Shown here piece after piece: positions 1 to 36,450 of a stretch of DNA of 36,450 nucleotides. The DNA comes from an uncultured Clostridia bacterium (GTDB lineage: Bacteria > Bacillota > Clostridia > TANB77 > CAG-508). The notes under the pieces were generated by a model. The model was not told where the DNA came from, did no database searches, and saw nothing but the letters and a program-made list of their open reading frames with translations. A program made the position numbers and the translations under genes. Each line of letters begins with the position of its first letter. Positions within the stretch are counted from its first letter, which is position 1. The stretch is from positions 1-36,450 of the forward strand of contig CASCUT010000021.1 of the NCBI GenBank assembly GCA_949155365.1, given 5' to 3'.

Positions 1-78
1 AATTAATACTTAAATGATACTTTTGAAGTAATTTATAGTAATAATAATATTTACATTCTACTATATTTAAATTAATAC
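1..78 (-). CRISPR. Leader-proximal end of a type I-B CRISPR array
   Basis: A 30-base repeat lies at 49-78. Bases 1-9 (AATTAATAC) match the last nine bases of this repeat in plus orientation, so a second repeat is cut by the window edge. Bases 10-48 are therefore a 39-base spacer, a normal length for type I-B. Read on the minus strand the repeat ends in GAATGTAAAT, the same 3' end as known clostridial I-B repeats. This orients the array leftward, away from cas2, so the spacer at 10-48 is the newest one. Only one full and one partial repeat are visible; the rest of the array is outside the window. It should be transcribed on the minus strand and cut by Cas6. Confidence 0.88.
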
Positions 79-259
79 AGGTGTAAAAAAAATATCTATT
101 CTATCAATTATTCATAATATATTTCTGTCGACCTACAAAAATATTATAACATATAACTAAATTATTTTCTGCTAAAATAAAAAACACGTTTATATACATA
201 CATTTCGCAATCTGTCATAAGTAGCTTTTTTTTACAGTATTTATGGTCGACAGATGATT
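79..259 (-). promoter_or_regulatory. CRISPR leader with extended -10 promoter and inverted repeat
   Basis: This AT-rich non-coding stretch sits between cas2 and the first repeat, the expected place for the leader. On the minus strand it has an extended -10 (TGT then TATAAT, plus coordinates 143-151), placing transcription start near 136, about 58 bases before the first repeat. No good -35 is visible. A perfect 10-bp inverted repeat, TCTGTCGACC at 124-133 and GGTCGACAGA at 245-254, brackets most of the leader and may serve integration or protein binding. Function is inferred from position. Confidence 0.6.
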
Positions 260-544
260 TTACAGAAAATTTGAAGTTTTGTCGTCTTCTATTTTTCCTA
301 AAAATTCTTTATCTAACCATTTTTGATTTCTACTTTTAAATAGAATAACACTATCTTTTTCTTCTCTTATATATTGGTCTAATTCTGCTTTTAATTTCAT
401 CGCTTGCGATTCTAATAATTCGCCTTCAAATACGGAGTTTTGAATGTGGACCAAATATTTTTTGCAGGTTTTAAATACTTTTCGTAGCACCTTTTGTCCT
501 TCTTTTTCTTCTAAATTAATATCATATACTAAAATAACATACAT
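260..544 (-). CDS. cas2: CRISPR-associated endoribonuclease/integration protein Cas2
   Basis: This encodes 94 residues starting MYVILVYDINL, the classic Cas2 beta1 strand with the acidic residue after VYD. The sequence continues with a ferredoxin-like fold pattern (VFEGELLESQ, then SVILFKSR). Cas2 dimers bridge two Cas1 dimers to form the spacer integrase. I chose the ATG at 542-544 rather than an upstream in-frame ATG because the protein family begins exactly here and a GGTGG ribosome site precedes it. The start overlaps the stop region of cas1 (stop at 546-548) almost directly, so the two are translationally coupled. It is the last gene of the cas operon and abuts the leader. The reading frame looks intact. 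Confidence 0.95.
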   Translation of the reverse strand: MYVILVYDINLEEKEGQKVLRKVFKTCKKYLVHIQNSVFEGELLESQAMKLKAELDQYIREEKDSVILFKSRNQKWLDKEFLGKIEDDKTSNFL

Positions 545-545
545 T

Positions 546-1538
546 TTACCACCATATTTTAAACCCTTCATATGGAATGTCTTCTGTTAAATGTTTGATT
601 AGTTTATATAATTCTAGTCTTATTAAATATTCGTAGGATACTTCTCTTCCTAAGGTCTTATGTTTTATTGTGGTTTGAAACCTTTTATCCATCTCTTTTG
701 TAATTTCTTTTCTTGCATTTTCTTTTATATATAAAAAGTTTAAGCCCTCTTCAAAGTCTTTTTCCGTTATTTGATTTTTGTTTAACATTGAAAAGATTAG
801 CCTATCTGCTATAATTGGCTTAAATATTTCTGCAATATCTAAGCAAAGTGAAAATCTTCTTTCAGATGGTTCGTGTAAATAACTAATGGTTGGATTTAAT
901 TGTGTTTTATAAATTTCTCCCAATACTCTTGTATAAATAATGGTATTTACATAGGATATTAGAGAATTGATTGCATTATCTGGTGGATTTTTTACTCTCT
1001 TCTCGAAGGCAATATTTTGATTAATAATGGTATTCCATGCTTCATAATAATTTTTTCTGATATTTCCTTCTATTCCCATTAATTCTGGTACATCCTTACA
1101 TAAAACTATTTGCTTTCTCAAGTATTCTATCTCTTTCATCCATTTACTTACATCTTTTCCCCTGTTATTATAATAGACTAAATTTCTGTAAATATTATAT
1201 CCTGCCGCTTCTATAAAACTTTTTGCTATTCCTAATCTTTTGCTTTTTTCCGTGTAACTTTCTACCTGTTTTATTAATAACTTTCCAGATACGAATTGCT
1301 CCTTTGGATAATATGTTCCTGTATAAAATCCATAATAATTAAAGAAATGAACTTGTATTCAATATTTTCCAAGGAAATTCAGTAAACTTGTATTAAAATC
1401 AAACTCTGTCATCACGTAAATATTATCCACTCGCTCAATTGGTATTGATTTTTTTGTATTATCTTTATATACAATTTCCAATGAATTATCTTTTCTTTGG
1501 ATTCTTCCACTTTTATATAAATAATAGGATTGCTTCAT
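546..1538 (-). pseudogene. cas1: CRISPR integrase Cas1, interrupted by an in-frame TGA
   Basis: Two pieces in the same frame make a full-length Cas1 of about 330 codons. The N-terminal part runs MKQSYYLYKSGRI to FLGKY. A TGA stop follows at 1359-1361. The frame then continues IQVHFFNYYGFYTGTYYPKE and on to the C-terminus ending FKIWW. The C-terminal part keeps the Cas1 metal-site region: a conserved His in YLHEPSERRF and the Asp in LDIAEIFKP. The start ATG at 1536-1538 has an AGGAGG site. The stop sits between the N-terminal beta domain and the catalytic helical domain, so without readthrough no integrase is made. One substitution (GGA to TGA, Gly expected) would explain it; a consensus error is equally possible. 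TGA is not recoded elsewhere in the window. Confidence 0.9.
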
Positions 1539-1548
1539 TATTTTCCTC

Positions 1549-2038
1549 CTATACATAGCATAAATCATAGTAAGCACATTTTTTTACAGATTTTTTTATC
1601 TATGTTCTCTGGTGGCTTTTCTTGTGCTATGATTTCTTCTATATTTTTTATTACATTTTCTATTATTTCTATGTCCTCTTCTTCTAGACTAACTTGTTTG
1701 GCTTGTCGCAATAATGGAAAATCAATTTTAGCTTCTCTTGTTTTTACTCCTCTTTTTTGTAAATAGTACATGTAATATTTTAATTGCCAAATTCCTGCAT
1801 CTTCAATTGCTTTTGTTTTCTTTACTTCATGTAATACCGCTCCATTTTTGATAAAGTCAATATTAATTGTATTATCAATTAATATCCCTTTCTTTTCTCT
1901 TCTATAGCTTGTCTCATCTAGTATTTTTCCAATGGAAACTAACTCACTATTTTGTTCCATATTAATTTCATTTGCAAAATACCAAAGTTTTCTTTGACAT
2001 ACAAAATAGTAATATACCATTGTACCTGTAATCTCCAA
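1549..2038 (-). pseudogene. cas4: CRISPR-associated exonuclease Cas4, frameshifted near the C-terminus
   Basis: Cas4 trims prespacers as a RecB-like exonuclease with an iron-sulphur cluster. Visible are ITGTMVYYYFVCQRKLW (first cluster cysteine), an Asp in the NTINIDFIK strand, the catalytic E-x-K in LHEVKKTK, and the QLKYYMYYLQKRG motif. As read, the frame ends in CKKMCLL at 1565. Removing one base from the A7 run (plus T7 at 1579-1585) instead gives CKKCAYYDLCYV and a TAG at 1549-1551, restoring the C-x2-C-x5-C that completes the cluster. So one extra base has removed the cluster cysteines. The start is a TTG with an AGGAGG site eight bases upstream. The corrected length is 162 residues, normal for the family. 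Seven bases separate the start from the cas3 stop. Confidence 0.9.
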
Positions 2039-2050
2039 ACTTATTACCTC

Positions 2051-4243
2051 CTACATTATTCTTGCATCTAATTCATATTCTTCATCCTTTTCTAGTAATA
2101 ATCCTATTTCTTTATTATATTTTAAATCCACAACTGGTATTTCCTCTATATATGGATTTGGTGAAATATATTCTCTTAATCTTTGATGTTGAGAACTAGT
2201 AATTGATGTTGTAAGTTTTTTTATTTTTGTTTTAATGCGAAACTTCTCTTTACATTGCTTTTCATTTTCATACAATTTAAATAGATCTAAGTTTTCATCA
2301 TATATTTTCTTTGGTATTACTGTAATATTATCTATATTTCTAAGTAACTTTTGAGCTTCTCTTTTATTAGTATCATAATCTACAATATTATTTAAAATAT
2401 CCATTCCACTTTCGAAATGACTCAAAAATTTTGTGCCTTTTAGCATTTCTCTTGAATATAATTGGTCTACTAATTTTATTTTTTCTCTTTCTTCTATTAA
2501 TTTTTCATTATATGGTTTTAGTAGTTCCATACTTTTATGATATATTTCTTCATCATAAATATATTTTATTCCTGTTACTTCTTTTGTATAGATAAAAATA
2601 TTGGGTTCTTCTTTTGTATATTCTCGATTTCGATAACATCTACCAAATCTTTGAAAGATACTATCTAACGTAGACATTTCAGTATATAAATAGTCAAAAT
2701 CAATATCTAAAGATGCTTCTACTATTTGTGTTGTTATCCAGACCCCAAATTCTTTTTTATTTTTTGAAAACTCCTTAATTTGTTCTTCCTTCTCGTTCCT
2801 ATCTTCTAATATAAATCTTGAATGTAATACATGAATATTTTCACAGTTTATTTCTTTTAATTTTCCATACAATTCTATTGCTTTATTAATGGTATTGCAG
2901 ATGACTAGTACTTGATTTGTTTTTCCTTTTTCTTTTATATTTTCTACATCCTCTATTATATTTTTTTCTTGTAGTTGTATCTTATGTCTTTTGATATCTT
3001 TTATAAATTCGTTATACTGAAATTCAATTCCCATTTTCTCTAATTCTTCTTTATAAATTCTAGGCAGTGTTGCTGTCATTACCATAAATTTTCCACCGAT
3101 TTGATGAATCATTTGCAATCCTTTTAGAATGATTGCTACTATTTCTGGTGAATATGCTTGAATTTCATCAATAATTATTTTGGAATAGGCTAATGTTGCA
3201 TACATTTTTTCATAACCTTTATATTTGAATACAAACGGAAATATTTGGTCAATGGTGCATGTCGTTATTTTTTGTGCTAAATTTTTAGATTGGACATAAC
3301 TTTCTGTATTTAATTCAAACTCTTCTTTTTCCTGTAAATAGTCTTGTGCTGTTGAATGTAATAGCCCTATATGCTGATATCCTATTTCTTGATGAATTCT
3401 TTCAAAGATAGCATTAATACTGATTCTAATTGGTAATGTAAAAAATGTTTTATTATTTTTACTCCAAAGTAATGCTGCTTCTGTTTTTCCTATTCCAGTA
3501 GAACCTATTACTAATAAATTGTTTTCTTGATTTTGTTTGCTAAACTCTTGTATGTCTCTTAATTGATATCCTTTTTGGGTGATACTATTTTCTACTAATT
3601 CTGCTATTTCTTCTTTTGTATTATCTTCTACTTCTATTTTGGCAGAACTGCTATGGTCTAAACGATGCAATAACCCTTTTAATAAACAATATTGTTCATA
3701 TAAACTATCTTTTTCCGAAATTCTATCTCTTTTTCCACTTCCAATTTTCCCTAAGTACATTGCTTTTGGACATTTTTCAATCTCTATTCCTGTTTCTTGT
3801 TCTATTTGTTCTAATTGTGGCATAATATCTTCTTTTATGATTTGTTCCACTAGTAAATTATTTACTACTGTTTTTTCTCTTTCATGATGATAATAAATAG
3901 TCTGATATACTAACTTTTTTTCCTCTTTCGTTAAATTAAATTTTTCAGTTGGTATAAAAAGTGGTGATAATTCTTCATGTTTTACAGATTCATAACTAAA
4001 ATTTGTTGGTAACATTGAAAGTCCTAATTTTTTTCTTATTTTATTTTGAAATGGGGTAAATGTTTTTCCTAAATCATGATACATGCAGATAATTCTTAGC
4101 AACTCCCAAAATCGCTCTTTTTCTATATTCCTTCCTTCTAAAATTTGTTCTCCATAAGTATCTTTTAAAATTTCTAAATTATTTAATAATTCATTAGTAT
4201 GTTCTTTTATGGATTGCTCTGGTTTTGATTTTGCATAATACAT
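2051..4243 (-). CDS. cas3: CRISPR-associated helicase/nuclease Cas3
   Basis: This 730-residue protein is a fused HD nuclease and SF2 helicase that unwinds and degrades DNA marked by Cascade. The HD domain has HTNELL near residue 15, MYHDLGK (His56-Asp57), KHEELSP near 90 and YYHHERE near 120. Helicase motifs follow: Walker A GSTGIGKT at 247-254, DEIQ at 359-362 in place of DEAH, TATLP at about 390 and QRFGRCYR at 531-538. All catalytic residues expected for Cas3 are present. The ATG has a GGAG site. It follows cas5 by 31 bases containing a strong hairpin and is followed by cas4 after 12 bases. The gene looks functional, so interference could continue even if adaptation is lost. Confidence 0.96.
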   Translation of the reverse strand: MYYAKSKPEQSIKEHTNELLNNLEILKDTYGEQILEGRNIEKERFWELLRIICMYHDLGKTFTPFQNKIRKKLGLSMLPTNFSYESVKHEELSPLFIPTEKFNLTKEEKKLVYQTIYYHHEREKTVVNNLLVEQIIKEDIMPQLEQIEQETGIEIEKCPKAMYLGKIGSGKRDRISEKDSLYEQYCLLKGLLHRLDHSSSAKIEVEDNTKEEIAELVENSITQKGYQLRDIQEFSKQNQENNLLVIGSTGIGKTEAALLWSKNNKTFFTLPIRISINAIFERIHQEIGYQHIGLLHSTAQDYLQEKEEFELNTESYVQSKNLAQKITTCTIDQIFPFVFKYKGYEKMYATLAYSKIIIDEIQAYSPEIVAIILKGLQMIHQIGGKFMVMTATLPRIYKEELEKMGIEFQYNEFIKDIKRHKIQLQEKNIIEDVENIKEKGKTNQVLVICNTINKAIELYGKLKEINCENIHVLHSRFILEDRNEKEEQIKEFSKNKKEFGVWITTQIVEASLDIDFDYLYTEMSTLDSIFQRFGRCYRNREYTKEEPNIFIYTKEVTGIKYIYDEEIYHKSMELLKPYNEKLIEEREKIKLVDQLYSREMLKGTKFLSHFESGMDILNNIVDYDTNKREAQKLLRNIDNITVIPKKIYDENLDLFKLYENEKQCKEKFRIKTKIKKLTTSITSSQHQRLREYISPNPYIEEIPVVDLKYNKEIGLLLEKDEEYELDARIM

Positions 4244-4266
4244 TTTTTTCTCCTTTATTTACTTTT

Positions 4267-4291
4267 AGCCACACTTATTGTAAGTGTGGCT
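4267..4291 (-). promoter_or_regulatory. Stem-loop spanning the cas5 stop codon
   Basis: A perfect 10-bp stem (AGCCACACTT / AAGTGTGGCT) with a five-base loop overlaps the last codons and stop of cas5 and ends before the cas3 ribosome site. It is the strongest hairpin seen inside the cas operon. On the minus strand it is not followed by a T-run, so it is not a standard terminator. It could protect the Cascade message or set the cas3 to Cascade ratio; that role is inference. Confidence 0.6.
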
Positions 4292-4937
4292 GTTTATCAA
4301 AGAAAAATATATAATCTCCTTCTTCATCTTGTAATACTTCGTCTAATGCATTGTTCGTATGTATTTCTACATATTTTACATTAACTTTATCCCATTTTCT
4401 AAGATTTTCTACAATTCGATATGTGGTGTTTAAGCGATAAGGAATTCCTCTTACTCCTTCCCACACATATTCTGGTACATAGGCATTATATCTATTTATC
4501 ATTCCTTCTGTAAGTTGTGGTTCTTTTATGATTTTTATTCCATCGACCCTTACCATATCTTCGTTTCTTCCTAATGTAAATGCTTCTTTTCCCATTGTTA
4601 TATTTTCATATAGTTTATTGATAATTTCATCCTCTGCTTGTACATGGATGATTAATTCTACATTTAATAATTGATGTACATTTCTTGGCATAGAAGTAAC
4701 TTGGTCTTTTCCTTTAAACATTCTTAGATTTTGGTAATTTGAAAAAATACTTTCATATTTACCTTGAACAGAAATATTCATAGGAAAATACTCCCCTGGC
4801 TTTGCTTGTAATATTTTATGAAACATCCCTATTACCGTAGAATAGGGTGGTAGAGGATAGGTCTCTGCTATTTTAAAGGCAAATGGTTTTTTATAGCACG
4901 CTGTTTCTTGAAATAGTTTTACTTTTAAATATTTCAT
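4275..4937 (-). CDS. cas5: Type I-B Cascade subunit Cas5 (Cas5t-like)
   Basis: This 220-residue Cas5 of the Tneap/I-B type should bind the 5' handle of the crRNA in Cascade. It begins MKYLKVKLFQETACYKKP, followed by YPLPPYSTVIGMFHKIL, the proline-rich segment typical of Cas5 N-termini (strand, then a helix). Length fits the family. It lies between cas7 (14 bases upstream) and cas3, all on the minus strand. The ATG is used. No catalytic site is expected because Cas6 processes the crRNA here. The last codons form one arm of a hairpin that runs into the cas5-cas3 gap. Confidence 0.92.
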   Translation of the reverse strand: MKYLKVKLFQETACYKKPFAFKIAETYPLPPYSTVIGMFHKILQAKPGEYFPMNISVQGKYESIFSNYQNLRMFKGKDQVTSMPRNVHQLLNVELIIHVQAEDEIINKLYENITMGKEAFTLGRNEDMVRVDGIKIIKEPQLTEGMINRYNAYVPEYVWEGVRGIPYRLNTTYRIVENLRKWDKVNVKYVEIHTNNALDEVLQDEEGDYIFFFDKQPHLQ

Positions 4938-4951
4938 TTTTTAAGTCCTTT

Positions 4952-5854
4952 CTAATTTTTATAATACTCCTCTACTTGTTTCTCTAAATCCTCAAAGAAA
5001 TCTTGCACGGTAAATACTTTTTCTTCAAATAATTCTTCTATTTCTTTTTCGTTTTTAAAAGTATCTTTTATCATTCCTACTTTTGTATCATCATAGATAG
5101 AATATTCTCCTATTTTTAGCGTTGTTGTATCTTTCAACATATTGGTATTAATGGAAAATTCTTTTTCTTTTCCCTCTAGTTTTATTCTTCCTAAAAAGAA
5201 TGGAGAATTCAAATTGTAAATTCCTCCTATTACAAATAATGGACTTAAGTTTTCTTCTCTTCCTCTAATTTCTCGATTTAGTACTTTTAAAATTTCTAAT
5301 AACTCTTTTACTCTTTTTGCTCGAATCTCCTTATCCATTTCTATCTTTTCATCTATTCCTATTTTTGATAGGTCAATGGTTACTGTATAGGTATAGAAAC
5401 TTAAATGTTGTTCTATATTAGCTAAATTTGGAAATTCATGAATTCTATCTGCTAATCCTTTGTTGTTTAAGAAATCCATATCACTTTTATAATCTTCTAG
5501 TGAAATTGCGTTGCTTAATCTAACTGCTGCACTTCTAATTAAAGAACTTCCTTCTTCTTTTTTAGCGGTTTTCATATAACCAAATAAATCCATTTCTTCT
5601 GAATCTTCGATAGTTAAATTGTCCTTGAACTGCACGGTTCCTTTTGACTTGTCTACAACTTCTAAATTCCAACCAAATAATTTATTTCCTATTCTTGCAA
5701 TGTCATATCGTAAGGCTTGTCTTGATGCAAAAGTATAGACACTTCCATCTCCTCTTGATAATTTTTTTAATTCTGATATATTTCCTATTCCTTCTCCATA
5801 ATTTAGACTTTGTGCTTTAAAAATCATAGTAATACTTAATCCACTTTTATTCAT
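4952..5854 (-). CDS. cas7: Type I-B Cascade backbone protein Cas7 (Cst2/DevR family)
   Basis: This 300-residue protein belongs to the DevR/Cst2 branch of Cas7, the subunit that polymerises along the crRNA. The N-terminus has LSITMIFKAQSLNYGEG, then LSRGDGSVYTFASRQALRYD, a highly characteristic Cst2 segment. A central region with RSAAVRLSNAI and a later IGGIYNLNSPFFLGRI complete the RRM-like core. Length is as expected. Its ATG overlaps the end of cas8b by eight bases, showing tight translational coupling, and cas5 follows after 14 bases. No disruption is seen. Confidence 0.94.
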   Translation of the reverse strand: MNKSGLSITMIFKAQSLNYGEGIGNISELKKLSRGDGSVYTFASRQALRYDIARIGNKLFGWNLEVVDKSKGTVQFKDNLTIEDSEEMDLFGYMKTAKKEEGSSLIRSAAVRLSNAISLEDYKSDMDFLNNKGLADRIHEFPNLANIEQHLSFYTYTVTIDLSKIGIDEKIEMDKEIRAKRVKELLEILKVLNREIRGREENLSPLFVIGGIYNLNSPFFLGRIKLEGKEKEFSINTNMLKDTTTLKIGEYSIYDDTKVGMIKDTFKNEKEIEELFEEKVFTVQDFFEDLEKQVEEYYKN

Positions 5855-7688
5855 TTACTTTTACCTCCTTATTTTCTTCTTTTCTCTCTGATATTAGTCC
5901 TGCCAAAAAGCTATGTCCAATTGCTTCAAAATCAAGGTTAGAATCTTTCATGATTTCAATAAAAATTGGAGATACTTCTTTTCCCATTGATATATGAATT
6001 CTTAAAATGGTATCCATTAATTCTTTTTTATTTCCTGCTCGAATGGAATTTAACATCTTATAGGCATATCCATTTATTTTATTATCTTCACCTTTCTTTT
6101 TTAACTCTTGATGGATTTCTATTCCTATGTTATATAACACATTTAATTTTGCATTATTTTTCTTGATTTCTTCTTCCACATCATTTCCCTCCTTTTTTAG
6201 TAAACTTAACGTTACTCTTATTTTACTTGCTAAATATGAGTAAAATCCAAATGGCTTGTCTTTTTCTAATTCTTCTCTTAATCTATCATGGATAATATAT
6301 TTTAGTTCTTTATTTTTTAGAATATGGTCTATGATTTGAAGCTTATAACTATTGTTCTTAATTGGTACTAATGTTGCATTGGCATATTCTACAAAAAATC
6401 TTCCTACATATCTTTTGATATTAAAATATTGCATTCTGCTATAAGCTCCATATTCGGTTTCAAATTCTACAATAAAAACATTTTCTAATTGCCAATTACT
6501 GATTTTCTTATTTTGTTCTACGATGTTTCGTATTAAATCACTATATGGATTTTCCATACTTTTGTCTCTTTTTGCTCTTGCACTAAAATAGTTATTATTC
6601 TTTTTTAAATCTTCAATACTGGCATCGTAATTAACAAATGTTAATATTTCCTTTTCTTTATATTTCGTTTGCCCTTGTTCTTTTATAATTTTAGTCGTTG
6701 TGGTAATTCCTGCTGGTATACAAAATAAAATCAATTTACAAATATCGCAAACTGGAAATTCTGCATTTTGATTCCAAAAGAAATTTTTCATATTATCACT
6801 ACTAATTGCAAGTGGTGCAAAATTACTTTCTGAGTAATTCCCCGTAATGGTATGTTCATTTTCACACATATAACAAGTTGAAAATACTTTTTCTTGAATA
6901 TAGTTTTGCATTTCTGTTAATGGTTTGCCTTTTTCCATATATTTTTTATTGATATTATGGTAGATTTGTTGCATTTCTTTGGTTAATAATTCTGATTTTT
7001 GATTTTTGATATGTTCTTTTATTTCTTCTATCTCATATGTTCCATTTATAATTTCTTGTAAAAAATCGATTTCTATTATATTGCTAATATAATCTTTATA
7101 CATAACCTCTTGTTGCTCTTGATAAGACAAACTTGTTTTTACAACATTTAGAAAACTTGGTTGTCCAAAATAGTTCTTACTTAGTATACTTTTAAATAAG
7201 TTCATCGTTATTCTTTCATTGATGTTTGGTTTTTCTATTTCTCTTTTTATGATTTCTTTTATATTTTCTAATTCTTCTACCGTATTTGCTTTTTCTATTC
7301 TTTCATATTGATTTTGCATTGTGTCATAGATTTCTTCATCTATTTTTTTAATTTTATCTAATTGTGATTTTAAAGTTGCCCTTATATACTTTTTCTCTGA
7401 TTTTATTTTATTTTGTATTTCTTTTCCAGCTGAATCGTTTTGCTCTAAATAATTTCCTATTTTATTAAAAGATACTTCTATCTTTTCTGTTATCTTTTTT
7501 GCTACATTATAGATATCAAAGAAATATTGGAAGTAATCTTGTGCAAAGTCTTTTAAGTCTTTTGTATCAAATTCAATATAATTTTCTTGTATGTTTACAA
7601 AATCTTTTTGGCTATGTTCCAAAATTCTTAAAAAACCTATGATTCCTGCATTGTAGAACCATTCTCTTGTATACATTTTTGTTTTCAA
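5847..7688 (-). CDS. cas8b: Type I-B Cascade large subunit Cas8b1/Cst1
   Basis: This 613-residue protein lies where the large subunit is expected. Its N-terminus (MYTREWFYNAGIIGFLRIL) is typical of Cst1-type Cas8, and it carries two CxxC pairs, C272/C275 (CYMCENEHT) and C314/C317 (CDICK), a predicted zinc site found in this family. The protein would recognise the PAM and anchor Cascade on target DNA. The start is a TTG at 7686-7688: an AGGAGG site lies six bases upstream, while the first ATG, four codons in, would be 18 bases away. The gene lies 15 bases after cas6 and overlaps cas7. Overall sequence divergence in this family is high; assignment rests on the N-terminus, zinc cysteines and context. 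Confidence 0.9.
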   Translation of the reverse strand: MKTKMYTREWFYNAGIIGFLRILEHSQKDFVNIQENYIEFDTKDLKDFAQDYFQYFFDIYNVAKKITEKIEVSFNKIGNYLEQNDSAGKEIQNKIKSEKKYIRATLKSQLDKIKKIDEEIYDTMQNQYERIEKANTVEELENIKEIIKREIEKPNINERITMNLFKSILSKNYFGQPSFLNVVKTSLSYQEQQEVMYKDYISNIIEIDFLQEIINGTYEIEEIKEHIKNQKSELLTKEMQQIYHNINKKYMEKGKPLTEMQNYIQEKVFSTCYMCENEHTITGNYSESNFAPLAISSDNMKNFFWNQNAEFPVCDICKLILFCIPAGITTTTKIIKEQGQTKYKEKEILTFVNYDASIEDLKKNNNYFSARAKRDKSMENPYSDLIRNIVEQNKKISNWQLENVFIVEFETEYGAYSRMQYFNIKRYVGRFFVEYANATLVPIKNNSYKLQIIDHILKNKELKYIIHDRLREELEKDKPFGFYSYLASKIRVTLSLLKKEGNDVEEEIKKNNAKLNVLYNIGIEIHQELKKKGEDNKINGYAYKMLNSIRAGNKKELMDTILRIHISMGKEVSPIFIEIMKDSNLDFEAIGHSFLAGLISERKEENKEVKVNE

Positions 7689-7703
7689 GTTGTTCCTCCT
7701 TTC

Positions 7704-8417
7704 TTATATTACTTCAAACAAACCAAATCCCATTGCCTTTTTTGCTCCTATTCCTGCACGATATAAATAGTTTAATAATGTTTTATCTCCTTGTAACTTA
7801 AATATTCCAATCGAACATTCTATCATTTTCTCATAAACTGGAATGACAATCTTTTTTGCTTGTACTGGTATTATTTTGAATTCTTCTAAAATTTTAGTAT
7901 CTAGGTTTTCTGCTTGTAATTGTTCTTCGATATTTATCTTTAAGTACGTTTCAAATCCTTCTTTATTAAAAGCATAATAGATGTCTTTTAATGTTTCCCT
8001 ATCGTGATTGCGGGTAATTAGGGGCGAAGACATTTTTATTGTTATTTCATTTTCTATTATTTCTTTTTCTGGTATTAGAATCATATTAGTTAAGGTCATT
8101 GAATTTTGGTGTAGTGAATATTTTTGATATTTTTGTTTTAAAAATGCATTATAGATATGTAGAGCATAGACATAGTTATAAGCTGAAAATACGACAGAAA
8201 ATTGGCTATCTTTTAAAGTAATTTCCTCTTTTGTAAATTGTGGCTTTGGCAAAATAGTAGCAAAGGTAAATGTCTTTTTATGATTACTATCATATATTTC
8301 TTTATACAAGTTTTCGTCATAGTCTTCTAAAGAATGTTTTATCCAACTAATAATTGATTTTCTATATTGAATATCTATTTTATTGTTTTCTAACGCAAAA
8401 ACTAACTTTAGTCTCAT
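7704..8417 (-). CDS. cas6: CRISPR repeat endoribonuclease Cas6
   Basis: This 237-residue Cas6 cuts the precursor crRNA within each repeat. The C-terminus carries the hallmark glycine-rich loop GIGAKKAMGFGLFEVI. The N-terminal half has KTFTFATILPKPQF, a common Cas6 strand. A general-acid histidine is plausible around residues 26-47 (WIKHSLEDYDE or SNHKKTF), but which one is catalytic cannot be decided by eye. It is the first gene of the operon, with an AGGAGG site seven bases before the ATG and a candidate promoter 45-70 bases upstream. An in-frame ORF extending further upstream passes through that promoter and is not the real start. Confidence 0.92.
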   Translation of the reverse strand: MRLKLVFALENNKIDIQYRKSIISWIKHSLEDYDENLYKEIYDSNHKKTFTFATILPKPQFTKEEITLKDSQFSVVFSAYNYVYALHIYNAFLKQKYQKYSLHQNSMTLTNMILIPEKEIIENEITIKMSSPLITRNHDRETLKDIYYAFNKEGFETYLKINIEEQLQAENLDTKILEEFKIIPVQAKKIVIPVYEKMIECSIGIFKLQGDKTLLNYLYRAGIGAKKAMGFGLFEVI

Positions 8418-8460
8418 TTGTTTTCCTCCTTTCTTTTATTTTTGTTGTTTTTTGTATTTT

Positions 8461-8489
8461 ATAATAGATTAAGCACAAAATTTGTCGAA
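8461..8489 (-). promoter_or_regulatory. Candidate cas operon promoter with Spo0A-box-like -35
   Basis: On the minus strand TTCGACA (plus 8483-8489) is followed 16 bases later by TATTAT (plus 8461-8466), giving a start near 8454, about 37 bases before cas6. The same TTCGACA-N16-TATNNT layout occurs before three other units in this window. The reverse complement TGTCGAA matches the Spo0A box. The promoter call is sequence-based; Spo0A control is inference. Confidence 0.6.
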
Positions 8490-8614
8490 TTTTGCGATTA
8501 ATTTTAGTTTTTTTATTTATTCTTGATTTTCTATTTACAATTCTAATCCAATATGATAAATTAGTATACATAATTTTAATGTTGTGTTATTACAAATAGA
8601 AAAGAGGTTTTATT

Positions 8615-10768
8615 TTGACAGCTAACGAAGTTTTAAAAAAATATTTTGGCTATGACCATTTTCGAACTGGCCAAAGTGAGATAATTGAACATATTTTAAA
8701 CAAAGAAGATTGTTTAGGGGTTATGCCTACTGGTGCAGGAAAGTCTATTTGTTATCAAATCCCTGCTATTCTATTTCCTGGTGTTACCATTGTTATTTCT
8801 CCCCTTATTTCTTTAATGAAAGATCAAGTAGATAGTTTAGTGCAACTTGGCATTCCTGCTACTTTTATTAATAGTTCACTTTCGGAACGAGATTATGTAC
8901 AAACGGTTGAAAATATTTACCATGGAATTTATAAGATTATTTACGTTGCACCAGAACGTTTTCTTTCGGATACTTTTATTCATATTCTTCATTCGCTCGA
9001 TATCTCTATGATTGCGATTGATGAAGCGCATTGTGTTTCACAATGGGGGCATGATTTTAGACCTAGTTATTGTGAGATTGCTAATGTTGTTTCTTCGTTA
9101 AAGAAACGACCTGTTGTTGTTTCTTTTACAGCTACTGCAACACAATTAGTAAAAGAAGATATTGTTCGTTTACTAAATCTGCAACATCCTTTTACTCTTA
9201 CTACTGGATTCGATAGAGAAAACCTTTATTTTTCTGTGCAAACTCCAGAAAGTAAAAAGAGCTTTTTACTTGATTTTTTGGACAAGCATCAACATTGCTC
9301 TGGCATTATTTATTGTTCTACTAGAAAAACCGTAGACGAAGTATTTAAAAATCTTTCCGAACATGGCTATTCTGTTTCTAAATATCATGCTGGCATGTCT
9401 GAAAAAGAAAGAACCTCTTCTCAGGATAACTTTGTTTATGATAGAACTGAAATTATCGTTGCTACTAATGCCTTTGGAATGGGAATTGATAAATCCAATG
9501 TGCGCTATGTCGTTCATTATAATATGCCTAGCGATTTGGAAAGTTACTATCAGGAGGCAGGACGTGCTGGTCGTGATGGTGATAAGGCTGAATGTGTGTT
9601 ACTTTTTAATCGTGCTGATGTTGTAACAAATAAATTTTTAATTGAACACTCTTCCGAAGGAAATCATGCCAATGAATACCAAAAATTAAATGAGATGGTA
9701 GACTATTGTAATACAGACCAATGCCTTCGTGCTTATATTTTAAAGTATTTTGGTGAAACACCTTCGTTCCATACTTGTGAATTTTGCTCCAACTGCAATT
9801 CTTCTATTGAGGTTACGGATATTACCATAGATAGTAAAAAGATTTTGTCTTGTATAAAAAGAATGCAGGAACGTTTTGGAGCTGGGCTTGTAGCAGATGT
9901 TCTAAAAGGTTCCAAATCTGCTAAAATCAAATCTCTTGGTTTTGATACTTTATCCACTTATGGAATTATGAATGATTATACCAAAGATACGATTCGTGAT
10001 TTAATTTCTTTTTTGGTAGCAGAAGGTTATTTAAAAAGCATTGGCGATAAATATCCTATTTTAGCATTAAGTAAGGAAGCAAATGAAGTATTGTTTGCCA
10101 ATAAACCAGTATTTATTAAAAAGAAAATTGAAAAAATAGATTTTGGGAAGCAAAATAGAAAAAGTGAATTTGAAACATTACCTTTTGATACCAATCTATT
10201 TGAAATTTTGCGCTCACTTCGAAAAGAAATTGCAGATTCTTACCATGTACCTCCTTTTGTTATTTTTAGTGATGTTTCTTTAAGAGAGATGTCCACATAT
10301 TACCCAAATAATGTGGAAAGTATGGTAAAAATCAGTGGGGTTGGCAATTTTAAATTAGAGAAATATGGAAGTACCTTTATAGAAACAATTGAGAAGTATC
10401 GAATTGCTCATGATATTCGCTCCATTGAACGTCCTTCTAAACGACAAGTAGCTACCACTCCAAAAGAAGATACTAGAGTAGTAAGTTATGACCTTTATAC
10501 CAAAGAAGGAAAAAGTATAAGAGAAATTGCTACTATTCGAGGCTTAAAAGTTAGAACCATTGAACAACATTTACTCGATTGTTATGAAAAAGATATGAAA
10601 ATTGATTTGGAGCAGGATGTTCATTGTGATTTTGAAGATAAAATTTGTCAAGCAATTAAGCATTGGAACACAGATAAGTTAAGAGATTTAAAAGAGGCTC
10701 TTCCAGATGCTGTTTCTTATTTTGATATTCGTTATTATTTAATTAAAATGGAAAAAGAAATTGGTTAG
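8615..10768 (+). CDS. recQ: ATP-dependent DNA helicase RecQ
   Basis: This 717-residue 3'-5' repair helicase has Walker A PTGAGKS at 38-44, DEAH at 136-139 followed by CVSQWGHDFRPSY (the RecQ aromatic loop), TATAT near 172 and QEAGRAGRDG at 313-322. The RQC zinc site uses Cys370, Cys388, Cys391 and Cys394. An HRDC domain lies near 525-605 (ISGVGNFKLEKYG). It is longer than standard RecQ (about 600) because of a C-terminal helix-turn-helix-like extension (SIREIATIRGLKVRTIEQHL), a known variant in Bacillota. The start is TTG at 8615 with AAGAGG eight bases upstream. It diverges from the cas operon and ends at a strong terminator. Confidence 0.97.
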   Translation: MTANEVLKKYFGYDHFRTGQSEIIEHILNKEDCLGVMPTGAGKSICYQIPAILFPGVTIVISPLISLMKDQVDSLVQLGIPATFINSSLSERDYVQTVENIYHGIYKIIYVAPERFLSDTFIHILHSLDISMIAIDEAHCVSQWGHDFRPSYCEIANVVSSLKKRPVVVSFTATATQLVKEDIVRLLNLQHPFTLTTGFDRENLYFSVQTPESKKSFLLDFLDKHQHCSGIIYCSTRKTVDEVFKNLSEHGYSVSKYHAGMSEKERTSSQDNFVYDRTEIIVATNAFGMGIDKSNVRYVVHYNMPSDLESYYQEAGRAGRDGDKAECVLLFNRADVVTNKFLIEHSSEGNHANEYQKLNEMVDYCNTDQCLRAYILKYFGETPSFHTCEFCSNCNSSIEVTDITIDSKKILSCIKRMQERFGAGLVADVLKGSKSAKIKSLGFDTLSTYGIMNDYTKDTIRDLISFLVAEGYLKSIGDKYPILALSKEANEVLFANKPVFIKKKIEKIDFGKQNRKSEFETLPFDTNLFEILRSLRKEIADSYHVPPFVIFSDVSLREMSTYYPNNVESMVKISGVGNFKLEKYGSTFIETIEKYRIAHDIRSIERPSKRQVATTPKEDTRVVSYDLYTKEGKSIREIATIRGLKVRTIEQHLLDCYEKDMKIDLEQDVHCDFEDKICQAIKHWNTDKLRDLKEALPDAVSYFDIRYYLIKMEKEIG

Positions 10769-10781
10769 TCTTAATACAACA

Positions 10782-10848
10782 ATAGCCTACTTATCAAAGA
10801 GTTTTTATTTATCTAATCTCTTTGAAAGTAGGCTACTATTTATTTGTT
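10782..10848 (+). terminator. Terminator after recQ
   Basis: Fourteen bases after the recQ stop a long hairpin pairs ATAGCCTACTT (10782-10792) and TCAAAGAG (10794-10801) with CTCTTTGA (10818-10825) and AAGTAGGCTA (10826-10835). A T-rich tail follows (TATTTGTTTGTTTT). It separates recQ from the convergent maf gene and may act in both directions. The rest up to 10944 holds no convincing gene. Confidence 0.8.
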
Positions 10849-10944
10849 TGTTTTCTATCGTTTTATGTTTTACTCTTTTTTCCACTTTTTTCTTCTTTTG
10901 GATACTTTTTTCATCTTATTGCGGTTTCTTGTATGATTCTATTG

Positions 10945-11523
10945 TTATTCACTTATATGATTATTCTTCAATATTTCATATACTTTATGAACAGGTAGAC
11001 CAACTACTGTTGTATAATTTCCATTTATTTTCTCGATGTATTTTGCAAATTCTCCTTGTATTGCATAGGCTCCTGCTTTATCTAACGCATTTCCACTTTT
11101 TACCCAATCAATTCTTTCTTGCTCATCGATTTCTTTGATAGATACTTCTGTTATGTCATAGGTGATTTCTTCCTTATATTCTCCATTGTTTTGCATTAAA
11201 ATAGCTAATCCTGTTATTACTTGATGTTTTCCATTTTGCAATTCTTTTAACATTGCCATTGCTTCTTCTTCGTTCTTTGGTTTTCCATATGGTTTATTAT
11301 TCTTTATTACCATTGTATCAGATCCAATTATTACTCTGTCTCCTGTTGTTTTATCAAATACTGCTTTTGCTTTTTGATAGGATAATTTTTGAGCTTGTTC
11401 TTCTATTGTTAAATTGGGTTCTAATTTTTCTTCTACTTCACTTACCATTATCTCATAGTTAACATGAATTAAATCTAATAATTCTTTTCTTCTTGGTGAT
11501 TTGGATGCTAATATGATTTTCAT
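10945..11523 (-). CDS. maf: Maf-family nucleoside triphosphate pyrophosphatase
   Basis: This 192-residue protein hydrolyses non-canonical or modified nucleotides (dTTP/UTP type) and is linked to septum control. The family signatures are all present: ILASKSPRRKELL at residues 4-16, the invariant GSDTMV at about 67-72, and DKAGAYAIQG near 148-157. The ATG has an AGGAGG site. It lies 12 bases after the small gene at 11536, apparently as the last gene of an operon that also carries the SEC-C and HNH genes. Length is standard and no defects are visible. Confidence 0.95.
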   Translation of the reverse strand: MKIILASKSPRRKELLDLIHVNYEIMVSEVEEKLEPNLTIEEQAQKLSYQKAKAVFDKTTGDRVIIGSDTMVIKNNKPYGKPKNEEEAMAMLKELQNGKHQVITGLAILMQNNGEYKEEITYDITEVSIKEIDEQERIDWVKSGNALDKAGAYAIQGEFAKYIEKINGNYTTVVGLPVHKVYEILKNNHISE

Positions 11524-11535
11524 TTTTACCTCCTT

Positions 11536-11754
11536 TTATAGAATTTCTGTTCTTTTCTTTCTTTCATAATTAATTTTATAATTTCTTTTGTCTAGTTCTA
11601 AACATTGAATTAAAATATCATAAATTGGTTTGTCATCTATGATTTTGATTGTTTCTAAAATTCTTTCTAATTTTTTGGCAATTGTATTGGTGTAATACAT
11701 TAAATCTTTTTGAAGTGTTTTACTTATTTTTTCCACTTCCACATGGACATTTTT
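11536..11754 (-). CDS. Small unknown charged protein, possibly a displaced SEC-C tail
   Basis: About 72 residues from the ATG at 11754 (84 from an upstream ATG at 11790). The sequence is lysine- and leucine-rich and probably helical (MYYTNTIAKKLERILETIKI), with no motif I recognise. It overlaps the end of the SEC-C gene in another frame, and its ATG lies inside the codons for the SEC-C cysteines, with no clear ribosome site of its own. It may therefore be the original C-terminus of that protein, separated by a one-base shift in the A6 run (plus T6 at 11727-11732). Alternatively it is a coupled small gene. Maf follows after 12 bases. Confidence 0.5.
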   Translation of the reverse strand, partial: KNVHVEVEKISKTLQKDLMYYTNTIAKKLERILETIKIIDDKPIYDILIQCLELDKRNYKINYERKKRTEIL

Positions 11755-12604
11755 CATTATCTTCCCATTCAACCTTTCCATCATTTTCACAAACTCTATG
11801 ATACAATTTTCCTATCAAATCTTCGTAGTATGCAATTACTTCTTGTTCTCCTTTTTCTTGAGTTCCCTTTGCTTTTATAATGGTAGCTAATGCAAATAGT
11901 TGCATAAAGATGGAGATACAATTTTTATTTTCTTCTTCTAGTTCTATTCCTCTTTCTTTACAAAATTGAAGAAAACTATCTGGCACTCTTTGGGAGTCCC
12001 CTACTAACATTTCATTGATAATTAGTCCAAACTGTTCTAAGATAGATGCTATTTCGTTATTTCCTTTCATGTGATATATGTGTAATGAGAATTGATCATT
12101 TCGAATTACATTGTAATTTACTACTTCTAAGTCATTTCTGTCTACTTCATCAAAAAAGAGAATACTAACTTTAGTTTTTCTCGCATTTAAAATGTCAATG
12201 AATTGATATTCTTTTTGCAATAATAAAATTATCTTTTTCACAGTTTCAGAAGTTATCTCTTTTGCTTTTTTATCTTGTTTTTTATTCTTTCTTAGAAATT
12301 TATTTTTTAGATATCGCATATTTTCATCTATATATTCATTATTTTGCATTGCTACTATTAATTCTTCTAAGATAACGGCTTGAATGGAAGTGTCTTTTTC
12401 ATAAAAATAAATGTTACTATCTAAAAAGCGATTTTGCTCTTCTAATTCTTTTTGTTTATATTCTGCTTTTATCATTAGTAATCTTAATAGTCTCTCTTTT
12501 TCTTCTCCTTTTAATTGTTCTAATTGTTTTAATACTTCATCGAAGGCTTGCGCCATTTCTTCTCTTTCTCTTGCATTTATTAGTTTATCTACTAGTTCTT
12601 CCAT
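11720..12604 (-). CDS. SEC-C motif protein with a cut-short zinc motif
   Basis: This 294-residue protein is mostly helical and charged. It begins MEELVDKLINARERE and has a coiled-coil-like stretch (LKQLEQLKGEEKERLLRLL). At the very end it has KCPCGSGKNK and then stops. In SEC-C proteins CPCGSGK is followed by a second Cys/His pair that completes the zinc site; here it is missing. Either the motif is a half-site or the gene is frameshifted in the A6 run just before the stop, joining the frame of the downstream small ORF. The ATG has a GGAGG site and lies eight bases after the HNH gene stop. Function is unknown; SEC-C motifs often bind nucleic acid or SecA-like partners. Confidence 0.7.
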   Translation of the reverse strand: MEELVDKLINAREREEMAQAFDEVLKQLEQLKGEEKERLLRLLMIKAEYKQKELEEQNRFLDSNIYFYEKDTSIQAVILEELIVAMQNNEYIDENMRYLKNKFLRKNKKQDKKAKEITSETVKKIILLLQKEYQFIDILNARKTKVSILFFDEVDRNDLEVVNYNVIRNDQFSLHIYHMKGNNEIASILEQFGLIINEMLVGDSQRVPDSFLQFCKERGIELEEENKNCISIFMQLFALATIIKAKGTQEKGEQEVIAYYEDLIGKLYHRVCENDGKVEWEDNEKCPCGSGKNK

Positions 12605-12612
12605 TTCTCCTC

Positions 12613-13677
12613 CTATTCTTTTCTTAATCGATACATTGGATTTATTGTAAATACGTAATCTTGTTTTTCTTTTTTTCCATTTTGCTTGGTAAATTTCTCT
12701 ACCTCTTTTTGAACAAAATCTGCCACATTTTTTTCTTCTTTCCCTAATTCAATTGTATATTCACTTGCTTTATTGTTATTGGGATTGATTTCTTGTTTGA
12801 AACAAGCTCTATATTGATTATCTTTTCCTAATTTGATTGAAATTGTTTTTTGCTTTTCTCTTGTCATAAAACTGTTTAGTGTAATGGAAAAAGGATTACT
12901 TGTTCTTCCTTCCCATACATCCCAGTGATATTTCTTTGCAATGTCACATAGTTCCCATACTAGTTTATCAAATTTCTCTTCTTTTTCACGAAATGCTTTA
13001 CTTTTTGGCTTTCTGTTTGGGGACCTTTTATCAAACGCTTCTAATCTCATGCGAAGCAAGCCTGCATTGGTTGAATCATTTTTCCAAGGATGTGCAAAAT
13101 GATTGATACTTCTTCCTATAGGAATACTCATCAATATGGAAAAGTCTCTTGGACTAAGAATATCTCTTTCCTCTAATTCTTGTATGTATGTTTTATGATA
13201 AGTAAATTCGTATTCTTTTTGTGTTCTTAATTTCCAAAAGGTATCATAGAAACTGGTTCCATTTGCTCGAATCCAGTCCCACATAAACGTTTTGCTCTCT
13301 ACATTTGGTGCATCAATGTGGCATCTCTTGCATAATAATACTAAGTTAGATGGTTCATCTTTTCCTCCTAACGGTTCTGGAATAATGTGACATCTTTCTA
13401 GATTTGCCTCACAACCACAACGCCAACATCTTTCTTTTGCCTATAGCCAGTCAACACTAAGACCACATTCGTCTTCTATTCTTTCCCAATAATCTACAAT
13501 TTCTTCTTTCGTCGTTTTGATTGGTGCTCTTTTTTTCTTTCTTCTTTTTTCATTTAATTTTTTACTGATTTTCTCATTTTCCTCTCTCAGATCTTCGTTT
13601 GCTTCTGTTAACTTTTTGTTTATTTCTTCTAATTTTTTTAGTTCTTTCAGTAGTTCTTGTTTCGTTAATTCGGGCAT
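12613..13677 (-). pseudogene. HNH endonuclease-like protein with an in-frame TAG
   Basis: A single frame of 354 codons is interrupted only by a TAG at 13441-13443. Before it lies a coiled-coil start (MPELTKQELLKELKKLEEIN) ending GLSVDWL. After it the frame continues AKERCWRCGCEANLERCHII, then PEPLGGKDEPSNLVLLCKRC and H. This is an HNH domain with C-x2-C, the RCHIIP histidine and a C-x2-CH pair. A conserved-looking region follows (TFMWDWIRANGTSFYDTF). The ATG at 13675-13677 has an AAGGAG site. A GTG at 13801-13803 with an AGGAGG site is in frame and would add 42 residues. GAG to TAG (Glu) is a plausible origin. Without readthrough the HNH half has no start of its own except a late ATG. Confidence 0.75.
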
Positions 13678-13754
13678 TCTATTTCTCCTTTCTTTTTTAT
13701 TATATCGATATTGCGATTTTGTGTAAATTGTATTTACAAGTACCATATCCATAA

Positions 13755-13770
13755 TTCCGCTATAGCGGAA
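13755..13770. promoter_or_regulatory. 16-bp perfect palindrome
   Basis: TTCCGCTATAGCGGAA is a perfect palindrome, GC-rich for this window. It lies between the two candidate starts of the HNH gene and downstream of the small-RNA promoter. It could be an operator for a dimeric repressor. No matching copy was noticed elsewhere in the window. Confidence 0.5.
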
Positions 13771-13835
13771 CCTATCTTTTTTCCTTTGCTTTTTCTTTTC
13801 CACATATACCTCCTCATTTCTTCTCTTTTTGAGAA

Positions 13836-13864
13836 TTGACAAATTAAAGTTGAGAATGTATACT
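13836..13864 (+). promoter_or_regulatory. Strong sigma-A type promoter for an orphan small RNA
   Basis: TTGACA (13836-13841), 17 bases, TATACT (13859-13864) is the best consensus promoter in the window. It faces the plus strand although both neighbouring genes are on the minus strand. The -10 lies inside the left arm of an 11-bp inverted repeat (13853-13863 with 13888-13898), which may be an operator. Confidence 0.7.
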
Positions 13865-13870
13865 TAATTT

Positions 13871-13938
13871 GTATATTGCACTAACCAGTATACATTCTTT
13901 TAAGATAGCTCCGAGTACCAGTCGGGCTATCTTTTTTT
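13871..13938 (+). ncRNA. Predicted orphan small RNA ending in an intrinsic terminator
   Basis: Transcription from the promoter at 13836-13864 should start near 13871. It ends about 68 bases later at a hairpin pairing GATAGC (13904-13909) with GCTATC (13926-13931). An inner CCGA/TCGG stem adds to it, and T7 follows at 13932-13938. No ribosome site or ORF fits in between. The transcript is divergent to the HNH gene start region. I do not recognise the RNA family. A terminator of unrelated readthrough is the alternative, but the matched promoter favours a dedicated RNA. Confidence 0.6.
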
Positions 13939-13985
13939 GCATTATATCGATTTCATTTTTAAATGTCAAAAAAACTGAGTTTCGA

Positions 13986-14022
13986 CAAAAAAAACCGTAA
14001 TCTTTTTAGATAACGGTTTTTA
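13986..14022 (-). terminator. Terminator of the repeat-protein gene
   Basis: On the minus strand AACCGTTATCT pairs with AGATTACGGTT around a short A-rich loop, followed by T8. The hairpin starts at the stop codon of the gene ending at 14020. Its plus-strand reading also has a T-tail, so it may insulate the small-RNA unit from both sides. Confidence 0.75.
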
Positions 14023-14577
14023 TATTTCTTTTAAAATTTTTTCTCTCATTTCATTCCAAGTTAATCCTGAAACATATTCGATTGCTTGGAAATTCAAATA
14101 TTTTTTCTGCTTTGCGAAATTGTTCCATTTTTTAGTGGTTGGAAACTTTTTTAATTCGATTGTATTGTTTCTTAATTCGATGTAACTCTTTTGATATGTC
14201 TGCCATATTTCACTGTCTTTTGGATAATCTTTTTGTTTTCTAGTATACACTTCATCTGTTGTTGCATAATATAAATTTATTAGTTCATTTATTTCTTCAC
14301 TTAAGATTTTTGTTTCTTCTGCATAAATTCCTTTTTCTTCTATTGATTTATGTAGTTTATCTCTTATTTTTTCTATTCGAATGTCTAATTTTTTATCTCT
14401 TTTTCTTAGTTTTTTCTTTAATTGCTCCCAGTTTAATACGTCTTCATGGGCATATATGGTATTCGCACTATAGAGATAATTGTTTTTTGCATAAATATCC
14501 CATTGCTCTTTGGTTAAATCTGCTTCTTTTTTTAATTTTATTTTTAATGCTTTTATTGATTTTTCGTGATTGTTCAT
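14020..14577 (-). CDS. Unknown protein with two copies of a W-x-x-(F/Y)-A-K repeat
   Basis: This 185-residue basic protein has two diverged copies of a ~40-residue unit. One is near residues 21-58 (LTKEQWDIYAKNNYLYSANT to LNWEQLKKKL). The other is at the C-terminus (FPTTKKWNNFAKQKKYLNFQ to LTWNEMREKIL). A long helical, coiled-coil-like linker joins them. The repeat resembles the helical repeat found next to homing endonuclease and HNH domains, but no nuclease domain is present, so the match is tentative. A DNA-binding role is plausible. It is a single-gene unit: TTCGACA-N16-TATAGA promoter upstream and a hairpin terminator at its stop codon. The ATG has a GAGGTG site. Confidence 0.65.
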   Translation of the reverse strand: MNNHEKSIKALKIKLKKEADLTKEQWDIYAKNNYLYSANTIYAHEDVLNWEQLKKKLRKRDKKLDIRIEKIRDKLHKSIEEKGIYAEETKILSEEINELINLYYATTDEVYTRKQKDYPKDSEIWQTYQKSYIELRNNTIELKKFPTTKKWNNFAKQKKYLNFQAIEYVSGLTWNEMREKILKEI

Positions 14578-14623
14578 TTTGTTATCACCTCACATTCTAT
14601 TATACTGATGATAACTTTATTTT

Positions 14624-14652
14624 TCTATAGTATTTTGTTATTTTTTGTCGAA
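14624..14652 (-). promoter_or_regulatory. Promoter with TTCGACA element
   Basis: On the minus strand TTCGACA (plus 14646-14652), a 16-base spacer and TATAGA (plus 14624-14629) precede the gene starting at 14577. It shares element and spacing with the promoters at 8461, 19732 and 25272. Confidence 0.5.
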
Positions 14653-14669
14653 ACATGAATTTTTATCTG

Positions 14670-15023
14670 TTATAATAGTTTTTTCCATTGTTCTTCTTTG
14701 AATCCTATATAAATTTCTTTCTCTGTTATAAATAATGGTCTTTTGATAAGCATTCCATCACTTGCAAGTAATTTTATCTTTTCTTCATTATTTAAGTGGA
14801 TTAATTTTTCTTTTAAATTTAGTTCTTTATATTTTAATCCACTAGTATTAAACCATTTTTTTATTTCTTGTCCACTTTTTGATATCCATTCTGTTAATTC
14901 TTCTATGGTTGGCGTTTGTGTAACTATGTTTCTTTCTTCAAAATGAATATGATTATCTTCTAACCATTTTTTTGCTTTTTTACAAGTAGAACATTTGGGA
15001 TATTCTATTAGTATATTTTTCAT
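14670..15023 (-). CDS. Spx/ArsC-family thioredoxin-fold protein
   Basis: This 117-residue protein starts MKNILIEYPKCSTCKKAKKW, with a C11-x-x-C14 redox pair at the start of the first helix, as in Spx, MgsR and YffB. A later KRPLFI segment holds the cis-proline common to the fold (RPL). It could be a thiol-based transcription regulator or a reductase; the CSTC motif does not separate these. The ATG overlaps the stop of the GNAT gene by four bases, so it is translationally coupled to it. It is the last gene of a four-gene cluster with methyltransferase, Nudix and GNAT genes. Confidence 0.85.
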   Translation of the reverse strand: MKNILIEYPKCSTCKKAKKWLEDNHIHFEERNIVTQTPTIEELTEWISKSGQEIKKWFNTSGLKYKELNLKEKLIHLNNEEKIKLLASDGMLIKRPLFITEKEIYIGFKEEQWKKLL

Positions 15024-15499
15024 TCTTTTTTTCCTCCTATTTTCATTTTATATGTTATTTCGAAATCTTCAAAGTTATTTTTTTCATAAAATTTTCTAGC
15101 ATTTATATTTTTGGCACTTGCTGTTACTTTAATTTCTTTTATTTCTTGATTTATGCAATATTCTTTGAATTTTTCTAATAATTGTTTGCCAATTCCTTGG
15201 TTTCTATATTGTTCTTCTATATAGCAATTGTCTAATTCAGCTAGCGAATTTATGCTATAGGAAGATTGAATATTAATGCTTCCTGCTAAATAACCTATTA
15301 TTTTATAATCGGCTATTGCTACTAATACAATTCCATTTTCTATGGTATTTTTAAAATAGTTTTCTCCTACTTTTGAAAAAGTCCAATTGGTATTTAGATT
15401 TGAGTCAAACTGGTTATATTCTAATTCAAATAGTTTATAATTTAATTTTTGAATCTCTTTTAAGTCCTCCATGATTGCTCTTCTTATGGTAATATTCAT
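15020..15499 (-). CDS. GNAT-family N-acetyltransferase
   Basis: This 159-residue protein has the GNAT layout: an N-terminal MNITIRRAIMEDLKEIQKLN, the acetyl-CoA loop RNQGIGKQLL at residues 99-108 (R/Q-x-x-G-x-G/A), and a C-terminal ASAKNINARKFYEKNNFEDF typical of motif B. It would transfer an acetyl group from acetyl-CoA to an unknown amine. The ATG has an AAGGAG site. It lies 16 bases after the Nudix gene and overlaps the Spx-like gene by four bases. Substrate cannot be inferred from sequence alone. Confidence 0.92.
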   Translation of the reverse strand: MNITIRRAIMEDLKEIQKLNYKLFELEYNQFDSNLNTNWTFSKVGENYFKNTIENGIVLVAIADYKIIGYLAGSINIQSSYSINSLAELDNCYIEEQYRNQGIGKQLLEKFKEYCINQEIKEIKVTASAKNINARKFYEKNNFEDFEITYKMKIGGKKE

Positions 15500-15515
15500 A
15501 CTTCTCTCCTTGTTT

Positions 15516-15971
15516 TTATTTGTCTAGTACTTTTGTTATGATATGGTTTTCATTGCATTCTATTTTTAGTTTTATGGTTTCATTGTTGTTTAAGATATGT
15601 TTTAGGATTTCAATACTTGGAAAGATTTTTTTCTCTTTTATTAGTTTTTCTATTTCTATCCATTGGGATGTGTTTTCTTGAAATTCTAATGGATTCCCTG
15701 TATATTCGGTAGCTATGTATAGGTCAAAGTTAAATATTCGATGTGGATATTCAACTATTGCATTTCCTATTTTTCTTTGTTTTGTGATTTGTATTCCTGT
15801 TTCTTCTTTGAATTCTCTGATGGACGCTTCTTCTGATGTTTCGTTTTCTTCGATTTTTCCGCCTGGTATGTCATAATAGCCTTTGTCCATTTCTCTTTTA
15901 TATTGTATGGCTATGATTTCATTGTTTTGTATTAGGAATGTTCTTACAGCTTTTCTCATTTTCTTTTCCAT
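15516..15971 (-). CDS. Nudix hydrolase
   Basis: This 151-residue protein has a perfect Nudix box: G38-x5-E44-x7-R52-E53-F-x-E56-E57-x-G59-I60. The N-terminal strands (RKAVRTFLIQNNEIIAIQYK) are typical of the fold. It hydrolyses a nucleoside diphosphate linked to another moiety; the substrate is unknown. The ATG has an AAGGAG site at normal spacing. It sits 24 bases after the methyltransferase stop and 16 bases before the GNAT gene, and these probably form one transcript. Confidence 0.93.
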   Translation of the reverse strand: MEKKMRKAVRTFLIQNNEIIAIQYKREMDKGYYDIPGGKIEENETSEEASIREFKEETGIQITKQRKIGNAIVEYPHRIFNFDLYIATEYTGNPLEFQENTSQWIEIEKLIKEKKIFPSIEILKHILNNNETIKLKIECNENHIITKVLDK

Positions 15972-15995
15972 TGTTTTCTCCTTATATTCATATTT

Positions 15996-16985
15996 TTATC
16001 TTTCTTCGTCTTGTTTTGGTTGATTGTGTGTTGTTTGATTTGTTTGTTGTTTTTGTTTTACAATTCCTCTGAAATAGAATGCTCTTGCTTGTGTATTTTC
16101 AAAGCTAAATTCGCTTGTGACATTGTCAATAAAAAGATTTTTAGAATTTGCTATATTGTTTAGAAATTCTAGCATTTGGCTTGATAGGTGGTTTGCCTGT
16201 TGCATTTTTAGTATTTCTTTGGCTTGTTTTATGGGAAGGGTATCATCTAGGTTGAAATCATATTTTTTTAGTTCTTCATAGATGCTATTTTCGCTAATTA
16301 TTGCTGATATTATGCCGTTGTCTTTTAATAGTCTGCAGGCCAAGTTGTAGAATGTAATATCTTGTTGTTTGCTAAATGGTGGATTCATTATGATGTGTGT
16401 AGGTGTAGGAATTAGCCTTTTTGCTATTGCGGTTTGAAAGGTGGTGTTTATTACATTTTTGTAGCCTTTTTGCTTTAATATGTTACAACATTCTTGATTT
16501 GGTTCTATTGCCCATATGAAGTTTTTAGAGATATTTAGTCCGTCTATTAGTCTTCCTTCTCCTGCGGATGGGTCTAATATGATATTGTTTTGGGAAGGGT
16601 TAATGTGGTGGGTGATAAAGTCTTGTAAGTAAGTTATTGCATATTTTTTGGTGTAATAGCTTTGTGTGTTCTCTCGTTCTTGTTCTTCTTGCGTTATGAT
16701 GTTTTCACCTTTGTTGTATCTTTCAATTGTTTCCTGGATAAGGTTTAGGAAGTTGTTTCGTCTATTTTGGTTTAAGCAAATGTCGTCTGGTATGATATAT
16801 TCGTTGTATTTTTCGCTCCAAGTTAGTCCGTATTTTTGCATAGCTATTGAGAAGTCTTTTAGTTGGGTGGACATGGTGTATGGTTGTGTTTCTGTGTTGA
16901 TTAGTTTTATGGAATAGATTGGAGCGGTTTCGTCATTTCGTTTTTCAAATAGGTTGTGTTGGATTAGGATATATTCTATTTTCAT
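15996..16985 (-). CDS. Adenine-type DNA methyltransferase-like protein
   Basis: This 329-residue SAM-dependent methyltransferase has motif I LDPSAGEGRLIDGL (DPSAGEG at 138-144), an acidic residue after the next strand (AIEPNQ), and motif IV NPPF at 201-204, the signature of N6-adenine methylation. The NPPF order places it in the gamma-like class. An N-terminal ~110 residues show no clear motif and the C-terminus is Gln/Thr-rich and low complexity. No restriction partner is adjacent; the next genes are Nudix, GNAT and Spx-like. It may be an orphan methylase of mobile origin. The ATG has a GGAG site. The terminator hairpin at 17067-17140 separates it from the hsdM relic. Confidence 0.82.
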   Translation of the reverse strand: MKIEYILIQHNLFEKRNDETAPIYSIKLINTETQPYTMSTQLKDFSIAMQKYGLTWSEKYNEYIIPDDICLNQNRRNNFLNLIQETIERYNKGENIITQEEQERENTQSYYTKKYAITYLQDFITHHINPSQNNIILDPSAGEGRLIDGLNISKNFIWAIEPNQECCNILKQKGYKNVINTTFQTAIAKRLIPTPTHIIMNPPFSKQQDITFYNLACRLLKDNGIISAIISENSIYEELKKYDFNLDDTLPIKQAKEILKMQQANHLSSQMLEFLNNIANSKNLFIDNVTSEFSFENTQARAFYFRGIVKQKQQTNQTTHNQPKQDEER

Positions 16986-17066
16986 GGGTAGGACTCCTTT
17001 TTGATTTAATTAAATGAATGGGAAACTTTTTAATTGTTTCTGTAATCTATAAGATATCATATTATA

Positions 17067-17140
17067 AAAATTAGAAAAAGAAAAGACTGCTACCAAATTT
17101 TTTTATACTTTGTCAGCAGTCTAAGGAATTTTCTAATTTT
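17067..17140 (-). terminator. Large hairpin terminator downstream of the hsdM relic
   Basis: Two nested stems pair AAAATTAGAAAA (17067-17078) with TTTTCTAATTTT (17129-17140), and AGACTGCT (17084-17091) with AGCAGTCT (17115-17122). On the minus strand the inner stem is followed by TTTTCTTTTTC. It probably ends transcription from the right before the methyltransferase cluster. Confidence 0.6.
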
Positions 17141-17360
17141 CCTTGTTGTTCTTTTCTCGTTTACCCTTTCATCTATTTGCTAGAACCTTTATTATGTCCT
17201 ATCCTTTTTAATCTTCTTTTGCTATTCTCAGTTTTCAGTATCCTCTTCTGTAATATTGGTTACTGTATTACTATCTAAATTCCAAATTCCAAGGTATTTT
17301 TCAAAAAATTTCTTTACTTTTTTAATAATAGTTTCTTTTCGGTTCTATTTTCTCCTCCAA

Positions 17361-18030
17361 AGGATCATATACTTTATTTACTAATGTTTTTCCAACAATA
17401 GCAAGTTTTGTTAGTCATTCGCTTACTTCTTGCGGTATAAAAAACTCTCTCCCAGATTTACCTGCATTTGATGCATACATTGACATCAAAACCAAATGCA
17501 TCTATTTTATTTTCTTGATATTTTTCTAAATTAATACTCGCTATACCATCAAGAATTTTAACAAGCTTTTCATTTCTTTTTGTAACGGTTGTACCTAATT
17601 TATTACTATTAACATCTATATCATCAAATAATCCAAAAAAATTATCTTCGCTTTCACTACCAACTGCACTATTTTCAATGTTGTTAAATATTCTTTCTAA
17701 TGTTTCATTTAAATTCTCATCGTCTTTTGCTTTATTACATATATTACAAAATAGTTCTGAAGGAAGAATAAAGAATCCTTTCTCTTTCACTAAATTCTCT
17801 CTTTCGGTTTCTGCCATTTCATCTGCTATTTTTGCATAATCAAATGAAGTATCTCCTGCTCGTTGCTCTCCTTCGTTTATGTAATTTGTTATATTTTCTG
17901 ATATATATCTATAAAACATGATACCTAAAACATATTGCTTAAAGTCCCAACCATCTACTGAGCATCTTAAATCATCTGCTATAGACCTTATTGCTCTATG
18001 TAGTTCTTCTCTCTCTTTATTGTTTTTCAT
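17361..18030 (-). pseudogene. Decayed type I methylase subunit (hsdM relic)
   Basis: The intact N-terminal 190 codons match an HsdM N-terminal domain (DLRCSVDGWDFKQYVLGIMF). The frame shifts at IDAFG. In another frame it continues LMSMYASNAGKSGREFFIPQ, with a TGA at the expected SELLTKLA, then VNKVYDP. It stops exactly where DPACGSG should follow, so the SAM-binding core is gone. It is of a different HsdM type from the intact gene at 33896. Between 17141 and 17360 the minus strand reads an unrecognised fragment (KKVKKFFEKYLGIWNLDS). Upstream, ATTATTCTAGTATA at 18055-18068 is identical to a box upstream of the intact hsdM. Certain pseudogene. Confidence 0.85.
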
Positions 18031-18196
18031 TTTTATTTCCTCTAATCAAAATGTATTATTCTAGTATACTTTACGCATCTTTTTTCTCCCATTTTATATC
18101 AATGTTTATGATATATTTCATTTTATTCTTCTATTTCATTATTGCTTTTTTATCTGTCAAATTATTAGGTTATAACCTTAAAATCATTCCTGCTGT

Positions 18197-19492
18197 TTAT
18201 TTCAAATTTTTTCTATGGTAACTCATATAATATTCCATTTTGTTATCCATATTTATCTTAATATTTTGTGTAATTCCTAATATTTTTCTGTCTTCTAAGG
18301 ATAATTTTTCAGAAATTATTATATTTCCTTCATTATCAAAACTAATTAAATGTTTATCAAATAAAGAATCATGTAAACTACATAATAAAAGACCATTATT
18401 TATATCACATTTTTCTTTTAAATCAGAATTTTTCCATTCTTTTATGTGACTAGCAATTAATAATTCTTTGTTACATAAATTACAAATACAACACTTTTCT
18501 TCATATTTTTCCAACAACATTTTTTTGTATATGCCTTGTCCTATTCTAATCTTTACAATTGCTTCTTTCTCTCCAACAGAAAAATCCGTTTTTCTTAACA
18601 TTTTATCTGTCTCTTCAACTTCTTTTTCTGTTAAATTTTTTATAGATTTATCTCTATTATTATATTTTTCATATCCATAAATTCTAACAAATTCATCTAT
18701 TGATAAGTCTCTTCCTGTTAATTGTTTTTGTCTCGAAAGTTGACTACGAATCCATGTACAGTCAGAAGGTATATGTAATTTGCCTTCTTTTATTTTCATT
18801 TTTTTATTATCAATGTCTTTTTTTATAAGTTCTTTTATTATGTCATCGGTATATTTATATTTTTGAGGAAGAAATTTGCATTCATTAAACCCTAAAAATT
18901 TAACATAGTCTTCTTCATTTAATTTTCTTATATTTTTGTATCTGTGAAATAATTTATAATCTGGTCGAAGAAAGGGAACTTCTGTAACATATACCTTCTT
19001 TCCTGTTTTAATGATTATTTTTTCTTTTGGTTGTAATACATCTAATCTATACTTATGAATCAAGTGTAGTATTTGTTTCCATTTTATATCTTCTTTTATG
19101 TCATCATAAAAAAAGATTTTTGTTTCTTCTGTATTTTTTATATTTTGTAAAGTAATGGCAAATTTACCGTTATAATCATTCATTAGTTCTATTTTGTATT
19201 TATTGTCTTCATAGATATAATTCTCATTTTCTATCATCTTTTTTATTAAATTAATATCTTCGTCAGATGCTAAGTATATAGAACTTTTATCGTATTCTTT
19301 TAAATTTGTTTTATTTTGGCCTTCATTTATTCTTTGTTTGGAAATGTTAAATATTTCTGCAATTTTTGCATTGGTAATATTAAATTCTTCTATTAACTTT
19401 TTACTTGCTCTGTCTCTTTTTAGAGTATTTTCTTTTTTTATAATTTCCACTACCTTTTCATATTTTCGTTTTATTTTACCCAATAATATCAT
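18197..19492 (-). CDS. HNH endonuclease with N-terminal helix-turn-helix
   Basis: This 431-residue protein has a short N-terminal helix-turn-helix-like region (NITNAKIAEIFNISKQRINE), a middle part with no motif I recognise, and a C-terminal HNH domain of the HNH_2 type. That domain has CCICNLCNKELLIASHIKEW near 334-353, then DINNGLLLCSLHDSLFD near 365-380. The SHIKEW His and the LHDSLFD His fit the ββα-metal active site, and the CxxC pairs bind zinc. It probably cuts DNA, as a restriction or mobile-element nuclease. The start has no good ribosome site, so translation may begin elsewhere. Between its start and 19731 the AT-rich sequence shows only a 10-bp inverted repeat (19589-19598 with 19631-19640). 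Confidence 0.85.
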   Translation of the reverse strand: MILLGKIKRKYEKVVEIIKKENTLKRDRASKKLIEEFNITNAKIAEIFNISKQRINEGQNKTNLKEYDKSSIYLASDEDINLIKKMIENENYIYEDNKYKIELMNDYNGKFAITLQNIKNTEETKIFFYDDIKEDIKWKQILHLIHKYRLDVLQPKEKIIIKTGKKVYVTEVPFLRPDYKLFHRYKNIRKLNEEDYVKFLGFNECKFLPQKYKYTDDIIKELIKKDIDNKKMKIKEGKLHIPSDCTWIRSQLSRQKQLTGRDLSIDEFVRIYGYEKYNNRDKSIKNLTEKEVEETDKMLRKTDFSVGEKEAIVKIRIGQGIYKKMLLEKYEEKCCICNLCNKELLIASHIKEWKNSDLKEKCDINNGLLLCSLHDSLFDKHLISFDNEGNIIISEKLSLEDRKILGITQNIKINMDNKMEYYMSYHRKNLK

Positions 19493-19731
19493 ATAAGTTT
19501 CTATTATTCAACTAATAGCGATAATATGTTTTGCATTTATTTGTCTTATTCTTTCTTTGATTTCAAATTTTTTTCAAAAATTATAGATAAAATCAATTCA
19601 ATTATTTTTGATAAAATAATTTGTAGGAAAAATTGATTTTTAGTAGTTTTTTATTTTTCTTTCAATTAATTATGTGATATTATTTTAGTTATGCAAATAA
19701 GCTACTACATATTTTTATTTTCTTTACAAGT

Positions 19732-19760
19732 TTCGACAAACTTTTCTTTTTGTTTATGAT
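19732..19760 (+). promoter_or_regulatory. Promoter with TTCGACA element for the 54-residue gene
   Basis: TTCGACA (19732-19738), 16 bases, TATGAT (19755-19760), about 38 bases before the ATG. It is the only plus-strand copy of the shared promoter layout that drives a gene, which shows the element is oriented with transcription. Confidence 0.6.
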
Positions 19761-19798
19761 ATTCTGTTGTTTCATTCGGTTTTAGAAAGGAGAATCAC

Positions 19799-19963
19799 AT
19801 GTTACAAATCACAAATGACGAAAAAGTCGGTCAAGAACTTGGCACTATATCTATTTCGATTTACAAAGATAACGAATCTGGCTTATCTGCTTTTGGTATT
19901 AATGCAGATGAGGATGTAGAACTTTTTAGTTATGCTATTGTAGATACTATGAAGAAATTTTAG
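19799..19963 (+). CDS. 54-residue unknown protein in its own transcription unit
   Basis: The ORF begins MLQITNDEKVGQELGTISIS and ends AIVDTMKKF. AAAGGAG sits six bases before the ATG, a consensus-like promoter lies upstream and an intrinsic terminator overlaps the stop codon. It is therefore almost certainly expressed although short. It is acidic, has no membrane segment or signal peptide, and looks like a small beta-rich fold (GTISISIYKDNESGLSAFGI). I do not recognise a family. It stands on the opposite strand to nearly all neighbours, in an accessory region. A small regulator, antitoxin-like or phage-derived protein are possibilities without direct support. Confidence 0.75.
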   Translation: MLQITNDEKVGQELGTISISIYKDNESGLSAFGINADEDVELFSYAIVDTMKKF

Positions 19964-19988
19964 ACTAGCTTTTGTTAGTCTTTTTTTA
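19962..19988 (+). terminator. Terminator of the 54-residue gene
   Basis: AGACTA (19962-19967) pairs with TAGTCT (19976-19981) across an eight-base loop, followed by a run of seven to eight T. It overlaps the TAG stop codon. Confidence 0.8.
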
Positions 19989-20011
19989 TTTGTTAATTTG
20001 TTAGTTTTGTA

Positions 20012-20158
20012 TTAATTTCTTTGTGCTTCTTCTTTAGGTTTGTAATCTACACATTTTGTATAAATTGCGGATTCGTTATTAAAAGCTAGTATTTTTTTAT
20101 CTTAATTTCCTTTACAATACTTACACATTTTATTTAGATATATTTTTTCTCTTGTCAT
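20012..20158 (-). pseudogene. Broken mini-ORF with a CxxC pair
   Basis: On the minus strand an ATG at 20156-20158 opens MTREKIYLNKMCKYCKGN, followed by TAA (20102-20104). The same frame continues DKKILAFNNESAIYTKCVDY and ends at 20012. The continuous amino-acid-like composition with C-x2-C and a third Cys suggests a 48-residue zinc-binding protein hit by one nonsense change. There is no good ribosome site and no family match, so this is a tentative call. Confidence 0.35.
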
Positions 20159-20295
20159 ATATGTTACTTCTTTTGTTTATTTTATAAAACTTTATGAAAT
20201 ATATAGATTTTGTGCTATTTTTATCTGACATATTACTATGTATGCTATCATAAGCTTGTCCTCTAAATTTCATATTTTGTATTACTTTTTCTTGA

Positions 20296-20463
20296 TGTGG
20301 TGAAGTTTTACTCCTTGATTTTATTGATACTAATATTGACCGTTGTAGTGTTGATTTTAATAAAGCAAAAATAAATGTAAAAGGTGGTACACAACTAAAA
20401 GGTATTAAAACAGGTAAAAATAGACAACTTTGTGTGTCTCAAGATTATGCAGATAAGGTATAA
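20296..20463 (+). pseudogene. Remnant of a tyrosine recombinase (integrase)
   Basis: A 55-codon frame reads GEVLLLDFIDTNIDRCSVDF, then NKAKINVKGGTQLKGIKTGK, and ends DYADKV. This matches the layout of the integrase catalytic domain after its first catalytic arginine (GE-x-L-x-L-x-(W/F)-x-DID). The arginine side is lost: a TGA directly precedes the fragment. Downstream frames are closed. It indicates that an integrated element once lay here; the flanking small genes fit such a scar. The family match is by eye. Confidence 0.5.
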
Positions 20464-20801
20464 GTATATTACAACTATAAAGAAGCCTAGACGAAAATAC
20501 TCTGATGTTTTTAATAGAGCCTTATTCTACTGGTTGTAAGGGGGTGAACTTATAACCTTCGGGTTATGAGCGACATTTGACGGCTTTTTGTGAGTTTGTG
20601 AAAATTAGAGTTTTTATTGGTATTTAGGTATTTACAAGAGTTTTAGTTTATGGAACATTTGTGTCTTTTTATGGCATTTTTGGAGTGGATATTACCCAAT
20701 TTTTACCCAGCTCGTGTAATACGTTTGTTCTTAGAAATTTGGCTCTTGTAGGTGCTTTTTTGAAAATGAAAAATTTTAATTTTTGGAGGTAGTTTTTTAT
20801 T
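20464..20801. other. Gene-free stretch with a UUCG hairpin
   Basis: No convincing ORF is found. At 20549-20570 CTTATAACC pairs with GGTTATGAG around a UUCG tetraloop, a very stable RNA hairpin. The rest is likely residue of the integrated element. A GGAGG before 20802 is the ribosome site for the next gene, at rather long spacing (about 12 bases). Confidence 0.5.
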
Positions 20802-21095
20802 ATGAGTAATTTAAGAGAAGTTAATGATGATATTTTGAAAGATTGGCTAGATTTTAGAGAAGATTCTATTGCTAGTCTTACTTGTGCAAAGGATAAAATG
20901 CATTTTATTTGTTTTGAGGAGATTTCTGAGAAGATTTTGAGAAATGTTCCTGAGCAGAATAAAAAGTATGTTGAGAAACAGTTAAAACTGCTTGATGATA
21001 ATTTCTTTGATTATATTTGCTATTGGAATGAAAAGTATTATAGGAATGGTTTTTGTGATGGAGTGCAGCTGATTTGTGGATGTTTTGGAAAATAA
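20802..21095 (+). CDS. Unknown 97-residue protein of mobile-element type
   Basis: The protein begins MSNLREVNDDILKDWLDFRE, is helical and charged, and ends YYRNGFCDGVQLICGCFGK. The closing Y-x-x-G-F-x-D-G-x-x-L pattern recalls small proteins common in conjugative elements and prophages of Bacillota, but I cannot name a family. It stands alone on the plus strand, downstream of an integrase remnant, and converges on the helicase gene. The stop is followed within about ten bases by a hairpin. A GGAGG site is present at long spacing. Probably a real gene. Confidence 0.65.
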   Translation: MSNLREVNDDILKDWLDFREDSIASLTCAKDKMHFICFEEISEKILRNVPEQNKKYVEKQLKLLDDNFFDYICYWNEKYYRNGFCDGVQLICGCFGK

Positions 21096-21128
21096 AAAAG
21101 TACCGGAAGAATTTAATTTTCTTCCGGT
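21094..21128 (-). terminator. Terminator for the helicase-nuclease transcript
   Basis: A stem of ACCGGAAGAA (21102-21111) with TTCTTCCGGT (21119-21128) is followed on the minus strand by ACTTTTTTATTTT. It sits 45 bases past the helicase stop codon and may also serve the convergent small gene. Confidence 0.8.
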
Positions 21129-21172
21129 TAATTTATAATCATAACAATTTAGAATAAAATAACTTTAAAATA

Positions 21173-24100
21173 TTAATTACTTGCGATTACATACAGTTTA
21201 ATTCCCAATGTATCAAATAACCATGTTTTAGTAACTCCTAATAATTCTAGTTGAGCATCCGTTACTTTATTTTTAGATACTCCTGGTTGAACAATGTATA
21301 TATTCATTTTAGTTGAATATACTCTTGACATATTTATCAATGAATTAACTGTATTTTTATCACCTATTTCAAATCTGCTTGCCCCATTGTGTTTATTTTC
21401 TCTTAAATTTTCTCTTCTTAATATGTGTTTCAACAATCTTTCTGGTTTTATTTTCCAATTAATTGATTTTTGAGCTTGTCCACATACTTCATATAAATCT
21501 CCTATTCTTGCCCCAGGTAAATCTTCTTTTGAATATTTACAATGGAACAAATCTATATTAATTATCTCATTATCGGTTTTTATAGCTATAATATCTGATA
21601 TTTCTCCAGAACCATCGTCATCGAAAATCAAATCATACCCATTAGACTTAATAGTATCAATTACCTTATATTGAATTGTATCATTTTCTTTTTCAATTCC
21701 TTGAGATTCTTTTCTAATATCTATTTTATCCCAATTATATACAATAATATCTTCTTTGTTAAATTTAGGAATTCCTTTTGTAGTTGCTTCTAGATAATAT
21801 GTATTCTCTAGTGTTGAGCCATCTGCATAAGTTATTTTAGGTGGATATAATTCAAACCATTCTGTTAGCTCTTTATATCTATATCCTGTTTTTATTTCTA
21901 CTGTTTTCCCCTCTTTAGAATAAACTGCTTTTTTATTAATTATCTTCATTTCAAATTTTTCATTAATACCATTTTCTTCACTTTCTATTACAAATTTTAT
22001 TTTTCCATTTTCTATATCATTAGATAACTTTATATCAACCTCTGTTAATTCAGCTGTTTTGTCCCCACATCTTATGATGTATCTACTTTCATTGTCAATT
22101 AATATATCAGGTTGAAATTCTATACATACTGGAACCTTATTAGGTAATTTTTCTATATCTTGAGGAACTGGTATATCTTTTATAATTTCTTCTACCTTAA
22201 TATCAGGATTACAAATTTTTTCTCCTACTCTATCACACCACTCTTTCCATTCCAATAGGTTACCGATTTTTTTGCTCCATATTTTTCCTTTTTTAGAACA
22301 TCCAATACTTGTTTCATCTTGATTTTCATATCCCTTTCCAAATAAATTATTTTTATATGAGTTTAATTTATTTGGGTCAGATATTCCCTCTATTACATCT
22401 CTTCCTGCGTACATTCTATAACTTACGTATCCACTATTATTTGCATTTAATCCCAATGTAGAAAGTTTTAGTCGTTGTATATTATATAAACATTTAAAGG
22501 TATTTTCACCTTTTATGGGTTCTGCATCTTCAAAACATTTATTCAATATTTCTGTAGGTGGATTCTTTGTAGTAGTTCCTACATAAATGATTTTTTTGTA
22601 TTTATCAAAATATATAATATATAAGTCAAATACAACCTCTCTAACGTCTTCATTTCTGCACCAATCAGTTTTTCCTACATGTTTTTCTATACATGCTAGC
22701 ACATTTTCTTCATAGTTCTGTGATATAATAATATTATCATTCTTTATTTTTTCTATTGCTCTGTCAATTAAAAAATTTTGATATTTTGTTTTAAAAGTAT
22801 ACATACTTAATGCAGGATATATATTTTGGAGTGGAACTATTTCTGGAATTTCCCCCTCAAAATTTTGTAAAAATTTAATTTTTCTATCTTCTTTATCAAC
22901 TAATACATCTGCTGTCTGTCTAATAATCTTATTCCAATCTGAATCCTGTGAATATAATTCTTCCATAGCTTTATTCGTCATCTCATTTGAAATATTAGCT
23001 ATTATAGTAGCATCTCCAATCTTATTATTGCTCGTTCTTGTAAATCTTCCAACAAATTGTATAGTTGTTGCTATAGACTTGTGTGGATCATGTATTGCTG
23101 CAATTTTTAATCTTGGGAAATCGAAACCTTCTCCTAACATATTTACGCAAATAATGATTTTACAATCTCCTTTATAAAGCTTTTCTAATATTTCATTTTT
23201 CTTATTTTTATTCATTTCATTATTTATCATTAACGGTTTAAATTCCGGTGCTATTTGATTATATATTTCTGATACTTGCTCTGCCCTTATAATAGATTCA
23301 ACTCTTGCCATAGCGACATGTTCCCAACCATCTTCTATATCTCTTTTTAATACTTCAACTGTTTTTTTAGCTATTGTTTCATCTGCTTTTTGCTCATCAA
23401 ATTGCATAACTGATTCAAAATTAATAGCTTTAAAGTATTTTTCTTCTTGTGCTTGCAATAAACTATACTTATATATAATATCTCCTTTTAGCATTTTCCG
23501 ATCATTTCTAAATGGCGTAGCTGTAAATTGTACAATTTTATTTTTAAACTTATTAGCTATATCTCCCCATTTATTCAATGTAATATGATGGGCTTCATCA
23601 ATAAATAAATGTGAAAAATTATTATTCATATTTTTTTTGCCTAAATTTATAGCTAATTGCATACTTGTAATTACAACATTACATTGTTTAAAAAATTCTG
23701 CTTCTTCCCCTTTTGATTTAAATCCCTTTTTTAAGATTCCAACAACAGGATATTTACAATTTCTATTTATAATGCCTAATTTTCTTAATATTCCTAATTG
23801 CTTAAATTTATTCCCTATTTGCTCTCTTAATGCATTACTAGGAGTAATGACTATTAGTCTTTTTATCTCTTCACTTAAAAAAGTTGTAAGCATTACTTCT
23901 GTTTTTCCCGTTCCTGTTGGCATTACTACTATTCCCTCTTTATATTTTGGGTTAGTAATGTTAGATAGTATTGCATGAATAGCTCCTACTTGTGGTGTTC
24001 TTAATCCTACTCTAATTATATCATCATTCTCTATTATTTCCTTTTTTATTTTATAATTTGCTTCATACAATTCTTTTATTCGTTCTATATCTTCATCTTG

Positions 24101-24358
24101 CACATATTTAAACCATTTTAATTCAGTTTCTTCATTTAGCTCTGAATCCTTATATTTTAATACATATTTATAATTTTTAAATCTTCTATTTTGATTAGTT
24201 ATTAGTATATCTTCATCTAAAATCGTTTTTAGTAAATATCCATCTTCACATTCATATAATTTAACATCTTCATTTAATCCTGCAAAGCCTAATTGAAAAA
24301 TATTATTTCCACTCATATAACTATTCTTAATAATATATTGTGGGATTTTAATTATCAT
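21173..24358 (-). CDS. SF2 helicase with a probable C-terminal PD-(D/E)xK-like nuclease
   Basis: This 1061-residue protein has a complete SF2 motor: MPTGTGKT at 146-153, DEAH at 254-257, FTATPFR at 278-284, GEGFDFP near 409-415 and QFVGRFTR at 434-441. The middle (about 540-730) has no motif I know. Near 908-941 is YDLIFDDDGSGEISDIIAI, then IDLFHCKYS. The spacing of acidic residues before a D-x-x-x-C-K strand resembles a restriction-nuclease core, followed by PGARIGDLYEVCGQAQKS. Its ATG overlaps the gene at 24348 by 11 bases, so the two are co-translated. A hairpin terminator follows. Neither hsdR-like methylase partners nor a known defence-system layout match. A phage-defence role is inferred from the neighbourhood. 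Nuclease assignment is moderate. Confidence 0.85.
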   Translation of the reverse strand: MIIKIPQYIIKNSYMSGNNIFQLGFAGLNEDVKLYECEDGYLLKTILDEDILITNQNRRFKNYKYVLKYKDSELNEETELKWFKYVQDEDIERIKELYEANYKIKKEIIENDDIIRVGLRTPQVGAIHAILSNITNPKYKEGIVVMPTGTGKTEVMLTTFLSEEIKRLIVITPSNALREQIGNKFKQLGILRKLGIINRNCKYPVVGILKKGFKSKGEEAEFFKQCNVVITSMQLAINLGKKNMNNNFSHLFIDEAHHITLNKWGDIANKFKNKIVQFTATPFRNDRKMLKGDIIYKYSLLQAQEEKYFKAINFESVMQFDEQKADETIAKKTVEVLKRDIEDGWEHVAMARVESIIRAEQVSEIYNQIAPEFKPLMINNEMNKNKKNEILEKLYKGDCKIIICVNMLGEGFDFPRLKIAAIHDPHKSIATTIQFVGRFTRTSNNKIGDATIIANISNEMTNKAMEELYSQDSDWNKIIRQTADVLVDKEDRKIKFLQNFEGEIPEIVPLQNIYPALSMYTFKTKYQNFLIDRAIEKIKNDNIIISQNYEENVLACIEKHVGKTDWCRNEDVREVVFDLYIIYFDKYKKIIYVGTTTKNPPTEILNKCFEDAEPIKGENTFKCLYNIQRLKLSTLGLNANNSGYVSYRMYAGRDVIEGISDPNKLNSYKNNLFGKGYENQDETSIGCSKKGKIWSKKIGNLLEWKEWCDRVGEKICNPDIKVEEIIKDIPVPQDIEKLPNKVPVCIEFQPDILIDNESRYIIRCGDKTAELTEVDIKLSNDIENGKIKFVIESEENGINEKFEMKIINKKAVYSKEGKTVEIKTGYRYKELTEWFELYPPKITYADGSTLENTYYLEATTKGIPKFNKEDIIVYNWDKIDIRKESQGIEKENDTIQYKVIDTIKSNGYDLIFDDDGSGEISDIIAIKTDNEIINIDLFHCKYSKEDLPGARIGDLYEVCGQAQKSINWKIKPERLLKHILRRENLRENKHNGASRFEIGDKNTVNSLINMSRVYSTKMNIYIVQPGVSKNKVTDAQLELLGVTKTWLFDTLGIKLYVIASN

Positions 24359-24770
24359 TTCTATTTTCTCCTCCTTTCACTTTTGTCTGGTTAAATGCTT
24401 CTTTTATCGCCTTATCTAGTTGTTCTTGTACACTATCTTTATTAAAAATACTTCCAAATATTTGACTTGTTGCACTATTTACTGACTCATTATTAGCAAT
24501 TTCTGTAGTTTTTTTAATTTCATTTTCGTTTTCTAATTTTAATATTTCTAACTTATATTTTTGTTCAACTTCTTTTAATTCAAGTTCTAACTTATGCTTT
24601 TCCTTCATTGCTTCAACATCTATTTTATGTTGATTTATTAACTTCTCCATATCAGCTGTATTTTGTATTTTTAATACTTCGATATCCTTTTTATTTCCAC
24701 TCCTAGCCACTAGATATGTTATAATACCACTTATTAGCGCAGTTATGATCGAAAAAATATGTGTTTCCAT
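24348..24770 (-). CDS. Membrane-anchored coiled-coil protein coupled to the helicase
   Basis: This 140-residue protein starts METHIFSIITALISGIITYL, a single N-terminal membrane segment, then a positive turn (ARSGNKK). A long charged coiled coil covers residues 30-95 (KHKLELELKEVEQKYKLEIL). The last 45 residues are polar (SQIFGSIFNKDSVQEQLDKA). The topology suggests a short outside tail and a cytoplasmic coiled coil. It overlaps the helicase gene by 11 bases, so the two are probably made together. The coiled coil could tether or sense for the helicase-nuclease. No family is recognised. A GAGGTG site precedes the ATG. An upstream TATAAT lies near 24817-24822 but lacks a clear -35. Confidence 0.75.
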   Translation of the reverse strand: METHIFSIITALISGIITYLVARSGNKKDIEVLKIQNTADMEKLINQHKIDVEAMKEKHKLELELKEVEQKYKLEILKLENENEIKKTTEIANNESVNSATSQIFGSIFNKDSVQEQLDKAIKEAFNQTKVKGGENRNDN

Positions 24771-24906
24771 CCCTTATCACCTCTTTTCCATAATTTTATT
24801 TTCAAGTACTTGTTATAGTTATTATAATTTTTTTGAATTATTAATTCTATACAAAATCTGACCAGAAAATTATAATTTTTTTAAATTTTCGAGTCATATC
24901 GTATCA

Positions 24907-25245
24907 CTATATAATTTCTTTGGCTTCTCTTTCACTTTTAAAATACAATATCTTTTTTAAGGTTTCTTTCTTTTCCTCTAATGATATTTTATCGTTCTCG
25001 AAGTATCGTTTTGCTATTTGTAAGACTTGTTCTGAATTTAACGCTTTTTTATTAAATAAATTGTCCATGCTGACATCAAAATAGTCACTAATTATTACAG
25101 CATCATATAGACTCATTTCTCTCCTACCTGTTTCCCAACTTGACACCTTAGATCTACTTATATTTAAATCTTCAGCCATCTTTTCTTGCGATACCCCTTT
25201 TAGTATCCTCTGTACTTTCAAATCAACTCCTAATCTTTCATTCAT
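24907..25245 (-). CDS. XRE-family transcription regulator
   Basis: This 112-residue protein has an N-terminal helix-turn-helix of the Cro/CI type (residues 6-60): LKVQRILKGVSQEKMAEDLN, then ISRSKVSSWETGRREMSLYD. A ~40-residue charged tail follows. It probably binds DNA as a dimer and controls its own operon or the adjacent defence genes. It lies 136 bases before the coiled-coil/helicase pair on the same strand and may regulate it. The ATG has a GGAGG site. Its promoter has the shared TTCGACA-N16-TATGAT layout. Confidence 0.9.
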   Translation of the reverse strand: MNERLGVDLKVQRILKGVSQEKMAEDLNISRSKVSSWETGRREMSLYDAVIISDYFDVSMDNLFNKKALNSEQVLQIAKRYFENDKISLEEKKETLKKILYFKSEREAKEII

Positions 25246-25271
25246 TTACTTCCTCCATTTTTTTCATATAT

Positions 25272-25300
25272 ATCATATTTGTTGCAAATATTTTGTCGAA
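25272..25300 (-). promoter_or_regulatory. Promoter of the XRE gene with TTCGACA element
   Basis: On the minus strand TTCGACA (plus 25294-25300), a 16-base spacer and TATGAT (plus 25272-25277) lie just upstream of the XRE start. Position, orientation and spacing match the other three copies. Confidence 0.6.
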
Positions 25301-25380
25301 ATTTGTTTTTTATTATCAAAAAAGCAAAATAATCCTGTAATTTTTAATTACTCTCATACTCTGCTTTTCTTTCGTATACT

Positions 25381-26022
25381 TTATTCTAAATATTCTTTCA
25401 ATCCATCAACTATTTTATAAACTTTTGTCATTGGATTTCTTTGTGATGCATGTCCATCTTTATTTAATTCTTTCATGTACTTGCAATTCTTTATTGCAGT
25501 ATGTAACTTTCCTTCGCTTGTAACCTTATCAAATATATTTGTATCGTTTTTAGTATAATTGCCTAAACCATTTTTCTGAAATTCTTTGCTTAGTTCTTGT
25601 AACACATCATCCTTTGAAACATATCTGTTTATCTTTTTAAAATGTGCCAATAGCCAAAGTTCAAAATTTGGATTAGACCAAGCCACATTATAGTTACAAT
25701 TGTATATTGCTGAATTAAATTGTTCATCATTATAATCATCTTTATCAAATACTACCCAAACTTATCCATATACCTTATTCGCATGGTTAACTGTTTTTTG
25801 AGTATATTTTACTAAAGATGTAGTATTCATTCCTGTCCCTTTTACATCAATATTTGGAATTAAAACATCTACCTTATTACCATACTTTTCATTAATTTTT
25901 CTTTTTAATCCATTAAAATAATTAGGCTCTGTTTTCTTTCCTTCACATACAATTAAGTAATTGGCTGGTGCTTGCCTTTTACTTTTTAATCTATCTTTTC
26001 TTGAAATATTGTTATTTTTCAT
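25381..26022 (-). pseudogene. rloB: RloB-family TOPRIM protein interrupted by TAA
   Basis: A 212-residue RloB frame is split by a TAA at 25762-25764. The first part has RLKSKRQAPANYLIVCEGKK, giving the TOPRIM Glu (E27). After the stop the frame continues VWVVFDKDDYND, holding the TOPRIM D-x-D pair (D93, D95), and then NVAWSNPNFELWLLAHFKKI, a typical RloB block. GAA to TAA or CAA to TAA would account for the break. RloB with its ATPase partner forms the AbiL-type defence pair. It overlaps rloA by 11 bases. As read, the catalytic pair is lost from the N-terminal product, so the system should be off unless the stop is an error. Confidence 0.85.
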
Positions 26023-27247
26023 AATCTATATCAAATTCTTCCAATACTGGAATAGCACCATATCTTCCAGTTAAATAATCTTTATTGTATGTTGCATCAT
26101 TTCTTACTTTTTTACCTGCATTTTTATCATCTTCTAGTATATAATCAGACAATGCATATATTTCCGAAATACCATCTTTATCTTTTTCTGCAAACCATAT
26201 TTCATCTCTTCTTAAAGTTTCTTTATTTAAATTTACTGTATCATGTGTCGAATATATTAACTGCCCATTTCCTTTATTGGTATCACTATTATGGAATAGA
26301 TTAATGATATATCTTGTTAATAAAGGATGTAGTTTTGCATCTAATTCATCGATAAATAATACCATTCCATTTTTTAATGCATCCATAAAGAAATCAAATA
26401 GATGGAACATTTTTCTAGTACCATTTGATTCTAAATAAAATGGCAATGCTTTTAATTCTCCATTTTCTCCTTTATGAATAACTTCAATGTCTATTATTCC
26501 ATTATTGCTTTTTACTGCTTCAATTGAGTCTGGTGTTGTTTTTATCCCTTCAATTCCAGAATCAAAAGTTTTTATAAATTTTAATAATTCCTTTTTATAA
26601 TTTTCATCACTTAATATTTTTAATGAAACTCTATTATTAATAAATCTTTCAAAATTAGGATTACCTAAATCTAAATATGTGCTATTTACAAACCAATCAT
26701 ATACATTATTAAAATTTTCATTATCTTTATCAATTTTGCTATATATATTTAAAAATAAAGTTCTTTCATCTATATTAGCTAATTTAGAAATTTTATTATC
26801 TTTCATCATTTTTATGTTGTTGTTTTCTCTTTCAAATATAAAATAAAATTTATTAACTCTTTTTTCATATAGCCATTCTGAAATTATATTATCTTTTACT
26901 AATTCAAAACCATATTTATATATTTTATTGTTTTTTGCTAATATTTCTACTTCTAAAGCAATTGGATCATTATTTATCATAAAACTATAGACATTTTCTT
27001 CATCTATTGGAGAATTCTTTTTAGAGTCATCACTTACTAGTATTCTTTTTTTCATATAATCAAAAGCTTGTAACACATTAGTTTTTCCACTAGCATTGGC
27101 ACCATAAATTGCAGATACTTTTAAATATTCACCATTTTCTGTTTTTGCCACATTATATTCATGTTCTTTCAATGATGTTGCTTCCATATCTAAACAATTT
27201 TCGTTTTTGAAAGATTTGAAATTTTTAAAATTAAATCTTATTAACAT
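26012..27247 (-). CDS. rloA: RloA-like AAA ATPase (AbiL-type partner of RloB)
   Basis: This 411-residue ABC/SMC-like ATPase starts LIRFNFKNFKSFKNE, with Walker A AIYGANASGKT at 46-56, a signature-like SNGTRKM at 274-280, Walker B VLFIDELDAKLHP at about 296-308, and STHD near 331. This is the RloA/AbiEi-independent ATPase seen beside RloB and near type I restriction loci. It would sense infection and regulate the TOPRIM nuclease. The ATG has an AGGAGG site. It has its own promoter (27273-27301) overlapping the terminator of the preceding hsd operon. The reading frame is intact although its partner is broken. Confidence 0.9.
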   Translation of the reverse strand: MLIRFNFKNFKSFKNENCLDMEATSLKEHEYNVAKTENGEYLKVSAIYGANASGKTNVLQAFDYMKKRILVSDDSKKNSPIDEENVYSFMINNDPIALEVEILAKNNKIYKYGFELVKDNIISEWLYEKRVNKFYFIFERENNNIKMMKDNKISKLANIDERTLFLNIYSKIDKDNENFNNVYDWFVNSTYLDLGNPNFERFINNRVSLKILSDENYKKELLKFIKTFDSGIEGIKTTPDSIEAVKSNNGIIDIEVIHKGENGELKALPFYLESNGTRKMFHLFDFFMDALKNGMVLFIDELDAKLHPLLTRYIINLFHNSDTNKGNGQLIYSTHDTVNLNKETLRRDEIWFAEKDKDGISEIYALSDYILEDDKNAGKKVRNDATYNKDYLTGRYGAIPVLEEFDIDYEK

Positions 27248-27272
27248 TTTAAAATCCTCCTTTACTTTATAT

Positions 27273-27301
27273 ATTATATGCTAAAATTAAAAAAATATCA
27301 A
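27273..27301 (-). promoter_or_regulatory. rloAB promoter
   Basis: On the minus strand TTGATA (plus 27296-27301), 17 bases and TATAAT (plus 27273-27278) precede rloA by about 26 bases. The -35 lies in the right arm of the terminator hairpin, so hairpin and promoter share sequence. Confidence 0.65.
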
Positions 27302-27338
27302 TATTTTTGAGATATTTTCTCAAATTTTATTGATATTT
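27286..27338 (-). terminator. Nested-hairpin terminator of the hsd operon
   Basis: An outer stem pairs AAATATCAATA (27293-27303) with TATTGATATTT (27328-27338). An inner stem pairs TTTGAGA with TCTCAAA (27306-27324). On the minus strand the hairpin is followed by a T7 run. It ends the hsd transcript just before rloA. Confidence 0.7.
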
Positions 27339-27364
27339 TAAATTTTATCATAATTGCTTATTGT

Positions 27365-27411
27365 TTTAAAGTGCAATTTTTGCACTTTAAAATGTTAGAA
27401 TTGCACTTTAA
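27365..27411. repeat. Palindrome plus third copy of TTGCACTTTAA
   Basis: TTTAAAGTGCAA (27365-27376) and TTGCACTTTAAA (27380-27391) form a near-continuous palindrome. A further direct TTGCACTTTAA lies at 27401-27411. No T-run follows on either strand. Three half-sites of one sequence suggest a regulator binding cluster between the hsd operon and rloAB. Confidence 0.55.
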
Positions 27412-27427
27412 GTTTACAATTAACCTT

Positions 27428-27706
27428 CTATTCTACCTTTTGTCTTAAAGGATTTTTACTAAGATTTCTATATTTATTATTTTCCCACTCCTCATATTTT
27501 CTTTTATAATTCTCTTCATCACTTGCTAATACTTCTGTGCCATCATCGAAAATAATTAAAATTTTACTAAAATCATTGCCTCCAAAATGTAAATAGTCAT
27601 GACCACCATCAATATAGCAATTTTCACATTTGCAGTTTACTAAATTATGCACACTTTTTGATTCAATTATATCTCCACAACTTAAACATTTAATTTTCAT
27701 ATTCAA
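27428..27706 (-). CDS. Small zinc-binding protein
   Basis: This 92-residue protein begins MNMKIKCLSCGDIIESKSVH, then LVNCKCENCYIDGGHDYLHF. Two Cys pairs (C-x2-C and C-x-C-x2-C) form a zinc ribbon, followed by GGHDYLH. It resembles small proteins with the CxxCGDIIES start that occur in Bacillota accessory regions, often next to restriction or phage genes. It is last in the hsd operon, its ATG overlapping the stop of the 285-residue gene by four bases. Function is unknown; no enzyme site is seen. Confidence 0.75.
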   Translation of the reverse strand: MNMKIKCLSCGDIIESKSVHNLVNCKCENCYIDGGHDYLHFGGNDFSKILIIFDDGTEVLASDEENYKRKYEEWENNKYRNLSKNPLRQKVE

Positions 27707-28560
27707 TCTCCATTTATAATCTTTAAATTTGTTAACTTTTTAGTAACATCATAATATTCCACTTTAGACAAAACTTTTTCTATTGCTTCTTTACATTTCT
27801 TTTGATTATTTTTGATGTCCATTTCTATATTCATAAATTCTTTTTTTATCTTTCCTTCCATATCCTTATAATACTCTTTATTAATATCTAAAAATGCATA
27901 TTTATTTACTTCTTTTAATTTATTTTTATCTATATTATTACAAAAATAAATTAGGATTAACCTTTCTATAATGTATTTAAGTACCACTGAATCTTGAAAA
28001 GTTTCATCATCTATTATTTTTTCTTCATGTAATATTTCTAAAAATACTATTGGTAAAACCATTATTACATTAAGGTATAATACTATAACATCTACTTTTT
28101 TTCTCTCAAAAAACCTTAGCATATTCCTATGAATTGTCGGATGTGCAAATTTAGATAAAACATTGTATATTTTATTATAATCTTCTTCTATATTTTTATA
28201 TCTTTTTAAGATTATATCTCTTAAATATCTTTGTGATAAATAGTCTTTTTCTTTTCTATTTAGCCTTTTTCTTTCAATATAACGTTCATAGCTATCTTCT
28301 CTACAATATTCTTTTCTAACATTTGCATTTATTCTAATTCCAAATAGCATCATCATTAATTCAAAGGCATTTCTAGTTAGAACTATTCCATCCAATAATT
28401 TATTATTATCTACAAGCCTATACGCACGTTTATAAGTATCAATACAATCATTAAATAATTCAATTTCTATAGAATCATTTATCTTTCCTTTAGCTTCTTG
28501 TAATTTGTTTATGAATATATTGTTTATATCCTCAAAAACATCTTTTATCTCATTATTCAT
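27703..28560 (-). CDS. Unknown all-helical protein of the hsd operon (HEPN-like?)
   Basis: This 285-residue protein is almost entirely helical, with NRKEKDYLSQRYLRDIILKR and a short NVLSKFAHPTIHRNM motif. An N-terminal Arg-rich face (LTRNAFELMMML) precedes it. The helical shape and the (S/T)-x-x-x-H-P segment recall HEPN-like or DUF5677-type proteins, but the R-x4-6-H ribonuclease motif cannot be placed with confidence. A hydrophobic stretch (VIVLYLNVIMVLPIVFLEIL) may be a membrane segment or buried helix. The ATG directly abuts the hsdR stop, so it is coupled to restriction genes and may modulate them or act as a back-up abortive effector. Confidence 0.7.
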   Translation of the reverse strand: MNNEIKDVFEDINNIFINKLQEAKGKINDSIEIELFNDCIDTYKRAYRLVDNNKLLDGIVLTRNAFELMMMLFGIRINANVRKEYCREDSYERYIERKRLNRKEKDYLSQRYLRDIILKRYKNIEEDYNKIYNVLSKFAHPTIHRNMLRFFERKKVDVIVLYLNVIMVLPIVFLEILHEEKIIDDETFQDSVVLKYIIERLILIYFCNNIDKNKLKEVNKYAFLDINKEYYKDMEGKIKKEFMNIEMDIKNNQKKCKEAIEKVLSKVEYYDVTKKLTNLKIINGD

Positions 28561-31500
28561 TTATCCTACCATCATCTCTTTACATTTCAATTCGGCTTGT
28601 CTTATTACAGTTTGAATTGCTTTTTCGCTCTTATTGGGTGGATAATTATATTTAATAAGTAACTTCTTAATTTCAATTCTCATTCTTGCTCTCGCATCAG
28701 TTTTAATATCCCAATCTATTGTCATATTACTATTAATTGTTTCTACAAGTTCTTTTGCTATTTGAACTAAGATTTCATCTTTCATTAATTCTTTAACTTC
28801 TGGATCATTTCCCAAAGCATCAAAAAAGGCTTTTTCTTCTATTGATAAATTATATTCGTTTCCTGCTTTTAATTCTTCCTCAATTTCATTTTTCAAATTA
28901 ATCATTTCTTGAATGATTTTTTCAATATCTTCTACGCTTGTTCTTTCGTTATATGTAGCTGCAATTTTTTGAAATTTAGTTGAGAATTTTTCCATCATAA
29001 CAATGTTTTTCTTTCCCACCTGCTCAACATACTCTTTCAATGCTCTATTTAAAACTTCTACTGCAATATTTTTCTTTTGCATCTTTGCAAGTTTATTCAA
29101 TATTTCATTACTTAATAAAGCTAATTGGTTACTATTATGAACTTCGCCTATTTGTAGCATTTCATCATCTTGTATTGCTCTTTCTAACATCTTAGCCACA
29201 TTTTCATTTATTTCTTTTACATCTATTTTTTCTCCAGCTAGTTTAGAAATAAATGATCTTACAGATATAAAGAATAGTACTTCATCTTTTAATTCTTGTG
29301 ATAAAGCTCCTGTACATAAAGCATATAAACTCTTAACATCATAACTATATCTCATAAATGTTTTTTTAATTTCTTCTGTTTTTAACATCCAGTTTGCTCC
29401 AGCCATAATAATTTCATATTTATCACTATCTGTTGTAGTAGCAAAATGCCCATATTCAAAACATTTAAACAAATCTCTAATTAGTTCTACTTTATCAATT
29501 AAAACTTTTACTAGTTCAGCATTATCTACTATCTTGCCTTGATCTCTTTTTGTATATGTTTTTAAAGCATCTAATAGCCATCTTTTTAACCCAATATAAT
29601 CTACTATTAATCCACCTGTTTTATCTTTATAAACTCTATTTACTCTTGCTATTGCCTGCATTAAATTATGTGCTTTCATAGGCTTGTCTATATACATAGT
29701 TCCAAGCCCAGGCACATCAAATCCTGTTAGCCACATATCTACTACTATTGCTATTTTAAAATCAGAATCCATATCTTTGAACTCTACTTCTAATTTCTTT
29801 TTATCCATTTTAGAGCCTATAGCTTTTTGCATCTCTTCATCATCTTTATTATTTGATGTTATTATCATATTGATTTTGTTTTTCCATTCTGGTTTTAACT
29901 CTAAAAATTTCTTATACATTATATATGCAGATGTTCTTGAATATGCGACTACCATAACCTTATTTGCAATACTTGATTCTATTTCTTCATAGTGGTTAAT
30001 AATATCTCTAACTATCATTTCAAGCCTGTCTGGATCTTCTATAATCTGTTTCATTGTAGCCATTGCTTTTTTAGATTCTGCTATTTTATATTCTTCCACC
30101 CCATCTTCTTTTTCAAGCATATTATAGTAATCATCTATTTCATCTAAGATTTTTTGGTTTAGTCCAACTCTTGCCATTCTTGATTCATACATAATTGGTA
30201 CAGTTGACCCATCCATTATAGCTTGTGTCATGTCATAGACATCTATAATATTTCCAAATATGTTTGTTGTAGATTTATCCTTTGTTTCTACTGGTGTTCC
30301 AGTAAATCCAATATATGTAGCATTTGGAAAAGCATCATGTAAATATTTTGCAGTTCCATATTTTTTATATGCTTCCATTTTTTCTTTGTCGAATTTAATA
30401 GTTGCATCTAATCCATAATGACTTCTATGTGCTTCATCAACTAATACCAGAATATCATCCCTTTGACTAAATACACCCATTTCTTCTTCAAATTTTTGCA
30501 AAGTAGTAAAGAATATTCCTCCTGATTTTCTTGCATTTAGTTTTTCATTTAAATCTTCTCTACTTTCTATCTGTACTGGATCTTGTTTTAGATATGCTGA
30601 ACATTTTGCAAATGTAGTAAACAGTTGGTTATCTAAATCATTTCTATCTGTTACAACTACTATACTAGGATTATTTAACGATTTTATCATGTTTCCAGCA
30701 TAAAATACCATTGAAAAACTTTTTCCGCTTCCCTGTGTATGCCATAAAAGTCCTGCTTTTCCTGTTCTGTTATCTATTGCCGTTTCTGTACTTGCAATTG
30801 CTTTCTTAACTCCAAAGTATTGATGATATGCTGATAAAATTTTAAAATCTTCACTCCATAATATAAAGTTACTAATTATATCTAATATTCTATCTTTTCT
30901 AAACATTCCATTAAATAGCGTTTGATGTGTTGGCATATTCTCTAATACTTCATCTGAATCTTCTATCTTTTTCCATTCTGAAAATCTACTCCACGGACTT
31001 GTTATTGTTCCAGCTCTTGCCTGTACTCCATCACTTACTACCATAAATTGATTATAATAAAATAATGTTGGTATATGTACTTCTTGATATCCTTTTAATT
31101 GGTTGTATCCATCAATTAGTTTAACTTCTTCTCTTATTGTTGATTTTAGTTCTATTACAACTAGGGGCATACCATTTATAAATATAATAATATCAGGTCT
31201 TTTTTCGCTATGTTCGATGATTGTATATTGATTTATTACTTTGAATGTATTATTTTGAATATTGTTTAAATCTAATATTTTAACAGTTTTATATTTAGTT
31301 TCTCCATTTTCTTGAATAGGCACAGGTATTCCCTCTAGCAAATATTTTGTAAATTGCTTATTATTTAATATAGTATTATTATAGTCTAAATTTCTAATAA
31401 GTCTTAATGCTTCTTGTATTTGTTCTGATTTGATACCCTTATTTATTGTTTCTATTGATTGAACTATGTCTTCTTCTAACAAGACTTTAGAGAAGTCTGT

Positions 31501-31590
31501 TCTATTCATTTCATATCCATTTATACATTCATATCCTAGATTTCGTAACATCTCCATTGTTACTTTTTCTAATGTTTCTTCATCAAACAT
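28561..31590 (-). CDS. hsdR: Type I restriction subunit HsdR
   Basis: This 1009-residue motor-nuclease cuts unmethylated DNA after translocation. The N-terminal nuclease has RPDIIIFINGMPLVVIELKS, giving D133 and E147-x-K149. The SF2 motor has TQGSGKS at 285-291, DEAH at 385-388, FTGTP near 425 and a late QAIARVNR motif. All catalytic residues are present and length is standard. The ATG has a GGGGG site. It follows the AbiTii-like gene by 10 bases. With hsdM and hsdS intact upstream, this should be a working type I system. Confidence 0.96.
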   Translation of the reverse strand: MFDEETLEKVTMEMLRNLGYECINGYEMNRTDFSKVLLEEDIVQSIETINKGIKSEQIQEALRLIRNLDYNNTILNNKQFTKYLLEGIPVPIQENGETKYKTVKILDLNNIQNNTFKVINQYTIIEHSEKRPDIIIFINGMPLVVIELKSTIREEVKLIDGYNQLKGYQEVHIPTLFYYNQFMVVSDGVQARAGTITSPWSRFSEWKKIEDSDEVLENMPTHQTLFNGMFRKDRILDIISNFILWSEDFKILSAYHQYFGVKKAIASTETAIDNRTGKAGLLWHTQGSGKSFSMVFYAGNMIKSLNNPSIVVVTDRNDLDNQLFTTFAKCSAYLKQDPVQIESREDLNEKLNARKSGGIFFTTLQKFEEEMGVFSQRDDILVLVDEAHRSHYGLDATIKFDKEKMEAYKKYGTAKYLHDAFPNATYIGFTGTPVETKDKSTTNIFGNIIDVYDMTQAIMDGSTVPIMYESRMARVGLNQKILDEIDDYYNMLEKEDGVEEYKIAESKKAMATMKQIIEDPDRLEMIVRDIINHYEEIESSIANKVMVVAYSRTSAYIMYKKFLELKPEWKNKINMIITSNNKDDEEMQKAIGSKMDKKKLEVEFKDMDSDFKIAIVVDMWLTGFDVPGLGTMYIDKPMKAHNLMQAIARVNRVYKDKTGGLIVDYIGLKRWLLDALKTYTKRDQGKIVDNAELVKVLIDKVELIRDLFKCFEYGHFATTTDSDKYEIIMAGANWMLKTEEIKKTFMRYSYDVKSLYALCTGALSQELKDEVLFFISVRSFISKLAGEKIDVKEINENVAKMLERAIQDDEMLQIGEVHNSNQLALLSNEILNKLAKMQKKNIAVEVLNRALKEYVEQVGKKNIVMMEKFSTKFQKIAATYNERTSVEDIEKIIQEMINLKNEIEEELKAGNEYNLSIEEKAFFDALGNDPEVKELMKDEILVQIAKELVETINSNMTIDWDIKTDARARMRIEIKKLLIKYNYPPNKSEKAIQTVIRQAELKCKEMMVG

Positions 31591-31600
31591 AATTTGCCCC

Positions 31601-32593
31601 CTAAATTATAATAACACTTGATATAATATCTCCTAAACAAATATAAGTATGAATTATTATTTGTTGTATCTCTCTATATGTTATATCATTATGAACTCCA
31701 TTGCATATTTTATCATTCAACTTATTAATCCAGGAAATTGTATCTTCTATATGTTTATTCGATAATTTATCAATATTATCCAAACAAACGGTTAATCTAT
31801 TAATATATTTATCCCCAGTAATATTTACATCTTTTCCTGATTTTACTTTTATCATCTCTTTATCATAACTTGGGTACATTTTTTCAAATAGATTATCTGC
31901 CACACTTTTAAATAATTTTCTGCAAGTATCTGCCGCTTGAGACCAACTTTCTTTATTGTCTTCTGAAAGTCTATCATATATAGCAGATAATTTTTCATCA
32001 CTATCTCCAATAATATTAGATAATTTATTATCCACAGTTTCTCTATACTCTCCAAATATATCTTCAGCAGATTTTGAAAAACCAATTTCCATATTAATAT
32101 TTAGTGCATATTTATAATATTCTCCTTTAAGAATTCCTAGTTTTCTTTTATTTTCAGATATTATATTTGTAATCGCACTACCACTAATCGCTACAGATTC
32201 TGTTAGATTATGCATAGCAACACTAGCATATTCTCCAGCAACTGATGCACCTTGCGTAGTCATATTATTAATACGTTTCATATTTGATTCTATTATGCCA
32301 TTTATTTCTTCTGGTAAATCTACAAAAATATATTCCTTTTTATCTTTATTGTTTATATAACTTCTTCCATGTGCCTTTGCAATTGAAAAAGCCTCTCTAT
32401 CAATCTTTCCATCATCGTTTCTTTTATATCCTTTTATTTCATATTGAAGCCATGTCATTCCCTCATTATCATTCATTAAGCTAGCCAATCTAAGACATTT
32501 TAGTGCTATAGATTCTAAAGAATCTTCTTCTAGTTCTATTTTTTCTAATATTTCTTCTGACAATTCTAACGCCTTTTGTAATTTTTGATTCAT
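31601..32593 (-). CDS. AbiTii-like abortive-infection protein inside the hsd operon
   Basis: This 330-residue protein has an N-terminal region like AbiTii: LESIALKCLRLASLMNDNEG and MTWLQYEIKGYKR, a helical pair ending in W-L-x-(Y)-E-(I/L)-x-G-Y. A middle segment with small residues (GASVAGEYASVAMHNLTESV) follows. The C-terminal half is helical (DNLFEKMYPSYDKEMIK). AbiTii proteins cause growth arrest on phage infection; their mechanism is not fixed. Placement between hsdS and hsdR in the same transcript suggests a backup to restriction. The ATG has an AGAGGT site. It is 44 bases after hsdS and 10 before hsdR. Confidence 0.75.
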   Translation of the reverse strand: MNQKLQKALELSEEILEKIELEEDSLESIALKCLRLASLMNDNEGMTWLQYEIKGYKRNDDGKIDREAFSIAKAHGRSYINNKDKKEYIFVDLPEEINGIIESNMKRINNMTTQGASVAGEYASVAMHNLTESVAISGSAITNIISENKRKLGILKGEYYKYALNINMEIGFSKSAEDIFGEYRETVDNKLSNIIGDSDEKLSAIYDRLSEDNKESWSQAADTCRKLFKSVADNLFEKMYPSYDKEMIKVKSGKDVNITGDKYINRLTVCLDNIDKLSNKHIEDTISWINKLNDKICNGVHNDITYREIQQIIIHTYICLGDIISSVIII

Positions 32594-32637
32594 AGTCTAC
32601 CTCTTTCTTATTATAATCAAATAACTATTTGTATGAG

Positions 32638-33906
32638 TTAAATTTCTACATTTTCTAAGTCAATTTTGCCATTCATTAGTTTTGGTAGTAAGGTATCTCT
32701 CAATTTTTGTAATGAGTCATTTTCTAATATATTGTTTTCTATTCTTTCAAAGATTGGATTAACAATTTGAGAAAACTTCTCCATTATTTCATCTGTTCCA
32801 ACTAAAATTTTTAATTCATTAATATGTCCCGTATTTACATATTTTTGTACGCTTCCTAAAGCCTTTGCTTTTAATTCATCAAGTATTTTACTGCTATTTA
32901 AGACAGTATATAAATAATTAACATTTATTTTACTTCTAATTCTGTACATTCTTTGATTTAATAAATATTGTTTATTCTCATAAATTTTTCCTGTTTTCCC
33001 AAGCAAATCCATTGTAGCCTTTCTATCTGTCATAACCATAACTAAATCATTTTTATACAATCCATATTTACTATATTTTGGGTTATATTGTAGTCTTTCC
33101 TGTGATATATATTTATCTGCATTTGTATAAATAAATGAGCCGTTAATATTTACATTACCTAAATCAACAACCATAATTCCTGATTCATCATAACCATCTT
33201 TGTAAAAGGCATTACCATTTTGACATTCTGCAACTTCATCAAGCCTCATTATTTGCCAATCCACTGGAATTTGTTCTCCATTAACTTCTTTAAATGTTCC
33301 ATTTGCTGATTTATATTCCAAACCATCACTATTTGGAAATTCAAAATCAACAAACCATCTTTTAAATAATTCCTGTGATAATTCATACAAATTATCATTT
33401 GTTCGAGTATTAAACTGTATTTTTTCATCAATCTTTGATAAAATTTTTCCAATTTTCACCTGTTCATTATATTCAGGTAACAACATTTCTGCATTTCTTA
33501 CTACATCTAGTTGTACTCTTTGTCTTCCTGATGTTCCTGTCATTGATTTTATTGCTATATTTCTAAACTCAGGACTGATTCCTAAGTAATAAATAAAATC
33601 TTCATCTGATATATTCTTTTTAGACCTCATAACAATATACTCTGTAGATCCAAACCCAATTTCATCTTTATCTAATATTGACACTTTTGATGTTTTTCCA
33701 TTTTCCAAACAAGGAGTTATTCTGGCTACCAAGGTATCACCATTCTTAAACTTCATTCCGCCATTATATTCTTCTAATTCATATGAACTTATATATTTAG
33801 AAAACACACCCAATTTATCCATTGGAATCTTTTTGCATAATGTTCCTTTTTTTATTACTTCAGTTGGATTAAATTCTATAATCTCCTCTAATCTTTTATA
33901 TTTCAT
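32638..33906 (-). CDS. hsdS: Type I restriction specificity subunit HsdS
   Basis: This ~422-residue protein has the two-TRD layout. The first domain begins MKYKRLEEIIEFNPTEVI; a conserved helical spacer follows near residues 170-200 (ILSKIDEKIQFNTRTNDNLY, then ELFKRWFVDFEFPNS). The second domain starts QIMRLDEVAECQNG and the C-terminal helix has ENDSLQKLRDTLLPKLMNGK. It sets the recognition sequence, which cannot be read here. I chose the ATG at 33904-33906 because GGAG lies nine bases before it; a TTG six bases upstream is the alternative. It overlaps the end of hsdM, giving coupling. Confidence 0.94.
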   Translation of the reverse strand: MKYKRLEEIIEFNPTEVIKKGTLCKKIPMDKLGVFSKYISSYELEEYNGGMKFKNGDTLVARITPCLENGKTSKVSILDKDEIGFGSTEYIVMRSKKNISDEDFIYYLGISPEFRNIAIKSMTGTSGRQRVQLDVVRNAEMLLPEYNEQVKIGKILSKIDEKIQFNTRTNDNLYELSQELFKRWFVDFEFPNSDGLEYKSANGTFKEVNGEQIPVDWQIMRLDEVAECQNGNAFYKDGYDESGIMVVDLGNVNINGSFIYTNADKYISQERLQYNPKYSKYGLYKNDLVMVMTDRKATMDLLGKTGKIYENKQYLLNQRMYRIRSKINVNYLYTVLNSSKILDELKAKALGSVQKYVNTGHINELKILVGTDEIMEKFSQIVNPIFERIENNILENDSLQKLRDTLLPKLMNGKIDLENVEI

Positions 33907-35398
33907 ATCCAATTGCTCCTAACACCTTCTTTATTTCTTCATCAATTTTAACAGATTCTTTGATTTGTTCTGCTAATTTAGATGTTAAATCAGCCATTTT
34001 TTCTTCAAAAGGTATTCCATCATCTTCTTGTTCTTCTGTTCCAACATATCTTCCTGGTGTTAATACATAGTTATTTTCTTTTATTTCGTCTGTATTAACT
34101 ACTTTACAGAATCCCGCTAAATCTTCATAATTTTCACTATTTTGATAATTATGGTATGTATTAGCAATTTGCATTATATTATCTTCGTTTAATTCTCTTA
34201 ACTTTCTTGTAACCATTGTTCCTAAATTTCTAGCATCTATAAACAATGTTTCTCCTTTTTGCTTTTTATTTCTGTTTAAAATCCATATACTACATGGTAT
34301 CGTTACTGTATAGAATAAGTTTGATGGCATTGCTAATATACAATCTACTAAATCTGCTTCTATTAAATTCTTTCTAATTTCTTCTTCCTGTCCACCAGCA
34401 GATAGCGAACCATTTGCAAGTATAATGGCAGCCTTACCATTTATAGATAGTTTAGATACCATATGCTCAACCCAAGCAAAGTTAGCATTTCCTTTTGGTG
34501 GTATCCCATATTTCCATCTGCTATCGTCCACTAATTTTTCTTGTCCCCAATCTGATATATTAAATGGAGGATTTGCTAATACAAAATCTGCTTTTAAATC
34601 TTTGTGTAAATCATTATGAAATGTATCATCTGCAAATTTACCTAATCCCTCATTATTAATTCCTCTAATTGCTAAATTCATTTTTGCTAATTTCCAAGTG
34701 GTTGGATTTTTCTCTTGACCAAATATGGCTACATTTTGCATTGTGCCTTTATGTTTTTCAATAAATTTTACGCTTTGTACAAACATTCCTCCAGAACCAC
34801 AAGCAGGATCATAAATTCTACCTTTATATGGCTCTAATATTTCAACCATTGTTCTAACTAAACATGCTGGGGTATAGAATTCGCCACCTTTTTGTAATTC
34901 ATTAGATGCAAATTGTCCTAGGAAGTATTCATATATTCTACCTAATATATCTTTATCTTGTGCTTCTTTGCTTCCAATTTTTATATTTGTAAATAGGTCT
35001 ATTAATTCTCCTAAATTTACATTTCTATAGTCTGGACTATTATAATTTTTTATTAATACACCTTTTAGACTTGGATTTTCTTTTTCTATTTTTTCTAATG
35101 CTTCATCAATAACTTGTCCAATATTACTATCCTTTGAATGAACATTTAAATATTCCCATCTTGCTTTTGATGGTACATAAAACACATTATCCATTAAATA
35201 TGCATCTCTATCTTCCTCAAGTCCGTATCCTTCATCAATTAAAGCTTGATATTTTTCCTCAAATGAGTCTGATATATATTTTAAAAATATTAATCCTAAT
35301 ATTATAAATTTATAGCTCGATACTGGTACAGCACCTCGCATCTTATCGGCTGATTCCCATAATTTCTTTTCTAAATCTTTTAAATCTTCTTCCTTCAT
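33896..35398 (-). CDS. hsdM: Type I restriction methylase subunit HsdM
   Basis: This ~500-residue N6-adenine methylase has an HsdM_N helical domain (LEKKLWESADKMRGAVPVSS), then GGEFYTP, the SAM motif DPACGSGGMF and the catalytic NPPFNISDWG. All expected motifs are present. I chose the ATG at 35396-35398, because a GAGGTG site precedes it; a TTG four codons upstream lies inside that site. It is first of the operon hsdM-hsdS-AbiTii-hsdR. Promoter: TTGAGA-N17-TATAAA at 35435-35463. It differs in type from the relic hsdM at 17361. Confidence 0.96.
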   Translation of the reverse strand: MKEEDLKDLEKKLWESADKMRGAVPVSSYKFIILGLIFLKYISDSFEEKYQALIDEGYGLEEDRDAYLMDNVFYVPSKARWEYLNVHSKDSNIGQVIDEALEKIEKENPSLKGVLIKNYNSPDYRNVNLGELIDLFTNIKIGSKEAQDKDILGRIYEYFLGQFASNELQKGGEFYTPACLVRTMVEILEPYKGRIYDPACGSGGMFVQSVKFIEKHKGTMQNVAIFGQEKNPTTWKLAKMNLAIRGINNEGLGKFADDTFHNDLHKDLKADFVLANPPFNISDWGQEKLVDDSRWKYGIPPKGNANFAWVEHMVSKLSINGKAAIILANGSLSAGGQEEEIRKNLIEADLVDCILAMPSNLFYTVTIPCSIWILNRNKKQKGETLFIDARNLGTMVTRKLRELNEDNIMQIANTYHNYQNSENYEDLAGFCKVVNTDEIKENNYVLTPGRYVGTEEQEDDGIPFEEKMADLTSKLAEQIKESVKIDEEIKKVLGAIGYEI

Positions 35399-35434
35399 TT
35401 TGCACCTCAACTAATTATAATTATTCTAGTATAT

Positions 35435-35463
35435 TTTATATCATAAAATGACATTTTTCTCAA
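35435..35463 (-). promoter_or_regulatory. hsd operon promoter
   Basis: On the minus strand TTGAGA (plus 35458-35463), 17 bases and TATAAA (plus 35435-35440) lie 37 bases before hsdM. The box ATTATTCTAGTATA at 35420-35433 between promoter and gene is identical to one at 18055-18068 before the hsdM relic. Confidence 0.65.
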
Positions 35464-35497
35464 TAGTTTGACCTATATTTGTATTCATCAACTTAAT

Positions 35498-36121
35498 TTA
35501 ATTTTTCCAAAAGAAATTATCATAAGGATAACCTGCTTTAATATACAACTCTGTTAATTCCATCTTATACTTTTCTAATAATTCTAAATACTTCTGTTTA
35601 AATACATTTTTGCAAATCCATCCCACTCCTTCTTTAGAAATTACAACTTTATTAGCAACTAAAAATTTATATTCTCCTAACCCACTATCACACATTTTCT
35701 TAATTGCTTTTCTAACAGTAATATCTTGTCTATTAAAATACTCACATAGTTGTTTTATATCCATATCTTCATTCCACCAATTTTCATTATGTTCTATTTT
35801 TAGCAATTCTTCATATTGTTTAATCCTTAATTTAAAAAAATCTATATCAGCATCTATTAAAGATTTTTCTTTTTGAAAATAGACTTGAGTTAGCCAGTAA
35901 TATCCCTCTACTAGAACAAAATATTTTCTACTTTTGATTTTTTCACTTCTCCATCTACATTTTGGATGTTTTTTTATCATTATATCTACAGCTCTTCTTA
36001 AATCTAATTCTGATATTTCTTTACCATTTTTAGTTGTTATCCCCAATATATGTAATCTCTCTAAAATTTTATTGTATGATAAAAAAATACTATCAAAAAA
36101 TTGCTCTGAATCTACTTTCAT
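35498..36121 (-). CDS. Unknown protein with a winged-helix-like middle
   Basis: This 207-residue protein begins MKVDSEQFFDSIFLSYNKIL and has basic helices (KKHPKCRWRSEKIKSRKYFV). A predicted helix-turn-helix (DIKQLCEYFNRQDITVRKAI) is followed by a short wing (GEYKFLVANKVVISKEG). It ends YLELLEKYKMELTELYIKAG. The layout suggests a DNA-binding protein. It lies just upstream of the hsd promoter on the same strand, so it could control the restriction genes. It could also belong to a mobile element bordered by the inverted repeats to its right. AAGGA precedes the ATG at slightly long spacing. No family recognised. Confidence 0.65.
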   Translation of the reverse strand: MKVDSEQFFDSIFLSYNKILERLHILGITTKNGKEISELDLRRAVDIMIKKHPKCRWRSEKIKSRKYFVLVEGYYWLTQVYFQKEKSLIDADIDFFKLRIKQYEELLKIEHNENWWNEDMDIKQLCEYFNRQDITVRKAIKKMCDSGLGEYKFLVANKVVISKEGVGWICKNVFKQKYLELLEKYKMELTELYIKAGYPYDNFFWKN

Positions 36122-36148
36122 TTTTTATCATTTCCTTTCTGTGCAAAT

Positions 36149-36290
36149 ATCTTAATGCTAGTTTACGAAGCATTAAGATTTAGCAAAATTTATTTTGCTT
36201 GAATATGGGTAATATTTTTTATTACCTAATATTCACCAGCTTGGTGTCTTGACACCGTTTTTGCTGTTTAGGGCAAAATGCCCTAATACC
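36149..36290. repeat. Cluster of inverted repeats, possible oriT or element border
   Basis: Within 142 bases there are five stems: 36149-36159 with 36169-36179 (11 bp), 36182-36188 with 36193-36199, 36208-36213 with 36221-36226, 36243-36248 with 36251-36256, and TTAGGGC (36268-36274) with GCCCTAA (36280-36286). CACC at 36234-36237 can also pair with GGTG at 36243-36246, giving two alternative folds. The block has higher GC than its surroundings. Such hairpin clusters are seen at transfer origins and element ends; no known nic site was recognised. Confidence 0.5.
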
Positions 36291-36354
36291 CTTTTTGCTC
36301 TCCGAGGGACTTTTTTAGGTGAAAATTTTATTAATTTTTATCAAAATATTTTCA

Positions 36355-36393
36355 AAAAAGTCCAAATTTCTAAACTAAAAATTTGAACTTTTT
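36355..36393. terminator. Terminator-like hairpin at the right edge
   Basis: AAAAAGT and CAAATTT (36355-36369, one mismatch between them) pair with AAATTTG and ACTTTTT (36379-36393). Stems end in A/T runs in both directions, so it could end a minus-strand gene lying beyond the window. The remaining bases to 36450 show no gene. Confidence 0.5.
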
Positions 36394-36450
36394 CGCTTTA
36401 CTTTTATAGCAAAATATACTATAATAAATTTAGATTTTAGATTAAGTTAG

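Follow-up and report, generated by a model that had tools for sequence, protein, structure and literature searches.

We find that two overlapping genes in a stretch of DNA of 36,450 nucleotides, analysed as a whole and called the window here, are best read as a self-contained antiviral-type helicase-nuclease and, ahead of it, a portable and partner-independent gene for a small membrane protein that stands before interchangeable immune enzymes; from sequence comparison we give this reading a probability of about 60%. The helicase-nuclease would be a self-contained enzyme that joins an SF2 (XPB/RadD-like) helicase to a PD-(D/E)xK-like domain, and the small protein would not be its dedicated subunit. 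The small gene, found mostly in one clostridial order, would instead be translated ahead of unrelated immune enzymes, which appear to be exchanged behind it by recombination.

Organization of the locus

The features of the window on which the analysis rests are the following:

20802..21095, plus strand: 97-aa ORF with no Pfam match above cut-off
21102..21128, both strands: terminator-like stem of 10 pairs between the helicase gene and the 97-aa ORF
21173..24358, minus strand: SF2 helicase of 1061 aa in one chain, with a PD-(D/E)xK-like domain at its C-terminus (from ORF, Pfam, alignment and model)
21176..21757, minus strand: nuclease-like domain of this protein, residues 868-1061 (from AlphaFold2, VIA-align and a partial PDC-S71 match)
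24348..24770, minus strand: 140-aa small protein with N-terminal membrane helix and charged helical tail; portable gene, relative of phrog_2542
24907..25245, minus strand: XRE-type regulator (Pfam HTH_3, E 9.9e-11)
25381..27247, minus strand: AbiL-like pair, consisting of AbiLi (26012-27247, E 2e-88) and an AbiLii/RloB-like gene (25381-26022)

Both open reading frames lie where a sequence-only reading of this DNA had placed them and overlap, as it had claimed, by 11 bases (24348-24358); the final codons of the small gene include a Shine-Dalgarno-like sequence from which the helicase gene could be translated. The source of the two genes is a gut bacterium. The XRE regulator expected ahead of the pair is present; such a regulator precedes the small gene also at loci L004, L107 and L139, and is missing from the other copies for which the upstream side was read. 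The terminator said to close the unit is found as a stem, which is terminator-like on both strands and may serve the convergent 97-aa ORF as well (2 such stems were found vs a mean of 0.8 in shuffled sequences). Relatives of this ORF, as judged by eye, are convergent beyond the effector in L004, L107, L140, L141 and L142. The AbiL-like and type I restriction-modification (R-M) neighbours are likewise confirmed. A putative integrase scar would lie near 20300-20480. The AbiL-like pair, whose AbiLii/RloB-like gene is broken by an in-frame stop, is outside the helicase unit, yet within the same mosaic island.

A single-chain helicase with a predicted nuclease domain

The helicase part is matched by the Pfam families ResIII (1.1e-22), Helicase_C (3.2e-12) and DEAD, and the best sequence relatives with solved structures include XPBII and RadD. 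Judged by sequence matches, the family is widespread, with 172 matching plasmid records, 51 of them at 80% or more of its length, and no model in the Pfam, NCBIfam, PADLOC and PHROG libraries covers it from end to end. A literature search that covered few subscription papers returned no paper naming it. The AlphaFold2 model of the full-length protein is poor (pLDDT 49.8), and the fold search with this model represents residues ~152-434 only; the middle region, residues ~545-867, carries no assigned fold.

The isolated C-terminal domain, by contrast, was modelled with confidence (pLDDT 84.9, pTM 0.85). In domain numbering, the model comprises a helix (28-39), strands 43-46, 56-62 and 65-73, a second helix (85-97) and a later strand (148-161). 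The acidic motif DDDGSGEISD corresponds to residues 913-922 of the helicase-nuclease and FHCKYS to residues 938-943. D922 (domain D55) immediately precedes strand 56-62, and H939-C940-K941 closes the next strand, 65-73. Neither the acidic nor the HCK motif varies among the aligned homologues; D922 and K941 (domain K74) are kept in all of them, and the usual second acid of the PD-(D/E)xK motif is replaced by histidine (H939, domain H72). The VIA-align list for the model is headed by nucleases of the PD-(D/E)xK type, with a best Z of 9.3, only slightly higher than the 7-8 given by the tool as typical of cases without a clear match.

Sequence and fold searches with this domain yielded (i) no Pfam match at E up to 10, (ii) no match in a PDB sequence search at E up to 10, (iii) nothing below E 0.04 in a Foldseek search against the PDB and (iv) a best E of 0.0023, to an uncharacterised protein, in a Foldseek search against viral models. 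The PADLOC candidate PDC-S71 is matched in part: of its 589 positions the isolated domain matches only 413-547 (E 1.2e-8), leaving the first part of the model unmatched, and no match of the full-length helicase-nuclease to PDC-S71 was reported in the PADLOC search. The earlier proposal of a nuclease-like C-terminus is supported by the structural alignment and the invariant motifs, with histidine in place of the second acid. The domain probably adopts a PD-(D/E)xK-like fold, and from the model it is predicted to cut DNA.

Comparison with known systems

In design the helicase-nuclease resembles Hna and Hachiman. Hna is a single-gene defence in which one polypeptide of 845 aa carries a DinG-like SF2 helicase and, at its C-terminus, a PD-(D/E)xK nuclease (PMC13381803); our protein likewise has an SF2 helicase and a PD-(D/E)xK-like domain in one chain, but it is 1061 aa long and of the ResIII/DEAD/Helicase_C type. 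No DinG/XPD family is among its listed Pfam matches, and its PADLOC match to typeIV_DinG is weak (5.3e-8). We rejected Hna as a name because helicase type and length differ, as judged from the published description; the Hna entries 10UJ and 9YKJ are absent from the matches listed, in a structure collection that may lack them. Hachiman comprises two proteins, the Ski2-like helicase HamB and the DUF1837 nuclease HamA (PMC12278908), whereas the nuclease-like domain here is fused to the helicase. A Hachiman fusion was rejected at the level of sequence, since the helicase-nuclease matches neither DUF1837 nor HamB (no HamA or HamB family in PADLOC at E up to 1); HamB is matched faintly (E 0.0033) by one distant helicase homologue, L112. 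Fusion of a helicase to a PD-(D/E)xK nuclease at the C-terminus, the same arrangement in one chain, is also described for a type-1 BREX-related set that includes a DUF499 ATPase and an N6-methyltransferase (PMC12839542); compared by this description, such a set was not recognised among the annotated neighbours of the helicase homologues.

By analogy to the architecture of Hna and Hachiman, the helicase-nuclease would most likely load where single-stranded and duplex DNA meet, on invading or damaged molecules, and cut these junctions, as those systems do.

A dedicated two-gene system is not supported

The sequence-only reading had proposed that membrane coiled-coil protein and helicase-nuclease constitute a dedicated two-gene defence system. 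The pair is retained in the closest helicase relatives, L004 (96%) and L005 (83%); the L005 assembly shows a frameshift close to the start of the small gene and retains the helicase. These are the only 2 of 20 helicase homologue loci besides the window that carry the small gene. The neighbourhood search, set beforehand as the refuting test, found it at none of the 18 loci whose helicase homologues share 30-38% identity, considering same-strand ORFs of at least 40 aa that end no more than 400 bp ahead of the start of the helicase gene. Moderately hydrophobic short ORFs are present upstream in L009 (59 aa) and L011 (113 aa), and by eye they are unlike the small protein. Because the small gene is missing at all 18 of these loci, the proposal fails this test. 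The small gene is also not exclusive to the helicase and accompanies many other defence-type genes. We consider a dedicated two-gene system highly improbable.

The small gene mostly precedes unrelated immune-type enzymes

The small protein has, as predicted, one N-terminal membrane helix (residues 4-22, Kyte-Doolittle mean 1.96), and the R/K residues that follow suggest a cytoplasmic C-terminus. The long coiled coil ascribed to it is borne out in part: a charged helical tail is present, but a simple heptad-periodicity test is weak, and the tail could be a highly charged single helix. The PHROG 2542 profile covers most of the protein (E 8.5e-15, residues 3-123 of 140); this model also has matches in a Lactococcus lactis control genome.

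We found the gene in 16 genomes, mostly draft assemblies of tens of contigs each, 15 of them from one clostridial order. The operons that it heads or splits encode proteins unrelated to one another, namely this helicase-nuclease, Ppl-like/PHP proteins (the PHP labels are sub-threshold Pfam scores), an OLD-like ATPase, a CBASS set, type I restriction, an AlbA_2 protein and a YaaC-like protein. The CBASS operon is at L108, a Ppl-like one at L139 and the OLD-like one at L142. Type I R-M, CBASS, Ppl and Old enzymes, unrelated to the helicase-nuclease, thus fill its place behind the same small gene; to our knowledge, the published versions of these four systems are without such a gene. Close recognisable partners are lacking at 2 of the 16 copies, L144 and L122, the latter with approximate small-gene coordinates and an uncertain start codon. 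Partial copies (L137, L138, L171) were excluded from the counts, weak matches (E ~1e-4 to 1e-3; L020-L025, L117, L118) were dropped, and three weak-match regions that were read (L113, L123, L124) hold no convincing copy.

One case of exchange involves the window itself. Over residues 1-127 its small protein is identical to the copy that precedes a Ppl-like gene, and the DNA similarity of the two loci ends at the 3' end of the small gene, which indicates a recent exchange of the enzymes that follow. A search for a strong repeat at the module borders that could drive swapping found none. An identical small protein before unrelated enzymes argues against a partner-specific tether, and the job of the small protein would most likely be independent of partner sequence: it may form a separate membrane-level layer for sensing or exclusion, or hold whatever enzyme follows at the inner face of the membrane.

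A rival reading, in which the small protein is a promiscuous adaptor in the membrane with one surface common to all its unrelated immune partners, so that these act where phage DNA enters, is in our view rather doubtful. The membrane helix with its probably cytoplasmic charged helix and the repeated head position before enzymes acting on DNA or nucleotides are consistent with it, as is the overlap or abutment with the following gene, which suggests translational coupling. The identity of residues 1-127 before two unrelated enzymes speaks against docking, however, and distant helicase homologues manage without the small protein.

A bolder reading, which we hold to be less likely than not, is a common membrane chassis of immunity, in which one small protein serves unrelated enzymes exchanged like cartridges that may share translation start-up and perhaps a place at the membrane. 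The partners counted for it are the helicase-nuclease, Ppl-like/PHP, OLD-like ATPase, CBASS, type I restriction and AlbA_2, with an identical protein body before two. The accessory parts known to be common to unrelated immune systems are mostly regulators. If true, the reuse of a small membrane protein before at least six kinds of enzyme with an established or likely role in immunity, swapped at a gene boundary, would suggest a shared membrane-level step. Our literature search, covering few subscription papers, found no relevant paper on the small protein or on the idea of a shared accessory.

Association with defence genes and distribution

The gene immediately downstream has a PADLOC match (E <= 1e-10) in 7 of 14 scanned loci vs 1 of 10 controls (p 0.08, not significant); the control was small, 10 stretches chosen arbitrarily from 5 carrier genomes and represented by their longest ORF. 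Counting one gene on either side gives 10 of 14 loci and p 0.005, a lenient comparison since more genes were inspected per locus than in the one-ORF control. Two general features weigh against our main reading: in these genomes 15 of 31 control genes have only a short gap to the next gene, and defence genes cluster regardless of the small gene.

In a phylum sample the small gene was matched in 1 of 398 genomes, the window's own, so that the module looks narrow. Searches of plasmids with the window and L144 copies and of phages with the window copy gave no match, and of 292 stretches in viral contigs that fitted a pattern none was confirmed. With the L110 copy as query 14 phage records were matched (best E 2e-4), 12 of which align with 80% or more of the query at 26-30% identity; the L109 copy matched one record. 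In the two pneumococcal prophages that were read, the PHROG 2542 relative stands alone on its strand, whereas the small gene of the window precedes an immune enzyme.

These partnerless phage relatives would fit an independent membrane-level defence of the superinfection-exclusion type that shares operons merely because islands accumulate defence genes, as would the generally tight packing of genes. The small gene nevertheless recurs directly ahead of immune operons or within them; in L109 and L172 it separates HsdS from HsdR. We regard this explanation as possible, though not probable. Many antitoxin-first pairs are known in which the antitoxin is made first and is translationally coupled. The small protein, made first and apparently coupled in translation, could by the same token be an antidote or damper that restrains a toxic enzyme that follows, which we consider quite unlikely: one protein would need to restrain unrelated enzymes, L140 (11-base overlap) retains an intact small gene despite deletion of most of the helicase, and L005 retains the helicase despite the frameshift in that assembly. 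The dN/dS values of the small gene are 0.05-0.22 and are only rough, since many dS values exceed 1.

The small gene and the helicase-nuclease at the window locus

The sequence-only reading had proposed a dedicated two-gene defence system, composed of a membrane coiled-coil protein and a helicase-nuclease. ORF coordinates and a stem search bore out its anatomy, with an 11-base overlap of the two ORFs, an XRE gene upstream and a stem downstream:

20802–21095, plus strand: 97-aa ORF, no family match
21102–21128, both strands: terminator-like stem, downstream of the helicase ORF
21173–24358, minus strand: helicase-nuclease ORF, 1061 aa
24348–24770, minus strand: small protein ORF, 140 aa, overlapping the helicase ORF start
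24907–25245, minus strand: XRE-type regulator, upstream of the small gene
25381–26022, minus strand: AbiLii/RloB-like gene, partner of AbiLi, with an in-frame stop inside
31601–32593, minus strand: AbiTii-like gene between hsdS and hsdR (PADLOC, E = 1.4e-16)

The large protein is probably a nuclease as claimed, with a PD-(D/E)xK-like fold. The small protein may plausibly form a coiled coil, although a simple periodicity test gave a weak signal. Farther upstream than the XRE gene lie an AbiL-like pair and a type I restriction-modification set that includes the AbiTii-like gene. The AbiLii/RloB-like gene is uninterrupted in the related loci L004 and L142, and the hsdS–hsdR slot of the AbiTii-like gene is the one occupied by the small gene in L109 and L172.

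The helicase-nuclease in other genomes

A search at E ≤ 1e-30 placed the helicase in 2 of 143 relatives and, across the class, in 2 of 391 genomes; each count includes the window's own genome. With tblastn there were matches in 172 plasmid records, 51 of them at ≥80% query coverage and all below 60% identity. The small gene precedes the helicase in both close-relative loci, L004 (96%) and L005 (83%); the L005 assembly has a frameshift close to the beginning of the small gene. We surveyed the neighbourhoods of 18 distant helicase loci with 30–38% identity (13 plasmid records, one record filed as phage, one genome and three viral contigs), and at none of them does a gene resembling the small gene end within 400 bp before the helicase. 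Because the small gene is present at the two close-relative loci and at 0 of 18 distant loci, the helicase normally occurs without it, and the proposal of a dedicated pair was wrong.

Other arrangements were seen around the helicase. In three alphaproteobacterial plasmids (L008, 2051–8868; L151, 464–5862; L153, 1–5868), a large ORF ends 14 nt ahead of the helicase-nuclease. Its annotation in L008 and L153 is UvrD-helicase, and in L008 a PD-(D/E)XK family gene precedes it; this is possibly a different multi-gene system. An AAA_13 ATPase gene (E = 8.8e-131) lies upstream in viral contig L148 (1236–6555), and its end is overlapped by the helicase-nuclease ORF if that ORF is taken from its first possible start. 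Recombinase genes adjoin the homologues in L007 (5992–15138, annotated gamma-mobile-trio) and L112 (6148–14197, identified by eye), which suggests carriage by integrative elements.

The small gene precedes diverse immune enzymes

The small protein matches PHROG 2542 (E = 8.5e-15). At E ≤ 0.001 this profile hit 13 of 191 genomes from the order (seven strongly, E ≤ 1.1e-12); among 14 control genomes it hit one, that of Lactococcus lactis. A seven-copy profile detected the small gene at E ≤ 1e-6 in 14 of 385 genomes from the order, and in five of 391 from the class, two of these weak; a twelve-row profile matched one of 398 genomes of the phylum, the window's own. Within one genus, 3 of 96 genomes carry it, one copy being cut by a contig end. 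The 16 distinct loci comprise 14 from the order search, L122 from the class search and L172 from the genus search, the frameshifted L005 included.

Genes immediately downstream of the small gene on the same strand
Helicase-nuclease: window, L004, L005, L140 (mostly deleted)
Ppl-like protein, weak PHP match: L107, L139
A further protein, different from the Ppl-like one, weakly matching PHP and AAA_21: L141
OLD/AriA-like ATPase: L142
CD-NTase, then E1-like, JAB and SAVED-2TM genes (CBASS set): L108
HsdR: L109
AlbA_2 protein: L110
YaaC-like protein: L145
213-aa protein with hydrophobic stretches, flanked by HsdR and PD-T7-3: L106
124-aa protein, then HsdR, within a type I operon: L172
Unrecognised protein, directly after the PDC-M34 pair: L144
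Unrecognised protein: L122

In L140 (5978–6370, minus strand), a large internal deletion leaves the helicase start and about two-thirds of the nuclease domain, with the small gene ahead intact.

Judged from these comparisons, diverse immune operons reuse the small gene as their front module. This reuse, visible only through comparison between genomes, is more interesting than the pair itself.

The enzyme is exchanged at the gene border

DNA similarity of the window to L139 (94.8%) and L107 (90.6%) spans the XRE and small genes and breaks off 22 bp short of the helicase start; neither L139 nor L107 has the AbiL pair. Residues 1–127 are the same in the window's small protein and in that of L139 (3 of 381 nucleotides differ), with differences confined to the tail, and this identical body stands ahead of the helicase-nuclease in one and of a Ppl-like gene in the other. 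Compared with L108, L142 and L141, the similarity block at the small gene consists of the ORF and its ribosome-binding site alone; L142 retains the AbiL pair (84%) and the small gene (80%), without the XRE gene and with another enzyme. The last small-gene codons contain a GGAG stretch in 9 of 15 copies compared, which we read as a putative Shine-Dalgarno sequence of the next gene. From dN/dS values of 0.05–0.22 (8 copies, 28 pairs; many dS values saturated), we infer that the small protein is maintained by selection.

Relatives of the 97-aa ORF were identified by eye, with backing from DNA similarity in five of seven cases. In L004, L107, L140, L141 and L142 they sit beyond the enzyme gene in convergent orientation; the L005 relative lies about 4 kb past the enzyme, the L108 one on its opposite side. 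The ORF is possibly a marker of the element.

Packing and PADLOC controls

The next gene on the same strand starts within 25 bp at 14 of 16 small-gene loci, compared with 15 of 31 control genes (p = 0.012), tight packing being widespread in the carrier genomes. PADLOC matches at E ≤ 1e-10 were obtained for 7 of 14 immediate partners (those of L004 and L005 excluded) and 1 of 10 control genes (p = 0.08). The seven include the window helicase via a generic helicase match (PbeA) and L110 via a pAgo model; the single positive control is, by eye, DNA polymerase I on a polymerase model. Counting one gene on each side gives 10 of 14 (p = 0.005), with the control counted without neighbours. Given these controls, the link of the small gene to defence rests mainly on partner identities and repeated swaps.

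Proposed mechanism

The features read from the sequence are a helicase core, a PD-(D/E)xK-like fold, a selected small membrane protein just ahead and enzyme exchange behind it. By analogy with Hna and Hachiman, the helicase-nuclease would sense single-strand/duplex DNA in phage infection and then cut. Hna is reported to carry a DinG-like helicase and to act as a 3'-5' exonuclease on ssDNA (PMC13381803), and in the account of Hachiman the nuclease is constrained, then activated, by the helicase (PMC12278908); helicase-nuclease fusions are also reported from Type-1 BREX-related systems (PMC12839542). A tether specific to one partner is an unlikely role for the small protein, because unrelated enzymes stand behind an identical copy. 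Either a membrane function independent of the partner or a generic dock would fit better, and the former is favoured by distant relatives that are solitary on their strand in early regions of two pneumococcal prophages (L119, 4462–4887; L120, 4486–4911), antiparallel to both flanking genes.
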